From assembly GCA_013043005.1 (NCBI GenBank), contig JABDOZ010000175.1, positions 1 through 35,566 of the forward strand: DNA of 35,566 nucleotides, in the 5' to 3' direction. The stretch is from Flavobacteriaceae bacterium (GTDB taxonomy: Bacteria > Bacteroidota > Bacteroidia > Flavobacteriales > Flavobacteriaceae). The first letter of the stretch is position 1, and every line of letters starts with the position of its first letter. Of the stretch, positions 1-35,566 are shown one piece after another. Below the pieces are notes generated by a model. It was not told where the DNA came from. It did not search any database and saw only the letters and a program-made list of their open reading frames with translations. The position numbers were made by a program, and so were the translations under genes.

Positions 1-980
1 TAACAGGATTGATGTGGCAGCAATCTTTTGATCATAATAACGATGGAGAAGTTGATTATAATGACAAGCTTTCTTATGATGAAATTTTAGATCTCGTTGA
101 AAATGGAATGTCCTTTGCTGGATATGATGATTGGCGTTTGCCAACAATTAAGGAAATGTACTCATTGATTATATTTAGTGGCAGAGATATTTCGCCTGAA
201 AGTACTTCCACTGACAATCTAATTCCTTTTATAAATAACGCAACCTTTGAATTTGCTTATGGAGATCTATCTGCAGGAGAACGTTTAATTGATATGCAAT
301 GTGCGACAACCAATGTTTATGTTAGCAATGAAGTAGAACGAACCGTATTTGGAGTCAATTTTGCCGATGGAAGAATAAAAGGATACGGTGCAAGTATGCC
401 TTTTGGGAATGAAGATAAAGCATTTAACTATTTGCTTGTTAGAGGACGAACTGATTATGGAGTTAATGAATTTACAGATAATGGAGATGGAACCGTTTCC
501 GATACAGCAACAGGATTAATGTGGATGCAAAATGACAGTGGATCAGGTTTGATTTGGAAAGATGCTTTAAGCTACGCAGAAAATTTTGAGTTCGCTGGCT
601 ACAACGATTGGAGGTTGCCAAATGCAAAAGAATTACAAAGTATTGTGGATTATTCGAGATCTCCAGCCTTCAATAATTCAGCAGCGATTGATCCTATTTT
701 TAACAGTACGCAAATTACCAATGAAGCAGGTCAAATCGATTACCCATGGTATTGGAGTGGAACCACACATGCCTCAATAGTTTCAGGCAGTGCGGCAGCC
801 TATGTTTCATTTGGACGTTGTCTTGGCAATATGGATGGTTGGATAGACATACATGGTGCTGGCTCACAAAGAAGTGACCCAAAATTTGATGATGGTACAG
901 ATTATTCCGAAGGACATGGACCACAAGGCGATGCCATTAGAATATATAATTATGTAAGACTAGTAAGAGATATCAATTAA
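1..980 (+). CDS. DUF1566 (Lcl C-terminal-like) repeat protein, 5' end outside the window
   Basis: Partial gene: the reading frame is open from base 3 and the first visible residues are TGLMWQQ, so the start lies upstream of the window. The TTG at 9 is internal, because the same TGLMW motif opens the second repeat at about residue 168. Two DUF1566 units are visible, each running from a GLMW motif through W..AL/L..V to a DWRLP motif (YDDWRLPTIKEM and YNDWRLPNAKEL) and ending near WSGT or YVRLVRD. DUF1566 is a domain of extracellular bacterial proteins with a C-type-lectin-like fold; its function is unknown. The spacing of charged and aromatic residues fits a secreted protein, but the signal peptide is not in view. 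A strong terminator follows 38 bases after the stop. Confidence 0.85.
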   Translation, partial: TGLMWQQSFDHNNDGEVDYNDKLSYDEILDLVENGMSFAGYDDWRLPTIKEMYSLIIFSGRDISPESTSTDNLIPFINNATFEFAYGDLSAGERLIDMQCATTNVYVSNEVERTVFGVNFADGRIKGYGASMPFGNEDKAFNYLLVRGRTDYGVNEFTDNGDGTVSDTATGLMWMQNDSGSGLIWKDALSYAENFEFAGYNDWRLPNAKELQSIVDYSRSPAFNNSAAIDPIFNSTQITNEAGQIDYPWYWSGTTHASIVSGSAAAYVSFGRCLGNMDGWIDIHGAGSQRSDPKFDDGTDYSEGHGPQGDAIRIYNYVRLVRDIN

Positions 981-1018
981 TTATAGGATAAATTTTATTT
1001 GTTTAGTTAGTTTTAGTC

Positions 1019-1048
1019 AAAAGCTTCATGTTTATTCATGAAGCTTTT
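1019..1048 (+). terminator. Intrinsic terminator after the DUF1566 gene
   Basis: A perfect 12-bp stem (AAAAGCTTCATG at 1019-1030 pairs with CATGAAGCTTTT at 1037-1048) encloses a 6-base loop TTTATT and is followed by a T-rich stretch. It covers an ATG at 1028 that would otherwise extend the next gene, which argues for the start at 1073 instead. Confidence 0.85.
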
Positions 1049-1072
1049 CTATTTTTATATAAACTTCTTGTG

Positions 1073-2164
1073 ATGAATCGTATTCTATTTTTTTTGATTT
1101 TTAGTTTAGTGTTTTCTTGTAAAATGGAAGAAAGATTTTTTCCAGGAAATATATCAAAGGCTAAAACTAAAAGAGATATTTCTGAAGTTGTTATCGATAC
1201 TGTTTTTCCATGGAAAAATGTTATGTCTTCTCTAAATTATTCTATTAGAGCAATTGAATTGACAAAAGAAAATGTATGGTATGCTGCATCAAATGGAGGA
1301 TATGAAAAAATTTCAAATGATAATAAATCCTTAAAATATTGGAGGTTAATGAAAAATGATACAACAGGGTATGAGATTAGATCTGTTGCAAAAACTAAGG
1401 ATGCTTTTTTTGGGCTTACTATTTCAAATCCGGCAATTCTATTCAAACAAGACTCCATAGGAAGACATGTTGTTTATAAAGAAGAGCATGATAAGGTATT
1501 TTATGATGCCATGGATTTCTGGAACGACCAAGAAGGAATTGCCATTGGCGACCCAACAGAAAATTGTATGAGTATTATTATTACTCGAGATGGAGGAAAT
1601 ACATGGACTAAATTATCCTGTGATAATTTACCAAATACAATAGAAGGTGAAGCTGCCTTTGCAGCCAGTGATACCAATATTGCTATTTTAGGCGACAATA
1701 CATGGGTTGCAACGGGAGGTAAGGCAAGCAGGGTTTTATATTCACCCGATAAAGGGAAAACATGGAAGGTTTTTGATACACCAATAATTCAAGGTGAATC
1801 AACTACAGGAATGTATTCTATTGACTTTTATGACGAACTTAATGGATACGCTATTGGAGGTGATTATACCAAGCCAGAAGATAATAAAGCCAATAAAATA
1901 AGGACAACAGATGGAGGTAAGACATGGGAACTGGTTGCCCAAAATCAGGAGCCAGGTTACAGAAGTTGTGTACAATATATACCGAATGGTAAAGGAAACG
2001 AATTAGTCGCGGTTGGATTTAAAGGTATGGATTACAGTAATGATTATGGAACAACATGGAAACATTTAAGTGATGAAGGCTTTTACACCATTAGGTTTTT
2101 AAATGATAGCATTGCATATGCAGGTGGAAAAGGACGGATTAGTAAATTAACTTTTAGAGAATAG
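1073..2164 (+). CDS. Lipoprotein with BNR/Asp-box beta-propeller (YCF48/sialidase-like)
   Basis: About 363 residues from the ATG at 1073, which gives MNRILFFLIFSLVFSC, a lipoprotein signal ending in an FSC lipobox. Starting at 1028 instead would put the initiator inside the preceding terminator hairpin. Four Asp-box motifs of the S/T-x-D-x-G-x-T-W type are visible (TRDGGNTW, SPDKGKTW, TTDGGKTW, SNDYGTTW), spaced as in beta-propeller blades. The fold is shared by sialidases, VPS10 proteins and the photosystem assembly factor YCF48. No set of sialidase catalytic residues is recognisable, so enzyme activity is not claimed. It probably sits on an outer membrane face as a structural or binding propeller. 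Confidence 0.8.
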   Translation: MNRILFFLIFSLVFSCKMEERFFPGNISKAKTKRDISEVVIDTVFPWKNVMSSLNYSIRAIELTKENVWYAASNGGYEKISNDNKSLKYWRLMKNDTTGYEIRSVAKTKDAFFGLTISNPAILFKQDSIGRHVVYKEEHDKVFYDAMDFWNDQEGIAIGDPTENCMSIIITRDGGNTWTKLSCDNLPNTIEGEAAFAASDTNIAILGDNTWVATGGKASRVLYSPDKGKTWKVFDTPIIQGESTTGMYSIDFYDELNGYAIGGDYTKPEDNKANKIRTTDGGKTWELVAQNQEPGYRSCVQYIPNGKGNELVAVGFKGMDYSNDYGTTWKHLSDEGFYTIRFLNDSIAYAGGKGRISKLTFRE

Positions 2165-2189
2165 ATTCTTCGACAAGCTCAGAATGACA
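2163..2189. repeat. Dispersed intergenic repeat, single arm
   Basis: This 27-base unit begins within the stop codon of the BNR gene. It matches the right arm of the inverted repeat at 23672-23698 at 24 of 27 positions. The shared core is TTCGACAAGCTCAG followed by ATGACA. Only one arm is present here. Confidence 0.7.
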
Positions 2190-2199
2190 TAAAAGTATA

Positions 2200-2227
2200 A
2201 ATAAAGAAGCCAATTGGCTTCTTTATT
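2200..2227. terminator. Bidirectional terminator between convergent genes
   Basis: A perfect palindrome: AATAAAGAAGCC at 2200-2211, AATT in the centre, GGCTTCTTTATT at 2216-2227. It can terminate the BNR gene on the plus strand and the sigma operon on the minus strand, whose last stop codon it touches. Confidence 0.85.
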
Positions 2228-2676
2228 CATGGGCGATTTTCTTTTCTAGATCCTTCTCGACGTTTTCTGAATTGCTCCATCATCCGCCTGTTAAAGGCAT
2301 CTTCTGTAGCTTTCAATAGAATTATCTTTTTAGCCGGTAAAACCTTTAAAAGGTCATTTGCAAATTTCTGTTTTAAATCGTGTTTTCTTGTATCTGTAGC
2401 CATCATATATTCCACATGACTTTTGGCTTCCTGATCAGTCATTGATTCAAAATCTACTTTTCTAAATTTACCTTTAGTTTCCTGACGTAGTCTTTGATTT
2501 TCTGCATCAAATGCATTATAAATTGGCCAGAAATTTTGTGCTTCAGTAGTAGTCAATTCCAAACGTTCTGTAATAAATGCTATTTTCAAGGCTTTAATTC
2601 GTTCATGCCTTTCCTTATCTTGTGAATAGGTACTAATTGAGAGCAGTAATATTAATATGAGTAGTATTTTTTTCAT
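2227..2676 (-). CDS. Small periplasmic Spy/CpxP-like protein, last gene of the ECF operon
   Basis: 149 residues. A cleavable signal peptide is visible (MKKILLILILLLSISTYSQ, the SQ cut typical of Flavobacteria). The mature part is highly charged and predicted helical, with an L-T-x-x-E-A-Q-x-F-W-P-I-Y segment near residues 40-52. That pattern is common in small ECF-linked Bacteroidota proteins and loosely resembles the LTxxQ motif of Spy/CpxP envelope-stress chaperones. The C-terminus is basic (KRREGSRKENRP). It starts 3 bases after the stop of the membrane protein upstream, so both are translated from one transcript with the sigma factor. A role in sensing envelope stress is inference; no enzyme motif is seen. 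Confidence 0.75.
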   Translation of the reverse strand: MKKILLILILLLSISTYSQDKERHERIKALKIAFITERLELTTTEAQNFWPIYNAFDAENQRLRQETKGKFRKVDFESMTDQEAKSHVEYMMATDTRKHDLKQKFANDLLKVLPAKKIILLKATEDAFNRRMMEQFRKRREGSRKENRP

Positions 2677-2679
2677 AAT

Positions 2680-3171
2680 TTATTCTATTATTAAATCTTC
2701 TATTATAGCATTTTCTAAAAGATAATCTTCGAGAATCTCTCCGGAAATTTGATTTTCTGTAAAATTATCAGTTGTTAATTCTTCTTCAATTAAGAGTGAA
2801 GCGATCTCATAAGTATCAATATCTTCGGTGAACAAATAATTCTCGATAGATGCTAATTCTAGATCATCAAAAGTAAAATCATTGTTATTTCCAATTATAT
2901 TAAACATCAATATCAATGCAGCAGCTATTCCTGTTGCGTATAGTAGATTACGTCTAGTAAATAATGAAATTACCTTAGGTTTTTGGACGACCTTATCAAG
3001 TATTTTATCATCCAAAGTCTCAAAATAATCAACCGGGACTTTAAAACCAGTATCCTTTACATTTTCATTTAAATTGATTTGACTCATTATAGAATCTTCC
3101 AAACCATCAAAATAGTTTTTTGGTGTTTTAAACCCTGAATCTTTTATGTTATGTAATTTATTTTTATTCAT
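2680..3171 (-). CDS. One-helix membrane protein, probable anti-sigma partner
   Basis: 163 residues, unrecognised family. The N-terminal half carries a duplicated motif: DSGFKTPKNYFDGLEDSIM and DTGFKVPVDYFETLDDKIL, about 26 residues apart. One hydrophobic segment follows at about residues 74-92 (LLYATGIAAALILMFNIIG). The rest is strongly acidic (many D, E and N) and reaches the C-terminus. The layout, a cytoplasmic N-terminus, one membrane helix and an outer domain, is that of membrane anti-sigma factors. The gene follows the ECF sigma gene with a gap of 33 bases. That it binds the sigma factor is inferred from position and topology only; the zinc anti-sigma HxxxCxxC motif is absent. Confidence 0.7.
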   Translation of the reverse strand: MNKNKLHNIKDSGFKTPKNYFDGLEDSIMSQINLNENVKDTGFKVPVDYFETLDDKILDKVVQKPKVISLFTRRNLLYATGIAAALILMFNIIGNNNDFTFDDLELASIENYLFTEDIDTYEIASLLIEEELTTDNFTENQISGEILEDYLLENAIIEDLIIE

Positions 3172-3204
3172 CCTAATAATTAGACTGTAACCATCTTAAA
3201 TGGT

Positions 3205-3744
3205 TTAATCCTTTGTTAAATAAGCTTCTATCTTTTTTACAGCTAAATGGTAAGATGCTTTTAAAGCACCTTCACTGGTTTCTAAAACCTCTGACATGTC
3301 TTTGTATTTAATATCATCAAAATATTTCATATTAAAAACTAGTTGTTGTTTTTGAGGCAAAGTAGCTATAGCCTGTTGCAATTTTAGCTGAATTTCATCA
3401 CCCTCAAAATAGACATCAGATTGTAAATTATCAACTGCATGTTGTTTTACTTCTTCACTAGCTAAATTTTGATGTTTTGCATTTTTATTTAAATGGGTAA
3501 TTGCTTCGTTTGTGGCGATTCTATACATCCATGAAAATAATTTACTTTCTCCTTTAAAATTACTAATATTCTTAAATACTTTAATAAACGTATTTTGCAA
3601 CACATCGTGCGTGTCATCATGGCTAATAACAATTTTACGGATATGCCAATATAATCGCTCCTTATAAAGAGAAATTAATTTTCTGAATCCTTCTTCTTTG
3701 GTTCTTTCGCTATTAAGAAGGCGTATAAGTTCTTTATCGTCTAT
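3205..3744 (-). CDS. ECF-type RNA polymerase sigma factor with a non-AUG start
   Basis: Sigma-70 family ECF factor that redirects RNA polymerase. Region 2 is visible (DVLQNTFIKVFKN, then FKGESKLFSWMYRIATNEAITHL) and region 4 as LPQKQQLVFNMKYFDDIKYKDMSEVLETSEGALKASYHLAVKKIE with a helix-turn-helix. The only ordinary in-frame start is the GTG at 3603. It would cut region 2 in half. The frame stays open to a stop at 3787-3789 and the extra residues are clearly sigma-like (DDKELIRLL, then GFRKLISLYKERLYWHIRKIV, then DTHDVLQ). Between that stop and 3603 there is no ATG, GTG or TTG. I place the start at the ATA at 3744, 4 bases after a GGAG, giving 179 residues and an N-terminus IDDKEL. The start is uncertain; the coding extension is not. 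Confidence 0.8.
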   Translation of the reverse strand: MDDKELIRLLNSERTKEEGFRKLISLYKERLYWHIRKIVISHDDTHDVLQNTFIKVFKNISNFKGESKLFSWMYRIATNEAITHLNKNAKHQNLASEEVKQHAVDNLQSDVYFEGDEIQLKLQQAIATLPQKQQLVFNMKYFDDIKYKDMSEVLETSEGALKASYHLAVKKIEAYLTKD

Positions 3745-3888
3745 GATGCTCCGTTTTTTGTTTAGACTATCAAAAATAAGAATAGTTTAATTTCTTCTGA
3801 ACAAATTGTCTTTGTAAGAAAATATTTAATAATATGTGATTCATCGTTAAAATATACTTTTTGTCGAAATATGGTTTTATGCCTTGGT

Positions 3889-3896
3889 CAAATGTA
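3889..3896 (-). promoter_or_regulatory. Candidate -7 element for the ECF sigma operon
   Basis: On the minus strand this reads TACATTTG, matching the Bacteroidota consensus TAnnTTTG. No TTG lies at the usual 19-21 bases upstream. It would give a leader of roughly 140 bases before the proposed sigma start. Matches to this short motif also occur by chance in AT-rich DNA. Confidence 0.35.
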
Positions 3897-3979
3897 GCGG
3901 ATCAAAAATAAGATGACCCTATTTTTGCAATGCAGTTGATTATGCTGTTCTATTATCCCCTTGATTAATAGAACACTAG

Positions 3980-4007
3980 AAAGAGATGGAAGAAATTCCA
4001 TCTCTTT
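3980..4007. terminator. Bidirectional hairpin terminator, GAAA loop
   Basis: Stem AAAGAGATGGAA (3980-3991) with TTCCATCTCTTT (3996-4007), 12 perfect pairs around a GAAA tetraloop, with A and T tracts at the ends. It can stop transcripts from the minus-strand exporter gene before they reach the sigma operon. Confidence 0.65.
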
Positions 4008-4071
4008 TCCAAACTTTTGATTAGTTGGTTGGTTTATATTGAAATCCATAAGATTTTGATATGGATAGAAG

Positions 4072-4102
4072 AAGGATGTACTTAATTGTTGCATCCTTTT
4101 TT
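4072..4102 (+). terminator. Hairpin with T6 tail reading on the plus strand
   Basis: AAGGATG and CATCCTT form a 7-bp stem around a 13-base loop, followed by TTTTTT. The T tract lies on the plus-strand side, although no plus-strand protein gene is upstream of it. For the minus-strand exporter gene, whose stop is 13 bases away, the tail would be CTTCTTCT, which is weaker. Confidence 0.5.
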
Positions 4103-4110
4103 GTTCCACT

Positions 4111-5937
4111 TTAGTTAAAAGATTGCATTTTAACCAAGTTACTGTAAACCCCCTTTTTATTTATTAAAGCTTTATGTTTGCCTTGCTCAACAATTTTGCC
4201 TTTTTGCATAACTACAATATTATCTGCTTTTTGAATAGTTGATAGTCTATGAGCGATCACTATGGAGGTTCTATTCTTCATCATATTTTCAAGGGCAATT
4301 TGAACCAATCTTTCGCTTTCTGTGTCAAGAGCAGATGTTGCCTCGTCCAGAATCATAATTGGGGGGTTTTTTATTACAGCTCTAGCTATACTAAGACGTT
4401 GTTTTTGTCCTCCTGATAATTTATTACCTGAGTCACCAATATTTGTTTCTATACCATTTGGTAGTTCTTTAACAAATTCCCAGGCATTAGCAATTTTAAG
4501 AGCTTCAATCACATCCTTTTCAGTAGCATTTTCATTACCAATAAGAATATTGTTTTTCACCGTTTCATTGAATAAAATCGAATCTTGTGTAACCAGTCCC
4601 AATAAACTTCTAAGCGAATGTTTCTTTAGATCTCGGATATCGATGCCATCTATTTTAATTTCTCCCTTTGTTACGTCATAAAAGCGAGTCACCAAATTAG
4701 CAATGGTCGATTTTCCGCTACCTGATTGACCAACAAGTGCTACTGTTTTACCCTTTTTTACTCTTAAAGAAAAATTTTCTAATACCAGATCCTTTTCATA
4801 TTTGAAAGAAATATCATTAATCGATATTTCATTTTCAAATGTATTCTTGTCTAAGGCATTTGGTTTATCACTTAATGGTGATTCAGTGTTTAAAATTTCC
4901 ATAACTCTTTCTGCAGCTGCATTACCTTGCCTAATGTAATAACTACCTCTACTAATTGCCTTGGCAGGAGTTAAAATATTATAGGCAAGACCCATATACG
5001 CAATAAAGGAACTACCATCTAGACTGCCATCAACTAAAACCAATTGGCCGCCATACCATAACAGAATCGCAATTACAGTTATACCTAAAAATTCACTGGT
5101 TGGAGACGCTAAATTCTGTCTGTTTAAAAGTTTATTTGAAAAATGAAAATACCTTTTAGTAGATTCTTTAAACTTGTTGAAGAATAATGACTCAGCATTA
5201 AATCCTTTAATTACTTTCAAACCTCCAAGGGTTTCTTCAAGTGTAGATAAAAAGATGCCTTGTTCTTTTTGTACTCTATCGGATTTCCGTTTCAAACTTT
5301 TACCAATTCTCGAAATTATGACTCCGGTAACTGGAATGAAAATAAAAACGAACAAAGTCAATTTGGCACTAATGATTAGCATCATTATAATTGTGAAAAT
5401 TATAGTTAATGGTTCTCTAACTATTAATTCTAATATTGACAGAAATGAATATCTTATTTCCAAAACATCAGAACCTAACCTAGCCATAATATCTCCTTTA
5501 CGTTTTTCTGAAAAGAAGGAAATAGGTAATTCAACTGTTTTTTCATATAACCTATTTCTAAGGTCTCGTAATACTCCATTTCTTAGAAAAGTAATGAAAT
5601 AAAGAGCCAGGTAATTAAAAATGTTTTTTAGCAGGAATAGGACAATGATCAAGCTAATAACAAGTAGAAGTGCCTTAGAAGCATCATTCTCAGCATATAG
5701 ATTAACTTGATAGGATAGATAATCTTTATAAAAATCTTTCAGATTGGATATACCTTGGTAAACAGGTTTCACCATGACTTTGGGTTTATCACTTCCAAAA
5801 AGAATATCTAACATTGGTATCAATGCAATAAATGATAGCGCACTGAACAAGGCATAAAGTATATTAGATATAATATTTAGAAATGCATAACCTTTATAAG
5901 GCTTCGCAAATTGAAGTACCTTGGTAAAATAATTCAT
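4111..5937 (-). CDS. MsbA-like ABC exporter (fused membrane and ATPase domains)
   Basis: 608 residues, the usual length of a half-transporter that works as a homodimer. The N-terminal membrane domain has about six hydrophobic segments between residues 16 and 330. The C-terminal nucleotide-binding domain shows Walker A GQSGSGKST (about 403-411), the Q-loop in VTQDSILF, the signature LSGGQ (507-511), Walker B IMILDEATSALD (about 527-538) and the H-loop IAHRLST. The family includes MsbA, which flips lipid A-core, and multidrug exporters. The sequence does not decide the substrate. Its ATG shares one base with the stop of the phosphohexomutase gene (TAATG), so the two are probably translationally coupled. 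Together with the glycosyltransferase upstream this suggests an envelope lipid or glycolipid role. Confidence 0.92.
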   Translation of the reverse strand: MNYFTKVLQFAKPYKGYAFLNIISNILYALFSALSFIALIPMLDILFGSDKPKVMVKPVYQGISNLKDFYKDYLSYQVNLYAENDASKALLLVISLIIVLFLLKNIFNYLALYFITFLRNGVLRDLRNRLYEKTVELPISFFSEKRKGDIMARLGSDVLEIRYSFLSILELIVREPLTIIFTIIMMLIISAKLTLFVFIFIPVTGVIISRIGKSLKRKSDRVQKEQGIFLSTLEETLGGLKVIKGFNAESLFFNKFKESTKRYFHFSNKLLNRQNLASPTSEFLGITVIAILLWYGGQLVLVDGSLDGSSFIAYMGLAYNILTPAKAISRGSYYIRQGNAAAERVMEILNTESPLSDKPNALDKNTFENEISINDISFKYEKDLVLENFSLRVKKGKTVALVGQSGSGKSTIANLVTRFYDVTKGEIKIDGIDIRDLKKHSLRSLLGLVTQDSILFNETVKNNILIGNENATEKDVIEALKIANAWEFVKELPNGIETNIGDSGNKLSGGQKQRLSIARAVIKNPPIMILDEATSALDTESERLVQIALENMMKNRTSIVIAHRLSTIQKADNIVVMQKGKIVEQGKHKALINKKGVYSNLVKMQSFN

Positions 5938-7664
5938 TAATTCAATTTCATATCTTTTATAATAGCATCAATTCTATTCTCTAATTCTGCCTCTTTATGA
6001 TTGAAATCTGAAGCATGTTTTAATTCTGTGTTAACACTAAAATAAAATTTGATTTTCGGCTCTGTACCGCTAGGTCTCAAAGCTATTTTGCTTCCATCTG
6101 CAGTATAATAGATCAAGACATTTGATTTTGGTACATCAATTTCTTCTTGTGTACTATCAACAATATTCTTAGCTACAGATAGTTGATAATCTTCAATTCT
6201 TATTACATTAGATCCATTAACCTCTTTTAATGGATTTTCTCTGGCATCTATCATCATTTGTTTAATTTCTTCAGCACCTTCAATTCCTTTTTTAGTAATA
6301 GAAATCAATCGTTCTTTATAGAAACCATGATTAATATACAATTGAATTAGGTGTTCAAATAAAGAACTTCCTTCGGCTTTTGCCTGAGCAGCAATTTCAC
6401 AAGCTAAAAGAGTAGAGGTAACGGCATCTTTATCTCTAACAAAATCGCCAACCATAAAGCCGAAACTTTCTTCACCACCACCAATAAAATCTAATTCTGG
6501 GAAGTCTTTGATCATTTTAGCGATCCATTTGAATCCTGTTAGACCTATTTTACTTTCAACATTATAGTCTTTTGCCATCTGGCTCATCATTGGTGTAGAA
6601 ACAATAGTGGAACCTATAAATTCTTTACCTTTTATTTTTCCTTGTTTTTTCCATTCATTCAACAAGAATTCAGTCATAACTACCATTGTCTGATTACCAT
6701 TTAAAAGCTGTAGCTCATTTTCTATATTTCTCACTGCAACACCTAAGCGATCACAATCAGGATCTGTTCCTATAACTATATCCGCATTCACTTTTTCCGC
6801 TAGTTCCAATGCCATTTTTAAAGCTTCAGGTTCCTCAGGATTGGGTGATACAACAGTTGGGAAATCACCGTCTGGTTTTTCTTGTTCCTTTACTATATGA
6901 ATATGCTTATAACCTGCTCTTTTTAGGGTTTCTGGTATTGTTGTAATTGAGGTTCCGTGAAGTGATGTAAAAACTATACACAGATCATCTTTAGCTTTTT
7001 GAGAGGTGAAATTCGCATTCTTTAACGAAGCATTAATAAATACGTCATCAACGTCTTTACCTATATATTGGATCAGATTTTCTTTAGCATCAAATTTTAT
7101 TTCTGAGTAATCTAAGTTATTAATTTCCGTAATTATTTCCTCATCATAAGGAGGAACCAATTGACCACCATCTTGCCAATAAACCTTGTATCCATTGTAT
7201 TCTGGAGGATTATGTGAGGCTGTTAAAACAATTCCACAATGACAATTTAAATGTTTAAGTGCAAAAGATAATTCTGGAGTAGGTCTCAATGCTTCAAAAA
7301 GAAAAACTTTAATATTATTTGCAGAAAATACATCGGCAACAAGTTTTGCTAATGTATCACTGTTATGTCTGCAATCATAGGCAATAGCGACTTTCACTTC
7401 TTCATTTGGAAAGCTTCTGTGAAGATAGTTACTCAGTCCTTGTGTATTCTTTCCAAGAGTATATTTATTTATTCTATTTGTTCCTACTCCCATAACCCCT
7501 CTCATTCCTCCTGTTCCAAATTCTAAATCTTTGTAGAAACTTTCCTGAATATCTTTAGGATTATTTGCAATACTGTCTTTAATAATATTTTGGGTTTCCT
7601 GATCGAAAGTAGGTGTTAACCATGTATTAATTCTATCTAATATTTTAGGTTCAATAAAAATCAT
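5937..7664 (-). CDS. Phospho-sugar mutase (phosphoglucomutase/phosphomannomutase, PGM2 type)
   Basis: 575 residues, an alpha-D-phosphohexomutase that interconverts hexose 1-phosphate and 6-phosphate in the cytoplasm. All four family signatures are present: the catalytic phosphoserine loop TASHNP (Ser about 150), the metal loop DPDCDRLG (Asp 301, 303, 305), the sugar loop GGGEESFGF (about 395-403), and the phosphate-binding loop RPSGTEPK near the C-terminus. The length and the region around SASHNP-like [11 protein letters not shown] match the eukaryote-like PGM2/PgcA group rather than short GlmM or ManB types. It would supply activated sugars for glycans. The gene starts under its own promoter and is followed with a one-base overlap by the ABC exporter. 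Confidence 0.93.
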
Positions 7665-7682
7665 AATGTATTATATTTTTAA

Positions 7683-7690
7683 CAAATTTA
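7683..7690 (-). promoter_or_regulatory. Candidate -7 element for the mutase-exporter operon
   Basis: Minus-strand TAAATTTG, a full match to TAnnTTTG, about 20 bases before the mutase start. No TTG is found at the normal distance upstream. Confidence 0.4.
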
Positions 7691-7745
7691 ACCAATTTGT
7701 CAAATGTTAAACTGCTATTATCAGTTAAATTTAGTGGGCTAGTTG

Positions 7746-8693
7746 TTATAAATTCAATTTGTCTTTAATCAAGTAGCGATTCTGGTTTTGGTTAGAGCGT
7801 AAGATGACCTCACCTAAAAATCCAGCTACAAAAAATTGAGTACCAATAATCATTGTGGCCAAGGCTAAATAAAACTGTGGACGTGCTGTTATTAAACGAC
7901 CTGTAGTATTAAAAAACAGCTTATCTATTCCTAGATACAGAGCAAATCCAAACCCTAACACAAACATAATCACACCTAGAGAACCAAATAAATGCATGGG
8001 TCGTTTACCAAACCTAGACAGAAACCAAATAGTAACCAGATCAAGAAAGCCAATTCTAAATCGGTTCATACCATATTTGGTCTTCCCATATTTCCTTGCC
8101 TGATGTTTAACAATTTTTTCCCCAATATTTGTAAATCCTGCGTTTTTCGCCAAAACAGGAATATATCTATGCATTTCACCTCTTAGTTCAATATTTTTAA
8201 TAACAGATTTTTTAAAGGCCTTCAAACCACAGTTAAAATCATGAAGCTTTATTCCAGATGTTTTTCTAGCAGCCCAGTTAAAAAGTTTTGAAGGTATATT
8301 TTTAGTTAGCACCGAGTCATATCGCTTTTTTTTCCATCCAGAAACAAGGTCAAATCCTTGCTCAGAGATAAGATTATATAATTCAGGAATTTCTTTCGGA
8401 TTATCCTGAAGATCAGCATCCATAGTAATGACAACCTCTCCTTCAGCTTTTTCAAATCCAGCATGTAATGCTTGAGATTTTCCAAAGTTTTTTAAAAACT
8501 GAATTCCTTTTACTTGTTTGTTTTGTTTTGATAATTCTTTAATGGTCTCCCAAGAATGATCGGTGCTTCCATCATCTATAAAAATAATTTCATATGAAAA
8601 ACGATTGGATTGCATAACTTTTGCAATCCAATCATGTAATTCCTTTAAGGATTCTTTTTCGTTTAGTAGTGGTATGACTACTGAGACATCCAT
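7746..8693 (-). CDS. Glycosyltransferase family 2 (DPM1/GtrB/ArnC-like) with two C-terminal helices
   Basis: 315 residues. The GT-A catalytic domain occupies about the first 220, with IPLLNE at the N-terminus, IDDGSTD (about 39-45) and the metal-binding DADLQD (92-97). Two hydrophobic helices follow, at about 235-257 and 273-298. This architecture is that of enzymes that move a sugar from a nucleotide onto polyprenyl phosphate at the inner membrane (GtrB, ArnC, dolichyl-phosphate mannose synthase). The donor sugar cannot be read from the sequence. The gene starts 3 bases after the DUF4199 gene, so they form an operon. The mutase and exporter downstream are in the same direction and may act in the same envelope glycan route, but they have their own promoter candidate. 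Confidence 0.9.
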   Translation of the reverse strand: MDVSVVIPLLNEKESLKELHDWIAKVMQSNRFSYEIIFIDDGSTDHSWETIKELSKQNKQVKGIQFLKNFGKSQALHAGFEKAEGEVVITMDADLQDNPKEIPELYNLISEQGFDLVSGWKKKRYDSVLTKNIPSKLFNWAARKTSGIKLHDFNCGLKAFKKSVIKNIELRGEMHRYIPVLAKNAGFTNIGEKIVKHQARKYGKTKYGMNRFRIGFLDLVTIWFLSRFGKRPMHLFGSLGVIMFVLGFGFALYLGIDKLFFNTTGRLITARPQFYLALATMIIGTQFFVAGFLGEVILRSNQNQNRYLIKDKLNL

Positions 8694-8696
8694 AAA

Positions 8697-9212
8697 TTAT
8701 TCCTCTTTTTTCATGATTAAGCCACCTATTAAAGAGTAGATCAACCCAAAAAATGCACTTGCTGCAATCCAAATTGAAGAACCCACAATTGGATCCATAA
8801 ATTTCTCTACCATAGACATACTTTGATCTACTATTTCTTCAGTCATGTTTGGATTTTCAAGCATTTTATCCCTTACGGCTTCTTTCATTAGATCCATAAA
8901 CTCAGGATCAATAATATAGTTGAAAATTAATCCATAAATTACATAAACAATAGCACTTATCACTCCTATCAATACACCTATTTTTATGGCTTCACCTAAT
9001 CTCAATAAGTTGCCATTACTTTTTTTGTATTGAGAAATAGCGTAAATTACGACTACAGGGAATATTATGTAATATAACCATTGAGGCCATTGAACACCTT
9101 CTAATGCCATTCCCGTAACATAAGTAACCACTGCAATTGCAATCATTACGAGCCCGAGAATAAGACCATAGTTCATTGCAAATTTGCCTGGTGTCATTTT
9201 TTGTGTTTCCAT
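8697..9212 (-). CDS. DUF4199 family membrane protein
   Basis: 171 residues with four hydrophobic segments at about 13-33, 40-58, 73-95 and 140-165, and a charged loop of about 40 residues between the third and fourth. This fits DUF4199, a Bacteroidota inner-membrane family of unknown function. It is the first gene of a two-gene operon with the glycosyltransferase. That pairing suggests, but does not show, a role linked to lipid-linked sugar synthesis. Confidence 0.8.
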   Translation of the reverse strand: METQKMTPGKFAMNYGLILGLVMIAIAVVTYVTGMALEGVQWPQWLYYIIFPVVVIYAISQYKKSNGNLLRLGEAIKIGVLIGVISAIVYVIYGLIFNYIIDPEFMDLMKEAVRDKMLENPNMTEEIVDQSMSMVEKFMDPIVGSSIWIAASAFFGLIYSLIGGLIMKKEE

Positions 9213-9247
9213 TCTTTTGATTGTTTAGTTTCTATAAAGTTAGTTAA

Positions 9248-9255
9248 CAAATATA
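9248..9255 (-). promoter_or_regulatory. Candidate -7 element for DUF4199-glycosyltransferase operon
   Basis: Minus-strand TATATTTG, matching TAnnTTTG, 36 bases before the DUF4199 start. The TTG partner at 19-21 bases is missing. Confidence 0.4.
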
Positions 9256-9300
9256 GCAAATCGTTACATAAACTTTTAGAATTAAATATCTAAAATATTA

Positions 9301-9330
9301 TTGCAGTTATCTAAAAATTAATTAAATTTG
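9301..9330 (+). promoter_or_regulatory. Canonical Bacteroidota sigma-A promoter of rpmE2
   Basis: TTG at 9301-9303, a spacer of exactly 19 bases, then TAAATTTG at 9323-9330. Both boxes and the spacing match the known Bacteroidota consensus. Transcription should begin near 9337, about 32 bases before the start codon. Confidence 0.75.
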
Positions 9331-9368
9331 CAGCTCGAAAAAAGTTAAGAAGTATTATTGAATTAGAG

Positions 9369-9620
9369 ATGAAAAAAGATATACATCCAAAGAATTACAG
9401 ATTAGTAGCATTTAAAGATATGTCAAACGACGATGTATTTTTAACTAAATCTACAGCAAACACAAGTGAAACCATTGATGTTGATGGGGTTGAATATCCT
9501 TTAGTAAAAATGGAGATTTCAAGAACTTCACATCCCTATTATACAGGTAAATCTAAATTGGTTGATACTGCCGGACGTATTGATAAGTTCAAAAACAAGT
9601 ATGCTAAGTTTAAAAAATAA
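9369..9620 (+). CDS. rpmE2: 50S ribosomal protein L31 type B
   Basis: 83 residues, beginning [11 protein letters not shown] and containing [11 protein letters not shown] and [14 protein letters not shown], all hallmarks of L31. There is no cysteine, so it lacks the zinc-binding CxxC pairs of type A L31 and is the zinc-independent type B form, which is also longer. It is a component of the large ribosomal subunit at the subunit bridge. It has its own canonical promoter and a strong terminator directly downstream, so it is transcribed mostly alone. Confidence 0.97.
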
Positions 9621-9644
9621 GCTAGCAACAAAATATATTTTATG

Positions 9645-9680
9645 AAAGCCTTTCTACTATAGAAAGGCTTTTTTATTTTT
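9645..9680 (+). terminator. Intrinsic terminator after rpmE2
   Basis: An 11-bp perfect stem, AAAGCCTTTCT at 9645-9655 with AGAAAGGCTTT at 9661-9671, a 5-base loop, then TTTATTTTT. Confidence 0.9.
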
Positions 9681-9696
9681 ACACAAAAGCATACAC

Positions 9697-10878
9697 ATGA
9701 ATTATATTCTTTTTGATGGTCCTTTCAGGAATAACCTTTTACCATTTACTTATACGCGACCAGTTGCTGAAATAAGAATTGGGATATTAACTATTAGGGA
9801 GAAGTGGGAACGGTATTTAGGATCTACAACAACAACAATTACAGAGGATTATTTGTCTGATAAGTATCCAATGGTTGAAATGGATGAGAATGTCATGATA
9901 AATGCATCTTTTTTACCAAATACTGAATTAGTTGGATTAGTTGAAGAACTTAAAGAAAATCAAGCCATTTTTAAGGATGAAGATGTTATAGCTTTTTACT
10001 CTAAAGATACCCAAGAAGATATCGATTTTAAGCAATATGATGCCATTGAATTTAATGAAAATGTTCTGAAAGTAGAAAATACCTGGGATATTTTTGCAAA
10101 AAACGGTGATGCTATTCAGAATGATTTTGAATTGATCACTAAAAACCGAAAATCTAATCCCATACCTAAATCTATAAACGTACTCAATGCAAAAAATGTT
10201 TTTATTGAAGAAGGCGTAAAATTGGAATTTGCTACGTTAAATGCTAGTACAGGTCCTATATATATTGGCAAGAATACTCAAATAATGGAAGGAAGCATAA
10301 TAAGAGGTCCATTTGCATTATGTGAAGGGGCAATAGTAAAAATGGGGTCGAAAGTCTATGGACCAACAACAGCAGGACCTCATTGCAGAATTGGCGGAGA
10401 GGTAAACAATTCAGTGCTTTTTGCTTATTCTAATAAAGGTCATGAAGGGTTTTTAGGAAATTCTGTGCTTGGAGAATGGTGTAATATAGGTGCCGACACT
10501 AATACATCTAACCTAAAAAACAACTATGCTGAAGTACGATTGTGGGATTATAAAACCGAAGGATTTGCAAAAACCGGACTGCAATTCTGTGGACTCATGA
10601 TGGGTGATCACAGTAAGTGTGGAATTAACACCATGTTTAATACAGGAACTGTAGTAGGAGTAAGTGCTAATATTTTTGGAAGTGGATTCCCTCGTAATTT
10701 TATACCTAGTTTTAGTTGGGGTGGTAGCAGCGGATTTACAACCTATTTAACTAAAAAAGCATTTGAAGTTGCAAAAGTTGTTATGCAAAGACGTAAGGTT
10801 ACTTTCTCAAAACAAGATGAGGCAATTTTGACACATGTATTTGAAGAAACAAAAAAATTCAGAAAGCAGGACAGCTAA
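9697..10878 (+). CDS. GlmU-like sugar nucleotidyltransferase family protein with left-handed beta-helix
   Basis: 393 residues. The N-terminus (MNYILFDGPFRNNLLPFTYTRPVAEIRIG) and the C-terminal hexapeptide repeats (IYIGKNTQIMEGSIIRGP, then CNIGADTNTSN) match the Bacteroidota GlmU-like family. In Bacteroidota this is annotated as a combined UDP-GlcNAc diphosphorylase and glucosamine-1-phosphate acetyltransferase. The canonical LxAGxGTRM nucleotide-binding signature of GlmU is not seen. The C-terminal beta-helix is well formed and should be an acyltransferase-type trimer domain. The gene sits right after rpmE2 and its terminator. Its stop overlaps the stop of the convergent gene by 4 bases. Whether it is the cell's true GlmU or a related sugar acyltransferase is open. 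Confidence 0.85.
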   Translation: MNYILFDGPFRNNLLPFTYTRPVAEIRIGILTIREKWERYLGSTTTTITEDYLSDKYPMVEMDENVMINASFLPNTELVGLVEELKENQAIFKDEDVIAFYSKDTQEDIDFKQYDAIEFNENVLKVENTWDIFAKNGDAIQNDFELITKNRKSNPIPKSINVLNAKNVFIEEGVKLEFATLNASTGPIYIGKNTQIMEGSIIRGPFALCEGAIVKMGSKVYGPTTAGPHCRIGGEVNNSVLFAYSNKGHEGFLGNSVLGEWCNIGADTNTSNLKNNYAEVRLWDYKTEGFAKTGLQFCGLMMGDHSKCGINTMFNTGTVVGVSANIFGSGFPRNFIPSFSWGGSSGFTTYLTKKAFEVAKVVMQRRKVTFSKQDEAILTHVFEETKKFRKQDS

Positions 10879-12503
10879 TTCTTTCTAACTCTTTTTAGGT
10901 CCAGCAGATTTATTGGATTAATTCCGAGTCCTTCAATATCTTTACGAGTAAATCTTACGACTTCATCATAATACAACGGAACCATAATAGCCCTTTGCAT
11001 AGCTATAGAATCCATTGTTGTGTATAATTTTTTTCTTTGTTGGATATCCGCAATTGTAAAAGATTTATCATACAAACTATCAAACAGAGTATCTTTAAAA
11101 TGAAAATAATTTGATCCGTTGGGAGCAAAATTCTTACTGTAAAATATTGACAAATAGTTTTCTGCATCCAGATAGTCCGCAATCCATGAACTTCTGAACA
11201 TATCAACTTTACCGTTTGACCTGGCACTTCTTAATGATGCTTCCGGCATGACATCCAAATTTATTATCAGCCCCGCTTTTTCAAGTTCTTGTTGTATAAA
11301 TTCGCAAAAACTTAAGTAATTACTGGTTGTTGCTAGAGTTATTTCCGGTTTGGATATTCCACTTTCTTGCTTAAATTGCTCTACTAGCTGTTTTGCTTTT
11401 TCAGGTTGATATGAAAAACCTACAGACTCATCGTGACCTTGAAGGCCTATTGGAATAAATCCACCGTAAGCAGGATTTCCAATTCCATTGCGTAAATAGA
11501 TCATCATTTTATTTCTATCAAAGCCATAGTTAATAGCTTTTCTAATTAATTCTGATTGTATTTCTGGTGTACTGGAATCTAGATAAAATCCCAGATACTC
11601 AGAGTTTAAATATGGACCTCGAATCATATTTACGGTTTGAGCATATTTTTCTCGCAATCGTCCATCTCCAGTAAGCAGTTCATCTTTGTAAGAAGCATCT
11701 AAACTGTTTAAAAAATCAATGTTTCCCTGAGCAAATTGTAAGAACTCACTTTGTTTGTCTGGTAAAAATGTAATGGCAACAGCCTCTAAATATGGCAATA
11801 TTTTTCCCTTAGAATCTTTTTCAAAATACAGGTTATTCCTTCTAAAAATGAGTTTAATATTCTCTTCCCAGCGTTTAAACTTAAAAGGTCCAGTACCAAC
11901 AGGATTAGACCGGAATTCACTACCATAATGTTCAACTATTTCTTTAGGTACAACAGAGCAGTATTTCATTGATAACAATCCAATAAATGCGGGGAATGGC
12001 TGCTTTAGTTTAATTTGGAAAACAGTATCATTAATAGCATAAAAATCATCAACTTTATTTAACACCCAACTTCCGGGAGCAGCTACATTTTCATCCCTTA
12101 AACGATTTAAACTATAGTGGAAATCTTCAGCCACTACAAGTCTTGTTGAATCTTTTCCGAATAGGGAATGTTTGTGGAAATAAACATCATTGCGTAAAGA
12201 AAATGTATATGTCAAAGCATCCTCTGAAATCGTCCAGCTTTTTGCAATGCTTGGAACAATGTTCAAGAGGCTATCCATTTCAACCAAACTATTAAATAAT
12301 TGATTGGCTACCCAAGTATCTTGTAATGTCCTTGAAAATGCCGGATCCAGAGTGTTAATATTTGCATGCTCATTATATCTGAAAACTAAATGATCTTTAT
12401 TTGATTTTGATGAGTTTTTGCAATTAACAAATAATAAAAACCCACAACTAATTGATAGGTAAACAATTAAATACCATAATCGAATTGATCTCAACTTTAT
12501 CAT
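10875..12503 (-). CDS. Peptide/nickel-type ABC substrate-binding lipoprotein (SBP family 5)
   Basis: 542 residues. The N-terminus has a signal ending in a LFVNC lipobox, so the protein is lipid-anchored. The mature protein resembles OppA/DppA (SBP_bac_5): DPAFSRTLQDTWVANQLFNSL near the start, WTISEDALTYTFSLRNDVYFH, NPVGTGPFKFKRW, and a C-terminal region with YSKNFAPNGSNYFHF. These proteins deliver peptides to an inner-membrane ABC transporter. No permease or ATPase genes are next to it, so the partner is elsewhere or the protein acts alone. It is divergent from mtaB, with only 45 bases between the starts, and convergent with the GlmU-like gene (4-base overlap of stop ends). Confidence 0.9.
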   Translation of the reverse strand: MIKLRSIRLWYLIVYLSISCGFLLFVNCKNSSKSNKDHLVFRYNEHANINTLDPAFSRTLQDTWVANQLFNSLVEMDSLLNIVPSIAKSWTISEDALTYTFSLRNDVYFHKHSLFGKDSTRLVVAEDFHYSLNRLRDENVAAPGSWVLNKVDDFYAINDTVFQIKLKQPFPAFIGLLSMKYCSVVPKEIVEHYGSEFRSNPVGTGPFKFKRWEENIKLIFRRNNLYFEKDSKGKILPYLEAVAITFLPDKQSEFLQFAQGNIDFLNSLDASYKDELLTGDGRLREKYAQTVNMIRGPYLNSEYLGFYLDSSTPEIQSELIRKAINYGFDRNKMMIYLRNGIGNPAYGGFIPIGLQGHDESVGFSYQPEKAKQLVEQFKQESGISKPEITLATTSNYLSFCEFIQQELEKAGLIINLDVMPEASLRSARSNGKVDMFRSSWIADYLDAENYLSIFYSKNFAPNGSNYFHFKDTLFDSLYDKSFTIADIQQRKKLYTTMDSIAMQRAIMVPLYYDEVVRFTRKDIEGLGINPINLLDLKRVRKN

Positions 12504-12518
12504 ATAATTTATTAGTTG

Positions 12519-12526
12519 TAAATTTG
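12519..12526 (+). promoter_or_regulatory. Candidate -7 element for mtaB
   Basis: TAAATTTG, a full TAnnTTTG match, 22 bases before the mtaB start. At the expected upstream position the sequence is TTA or TTT rather than TTG. Confidence 0.45.
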
Positions 12527-12548
12527 CACGCTTGGTAAAAATACAAGA

Positions 12549-13880
12549 ATGATTGCTAGGAAAAAAGTTGCTTTTTATACTTTAGGTTGTAAACTTAATT
12601 TTTCAGAAACATCTACCATTGCTCGAGGCTTTAAAAATGAAGGTTTTGATCGTGTAGATTTTACTGATATAGCGGATATTTATGTCATTAACACCTGTTC
12701 TGTAACTGAAAATGCGGATAAGCGTTTTAAGACTATTGTTAAACAAGCTCAAAAATCAAATCCCTATGCATTTATTGCCGCTATTGGATGTTATGCTCAA
12801 TTGAAGCCAGAAGAGTTGGCAAATGTTAATGGCGTTGACCTAGTCCTGGGAGCCACAGAAAAATTCAAGATCACAGATTACTTAAATGATCTTTCCAAAA
12901 ATGATTTTGGTGAAATACATTCCTGCGAAATTGAAGAAGCTGATTTCTATGTAGGCAGTTATTCTATTGGCGATAGGACAAGAGCGTTTTTAAAAGTTCA
13001 GGATGGTTGCGACTACAAATGTACCTATTGCACAATACCTTTAGCAAGAGGTATTTCCAGAAGTGATACTTTGCAGAATGTCCTAAAAAATGCAAAGGAA
13101 ATCTCCGAACAAAATATAAAGGAAATAGTATTAACTGGAGTTAACATTGGAGATTACGGTAAAGGAGAATTTGGCAACAAAAAACACGAGCATACATTTT
13201 TAGATCTGGTAAAGGAACTTGATAAAGTAGAAGGAATAGAAAGATTACGTATTTCTTCTATTGAACCAAATTTATTGAAAAATGAAACGATTGATCTAGT
13301 TTCCAAATCCAGAGCTTTTGTACCGCATTTTCATATTCCATTGCAAAGTGGAAGCAATGAATTGCTCAAATTAATGAAACGACGCTATTCAAGAGAATTA
13401 TATGTTGACAGAGTGAATAAGATAAAGCAGGTTATGCCACATGCTTGCATTGGCATTGATGTTATTGTAGGTTTCCCTGGCGAAACGGATGAGTTGTTTT
13501 TAGAAACCTATAATTTCTTAAATGAATTGGACGTTTCATATTTACATGTATTCACCTATTCTGAAAGGGATAATACCGAAGCAGCAGAAATGATTGATGT
13601 GGTGCCAAAAAACATTCGATCAAAGCGAAGTAAAATGTTAAGAGGCTTGTCTGTTAAAAAAAGAAGAGCTTTTTATGAAAGTCAATTAGGCGCGACTAGA
13701 ACTGTATTATTTGAAGGTGAAAATAAAGAAGGGTATATTAATGGATTTACCGAAAATTATGTCAAGGTTAAAGCTCCGTGGAATCCTGAATTGGTCAATA
13801 CACTTCATGATGTAACACTAAACGGTATTGATGAAGATGGTTTGGTTCGTTTTGAATTTGCTGAACAACATGTTGCCTAA
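12549..13880 (+). CDS. mtaB: tRNA t6A37 methylthiotransferase MtaB
   Basis: 443 residues, a radical-SAM methylthiotransferase that converts t6A to ms2t6A at position 37 of ANN-decoding tRNAs. The N-terminal MTTase domain holds three cluster cysteines: Cys14 in LGCKLN, Cys50 in NTCSVT and Cys81 in GCYAQ. The radical-SAM cluster is CDYKCTYC (Cys 154, 158, 161). GVNIGDYG and the GFPGETDE segment follow, and a TRAM-type RNA-binding domain fills the C-terminus. LGCKLN rather than LGCxxN of the MiaB/RimO type, together with QDGCDYKCTYCTIPLARG-like flanks, favours MtaB. A terminator follows directly. Confidence 0.95.
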   Translation: MIARKKVAFYTLGCKLNFSETSTIARGFKNEGFDRVDFTDIADIYVINTCSVTENADKRFKTIVKQAQKSNPYAFIAAIGCYAQLKPEELANVNGVDLVLGATEKFKITDYLNDLSKNDFGEIHSCEIEEADFYVGSYSIGDRTRAFLKVQDGCDYKCTYCTIPLARGISRSDTLQNVLKNAKEISEQNIKEIVLTGVNIGDYGKGEFGNKKHEHTFLDLVKELDKVEGIERLRISSIEPNLLKNETIDLVSKSRAFVPHFHIPLQSGSNELLKLMKRRYSRELYVDRVNKIKQVMPHACIGIDVIVGFPGETDELFLETYNFLNELDVSYLHVFTYSERDNTEAAEMIDVVPKNIRSKRSKMLRGLSVKKRRAFYESQLGATRTVLFEGENKEGYINGFTENYVKVKAPWNPELVNTLHDVTLNGIDEDGLVRFEFAEQHVA

Positions 13881-13882
13881 AA

Positions 13883-13908
13883 AAAGCCAAAACGATTGCT
13901 TTGGCTTT
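13883..13908. terminator. Bidirectional terminator between mtaB and the GNAT-like gene
   Basis: Stem AAAGCCAAA (13883-13891) with TTTGGCTTT (13900-13908), 9 perfect pairs and an 8-base loop. It lies between two convergent genes. Confidence 0.8.
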
Positions 13909-13926
13909 GATATATTTAGAATTTAA

Positions 13927-14223
13927 TCAAATTCTTACTCCAACAGGTAACATTCTTTTGTACTGCCTGTTTCTCCTAACAAATTTTGCAATTTCAGGAC
14001 TTGTTGGAACAATACTCAAATTACGTTCGCTAATATTTTCAAAAACTGCTTTTAAGAAATCCTCTTGAAAATTTTCAGCTATAACCCCTTCTGGAATAAT
14101 GAGTTTTGTCAGAAAGATTTTTCGTTCCTGTAGTGAATATTCAATTTTTGCTAATTTGCCATCCACTTTAAATTCAAATTGTCTTAAAAATTCATTATCC
14201 ACTAATTCTGCAGCATTTATCAT
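13927..14223 (-). CDS. Small GNAT-like protein (YjdJ/N-acetyltransferase type)
   Basis: 98 residues. The pattern of N-terminal residues (FEFKVDGKLAKIEYSLQERKIFLTKLIIPE), followed by FLKAVFENISERNLSIVPTSPEIAKFVRRN, resembles the small GCN5-related acetyltransferase group of YjdJ and plant At1g77540. In that group the usual middle reads G-x-G-I/V-A-x-x-L. Here the acetyl-CoA loop RxxGxG/A is not visible and is replaced by VIAENFQEDFLKAV, so catalytic activity is doubtful. The C-terminal region of YjdJ proteins (P-x-C-x-Y-V-x-x-F) is echoed by PTSPEIAKFVRRN, with serine in place of cysteine. Transcribed alone, convergent with mtaB. Confidence 0.65.
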   Translation of the reverse strand: MINAAELVDNEFLRQFEFKVDGKLAKIEYSLQERKIFLTKLIIPEGVIAENFQEDFLKAVFENISERNLSIVPTSPEIAKFVRRNRQYKRMLPVGVRI

Positions 14224-14313
14224 TATAATATGTTTTAAATCAAATAATTATCGGAGTATTTGGTAATTATTTAAATATGATGATTTCTTAATAAAACTTG
14301 GAACAGAAATATT

Positions 14314-14321
14314 TATTTTTG
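14314..14321 (+). promoter_or_regulatory. Candidate -7 element for the alpha/beta hydrolase operon
   Basis: TATTTTTG, matching TAnnTTTG, 58 bases before the hydrolase start. The nearest TTG (14298-14300) leaves a spacer of only 13 bases. Confidence 0.35.
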
Positions 14322-14378
14322 CATAGCAAATTTACAAAAAAAAAGTTTTAAGTTAAAGCTTTTAAGGGTTATTATCAT

Positions 14379-15041
14379 ATGTCTAGGGAGTTAATTAATG
14401 TATATTTAATGCCAGGGATGGCAGCAAATCCAAGCATATTTGAGCATATACAATTGCCTGATGATAAATTTAAGATCCATTGGTTAAAATGGATCATGCC
14501 TTTAATTGATGAAACTATGGCGAACTATGCTAAAAGAATGACTAAACAAATTAAGCATGAGAATATAGTTTTACTAGGTGTTTCTTTTGGTGGAATTTTG
14601 GTCCAGGAAATAAGCAAATATGTTAGTGTACGTCAGCTTTTTGTTGTTTCAAGTATTGTATGTAATAAACAAATACCGAAGCGATTCAAAATAGCTAAAA
14701 AAACAAAAGCTTATAAATTATTACCAACTCAATTAATTGGTAGTATTGATCTGCTGGCAAAGTATGCATTTGGGGAATTCATCATAAAACGGATAAACCT
14801 TTATCGTAAATACCTGTCAGTAACTGATAAAATATATTTAGATTGGGCGATAAAACAAATGGTTTATTGGAATCAAGAAATACCTCCCAATGGAGTAATA
14901 CAGATTCATGGAGATAAAGATGGTGTTTTTACAAATTCCTGTGATGAAAAATGTATTGTTGTTAAAGGGGGAACCCACATTATGATAATCAACAAATACA
15001 AATGGTTTAACGAAAATTTGCCGAAACTAATTTTAAATTAG
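14379..15041 (+). CDS. Alpha/beta hydrolase fold protein
   Basis: 220 residues. A nucleophile elbow GVSFGG is seen with Ser at about residue 69. The candidate acid lies in HGDKDGVF (about 178-185) and the catalytic His in GGTHIMI (about 200). The opening VYLMPGMAANPSIFEHI matches cytoplasmic alpha/beta hydrolases with an oxyanion-hole PGM/PGL motif. No signal peptide is present. The triad appears complete, but the substrate cannot be read; small esterase or thioesterase activity is likely. It is followed 57 bases later by the lytic transglycosylase in the same direction. Confidence 0.8.
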   Translation: MSRELINVYLMPGMAANPSIFEHIQLPDDKFKIHWLKWIMPLIDETMANYAKRMTKQIKHENIVLLGVSFGGILVQEISKYVSVRQLFVVSSIVCNKQIPKRFKIAKKTKAYKLLPTQLIGSIDLLAKYAFGEFIIKRINLYRKYLSVTDKIYLDWAIKQMVYWNQEIPPNGVIQIHGDKDGVFTNSCDEKCIVVKGGTHIMIINKYKWFNENLPKLILN

Positions 15042-15098
15042 CTTACTATTTTTTTGGCGTATTATTACTTATACTTATATTTATCCAAACTTTACATT

Positions 15099-16028
15099 AT
15101 GCGATTAATACAAAAGACCCTGTCATTTATCGGCTTAATGAGTTTAGTTGGATTGCTAATTTATGCAGTTCAGGATGCTCCAACCGATGAAAACTTCGAA
15201 AAAAAACTAATAAACGATTACAATGTTTATGCCTTGCAAGTTCCAGATTATTTAGAATTTGCTGGTGAACAAATGCCTCTTGAAAACCCTGATATTCTAG
15301 AAAGAATGGACAGAGAGCTTCTCGTAAATACATATTGGCAATCAAACGGATTACTTATGTTTAAGCGATCTCAAAAGTACTTTCCAATTATTGAGCCAAT
15401 ACTGGAGAAAAATGGAATTCCAGATGATTTCAAATATCTGGCTGTCATAGAAAGTGGATTGACTAATGCTTCATCGCCAGCTGGAGCCAAGGGAGTTTGG
15501 CAAATTTTAAAAGGTACAGGTCGTGAATATGGATTAGAAGTCAATGCAAATGTTGATGAGCGCTATCATATTGAAAAAGCAACAGAAGTAGCCTGTCAAT
15601 ATTTAAAGAAGTCTAAAGAACGATTTGGGTCCTGGACATTAGCTGCAGCTGCTTATAATGGTGGCAATTCGGGAATATCAAGAAGGTTAGAAGCACAAAA
15701 AGTAACTAATTATTATGACTTATTGTTAGGTGAAGAAACCGGAAGATATGTGTTCAGAATAGTTGCACTTAAAGAAATTTTGAATAATCCTCAGAAATAT
15801 GGATTCAACTACAGACAGAAGGATCTTTATTTCAGAATTCCTACATATCAGGTTCAAGTTGATTCAGCAGTAACTGATTTTGCGAAGTTCTCTGAAGAAT
15901 TTGGTATCAATTATAAAATACTGAAAATCCATAATCCTTGGTTACGAGAGCCACACCTCAATAATAAATCAGGAAGAAAATATAACATTGAAATTCCGGA
16001 AAAAGGATACTACAATACCAAACCTTAA
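15099..16028 (+). CDS. Lytic transglycosylase (SLT/MltD-like)
   Basis: About 309 residues from the ATG at 15099. The upstream TTG at 15054 would add a tail with no role. The N-terminus MRLIQKTLSFIGLMSLVGLLIYA is a signal peptide or membrane anchor. The SLT domain holds the catalytic Glu in AVIESGL, followed by SPAGAKGVWQIL and, farther on, AAAYNGG, the family 1 lytic transglycosylase motifs. It cleaves peptidoglycan glycan strands in the periplasm, forming anhydro-muramyl ends. The C-terminus (FRIPTYQVQVDSAVTDFAKFSEEFGINYKILKIHNPWL) resembles the region that precedes LysM in MltD, but a clear LysM repeat is not visible. It is 2 bases upstream of the TSUP gene. Confidence 0.88.
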   Translation: MRLIQKTLSFIGLMSLVGLLIYAVQDAPTDENFEKKLINDYNVYALQVPDYLEFAGEQMPLENPDILERMDRELLVNTYWQSNGLLMFKRSQKYFPIIEPILEKNGIPDDFKYLAVIESGLTNASSPAGAKGVWQILKGTGREYGLEVNANVDERYHIEKATEVACQYLKKSKERFGSWTLAAAAYNGGNSGISRRLEAQKVTNYYDLLLGEETGRYVFRIVALKEILNNPQKYGFNYRQKDLYFRIPTYQVQVDSAVTDFAKFSEEFGINYKILKIHNPWLREPHLNNKSGRKYNIEIPEKGYYNTKP

Positions 16029-16030
16029 CT

Positions 16031-16405
16031 ATGAATACAACTCTGGTAGTATCTTTAATTGTGATTGGACTTCTAGGGGGTATGTTGAGCGGAATGTTTG
16101 GAATTGGTGGGGGTGTCATTATGGTACCATTAATGGTGTTTTTATTGAGTTTTACTCAACATCAGGCACAAGGAACCAGTTTGGCCGTATTGTCCTTTCC
16201 AGTTGCGTTTGTGGCTGCATATAATTATTACAATTCAGGTGAAAACGTTGTAGATTGGAAATTTGCCATTATAATTGGTGCTAGTTTTGTTTTAGGAGGT
16301 TATCTGGGTTCAAAATTGGCGATTTCAATCAATCAAACTACTTTAAGGAAATTATTCAGTATTGTATTGCTAATAGCAGCTATTAAATTATTTTTTAGCA
16401 AATAA
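16031..16405 (+). CDS. Half-size TSUP (TauE/SafE, DUF81) family permease
   Basis: 124 residues with a classic TSUP first half: VIGLLGGMLSGMFGIGGGVIMVPLMVFL, then TSLAVLSFPVAFVAAYNY and GASFVLGGYLGSKLA. About four hydrophobic segments are present. Full TauE/SafE exporters have two such halves (about 250 residues), so this form must pair with itself or another half. Members move sulfite, sulfonates and related organic anions. The gene follows the transglycosylase stop by 2 bases, suggesting translational coupling, and abuts the stop of the convergent TPR-like gene with no gap. The substrate is unknown. Confidence 0.85.
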   Translation: MNTTLVVSLIVIGLLGGMLSGMFGIGGGVIMVPLMVFLLSFTQHQAQGTSLAVLSFPVAFVAAYNYYNSGENVVDWKFAIIIGASFVLGGYLGSKLAISINQTTLRKLFSIVLLIAAIKLFFSK

Positions 16406-16972
16406 TTATCGAACTCGTCTTGGTTGTTTATGACCACCAAAATGTTGATTAGGCATTTGAGACCGCTTCATATTCTCCTTCATCATTTTAATTTGATCTG
16501 TTAGCATACCTTGTTTATCCAATTTTTTTGCCTCAGCAAGTAATTTATGTGCTTCCTGTTTTCTTCTTTTACTAAACGCAATTCCAGCCAAATTCAATTT
16601 AACCATTGCCATATCATGACTCATCGATAGACCTAATTTTTCAGCATTCTTAAAATGCTTTTCAGCTTCATTCATATTGGTTTGGGAAACCATGATGCCA
16701 TGTAAAAAGCTGTAATAACCTTGCTGTTTTTTAACTAAAGCAGATTTAGGATTTTTTATATAGTTCAACCATTTTTGAGCACCTGAAAAATCTTGTTTTC
16801 TAAGGCGTAAAAATGCCAAAAGAATCAGTTCATTTTTAAAGTATAAAAACAAGAAAATTCCAGCAAGTAAAATAAACATGATACCATTACCAACATATCC
16901 ATCAATTATTAACCATACTCCATATAAAAATGAGGCTCCTGTAAGTACTAATTTTATATTTTTATTAAACAT
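16406..16972 (-). CDS. Membrane protein with two helices and a TPR-like cytoplasmic domain
   Basis: 188 residues. Two hydrophobic segments are near the N-terminus, at about 8-24 and 30-56 (VLTGASFLYGVWLIIDG and GIMFILLAGIFLFLYF). They are followed by a helical, lysine-rich region with TPR-like periodicity (AEKHFKNAEKLGLSMSHDMAMVKLNLAGIAFSKRRKQEAHKLLAEAKKLD). The C-terminus is basic and glycine-rich (HFGGHKQPRRVR). The family is conserved in Bacteroidota under a general domain-of-unknown-function name. No enzyme motif is present. The gene converges exactly on the TSUP stop, and its start faces rpmH across a shared promoter region. Confidence 0.75.
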   Translation of the reverse strand: MFNKNIKLVLTGASFLYGVWLIIDGYVGNGIMFILLAGIFLFLYFKNELILLAFLRLRKQDFSGAQKWLNYIKNPKSALVKKQQGYYSFLHGIMVSQTNMNEAEKHFKNAEKLGLSMSHDMAMVKLNLAGIAFSKRRKQEAHKLLAEAKKLDKQGMLTDQIKMMKENMKRSQMPNQHFGGHKQPRRVR

Positions 16973-16995
16973 TTTATATGTATTATTTTGGACTG

Positions 16996-17003
16996 CAAAG
17001 TTA
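16996..17003 (-). promoter_or_regulatory. Candidate -7 element for the TPR-like membrane protein gene
   Basis: Minus-strand TAACTTTG, a TAnnTTTG match, 24 bases before the start. No TTG at the normal distance. Confidence 0.35.
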
Positions 17004-17037
17004 ATAAAAACTATTATAAATATTTTTTAGTTAAGAT

Positions 17038-17067
17038 TTGCCAAATAAAAAAGGCTTTGTATATTTG
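17038..17067 (+). promoter_or_regulatory. Canonical Bacteroidota sigma-A promoter of rpmH
   Basis: TTG at 17038-17040, a spacer of exactly 19 bases, then TATATTTG at 17060-17067. The start of transcription should be near 17074, leaving a leader of about 65 bases. Confidence 0.75.
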
Positions 17068-17140
17068 CACCCGCACTTTGCAGGTATAGAAAGTGTTAGA
17101 AGTTAAAACAAATTAAAAGGATCAATAAAGATACATAGCA

Positions 17141-17299
17141 ATGAAAAGAACGTTTCAACCGTCCAAAAGAAAAAGAAAGAACAAACACGGTTTTAGAGAA
17201 AGAATGGCTTCGGCAAATGGTAGAAAAGTCCTTTCACGTAGAAGAGCAAAAGGAAGAAAGAAATTATCTGTATCTTCAGAACCTGATCACAAAAAATAA
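17141..17299 (+). CDS. rpmH: 50S ribosomal protein L34
   Basis: A 52-residue gene. The protein starts [20 protein letters not shown], continues [22 protein letters not shown], and ends [10 protein letters not shown]. These are the unmistakable L34 signatures, and L34 is a highly basic protein of the large ribosomal subunit. An A-rich leader (AATAAAGATACATAGCA) precedes the start, as is usual for Bacteroidota ribosome binding without Shine-Dalgarno. It has its own canonical promoter and a strong terminator 23 bases past the stop. Confidence 0.98.
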
Positions 17300-17322
17300 T
17301 GATTAACAATTGTTGATATTTT

Positions 17323-17353
17323 AAAGGTGTTACTTTTCGTAACACCTTTTTTT
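17323..17353 (+). terminator. Intrinsic terminator after rpmH
   Basis: Stem AAAGGTGTTAC (17323-17333) with GTAACACCTTT (17339-17349), 11 perfect pairs, loop TTTTC, then four further T. Confidence 0.9.
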
Positions 17354-17369
17354 ATACCTATATGATAAC

Positions 17370-17377
17370 TATTTTTG
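17370..17377 (+). promoter_or_regulatory. Candidate -7 element for carB
   Basis: TATTTTTG, a TAnnTTTG match between the rpmH terminator and the carB start, 20 bases before the ATG. There is no TTG at the usual spacing. Confidence 0.4.
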
Positions 17378-17396
17378 AAAAATTTTAATTTATCCA

Positions 17397-20249
17397 ATGC
17401 CAAAGAATAAAAATCTTAAATCCATATTAATAATTGGTTCTGGGCCAATTATCATTGGTCAAGCTTGTGAATTTGACTATTCAGGAACACAAGCTCTTCG
17501 TTCATTACGTGAAGATGGGATTGAAACTGTTTTAATAAATTCCAACCCAGCTACAATAATGACCGATCCGACCATGGCAGACCACGTGTACTTATTACCT
17601 TTAACAACCAGGTCGATCATAAAAATTCTCAATGAACATCCCGAGATTGATGCAGTTTTACCCACAATGGGTGGACAGACTGCCTTAAATCTTTGTATTG
17701 AGGCAGATGAAAAAGGAATTTGGTCGGATTACAATATAGATATTATTGGTGTTGATATAGACGCAATAAATATTACAGAAGATAGAGAGCAGTTTAGAGA
17801 GTTGATGCTAAAAATTGGTGTTCCAATGGCTCCACAAGCGACCGCAACTTCTTATCTAAAAGGAAAAGAGATTGCTCAGGAATTTGGTTTTCCTCTGGTT
17901 ATTAGAGCTTCTTTCACGTTAGGTGGGGCAGGAGCTTCTATAGTTCATAAACAAGAAGATTTTGATGAATTGATGACACGTGGTTTAGAAGTATCACCTA
18001 TTCATGAGGTGATGATAGATAAAGCGTTAATTGGTTGGAAAGAATACGAACTGGAGCTTTTACGGGACTCAAATGATAATGTAGTAATTATTTGTACGAT
18101 TGAGAATATGGATCCTATGGGTATTCATACAGGAGATTCAATAACCGTTGCACCTGCCATGACCTTGAGCGATAATACGTTTCAGAGAATGCGGGATTTA
18201 GCAATTCATATGATGCGAAGTATTGGTGATTTTGCAGGTGGTTGTAATGTACAATTCGCAGTAAGTCCAGATGAAAAAGAAGATATAATCGCAGTAGAGA
18301 TCAATCCAAGAGTTTCTCGATCTTCTGCCTTAGCAAGTAAAGCTACAGGATATCCTATTGCCAAAATAGCAGCAAAGCTTGCTATAGGTTATCATCTAGA
18401 CGAACTAGAAAACCAGATTACCAAATCTACTTCGGCCTTGTTTGAACCTACTCTAGATTATGTGATTGTTAAAATACCTAGATGGAATTTTGACAAGTTT
18501 GAAGGTAGTGACCGAACATTGGGCTTGCAAATGAAATCAGTAGGTGAGGTGATGGGAATTGGTCGGTCTTTTCAGGAGGCTCTGCATAAAGCTACTCAAT
18601 CACTTGAAATTAAAAGAAATGGTTTAGGTGCAGATGGTAAAGGCTATAAGGATTACGATCAGATAATAGAAAAATTAACATATGCCAGTTGGGATCGAGT
18701 CTTTGTTATTTATGACGCCATTCAAATGGGAATTCCATTAAGTCGTATACATGAAATCACAAAAATTGACATGTGGTTTCTTAAGCAATATGAAGAACTT
18801 CATTATTTAGAAAAGGAGATTTCCCGGTTTAATATTGATTCAATAGAAAGAGATTTACTTCTGGAGGCTAAGCAAAAGGGTTATGGTGACAGACAAATTG
18901 CTCACATGTTAGGCTGCCTGGAAAGTCAGGTATACAATAAAAGAGTAGAGTTAAAGATCAATAGGGTCTATAAATTAGTGGATACCTGTGCTGCAGAATT
19001 TAAAGCAAAAACCCCTTATTTTTATTCAACCTTTGAAAATGAGTTAGAAACTGAAAGTGGAGAAAAATATTCAGCGAATGAAAGTGTCGTTTCAGATAAA
19101 AAGAAAATAATTGTATTGGGATCTGGACCCAACAGGATTGGTCAGGGAATAGAATTTGATTATTGTTGTGTTCATGGGGTATTGGCTGCTGCAGAATGCG
19201 ATTATGAGACCATTATGATTAACTGCAACCCTGAAACTGTTTCTACCGATTTTGATCTGGCAGATAAACTTTATTTTGAACCTATTTTCTGGGAACATAT
19301 ATATGATATTATACGGCATGAAAAACCTGAAGGTGTTGTTGTACAACTAGGTGGGCAAACGGCATTGAAATTAGCTGAAAAATTAGATAGGTATGGAATA
19401 AAAATAATGGGTACGACTTTCCAGTCTTTGGATCTGGCTGAAGACCGAGGTTCCTTTTCAAACTTATTAAAAGAGAATAATATTCCTTATCCTGAATTTG
19501 ATATTGCAGAGTCTGCAGACGAGGCACTTCAAGTTGCGGATAAACTCAACTTTCCGATATTGGTAAGACCTTCTTATGTTCTTGGAGGTCAGGGAATGAA
19601 GATCGTGATTAATAAAAACGAACTGGAAGAGCATGTAGTCGATCTTTTAAGAAAAATACCAAATAATAAATTATTGTTAGATCACTATCTAGATGGTGCA
19701 ATTGAGGCTGAAGCAGATGCTATATGTGATGGCGAGAACGTCTATATAATAGGAATTATGGAGCATATAGAACCTTGTGGTATCCATTCAGGTGATAGTA
19801 ATGCTACTTTACCTCCTTTTAATTTAGGAGAATTTGTTTTACAACAAATTAAAGATCATACAAAAAAGATTGCTTTGTCATTAAATACTGTTGGACTTAT
19901 AAACATTCAGTTTGCTATAAAGGATGATATAGTTTATATAATTGAAGCCAATCCCAGAGCTTCAAGGACAGTGCCTTTTATAGCAAAGGCCTATGGTGAA
20001 CCTTATGTGAATTATGCAACCAAAGTCATGTTGGGTGAAAAGAAATTAAAGGATTTTGATTTTAAACCTAAGTTGCAAGGTTTCGCAATTAAACAACCTG
20101 TATTCTCATTCAATAAATTCCCTAATGTGAATAAGAAATTAGGTCCTGAAATGAAAAGTACAGGCGAAAGCATTTTGTTTATTGATAGTTTAAAAGATGA
20201 TCAATTTTATGATCTCTATTCAAGACGTAAAATGTATTTGAGCAAATAA
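17397..20249 (+). CDS. carB: Carbamoyl-phosphate synthase large subunit, lacking the allosteric domain
   Basis: 950 residues; it makes carbamoyl phosphate from ammonia, bicarbonate and two ATP for pyrimidine and arginine synthesis. Both homologous ATP-grasp halves are present. The first starts with ILIIGSGPIIIGQACEFDYSGTQA and has PTMGGQTALNL. The second starts with IIVLGSGPNRIGQGIEFDYCCVH and has VVQLGGQTALKLA. Both have metal-site motifs (VEINPRVSRSSALASKATGYP and IEANPRASRTVPFIAKAYGEP). E. coli CarB has about 1073 residues; this one stops after the second catalytic half, so the C-terminal MGS-like domain that binds UMP, IMP and ornithine is absent. This appears to be usual for Flavobacteria. 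carA is not nearby, so the subunits are encoded apart. Confidence 0.97.
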   Translation: MPKNKNLKSILIIGSGPIIIGQACEFDYSGTQALRSLREDGIETVLINSNPATIMTDPTMADHVYLLPLTTRSIIKILNEHPEIDAVLPTMGGQTALNLCIEADEKGIWSDYNIDIIGVDIDAINITEDREQFRELMLKIGVPMAPQATATSYLKGKEIAQEFGFPLVIRASFTLGGAGASIVHKQEDFDELMTRGLEVSPIHEVMIDKALIGWKEYELELLRDSNDNVVIICTIENMDPMGIHTGDSITVAPAMTLSDNTFQRMRDLAIHMMRSIGDFAGGCNVQFAVSPDEKEDIIAVEINPRVSRSSALASKATGYPIAKIAAKLAIGYHLDELENQITKSTSALFEPTLDYVIVKIPRWNFDKFEGSDRTLGLQMKSVGEVMGIGRSFQEALHKATQSLEIKRNGLGADGKGYKDYDQIIEKLTYASWDRVFVIYDAIQMGIPLSRIHEITKIDMWFLKQYEELHYLEKEISRFNIDSIERDLLLEAKQKGYGDRQIAHMLGCLESQVYNKRVELKINRVYKLVDTCAAEFKAKTPYFYSTFENELETESGEKYSANESVVSDKKKIIVLGSGPNRIGQGIEFDYCCVHGVLAAAECDYETIMINCNPETVSTDFDLADKLYFEPIFWEHIYDIIRHEKPEGVVVQLGGQTALKLAEKLDRYGIKIMGTTFQSLDLAEDRGSFSNLLKENNIPYPEFDIAESADEALQVADKLNFPILVRPSYVLGGQGMKIVINKNELEEHVVDLLRKIPNNKLLLDHYLDGAIEAEADAICDGENVYIIGIMEHIEPCGIHSGDSNATLPPFNLGEFVLQQIKDHTKKIALSLNTVGLINIQFAIKDDIVYIIEANPRASRTVPFIAKAYGEPYVNYATKVMLGEKKLKDFDFKPKLQGFAIKQPVFSFNKFPNVNKKLGPEMKSTGESILFIDSLKDDQFYDLYSRRKMYLSK

Positions 20250-20251
20250 TT

Positions 20252-20280
20252 AAAGCGACCGAAAGGTTGCTTTTTTATTT
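20252..20280 (+). terminator. Intrinsic terminator after carB
   Basis: Stem AAAGCGACC (20252-20260) pairs with GGTTGCTTT with one G-T pair, around a GAAA loop at 20261-20264, followed by TTTTTTATTTT. Confidence 0.88.
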
Positions 20281-20337
20281 TAACTCATACCTTCGTAGTA
20301 ACAAAAAGCTTAAATTAAATATTTATAAATAATTTTT

Positions 20338-20345
20338 TATATTTG
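20338..20345 (+). promoter_or_regulatory. Candidate -7 element for the ankyrin-DOMON operon
   Basis: TATATTTG, a TAnnTTTG match, 14 bases before the ankyrin gene start. The TTG partner is not seen. Confidence 0.35.
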
Positions 20346-20358
20346 AGAAAAACATGCT

Positions 20359-20877
20359 ATGAATAGAATTTTCTTCTTGCTCATATTTATTGGATTTTCT
20401 CAAGTTTATTCTCAAAGCGACATCTTTGATGCGTCTCGTAAGGGTCAGTTAAATGAGGTCATTTCAATATATTCTAAAAACCCAGAGGTAATTAATTTGA
20501 CGAATACCGAGGGATATTCGCCACTAATCTTAGCTTGTTATCATGGTAATGAAGAAGTTGTGCGGTTTATTTTAGATAAGGCTAATAACATAAATGGAAC
20601 GAGCAATTACGGCACTCCTTTAATGGCGGCGGTAGTAAAAGGGAATCTCAATATAGTAGAAATGCTTCTAGAAAGAAAAGCTGATACAAATATTGCAGAT
20701 TCTAATGGAACAACAGCTATGCATTATGCTGTAATGTTTAAAAACTATGACGTTATAAAACTTTTATTAGAAGCTAAAGCAGATTTAAAAATAAAGGATA
20801 ATCGAGGTCAATCCGCATTGGATTATGCAGCTATTTACAATGATAAAAAACTAAACAACCTTCTTAAAAATATATGA
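20359..20877 (+). CDS. Secreted ankyrin-repeat protein
   Basis: 172 residues with a signal peptide ending in QVYSQ. Four ankyrin-type repeats follow, recognised by motifs such as EGYSPLILACYHGNEEVVRFILD, YGTPLMAAVVKGNLNIVEMLLER and NGTTAMHYAVMFKNYDVIKLLLE. The last unit ends RGQSALDYAAIYNDKKLNNLL. Small periplasmic ankyrin proteins are frequent in Bacteroidota and proteobacteria, where some protect or accompany catalase or other partners. No catalase gene is nearby. Its stop overlaps the start of the following DOMON gene (ATGA), so the two are translated together and probably work together in the envelope. Confidence 0.85.
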   Translation: MNRIFFLLIFIGFSQVYSQSDIFDASRKGQLNEVISIYSKNPEVINLTNTEGYSPLILACYHGNEEVVRFILDKANNINGTSNYGTPLMAAVVKGNLNIVEMLLERKADTNIADSNGTTAMHYAVMFKNYDVIKLLLEAKADLKIKDNRGQSALDYAAIYNDKKLNNLLKNI

Positions 20878-21644
20878 CTATGAAAAAAATTACTTTATTT
20901 TTTATTTTATTTCTTTCAGCAATTATCAGTTTCTCACAAACTTATAGCACAGGATTGATGACTTTTAATGGGAGCTACACTGGTCAAGTTGATGTTACTG
21001 CATCAACAGTTACACTTACTTTAAATGGACCAGACGATAGGTGGCTTGGTATAGGATTTGGAGTTACTTGTATGACAAATAATAATGATGATGTTGTAAT
21101 GTTTGATGGTACAGATTTAACCGATAGAAACTACGTTGGAATAGGAAATCTTCCAGCTACGGATGGGCTTTCAAATCAAGATTGGGCCATAACATCTAAT
21201 ACAACTAATGGAGGAACCAGAACTCTGATTGCAACTAGAGATAGAGATACAGGTGATAGTAATGATTTTGTTTTTCCATTAGCTGAAGGTGGAATCAACT
21301 TTGTTTGGGCATATAGAGCAAGTCCTGGCTTTACTTTATCAAGTCACGGAGGGAACAGAGGTTCTTTAGCTGCAGGATTCACTCTTGGACTTGATGATTT
21401 TATTGTGACTTTAGACTTCAATATTTCGCCTAACCCTGTAAAAAATAGTTTTGATATTGAGCTTCCACAATCTGTTTATCACGCTAATATTGACATTTTT
21501 GATGTTTATGGAAAGAAAATATATAAGGGAATTGTTTCTAATTTGAATTCAAATCTGGATGTTACTTCTTGGAATAATGGTATTTATTTGGTTAGAATAA
21601 CGTCTAATATAGGAACACAAACCAAGCGACTCATAAAGCAATAA
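20874..21644 (+). CDS. DOMON-like domain protein with type IX secretion sorting domain
   Basis: 256 residues. A signal peptide is seen (ITLFFILFLSAIISFSQ). Residues about 25-165 have the layout of a DOMON domain, a beta-sandwich that binds heme or sugars: DRWLGIGFGVTCM and NDDVVMFDG, then NQDWAITSN, and an aromatic VWAYRASPG near the end. The last 75 residues are a Por/type IX secretion C-terminal sorting domain: FNISPNPVKNSFDIEL, IDIFDVYGKKIYKG, NNGIYLVRI and TKRLIKQ. The protein is therefore exported to the cell surface or medium. A second in-frame ATG is at 20880. A possible redox or carbohydrate-binding role is inference; the heme ligands cannot be assigned with certainty. Confidence 0.85.
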   Translation: MTMKKITLFFILFLSAIISFSQTYSTGLMTFNGSYTGQVDVTASTVTLTLNGPDDRWLGIGFGVTCMTNNNDDVVMFDGTDLTDRNYVGIGNLPATDGLSNQDWAITSNTTNGGTRTLIATRDRDTGDSNDFVFPLAEGGINFVWAYRASPGFTLSSHGGNRGSLAAGFTLGLDDFIVTLDFNISPNPVKNSFDIELPQSVYHANIDIFDVYGKKIYKGIVSNLNSNLDVTSWNNGIYLVRITSNIGTQTKRLIKQ

Positions 21645-21647
21645 ACT

Positions 21648-21716
21648 AATCGTCCTAGGATTGTTCTTCTGCACGTTTTATGGTGGCATCTAGAAGCCCT
21701 TCTTTAACTTTGATTC
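21648..21716 (-). pseudogene. Possible remnant of a gene C-terminus (RmuC tail-like)
   Basis: Directly downstream of the thioesterase stop, the minus strand has a short open stretch ending in TAG. It reads KLGIKVKEGLLDATIK and then RAEEQS. The intact RmuC upstream ends in a similar way: KKLGIKANKHLNEKLLKKADEED. The stretch has no start codon of its own, is preceded by a stop in frame, and is far too short to be a functional gene. It may be the tail of an old rmuC duplicate or of another deleted gene. Similarity over about 22 residues is weak evidence. Confidence 0.3.
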
Positions 21717-22271
21717 CTAATTTTTAGATTTTTCACTAAACTTTAATAAAGCATTTTGAGTTTTTAGCAATTCTAAATAGGTATCCATCTTAAACTCAGA
21801 AGATTTGAAGGCATTTATTCTTTTTTTGGATTGTTCCTTTCTAACTATACTTCTCGAAAATCGACGTATGCTATTTTTAGTATCCAATATAATTCCCGGA
21901 ACTGTTGCATTATTTCCATTTTCATCTTTGGCAACCATGGTAAAGTAAGACGAATTACAATGCTTTTTAACAGCAGTTTGTATATTTTCAGATTCAACTC
22001 TTACACCAACAACCATGGATGTTGTTCCTGTGTAGTTTACTGATGCTTTTAAAGTAACTAATTCTCCAACTTCAATAGGATTTAAGAAATCAACTTTATT
22101 AACCGATGCTGTTACACAATAATGTCCGCAATGCTTTGAGGCACATGCAAAAGCTATTTGATCCATTAGTCCCAGAATAAATCCGCCATGTATTTTACCA
22201 CTAAAATTTGAATTGGATGGCAGCATTAATTGGGTTATAGATACTTGTGACTCCTTAATTTTTTTAAACAT
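21717..22271 (-). CDS. Acyl-CoA thioesterase (hotdog fold, YciA/Acot type)
   Basis: 184 residues. The hotdog core is visible: MLPSNSNFSGKIHGGFILGLMDQIAFACASKHCG, then VTASVNKVDFLNPIEVGELVTLKASVNYTGTTSMVVGVRVESE. The HGG helix and the F-x-x-P-I-x-x-G-E-x-V strand are typical of acyl-CoA hydrolases of the YciA and brown-fat-thioesterase group. These enzymes hydrolyse acyl-CoA in the cytoplasm and act as oligomers. An extra basic C-terminal extension of about 45 residues (RFSRSIVRKEQSKKRIN...) goes beyond the usual domain. The gene is 11 bases after rmuC in the same direction, so the two are likely co-transcribed. Confidence 0.88.
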   Translation of the reverse strand: MFKKIKESQVSITQLMLPSNSNFSGKIHGGFILGLMDQIAFACASKHCGHYCVTASVNKVDFLNPIEVGELVTLKASVNYTGTTSMVVGVRVESENIQTAVKKHCNSSYFTMVAKDENGNNATVPGIILDTKNSIRRFSRSIVRKEQSKKRINAFKSSEFKMDTYLELLKTQNALLKFSEKSKN

Positions 22272-22282
22272 AGTATTCTTTA

Positions 22283-23599
22283 TTAATCTTCTTCATCAGC
22301 TTTTTTCAGGAGTTTTTCGTTTAAATGCTTATTGGCCTTAATTCCTAATTTTTTAATGTTTTCAACTTTGGTTAGTAAATTTCCTTTTCCAGTGAGTTTC
22401 TTCATGGTTGAATCATAGCTTCCTTTTACTGTATTCAATTGGTTTCCAACTTTTAGTAAATCATCTGTGAGATTTACAAACTGATCATATAGCCTTCCTG
22501 CTTGCTTGGCAATTTCAATGGCATTTTGTTGTTGTTTTTCGTTGTTCCACATAGAATCAATAGTACGTAATGTGGCTAAAAGAGTAGAGGGAGTCACGAT
22601 AACGATGTTTTTTTCAAAAGCGGTATTATAAAGGGAATTATCCTTATTTACAGCAATGGCAAAAGCTGGTTCTATCGGGATGAACATCAACACAAAATCA
22701 GGTGATTCAATGTCATATAAATCCTGATAATTTTTTTCTGATAATTGATCAACATGTTTTTTTATTGAGTTTACATGAGCCTTTAAAAACAATTCTTTTT
22801 CAGTATCCTCTGCATTTGTCAATCGTTCATAATCGGTTAAGGAAACCTTAGAATCTATGATCATTCGTTTGTTATCCGGAAGGTGTAACACCACATCTGG
22901 TAAAACTTTTGATCCATCATCCATTGAAAAACTTTGTTGAACAAAATATTCTCTGTCTTTTTCCAGTCCTGATTTTTCCAAAACACGTTCCAGCACCAGT
23001 TCACCCCAATTTCCCTGCATTTTACTATCACCTTTTAAGGCTTTAGTAAGATTGGTTGCTTCTTTGGTCATTTGCAAATTAAGATCTTTTAATCCTTTGA
23101 GTTGTTCCTTTAAAGCAGAATGCATACCAATACTTTCTTTTTGGGTTTCTTCTACTTTCTTTTCAAAACCCTTGATTTTTTCCTGTAACGGATCAAGAAT
23201 ATTTTGTATTTGCTCTTTATTTTGGTCTGTAAATTTCTTCGATTTTTCTTCAAGGATCGTATTTGCCAACAGTTTGAACTCTTGTCTTAACTGATTTTGC
23301 CGTTCTTCTAATTCTTTATCCCGTTTAAGGTTTTGTTCTTGAAGATTTTCATAATCCGCATTTTTTCTGGTGAGTTTGGTATTCAACAATTCTTTCTCTC
23401 TTCGGATTTCTTCACGTTCAAGTTCAATCTTATCAACAGTGTTCTTAAGTTCATCAATATTAGAATTCAATTGGTTTTGACGCTCTTCTAACGTGCTTTT
23501 TTCACTTTTACTTTTCAATTTGGTAAAAAGCATGCCTAAATAGGCTCCGATAAGTGTTGAAGCAAGAATAGCAAGGATAAGAATAAGGTTATCGTTCAT
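22283..23599 (-). CDS. rmuC: DNA recombination protein RmuC
   Basis: 438 residues. An N-terminal membrane helix (LILILAILASTLIGAYLGMLF) is followed by a coiled coil of about 150 residues rich in K, E, L and Q. Then comes the RmuC domain with QGNWGELVLERVLEKSGLEKDREYF, LPDVVLHLPDNKRMIIDSKVSL (the PD-(D/E)xK-like core, Asp and Lys in IDSK) and PDFVLMFIPIEPAF. RmuC limits inversions at short inverted repeats and has recently been linked to nuclease activity against foreign DNA in some phyla. It is the leading gene of the rmuC-thioesterase pair and lies 100 bases upstream of a dispersed inverted repeat. Confidence 0.93.
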   Translation of the reverse strand: MNDNLILILAILASTLIGAYLGMLFTKLKSKSEKSTLEERQNQLNSNIDELKNTVDKIELEREEIRREKELLNTKLTRKNADYENLQEQNLKRDKELEERQNQLRQEFKLLANTILEEKSKKFTDQNKEQIQNILDPLQEKIKGFEKKVEETQKESIGMHSALKEQLKGLKDLNLQMTKEATNLTKALKGDSKMQGNWGELVLERVLEKSGLEKDREYFVQQSFSMDDGSKVLPDVVLHLPDNKRMIIDSKVSLTDYERLTNAEDTEKELFLKAHVNSIKKHVDQLSEKNYQDLYDIESPDFVLMFIPIEPAFAIAVNKDNSLYNTAFEKNIVIVTPSTLLATLRTIDSMWNNEKQQQNAIEIAKQAGRLYDQFVNLTDDLLKVGNQLNTVKGSYDSTMKKLTGKGNLLTKVENIKKLGIKANKHLNEKLLKKADEED

Positions 23600-23635
23600 G
23601 AATTAATCAAGTAATTTATTCAAATATAGTTAATT

Positions 23636-23698
23636 TGTCATACTGAACGAAGTGAAGAATCTTATTATTATAGATGTTTCGACAAGCTCAGTATGACA
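23636..23698. repeat. Imperfect inverted repeat with two 27-base arms
   Basis: Left arm at 23636-23662, right arm at 23672-23698. The outer 11 bases of each arm are exact complements (TGTCATACTGA and TCAGTATGACA), and the inner parts match only partly. The right arm matches a single copy at 2163-2189 at 24 of 27 positions. The element abuts the stop codon of the btuD-like gene and may fold as its transcript end. It resembles the short palindromic intergenic elements common in Flavobacteria. Confidence 0.75.
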
Positions 23699-24493
23699 TT
23701 ATTTTTTCACTCTAAAATTTCCTGATTTTTCATCAAAAACTATCAAATCTTTAGGGAATAAAGCATTAAAAGCTCCTTTTTCTATTAGTTTTAAAGGAGA
23801 ATCTATAATAACATTTTCATCCGTCATAACTACTAATTTATCACACAATTGAATTGCCAGATCTATTTCATGAGAAGAAAACAAAATGGTTTTATTGGTT
23901 TCCTTTACTAGTTTTTGAAGTAGTTTCAGAATAAATGCCTTATGATACATATCCAAGTGAGTGGTAGGTTCATCCAAAATGATCAAATCAGTATCTTGAG
24001 CTAATGCACGAGCAATCATTACTTTTTGTAATTGACCATCACTTAATTCAAAGCATTTTTTGCTTTTTAAATCTTCTATATTGGTTTGGAACATGGCTTT
24101 TTTGACAACTGAAACGTCATTAATTGTTAATTTTCCAACCCAATTTGTATAAGGTTGTCTGCCTAATGCAACTAATTCAAAAACGGAAAGATTTTTTGAT
24201 GCAATTGGCTCTGTTAATACCAAACTTAAAGCTTTAGCCAATTCACTTGAATTAAATTTTGATATACTTTTATCATTGATAAAAATGTCACCATTTAAAG
24301 GTTTCTGTACTTTTGTTAGGGTTCTTAATAAAGTGGATTTGCCTATACCATTGGCTCCTACCAATCCTATTAGTTCACCTTGATGTAATTCAATATTAAC
24401 ATTTGATGCGACAACAGTTTGATCTTTTTTGGATGAATACCCTATGGTAAGATCATTCGTCTCTAAAATGATTTGTTTTTTCCCAAGATTCAT
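23699..24493 (-). CDS. btuD: Vitamin B12 ABC importer ATPase (BtuD/FecE-like)
   Basis: 264 residues from the ATG at 24493. That start shares one base with the stop of the permease gene (TAATG); an upstream GTG would add 12 lysine-rich residues that overlap the permease. Motifs: Walker A GANGIGKST, Q-loop in VLTEPIAS, signature LSDGQLQK (G replaced by D in LSGGQ, a change often seen in this subfamily), Walker B LIILDEPTTHLD and the H-loop SSHEIDL. It powers the inner-membrane importer for B12 or a related metal chelate. The assignment to B12 comes from the neighbouring cobalamin riboswitch and receptor, not from the ATPase itself. Confidence 0.85.
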   Translation of the reverse strand: MNLGKKQIILETNDLTIGYSSKKDQTVVASNVNIELHQGELIGLVGANGIGKSTLLRTLTKVQKPLNGDIFINDKSISKFNSSELAKALSLVLTEPIASKNLSVFELVALGRQPYTNWVGKLTINDVSVVKKAMFQTNIEDLKSKKCFELSDGQLQKVMIARALAQDTDLIILDEPTTHLDMYHKAFILKLLQKLVKETNKTILFSSHEIDLAIQLCDKLVVMTDENVIIDSPLKLIEKGAFNALFPKDLIVFDEKSGNFRVKK

Positions 24494-25521
24494 TAAAATA
24501 TCATTTTTCTTTTTCTTACCAACAACCAAACTACAACAGGAGCTCCAATTAAAGAGGTTATGGCATTAATAGGTAACGTATAATCACTGGTTGGTAATTG
24601 TGCAATACTATCACAAATCAGCATAATAATGGCTCCAAATAAGAATACTGCCGGTAATAGTATTTTATGATTTGAGGTATTGAATATTTGTCGGGTAATG
24701 TGAGGAATAGCTAAACCAATAAAAGCAATAGGACCTGCAAAAGCAGTAATGGTTCCAGCTAATAAACTAGTAGCTATTATTATCAATATTCTACTTTTTT
24801 TAATATTCAATCCAAGACTTTTTGCATAATTTTCTCCTAATAATAACGTATTTAAAGATTTTATCGAAAAGATAGTCAATAGCATTCCAATTAAATAAAT
24901 AGTAAAAAAAACAAATAATTCATTCCATGATAAATTACCAAGACTACCAAATCCCCAAAATATGTATTGCTGAAGTTGTTCTGCCGAACTAAAATAGGAT
25001 AACACACTAACAACTGCAGCCGTTATGCTTCCAAACATCAATCCAATTATTAAAATAGCCATAGTATCTCTAACTCTGGTAGAAACAACCATAACTGCTA
25101 ATAATACTAAAAAACTTCCTAAACTGGCAGCAATTACTATGCTCCATTTGGAAATTAAAAATATTGCAAAAAACCCACCTAAAATAGAGGATCCCATAAT
25201 TACTAACGCTACTCCCAGACTCGCTCCGGAAGTAATTCCAAGTACAAATGGTCCAGCTAAAGGATTTCTGAATAAAGTTTGCATTAGTAAACCTGAAATA
25301 CCTAATCCAGAGCCAACCAAAACTGCAGTAAATGCTTTGGGAAGTCTGTAATTTTGAATGATGTATTCCCAAGATTCGTTATCAATTGTTCCGATTAAAC
25401 TTTTAAATATTTCTTTAGTTGGAATAGAAACAGAACCTAAGTTCACGTTTAATAAAAAACATAATATGAGTACAAGTAGTAATACTATAAAAGAAAATAT
25501 GTATGATCTGGATTCTGACAA
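24493..25521 (-). CDS. btuC: Vitamin B12 ABC importer permease (BtuC/FecCD family)
   Basis: 342 residues with about ten hydrophobic segments, the layout of FecCD family permeases. Family signatures: NPLAGPFVLGITSGASLGVAL, LLAGTITAFAGPIAFIGLAIPHITRQ and LPINAITSLIGAPVVVWLL. It forms the dimeric channel for B12 or iron chelates in the inner membrane. The start codon is TTG at 25521, directly after the stop of the binding-protein gene. The gene order binding protein, permease, ATPase with near-zero gaps shows one operon. Confidence 0.9.
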   Translation of the reverse strand: MSESRSYIFSFIVLLLVLILCFLLNVNLGSVSIPTKEIFKSLIGTIDNESWEYIIQNYRLPKAFTAVLVGSGLGISGLLMQTLFRNPLAGPFVLGITSGASLGVALVIMGSSILGGFFAIFLISKWSIVIAASLGSFLVLLAVMVVSTRVRDTMAILIIGLMFGSITAAVVSVLSYFSSAEQLQQYIFWGFGSLGNLSWNELFVFFTIYLIGMLLTIFSIKSLNTLLLGENYAKSLGLNIKKSRILIIIATSLLAGTITAFAGPIAFIGLAIPHITRQIFNTSNHKILLPAVFLFGAIIMLICDSIAQLPTSDYTLPINAITSLIGAPVVVWLLVRKRKMIF

Positions 25522-26670
25522 TTATTCTAATGGTTTAAAAAAGAATGGTTCATAATTTTTTAATAATTCCGGATGGCAAATTTTAATAATATCTTTTAAT
25601 ACAATATCTGGTCTTGCAAACCCAAGTTCATAATATAAAACACCTCCTGATTTTCCTTTAGTATTATTAAAGGAAAACACTTTCTGATTAGCATACGCTT
25701 TAAATTTTGAATAATGTTGATTAGCTTGTTTTAGGTCTTCATAAGATTTATAATAGGATGGGCTCATCCAGATATCAGCATCCTTAGCTCGATCAAAAAC
25801 AACCTCAAAATTTAGGGCTAAGCTGCCTGTGCCTTTAGTATTGCTCCATAAATAATTGACATTGGCATCTTTCAAAAATTGCGCTTCCGTACTTGCACCG
25901 TTTGGTAAATACCAAATGTCTTTGTGCATTGCCCCACTTAATACGGTTGGTATGTCCTGTACTGTTGAAGCCAATTCTTTAGCTTCTAAATAATCTGATT
26001 CAATTGCATTAAAAATAGAATCAGACTTTTTTTCTACACCATATAGAACACCAAAAAATTTGACCCATTCTGCTTTGGCTAAAGGTGACGATTCAACCCA
26101 ATCACCATTATAAACAACCGGAATATTCGCTTTATTTATGTTTTCAAATGCCTTATTGACTCCATCAACGCCAAAACCGATTACCACATCAGGCTTTAAT
26201 TCTAGTAAAACTTCAATATTTATTCCTTCATTTTTACCTAGATCCCTTACATATCCTTTATCAATACGATTTCTTGTAATTTCTGAGGAAATATAATCAG
26301 TTTCAGGAAAAGCCACTAATGTATTTTGGACATTTAATAATTCCAATGAAGGTATATGAGTAGTCGAAGTTACAACTATAGTTTTAATTGGTACTTTCAA
26401 AAGACCATCAAAATCATTTTGGTTGAAATTATATTCAGAAATATCGGATTCATTAACAAGGGCATAACGAAATATTTTCGTGGAATTTTGCCATGGACTT
26501 TTAATTGTTAATATTTTATAATTTTCTGCTTGCGTAATTTCAAATCCTTGAGCATGTTTTATTGCAATAGAATTATCTAATTTTAATGAAGACATTGAAT
26601 GCTTAGAATTATTTTTACATCCAAAAAAACAAACAACCAAAAAAAGAAAACTAAAAGATAAAAATCTCAT
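25522..26670 (-). CDS. btuF: Vitamin B12-binding lipoprotein (BtuF/FepB family)
   Basis: 382 residues from the ATG at 26670, which yields a signal ending in a FFGC lipobox, followed by KNNSKH. An upstream frame to 26760 exists, but it would add a 30-residue region before the signal peptide and lies over a plus-strand small gene. The mature protein has the BtuF/periplasmic-binding-2 two-lobe pattern: IKTIVVTSTTHIPSLELL, then PETDYISS and GKNEGINIEVLLELKPDVVIGFGVDG, then DIWYLPNGASTEAQFLKDANVNYLW. It captures the ligand in the periplasm and delivers it to BtuCD. The operon faces away from the B12 riboswitch-receptor gene. Confidence 0.85.
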   Translation of the reverse strand: MRFLSFSFLFLVVCFFGCKNNSKHSMSSLKLDNSIAIKHAQGFEITQAENYKILTIKSPWQNSTKIFRYALVNESDISEYNFNQNDFDGLLKVPIKTIVVTSTTHIPSLELLNVQNTLVAFPETDYISSEITRNRIDKGYVRDLGKNEGINIEVLLELKPDVVIGFGVDGVNKAFENINKANIPVVYNGDWVESSPLAKAEWVKFFGVLYGVEKKSDSIFNAIESDYLEAKELASTVQDIPTVLSGAMHKDIWYLPNGASTEAQFLKDANVNYLWSNTKGTGSLALNFEVVFDRAKDADIWMSPSYYKSYEDLKQANQHYSKFKAYANQKVFSFNNTKGKSGGVLYYELGFARPDIVLKDIIKICHPELLKNYEPFFFKPLE

Positions 26671-26713
26671 AAATTCATGTAACAATTGTAACGGTATTTT
26701 TTTAAAGGCAATA

Positions 26714-26721
26714 TATATTTG
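26714..26721 (+). promoter_or_regulatory. Candidate -7 element for the 35-residue membrane protein
   Basis: TATATTTG on the plus strand, 14 bases before the small gene start. The nearest TTG is 25 bases upstream, outside the usual 19-21. Weak support. Confidence 0.3.
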
Positions 26722-26735
26722 TTGAAAACATTTAT

Positions 26736-26843
26736 ATGCGCGATAGTTCAAATTTAACAATATATATAGTTGCTGGAATAATAATAGTACATTTTTTAGT
26801 TGGCTTTATTTATCTTATTTATAAGTTGAATAAGAAAAAGTGA
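26736..26843 (+). CDS. Small single-helix membrane protein (35 residues)
   Basis: A short open frame of 35 codons beginning MRDSSNLTIYIVAGII and continuing IVHFLVGFIYLIYKLNKKK. The central part is one hydrophobic helix of about 23 residues with a histidine in its middle, and the C-terminus is a positive patch (KLNKKK), fitting an N-out, C-in inner-membrane topology. A -7 element lies just upstream. It sits on the plus strand between the btuF start and the cobalamin riboswitch, overlapping the spurious upstream extension of btuF. No family is recognised. Possible roles include a small subunit of a membrane complex, but no function is claimed. Confidence 0.55.
   Translation: MRDSSNLTIYIVAGIIIVHFLVGFIYLIYKLNKKK
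26749..26756 (-). promoter_or_regulatory. Candidate -7 element for btuFCD
   Basis: Minus-strand TAAATTTG, a TAnnTTTG match. Transcription would begin near 26742, giving a leader of about 70 bases before btuF. No TTG is at the expected distance. The leader shows no cobalamin riboswitch features. Confidence 0.35.
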
Positions 26844-26887
26844 TTTTGACTTATCTACCTAATTAAATTCATGTATTTTTACATCGA

Positions 26888-27089
26888 AATATTGGTTTTA
26901 TTCCTTAACGGAATAGATTAAAAGGGAATCTGGTTTAATTCCAGAACTGTTCCCGCAACTGTAATCTTAGTTCGCATCTGCGAATGCTTATTTGTATACT
27001 TCATGTCACTGTCACGCTAAGGCGTGATGGGAAGACAACAAAATAGGACGAAAGTCAGGAGACCTGCCAAATTCAAAACACTGAATATT
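26888..27089 (+). promoter_or_regulatory. Cobalamin riboswitch
   Basis: The closing helix P1 is AATATT at 26888-26893 with AATATT at 27084-27089. Inside are the conserved elements AAAGGGAATCTGG (26921 on), GTTCCCGCAACTGTAA (26949 on) and the B12 box AGTCAGGAGACCTGCC at 27053-27068. Peripheral hairpins are TTCGCA/TGCGAA near 26973 and TCACGC/GCGTGA near 27012-27027. Adenosylcobalamin binding should repress the TonB-dependent receptor downstream. A candidate expression platform is AAACTTT at 27090-27096 with AAAGTTT at 27104-27110, followed by T residues, and a small TATGA/TCATA hairpin at 27114-27127. Confidence 0.93.
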
Positions 27090-27151
27090 AAACTTTCGGG
27101 ATAAAAGTTTTTGTATGATATGTCATACTACTCTCGACCAAATTAAATTTT

Positions 27152-29080
27152 ATGATCAAAAAAAGACTTTTTTTTGGTTTATGTTCTTGTTTACCATTTC
27201 TAGGATTTTCACAAGAACACAAGGAGGCTCCAATTGTTGAACAATTAGAAGAAGTAGTTATTACGAATTCCAAATTTGAATTAAAACGTGAAAATTCAGG
27301 GAAAGTAATAACAAAGATATCTCAAAAAGAACTCATTAGTTTACCGGGGAAAAGCATTGCTGAAATAATCAATACAACGGCTGGAATAGAAATTAATGGT
27401 ACAAAAAGTAATGCCGGACAAAATCTAAGTTATTTCATAAGAGGTGGACGAAACAGACAGGTTTTAATTCTAATAGATGGTATTGCATTAAGCGATGCAT
27501 CGCAAATAGGAAATGATTATGACTTACGGTTGCTAAATGTCGATCAGGTAGAATCCATAGAGATATTAAAAGGTGCTTCTAGCACATTGTACGGTTCTGG
27601 AGCGGCTACTGCAGTTATAAATATAACTCTTAAAAAAGCGACAAAAAAGACCATTTCTGGGAATTTTAGGAGCGTTTTTGGTAGTAACCAATCTCAAAAT
27701 GATAATAATTTTGCAATAGAGGATTTTAGAAATAGCGTGAATATTAATGGTACATTAAACAAATTCACTTATTTAGCAAGCTTTGGAAATCAATATACGA
27801 ATGGATTGTCATCTGTAGAATCTGGAAAAGAAAAAGATGCTTTTAATGCAGTAAATGGAAATTTAAAATTGGGATATGAGTTATCTAATTCGTTTAAAGT
27901 GAATGTATATGGAAGTTGGGATAAATTTAAAGCCGATTTTGATGACAGTTTCATGCAATTAGATGCGGACAATCGTTCGACATCAGAGCAATACAGATTA
28001 GGTATTTCTTCAAAATTCATGTACAATAAAGGAAGTATAAACATTAATGCAGCGTCCAATAGAATAGATAGGCAAATTGACTCAAGTTTCCCTAATAACT
28101 TCAAAGCTCAAAGCTTGACAATGGACGCATTCAATAAGTATGTTATTAAAGAAAGATTTTATACAGTTGTTGGTCTTAATTTCCAGGAGAACAAAATGGA
28201 TAGCTATTTAATCCCTTTTGATGAAACGAGTCTTCAGCAAAGTATTGATCGCAAAACAGCCTCATTCACAATTATTGACCCGTATGCCAATGTGGTTTAT
28301 GAATCGGATTTTGGCTTAAACATTAATACCGGAATACGATTGAATAATCATAGTGAATATGGCTCAAATTTTGTTTATAGCATAAATCCTTCGTATACAA
28401 AATCTACAAAATATGGATATTTAAAAGGTTTAGTAAGTTATTCAACAGCATACATAACACCTTCGTTATATCAATTGTTTGAGCCAACTTATGGTAACAC
28501 AGAATTAAATCCGGAAGAGAATTCTACTTTTGAAATTGGTGCAGAAGTTAATTTTACTGATAAAGCAATATTTAGTTTGGTCTATTTTAACAGAAAAGAA
28601 AACAATTTTATTGATTTTGTTGATTTGGGTGGATTTGTTTTTCTGTACAAAAACGTTGATAAAGAATTTACAGCGAGTGGTGTTGAATTTGCTGCAGATT
28701 ATAAGTTAAGCAGTAAATTAAAATTTATAATAAATGCTACTTACACAAAAATAGACGAGGAATTAAATTTGAGGATTCCTGAATATAAAGTTAATGCAGG
28801 TATGAATTATCAAATTTCTGATCAATCATTGGTTTCTCTCTCTTATCAATTTAATGACGACAGAAAAGATGTGGTTTTTAATAACTTGACATTCATAAAT
28901 GACTCAGTTATTTTAAAGAGATACAGTTTGCTAGACCTATTTATCAGCACAAAAGTTATGGATGACAAAATAATGCTATTTGCAAACATTACTAATATTT
29001 TTAATGCAGAGTTCCAGGAGCTTTTTGGTTACTCAACAAGAGGTAGAAATGTTAACCTTGGTTTTAATTTGACTCTATAA
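27152..29080 (+). CDS. btuB: TonB-dependent vitamin B12 receptor (BtuB-like)
   Basis: 642 residues. Signal peptide ending in FLGFSQ, then a TonB box-like LEEVVITNSK (about 31-40). The plug domain covers about 45-165: VITKISQKELISLPGKSIAEII, FIRGGRNRQVLILIDGIALSD and VESIEILKGASSTLYGSGAATAVINI. A 22-strand beta-barrel fills the rest, with a C-terminal strand VNLGFNLTL ending in an aliphatic-aromatic pattern. Size is close to E. coli BtuB (about 614). The cobalamin riboswitch directly upstream and the divergent BtuFCD genes make cobalamin the likely ligand. Plug motifs alone would not separate this from a siderophore receptor. A terminator follows. Confidence 0.92.
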   Translation: MIKKRLFFGLCSCLPFLGFSQEHKEAPIVEQLEEVVITNSKFELKRENSGKVITKISQKELISLPGKSIAEIINTTAGIEINGTKSNAGQNLSYFIRGGRNRQVLILIDGIALSDASQIGNDYDLRLLNVDQVESIEILKGASSTLYGSGAATAVINITLKKATKKTISGNFRSVFGSNQSQNDNNFAIEDFRNSVNINGTLNKFTYLASFGNQYTNGLSSVESGKEKDAFNAVNGNLKLGYELSNSFKVNVYGSWDKFKADFDDSFMQLDADNRSTSEQYRLGISSKFMYNKGSININAASNRIDRQIDSSFPNNFKAQSLTMDAFNKYVIKERFYTVVGLNFQENKMDSYLIPFDETSLQQSIDRKTASFTIIDPYANVVYESDFGLNINTGIRLNNHSEYGSNFVYSINPSYTKSTKYGYLKGLVSYSTAYITPSLYQLFEPTYGNTELNPEENSTFEIGAEVNFTDKAIFSLVYFNRKENNFIDFVDLGGFVFLYKNVDKEFTASGVEFAADYKLSSKLKFIINATYTKIDEELNLRIPEYKVNAGMNYQISDQSLVSLSYQFNDDRKDVVFNNLTFINDSVILKRYSLLDLFISTKVMDDKIMLFANITNIFNAEFQELFGYSTRGRNVNLGFNLTL

Positions 29081-29109
29081 AGAAAGCCGCTTTTTAGCGG
29101 CTTTCTTTT
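29079..29109. terminator. Bidirectional terminator between btuB and the S41 protease gene
   Basis: Stem AAAGAAAGCCGC (29079-29090) with GCGGCTTTCTTT (29097-29108), 12 perfect pairs, loop TTTTTA. The two genes converge here. Confidence 0.9.
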
Positions 29110-29125
29110 TATTAAATCAAAAATC

Positions 29126-30568
29126 TTAGTCTGCAAACATTCTGTTTTTATAAGGGGAGAATTTATTTCTGTCGCCCACTGACTTTAGTTCGCTAACTGG
29201 AGCAGGTCCACTCATTCTACTTGTACCTTGAATTTGAGCTATGGCTTCGGCCAATAATGGCTCGTTTACATCACCCAAAACGCCAAGATTTCCTAAATCT
29301 TCACTTAATAATACATCTGCAATTAAACCATCATCATAATCGGTAACACCATCTCTATTAAGAGTCTTGAATATTAGTGGTTGTATAGCGTAAGTATGGT
29401 TAGGATTTGCATTTTCACGCCGAAAATCAGGAGAGTCATAATAAGTATTAGATGCCTGATATTTCCCTCTTGTATTAGTACCAATTTGAACGACATCTAT
29501 GTATGGTGTTAATGAATTAATTACCAATTCACTTGCCGACGCAGATGCCCCAGTAGTTAAAATATAAACCTTATTTAGATTTAAACTATTTATTGAAGTT
29601 CCATTACTAAGCTCATTTTGGAATCGATCAATTAGGTATTCCGGATCATTTTCTTCATAAAAAGTTTGCCAGGTACTATTCCACTGTTGAGTTGCAAAGA
29701 TATCATCATAAAACTGTCCAGTGATCATACTACTTAAATTTATTGCAGAACTAACAAAACCTCCAGGGTTATATCGTAAATCTAAAACAAGATCAGTTAT
29801 ATTGGAACCGGCAAATTCGCCAAAGACATCATTTAATTGCCCATCAAAATTTCGATTGAAAAAATTGTACATAAGATATCCGACATTATTTCCGTCTACA
29901 TTTATAATTTCGGTTTTATGAATAGGATCTTCTGTATAGGCAGATTTGGAAAGGGTAACAATTTCTTCGCCTATAAAAATTGTATCATCATCTGTGGTTT
30001 CAGGCGTACCATTATTATCATAGGTCCCTAGCCCTATAGTGTAAGTGTTTAAATTATAAATGTCCAAATAATTATTTACGGTTAATTGAGTGCCATTTAG
30101 GGAATAGAATACATCACCGCGCTCAATCCCTTGTTCTTCAGCGCTTGTATTGGGAAGGACATATCTAACAATTCCAAATAAATCGGTTCCGCTTCCTGGA
30201 ACTCTTTTTATGTCAAAATCCATTCCATTACTAACCGATGTGCCACTTAGAAACTGTTCTAAAGCTAAATAATCATTAACTAAAAAGCTGAATTCATCGA
30301 CATTAACAGGATCGTATAACAAATTGTTAAATAAACTCTCAGGACTTGAAAATCCTTCTAAATAATCCTGAAGCTCAACAGAATTGGTAAATCGGTCATC
30401 TGCTAAATCCGGAACATTATCCTTATACAAATAGTATAAGTTCATACCTCTCCAAATAAAGCTTTTAATATTAGTATTACTGGTAAAGTCGTCATCAATA
30501 TCAGTAAAACAACCCTGTAATAATGAACTGATTAATACTAGAAGTAGAAATCTTTTAAATAATTGCAT
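29126..30568 (-). CDS. S41 family (C-terminal processing) peptidase lipoprotein
   Basis: 480 residues from the ATG at 30568; an upstream TTG would add MKKKN. The N-terminus ends in LLQGC, a lipobox, so the enzyme is lipid-anchored, probably outside the inner membrane. A PDZ-like domain lies at about 115-225 (LPNTSAEEQGIERGDVFYSLNG). The protease domain has LVLDLRYNPGG (about 260-270), the catalytic-serine segment TTGASASASELVINSL (about 338-353), and the lysine in TRGK (about 369). The Ser-Lys pair is thus intact. Such proteins process or degrade periplasmic or surface proteins at C-termini. It is transcribed alone. Confidence 0.9.
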   Translation of the reverse strand: MQLFKRFLLLVLISSLLQGCFTDIDDDFTSNTNIKSFIWRGMNLYYLYKDNVPDLADDRFTNSVELQDYLEGFSSPESLFNNLLYDPVNVDEFSFLVNDYLALEQFLSGTSVSNGMDFDIKRVPGSGTDLFGIVRYVLPNTSAEEQGIERGDVFYSLNGTQLTVNNYLDIYNLNTYTIGLGTYDNNGTPETTDDDTIFIGEEIVTLSKSAYTEDPIHKTEIINVDGNNVGYLMYNFFNRNFDGQLNDVFGEFAGSNITDLVLDLRYNPGGFVSSAINLSSMITGQFYDDIFATQQWNSTWQTFYEENDPEYLIDRFQNELSNGTSINSLNLNKVYILTTGASASASELVINSLTPYIDVVQIGTNTRGKYQASNTYYDSPDFRRENANPNHTYAIQPLIFKTLNRDGVTDYDDGLIADVLLSEDLGNLGVLGDVNEPLLAEAIAQIQGTSRMSGPAPVSELKSVGDRNKFSPYKNRMFAD

Positions 30569-30714
30569 ATTTTTCTTTTTCAAATTTTGATATAGAACTC
30601 TAAAAATAGTTACATTATTGTGATTTAAAAACTTTTAAACTTTTATTTAACCATTTTGAAGGCGCGTAAAATAGTCATTATCGCATTAATGTATAAAGAG
30701 AAGTAAATTTTGAA

Positions 30715-30740
30715 TGTAACAAATTAACCTAACAGTCGTC
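30715..30740 (+). promoter_or_regulatory. Candidate ECF-sigma-type promoter for the DUF4252 operon
   Basis: TGTAAC at 30715-30720, a 16-base spacer, then CGTC at 30737-30740. This matches the AAC and CGTC boxes and spacing of ECF promoters such as those read by sigma W. It lies about 48 bases before the sigma gene start, so autoregulation is likely. The TAnnTTTG housekeeping form is not found here. Confidence 0.55.
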
Positions 30741-30787
30741 GTAATATTGAATAGCGATAAAAAGCTAGATTGCAACCAAACCAAAAA

Positions 30788-31297
30788 ATGAATCAGGCAG
30801 AGTTTTTAAGCATAGTAGTGCCATTTAAAGATAAGATATTCCGATTAGCCAAACGCTTGTTGGTATCTACGGAAGAGGCTGAAGATGCTACACAGGAGAT
30901 GTTGTTGAAACTCTGGAAGAACAAAGAGCAGATACAGAATTATAAAAATGTAGAAGCTTTTTCAATGACGATGACAAAGAACTTTTGTTTGGATAAGTTA
31001 AAATCTAAACATGCACAAAATTTAAAGATCGTGCATAGTAATTACAAAGATGAAAACACGTCCTTACAGAAACAGGTAGAATTAAATGATAGTATTGATT
31101 GGGTTGGAAGAATAATTGAAGATTTACCACAACAACAGAAAATGGTGATTCAATTAAGAGATATAGAACAGTATGATCTGGATGAAATAGCAGAAATGCT
31201 AGAGATGAACAATACAGCAGTAAGAGTTACATTATCCAGAGCAAGAAAATCAATAAGAGAACAATTAACAAATACACACAGTTATGGTGTTAAATGA
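30788..31297 (+). CDS. ECF-type RNA polymerase sigma factor
   Basis: 169 residues from the ATG at 30788 (a TTG at 30770 would add six). Region 2 spans DKIFRLAKRLLVSTEEAEDATQEMLLKLWKNK, and FSMTMTKNFCLDKLKS continues it. Region 4 is LPQQQKMVIQLRDIEQYDLDEIAEMLEMNNTAVRVTLSRARKSIREQL, an HTH. It redirects polymerase to its own regulon; the promoter just upstream matches an ECF pattern. It overlaps the next gene, encoding a one-helix protein, by 14 bases, a common sigma/anti-sigma arrangement. Confidence 0.9.
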   Translation: MNQAEFLSIVVPFKDKIFRLAKRLLVSTEEAEDATQEMLLKLWKNKEQIQNYKNVEAFSMTMTKNFCLDKLKSKHAQNLKIVHSNYKDENTSLQKQVELNDSIDWVGRIIEDLPQQQKMVIQLRDIEQYDLDEIAEMLEMNNTAVRVTLSRARKSIREQLTNTHSYGVK

Positions 31298-31751
31298 TAT
31301 AGAAAAATTAATCGAAAAGTACGAAAACGGAGAAACTACTTTAAAAGAAGAGGAGCAGTTAAAAGACTATTTTTCTCAAGAAACTGTAGACCCACACCTT
31401 GAAGTCTATAAGCCGATGTTTCAGTATTTTTTGGTAACTAAAAAAGAACAATTTACTAAAGACGTTCCATTAAAAACTAAAAACACATATGCGTTGTATA
31501 GATGGATTTCTGTCGCGGCAGTAGCAGTTCTTATGTTTGGTTTATATTTTCAGAATACGAGACCAAGCGATGAAATTGATCCAGTATTGGCTCAACAAAC
31601 CATGGAAGCATTAAATTTATTATCTACAAACTTCAATAAAGGAACTAGTAGTGTTAATCTTTTGTCTACCAATTTTAATAAAGGTGCGGAAAACATTGCT
31701 TATGTTGGCACTTTTGGAGAAACAACAAATAAAATTTTTAAAAACAATTAA
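31284..31751 (+). CDS. One-helix membrane protein, probable anti-sigma factor
   Basis: 155 residues. The N-terminal half is cytoplasmic and acidic (DIEKLIEKYENGETTLKEEEQLKDYF), a segment common to Bacteroidota anti-sigma-type proteins. One membrane helix follows at about 74-90 (ISVAAVAVLMFGLYF). The outer part contains a tandem repeat, LNLLSTNFNKGTSS followed by VNLLSTNFNKGAEN. It overlaps the sigma gene by 14 bases, which suggests paired translation and a direct anti-sigma partner role. The zinc motif HxxxCxxC is absent, so the match to classical anti-sigma families is not certain. Confidence 0.75.
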   Translation: MVLNDIEKLIEKYENGETTLKEEEQLKDYFSQETVDPHLEVYKPMFQYFLVTKKEQFTKDVPLKTKNTYALYRWISVAAVAVLMFGLYFQNTRPSDEIDPVLAQQTMEALNLLSTNFNKGTSSVNLLSTNFNKGAENIAYVGTFGETTNKIFKNN

Positions 31752-31763
31752 ATTAGAAAAATC

Positions 31764-32342
31764 ATGAAAAAATTAGTTTTAATATTGGCCATTGCCATTC
31801 TACCAGTAGCTTCATTTGCTCAAAGCATATTTGATCAATTTGAAGACTTGGATGGCGTAACATCAGTAGTAGTAAATCAAAATATGTTTAAATTACTATC
31901 GAAAATTGATGTTGAAACAAACGATCCTGAATCTCAGGAATACCTGGATATGATAGAAAACTTGACAAGTCTGAAAGTATTAACAACAGGAGATGAGGCT
32001 ATTTCAGTAAAAATGAAAGGTGAAGTTGATCGTTACTTGAAAAGATCAAAATTACAAGAACTTATGCGAGTTAAAGATGGTGAGCAAACAGTTAAGTTCT
32101 ATATTAAAGAAGGGAAGAACGAAGATCATGTTAGTGAATTATTAATGTTCATCACCGGATTGAAAGAAGTAACTAAGGATGTAGATATGTCCATTAATGG
32201 TAAAAAACGTGAATTTGAAACAGTTTTGTTAACTCTTACTGGAGATATAGATCTTAAACAAATTTCAAAATTGACTAACCAAATGGATATTCCAGGAGGA
32301 AAGCAATTAGAAAAAGCAGGTAAGGAAAAGAAAAAAATATAG
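31764..32342 (+). CDS. DUF4252 protein, periplasmic or envelope
   Basis: 192 residues with a signal peptide (MKKLVLILAIAILPVASFAQ). The mature part has the DUF4252 pattern: SIFDQFEDLDGVTSVVVNQNMFKLLSKID near the start, then DYLDMIENLTSLKVLTTGDE-type segments and a middle VKMKGEVDRYLKRSKLQELMRVKDGEQTVKFYIKEGKNEDHVSELLMFI. DUF4252 is a Bacteroidota family of unknown function, frequently downstream of ECF sigma genes. It is 12 bases after the anti-sigma gene and 3 bases before the second DUF4252 gene. A role in an envelope response controlled by the sigma factor is inferred. Confidence 0.88.
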   Translation: MKKLVLILAIAILPVASFAQSIFDQFEDLDGVTSVVVNQNMFKLLSKIDVETNDPESQEYLDMIENLTSLKVLTTGDEAISVKMKGEVDRYLKRSKLQELMRVKDGEQTVKFYIKEGKNEDHVSELLMFITGLKEVTKDVDMSINGKKREFETVLLTLTGDIDLKQISKLTNQMDIPGGKQLEKAGKEKKKI

Positions 32343-32345
32343 GTG

Positions 32346-32891
32346 ATGAAACAATCAATCATGAAAGTTATCATAGGGAGTTTCTTGGTTACAGCGTTTT
32401 TAAGCTGTAACCAAGGTCCTACTCTACAGAGTTATATAGTGGACAATCAGGAAACTAACAATTTTACTACTATAGATTTACCAACAAGTGTTGTAAGTTT
32501 TGATGAATCTAAATTGTCAGATGATCAAAAACAAGCCTACGAATCCGTAAAAAGGTTGAATTTTTTAGGGTATTCGATGAAGGATGGTAATGAAGCTGAA
32601 TACAAAGCGGAATTGCAGAAAGTAAGGTCGATTTTGAAAGACAAAAAATATAAAGAATTAATGCGTATGGGGAATAATGAGGAAGGCAAAGTATTAATTA
32701 AATATTTAGGAACCGAAACAGAAATAGACGAACTGATTGTATTTGGTAATATGAATGATCAAGGATTCGGAATATTGAGAGTACTTGGCAAGAACATGCA
32801 ACCAAAAAATATGATAAAACTTGTTGAGGGTATGAAAGATGCTAATATCGATGAAGATCAATTAAAAGGAATTACAGAATTTTTTAAATAG
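32346..32891 (+). CDS. DUF4252 lipoprotein
   Basis: 181 residues from the ATG at 32346. The N-terminus (MKVIIGSFLVTAFLSC) ends with an LSC lipobox, so this copy is a lipoprotein, unlike its soluble neighbour. The core matches DUF4252: SLKRLNFLGYSMK-like segment (VKRLNFLGYSMKDGNEAEYKAEL), ILKDKKYKELMRMGNNEEGKVLIKYLGTETEIDELIVFGNMNDQGFGILRVLG. The two DUF4252 genes are diverged paralogues; one soluble and one anchored suggests they may pair at the membrane. A strong terminator shortly follows. Confidence 0.87.
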   Translation: MKQSIMKVIIGSFLVTAFLSCNQGPTLQSYIVDNQETNNFTTIDLPTSVVSFDESKLSDDQKQAYESVKRLNFLGYSMKDGNEAEYKAELQKVRSILKDKKYKELMRMGNNEEGKVLIKYLGTETEIDELIVFGNMNDQGFGILRVLGKNMQPKNMIKLVEGMKDANIDEDQLKGITEFFK

Positions 32892-32914
32892 AATTTAGCA
32901 AGATTAATATAAAG

Positions 32915-32941
32915 AATCCCGATTTAATCGGGATTTTTTTT
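32915..32941. terminator. Bidirectional terminator closing the DUF4252 operon and the purB transcript
   Basis: Stem AATCCCGAT (32915-32923) with ATCGGGATT (32927-32935), 9 perfect pairs, loop TTA, then eight T. The loop is the stop codon of the minus-strand small gene. Confidence 0.9.
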
Positions 32942-33103
32942 GTTCTTCATCGCCAGAATTAAATTGATCATTAAAATTAGAAATCCTATCAAAAGTAAAA
33001 TTATTACCATAAAATTGTCCAAGAGATCAAGTGTGCCTGCTAAGAAAAAACAAGCCGTTACAAGAGCAGACAATAGTAATGATTGCAAATTGGTTAAAAA
33101 CAT
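32924..33103 (-). CDS. Small two-helix membrane protein downstream of purB (59 residues)
   Basis: A short open frame beginning MFLTNLQSLLLSALVTACFF and continuing LAGTLDLLDNFMVIILLLIG, then FLILMINLILAMKNKKNPD. Two hydrophobic helices are visible, at about 4-24 and 31-51, with a short acidic turn (LDLLDN) between them and a positive C-terminal tail. It begins 9 bases after the purB stop on the same strand, so it is probably co-transcribed. Its stop codon lies in the loop of the shared terminator. The antisense frame on the plus strand at 32940-33140 has no such features. No family is recognised. Confidence 0.6.
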   Translation of the reverse strand: MFLTNLQSLLLSALVTACFFLAGTLDLLDNFMVIILLLIGFLILMINLILAMKNKKNPD

Positions 33104-33111
33104 AGTTTTAG

Positions 33112-34455
33112 TTAGATTCCTGTATAATTCTGAGGAGTGATCTTTTTCAATTCCTGTTTAATTTTATCATTAACCTCAAGTGTATCAATAAAATTGGATA
33201 TTGATTTTTTTGTAATTGATTCGTTAGTTCTGGTTAACCTTTTCAACGCTTCATAGGGATTTGGGAATCCTTCACGACGCAAAATAGTTTGAATAGCTTC
33301 CGCAACAACAGCCCAGTTATTTTCTAAATCATCGTTAAATTTGGACTCATTTAATAACAATTTGCTTAACCCTTTTAAAGTTGATTTAAAAGCTATAATA
33401 GTATGCCCAAAAGGCACTCCTACATTTCTCAAAACAGTACTATCAGTCAAATCTCGCTGCATTCTGGATATTGGAAGCTTTGATGATAGATGTTCAAAAA
33501 CGGCATTTGCCAAACCTAAATTACCTTCACTATTCTCAAAATCAATTGGGTTGACTTTGTGGGGCATTGCAGAACTACCGACTTCACCTTTTTTAATCGT
33601 TTGCTTAAAATAGTCCATAGAAATATAAGTCCAAATATCTCGGTCTAGATCTAGTATAATTGTATTGATGCGTTTTATACAGTCAAATAAAGCTGCCATG
33701 TGATCATAATGTTCAATTTGAGTAGTTGGAAATGAATGTTGCAAGCCTAACTTTTCCTGGACAAATTGACCACCAAATTGTTTCCAGTTTATATCCGGAT
33801 AGGCTATTTTATGAGCATTAAAGTTTCCAGTTGCTCCGCCAAATTTTGCAGCACTTGGTATATCATTTAACAAATTAAATTGTTCTTCTAAACGAACAAC
33901 AAACACTTCAATTTCTTTACCCAATCGGGTAGGAGAAGCAGGTTGGCCATGCGTTCTTGCAAGCATTGGAACATTTGACCACTCCTTGGATAGTTCTTTT
34001 AGTTTATTTAAAAGTGTAAAATATTCAGGAACGTAAATGTCGTTCATTGCTTCTTTTATACTTAAAGGAATTGCTGTGTTATTTATATCTTGAGATGTAA
34101 GTCCAAAATGTATGAATTCCTTAAATTCATTTAAGCCCAAATCATCGAACTTCTCCTTTATAAAGTATTCAACGGCTTTAACATCATGATTAGTGATATT
34201 TTCAATTCTTTTTACAGACAAAGCGTCTTCCAGAGTAAAGTTTTGATAGATTTCTCTAAGTTCTTTAAACTGCTCAAATTTTAATTGACTTAATTGAGGC
34301 AAAGGTAATTCGCAAAGCGCAATGAAATATTCAATTTCAACTAAAACCCGATATTTAATTAGTGCTTCTTCAGAAAAATAGTTCCCTAATTCATTGACCT
34401 TGCTTCTATATCTGCCATCTATTGGTGAAATAGCATTTAACTCATTTAAAGACAT
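33112..34455 (-). CDS. purB: Adenylosuccinate lyase
   Basis: 447 residues from the ATG at 34455, giving MSLNELNAISPIDGRYRSKV, the typical start. An upstream ATG at 34482 would put the start inside a promoter element, TATCTTTG. Fumarase/aspartase superfamily signature GSSAMPHKVNPIDFEN is present, with the flexible-loop serines. The SQDINNTAIPL and RTHGQPASPTRLGKE segments fit the same family. The enzyme acts twice in purine synthesis, cutting SAICAR and adenylosuccinate with release of fumarate. It sits divergent to the DUF1028 gene and probably runs into the small two-helix gene downstream. Confidence 0.97.
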   Translation of the reverse strand: MSLNELNAISPIDGRYRSKVNELGNYFSEEALIKYRVLVEIEYFIALCELPLPQLSQLKFEQFKELREIYQNFTLEDALSVKRIENITNHDVKAVEYFIKEKFDDLGLNEFKEFIHFGLTSQDINNTAIPLSIKEAMNDIYVPEYFTLLNKLKELSKEWSNVPMLARTHGQPASPTRLGKEIEVFVVRLEEQFNLLNDIPSAAKFGGATGNFNAHKIAYPDINWKQFGGQFVQEKLGLQHSFPTTQIEHYDHMAALFDCIKRINTIILDLDRDIWTYISMDYFKQTIKKGEVGSSAMPHKVNPIDFENSEGNLGLANAVFEHLSSKLPISRMQRDLTDSTVLRNVGVPFGHTIIAFKSTLKGLSKLLLNESKFNDDLENNWAVVAEAIQTILRREGFPNPYEALKRLTRTNESITKKSISNFIDTLEVNDKIKQELKKITPQNYTGI

Positions 34456-34479
34456 ATTTATCGTGGTTTTTTGAAGATT

Positions 34480-34487
34480 CAAAGATA
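34480..34487 (-). promoter_or_regulatory. Candidate -7 element of purB
   Basis: Minus-strand TATCTTTG matches TAnnTTTG. The expected start point, near 34473, is downstream of the ATG at 34482, which supports the purB start at 34455. The -33 position reads TAG instead of TTG. Confidence 0.5.
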
Positions 34488-34550
34488 GTTAATTCACAAC
34501 TTAATACTAAAATTTAAAAATACTTATATTAGACCATAAATACTTATAAA

Positions 34551-35531
34551 ATGAAGAATATATTAATCTTTATCGGATTCATTATCCCTAATATAATTCA
34601 AGCACAAGCTTATAAAAAATCTGAACCTTTAACACATACTTATTCTATTGTTGCAAGAGATTCAGTTACTGGAGATTTGGGTGTGGCAGTCCAAAGTCAT
34701 TGGTTTAGTGTTGGAAGTGTTGTTTCTTATGGAAAAGCAGGTGTTGGTGTGGTTGCAACTCAGTCTTTAGTTAACCCTAGTTATGGACCAAAAGGATTGG
34801 CTTTAATGGAACAAGGACTATCTGCTCAACAGTCTTTAGAAGCATTATTAGCAAATGATAAGGGAGAAATGTACAGACAAGTTGCTTTCTTAGATGTTAG
34901 TGGTAGTGTTGCCACGCATACGGGTAATTTGTGTATTGATGAGGCAGGTCATAGACAAGGAAAGAACTTTTCCGTTCAAGCCAATATGATGCTTAATAAT
35001 ACGGTCTGGGATGCCATGGCTGACGCATTTGAAAACACTAAAGGAACTTTAAGTGAACGAATCCTTGCAAGCTTAAAGGCAGCAGAAAATGAAAAAGGAG
35101 ATATACGTGGAAAGCAATCTGCTTCTATTTTAATAGTAAAAGGACAACCTACGGGAAATAATTGGGAAGATACTATTATGGATCTGCGAGTTGAAGATCA
35201 TGAAAATCCTTTAGAGGAATTAGATCGTTTGATGCAAATTCATAAAGCGTACGATTTTATGAATAAAGGTGATCTGGCAATGGAAGAAGGGAATTCTAAA
35301 GAAGCTGAACAACTATATTTAGAGGCTCAAAATTTGTTTCCGGAAAATCTTGAAATGCAATATTGGTATGCGATCAACTTGCTAAATAACGATGAATTTG
35401 ATAAAGCTAAACCAATTTTACAATCTATATTTAAGGAGGATCCGAACTGGAAAACCTTGACTTCAAGGTTAGTAAAAAGTAAACTATTGGTTATTACAGA
35501 AAAAGATTTGGCTAAAGTTATGAAGCTTTGA
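34551..35531 (+). CDS. Secreted DUF1028 protein with TPR-like C-terminus
   Basis: 326 residues. Signal peptide MKNILIFIGFIIPNIIQAQA. Residues about 25-225 form a DUF1028 domain, an Ntn-hydrolase-like fold: HTYSIVARDSVTGDLGVAVQSHWFSVGSVVSYGKAGVGVVATQS, then YGPKGLALMEQGLSAQQSLEALLANDKGEMYRQVAFLDVSG, and later RGKQSASILIV. The C-terminus (NSKEAEQLYLEAQNLFPENLEMQYWYAINLLNNDEFDKAKPILQSIF) is TPR-like with two repeats. The function of DUF1028 is not known; some members come from sugar or amino-acid utilisation loci. Exported to the periplasm by the signal. The gene ends 35 bases before the window edge, where nothing further is visible. Confidence 0.88.
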   Translation: MKNILIFIGFIIPNIIQAQAYKKSEPLTHTYSIVARDSVTGDLGVAVQSHWFSVGSVVSYGKAGVGVVATQSLVNPSYGPKGLALMEQGLSAQQSLEALLANDKGEMYRQVAFLDVSGSVATHTGNLCIDEAGHRQGKNFSVQANMMLNNTVWDAMADAFENTKGTLSERILASLKAAENEKGDIRGKQSASILIVKGQPTGNNWEDTIMDLRVEDHENPLEELDRLMQIHKAYDFMNKGDLAMEEGNSKEAEQLYLEAQNLFPENLEMQYWYAINLLNNDEFDKAKPILQSIFKEDPNWKTLTSRLVKSKLLVITEKDLAKVMKL

Positions 35532-35566
35532 TTTTTTTAATGATATGTTTAGCTCTTGCCTTAAAG

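Follow-up and report, generated by a model that had tools for sequence, protein, structure and literature searches.

The locus considered here raises the question of how an ECF sigma factor could be made from a gene with no ATG, GTG or TTG at which its translation could begin. The window, a 35,566-nucleotide stretch of Flavobacteriaceae bacterium DNA, is contig 108 of a fragmented 2.2-Mb assembly that is 73.5% complete, and its genus is represented by this one genome. The minus strand was re-read and translated, which bore out the original prediction: the sigma frame runs without interruption from 3786 to its stop codon, TAA at 3207-3205, is bounded upstream by an in-frame TAA at 3789-3787 and contains no ATG, GTG or TTG between that TAA and the GTG at 3603. 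The features of the frame are as follows.

3205 to 3747, minus strand: ECF sigma factor coding region, 180 codons counted from ATC, assigned from Pfam, NCBIfam and relatives
3745 to 3747, minus strand: ATC, the most likely initiator, which occupies the position of the GTG/TTG start in relatives (94/109)
3742 to 3744, minus strand: ATA, codon 2 in the register of the relatives, an alternative initiator with A at −3 and −6
3601 to 3603, minus strand: GTG, the first canonical in-frame start, within region 2 and implausible as a functional start

The protein counted from 3747 matched the Pfam families Sigma70_r2 (residues 24-90, E = 2.8e-12) and Sigma70_r4_2 (residues 121-173) and scored 92 bits against the NCBIfam sigma70-ECF superfamily, for which the cut-off is 42.9. 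It possesses sigma-70 regions 2 and 4 only and falls within the ∼160-200 amino acids of ECF sigma factors, and its best relatives are 75-80% identical across the full length. A frameshift had been named as an alternative at the outset; no frameshift or indel was seen in the sigma frame by tblastn comparison with ∼109 relatives, in which the alignments began at or very close to residue 1. With ATC as residue 1, the GTG at 3603 encodes residue 49 and, as first proposed, lies inside Sigma70_r2. Initiation at this codon was rejected, given that the resulting 132-amino acid ORF would miss part of region 2. An intact, full-length ECF sigma gene without a canonical start was confirmed, no AUG, GUG or UUG being compatible with the intact domain. 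Given that a canonical start stands near the same place in all 109 relatives examined, the missing start is more than a matter of chance.

The relatives comprised 80 sequences from genome contigs and 29 from a family search, with 102 remaining after identical copies were dropped. Within this non-redundant set the sigma start codon was GTG in 65, TTG in 34 and ATG in 3, so that 99/102 begin with GTG or TTG. The start precedes the first aligned Asp by exactly two codons in 94 of the 109 relatives, and the window codon at this position is ATC (3747-3745). The adjacent ATA corresponds to codon 2 of the relatives, for which ATT (18), ATA (13) and ACT (10) were recorded among 88 sequences. The original prediction had taken ATA at 3744 as the best-placed initiator, derived by a single G-to-A change from an ATG that would stand at the same codon in homologues. 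The alignment instead places GTG/TTG starts one codon upstream, and an ancestral ATG at 3744-3742 was rejected because that codon is codon 2 of the relatives. The register-homologous start is ATC, and ATA is retained as a candidate. Judged from this alignment, the ancestral start was almost certainly a GTG or TTG one codon upstream of ATA, where ATC is now found.

The near-cognate codon is not kept in the relatives, which have GTG/TTG, with the genus represented by one genome. No other ATH sigma start was found among the relatives examined, and none was present among the matches listed in wider, loose pattern scans. The surrounding sequence is also unusual, ∼7 bases around the window start differing from those of relatives (GGAGCATC vs TTTTGTG); the family promoter-to-start distance is retained in the window leader, with no indel visible. 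At the sigma start of the relatives, a conserved A-rich and then T-rich stretch ending in KTGA extends from −12 to +4 and may not be just a weak ribosome site. In two loci of Aestuariibaculum type, the sigma protein is cut short by an in-frame TAA that falls before region 4 is complete.

The sequence upstream of ATC contains two promoter-like elements, for which transcript start positions were deduced from the usual −10 geometry.

3785 to 3790, minus strand: −35 element TTAAAC, which holds the in-frame stop TAA at 3789-3787
3762 to 3767, minus strand: −10 element GTCTAA, with a predicted transcript start near 3755 and a leader of ∼8 bases

The window promoter at 3790-3762 reads TTAAACTATTCTTATTTTTGATAGTCTAA, with the pattern TTAAAC-N17-GTCTAA; TTAAAC followed by exactly 17 bases and GTC occurs upstream of the sigma gene in 92/102 relatives. 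By sequence only, the AAC-type −35 element and GTC −10 element are those of an autoregulated ECF promoter. Given that the bounding stop codon belongs to the −35 box, the open frame preceding ATC consists of promoter and leader sequence. A coding extension upstream of 3747 was therefore rejected, the region matching the conserved promoter instead. The N-terminal residues assigned earlier to sigma region 2 thus stand in part: the gene is full length and includes region 2, but the frame upstream of ATC is non-coding. The whole assembly contains four exact matches to the promoter pattern, two of which lie in the sigma operon; a reversed control pattern has three. The single hits elsewhere in the assembly may be due to chance. 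The two operon copies are not, given that both stand at the expected places in a single operon and recur in relatives. Among the matches listed in a looser scan, promoter copies were observed upstream of genes for Spy-like, GLPGLI-like, lipoprotein and other exported proteins, and the genes so preceded could possibly form an envelope-stress regulon.

The second operon copy of the promoter coincides with the end of the sigma gene and is followed by two further genes.

3180 to 3208, minus strand: second copy of the promoter, TTAAAC-N17-GTCTAA, which shares bases with the sigma stop codon (GAT-TAA-AC)
2680 to 3171, minus strand: gene 2, probable membrane anti-sigma factor, ATG start, 163 amino acids, one hydrophobic segment
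2227 to 2676, minus strand: gene 3 of the operon, encoding an exported protein that resembles Spy/LTXXQ

The transcript start predicted for the second promoter is near 3173, 2 bases ahead of the next ATG, and the promoter is found with exact 17-base spacing ahead of gene 2 in 91/99 relatives. The distance from GTC to the start codon has a median of 11 bases for gene 2 vs 19 for the sigma gene, a value that predicts a nearly leaderless mRNA for gene 2. The gene 2 protein contains a repeated GFK.P..YF motif and gave no match to Pfam or to a known anti-sigma domain. A gene 2-like ORF follows sigma in 111/111 loci tabulated, and position and form point to a probable membrane anti-sigma factor. An ORF of 140-169 amino acids in turn follows gene 2 in 111/111 loci tabulated. 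The LTXXQ match is weak (E = 0.01 for gene 3 and 0.0017 for a relative, both below the curated cut-off). The operon would have a role in envelope stress.

Comparison of the sigma and anti-sigma genes at the same 99 loci revealed a strong difference in start codon. The sigma start is non-ATG in 96/99, whereas the anti-sigma start is non-ATG in 8/99 (ATG in 91/99); Fisher's test gave p = 3e-42, a value that is not corrected for relatedness. The base at −3 differs likewise: 74% of sigma starts have T there and 10% have A, whereas A is found in 57% of anti-sigma starts. A T-rich context at −3 is unfavorable in Flavobacterium. Initiation in Flavobacterium johnsoniae is promoted by A at −3 and −6 (PMC6847099), and codon and context together thus suggest that poor initiation of sigma has been selected. 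The earlier proposal that low-efficiency initiation keeps this sigma factor low fits the family, in which 99/102 relatives use GTG or TTG. On the best reading, sigma is kept poorly translated across the relatives and the window lineage has gone one step further, to AUC or the adjacent AUA. This family-wide pattern of weak starts is a more robust and more useful result than the near-cognate start itself. No report of GTG starts in Bacteroidetes ECF genes emerged from a search of the literature.

An infC gene offers a precedent for near-cognate initiation. The infC gene, which encodes IF3, has a near-cognate AUU, AUC or AUA start and is autoregulated through discrimination by IF3. The parallel with infC drawn in the original prediction holds in the same genome: infC (contig 124, 14757-15257, minus strand) has no ATG, GTG or TTG in its N-terminal region, which reads GTC ATA GCA ATA CGT AGA. 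A canonical N-terminal start is likewise absent from nearly all Flavobacteriales infC loci listed, most of which have the conserved sequence GYC-ATA-GCA-AT(A/T/C). From this conservation, ATA is probably the infC start in the same genome and order. The missing canonical infC start points to the use of near-cognate initiation in this genome, where it likely works. Both infC and the sigma gene are intact genes with a near-cognate AUH codon in place of a canonical start. Unlike the sigma gene, however, infC keeps its start across the order, whereas AUC/AUA at sigma is found in one genome and the relatives have GUG/UUG. The sigma gene would be compatible with the IF3-controlled class by codon class only.

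Taken with the operon structure, these results are best explained, with a probability of roughly 0.6, by a functional, positively autoregulated envelope-stress ECF sigma factor whose weak start has decayed to ATC, with the neighboring ATA as a possible second site. Here, RNA polymerase loaded with sigma would transcribe the sigma/membrane anti-sigma/Spy-like operon from TTAAAC-N17-GTCTAA, yielding a sigma mRNA with a leader of only ∼8-10 bases, and the anti-sigma gene would be transcribed again from the second promoter copy at the sigma stop codon. In Flavobacteriaceae, sigma would be translated from a weak GTG/TTG start in a T-rich context and anti-sigma from a strong ATG. We propose that this combination would provide more anti-sigma than sigma per activation and so prevent a runaway loop. 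In the window lineage, the start would have decayed in place to ATC, which initiator tRNA would recognize as near-cognate, and ATA might serve as a second initiation site. Against decay to ATC, the conversion of GTG or TTG takes two changes, the ∼7 neighboring differences make the local sequence unusual, an ATH start was seen in none of the other relatives examined, and the single genome of the genus comes from a fragmented assembly.

A more specific account, which we advance only tentatively, is that the Flavobacteriaceae sigma family is selected for poor initiation and that AUC/AUA is here under IF3-dependent discrimination as in infC. The non-AUG start, the T-rich −3 position and the ∼9-base leader would then all be features of poor initiation, opposed by a strongly initiated, nearly leaderless anti-sigma gene.

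It is rather unlikely that the working start is instead one codon downstream, at ATA 3744-3742, giving the N terminus Met-Asp-Asp-Lys. The infC gene apparently starts with ATA in the same genome and order, and ATA 3744-3742 has A at both −3 and −6, whereas ATC has A at −3 only; both positions promote initiation in Flavobacterium (PMC6847099). The sequence GGAG at 3752-3749 lies 4 bases before ATA, as originally described, vs 1 base before ATC. Given that Bacteroidia ribosomes sequester the anti-Shine-Dalgarno sequence (PMC9976891), this GGAG is weak evidence and would probably go unread, so that its position stands but should carry little weight. Further against ATA, the starts of relatives sit one codon upstream (94/109), and ATA and ATT are ordinary second codons among them. 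Folding of the leader (56-76 bases) revealed no strong structure over the sigma start. Register favors ATC, while context and the infC precedent favor ATA; ATC is placed first as the most likely initiator, and both codons may be used.

An assembly or sequencing error, with GTG, TTG or ATG as the true codon, is improbable. The assembly is fragmented and incomplete, the ATC start is unique in the family, and ATG is one base away from ATC. However, the likely ancestral GTG/TTG would need two errors in one codon, and promoter, spacing and frame are all intact. Two changes in the codon together with ∼7 neighboring differences, against a background of unchanged length, frame, promoter and spacing, disfavor a simple base-calling error, although a misassembly could also produce this pattern.

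Recent loss, in which sigma is no longer made in the window lineage and the gene is beginning to decay, would account for the missing start codon and rests on the one genome of the genus. It is highly improbable, given that nothing in the frame, the two sigma domains, the two promoter elements or the two downstream genes is disrupted and that identity to relatives falls within normal limits, although a very recent loss would look alike.

The preferred reading, decay of a weak start to ATC, has counterparts in other systems. The Escherichia coli genes pcnB (AUU) and cyaA (UUG) are held low by weak starts, and in these, as proposed for sigma, inefficient initiation restricts the output of a protein whose excess would be harmful. 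By contrast, the weak start of sigma would lie inside a transcriptional positive-feedback loop with a probable inhibitor. RpoE-RseA is an ECF sigma factor with a membrane anti-sigma factor, and CnrYXH includes a Spy-like sensor. The present operon resembles these in its sigma factor, putative membrane anti-sigma factor, periplasmic Spy-like protein and apparently autoregulated ECF-type promoter; it differs in the second promoter at the sigma stop codon, in a sigma start that is almost never ATG and in a gene 2 that matches no curated family. The SM6 sigma-ECF promoters of Flavobacterium psychrophilum share the ECF −10 box, and an ECF sigma/anti-sigma pair is among the SM6 targets, but SM6 is characterized by a CGT box and by targets in type IX secretion (PMC9723704).

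The near-cognate start is real and mildly surprising, occurring in a family in which ATG is already avoided. Such starts outside infC are rarely recognized because gene finders ignore these codons, and a sigma factor that uses one would be annotated as shortened or overlooked. The weak sigma start, strong inhibitor start and twin promoters would together constitute a testable form of translational damping of positive feedback.

The paralogous ECF frames of the same genome had too few clear starts to serve as a control. A second, distant ECF-like sigma frame is present on the plus strand of the window at 30767-31270, with 21% identity and an E value of 2.2e-7.
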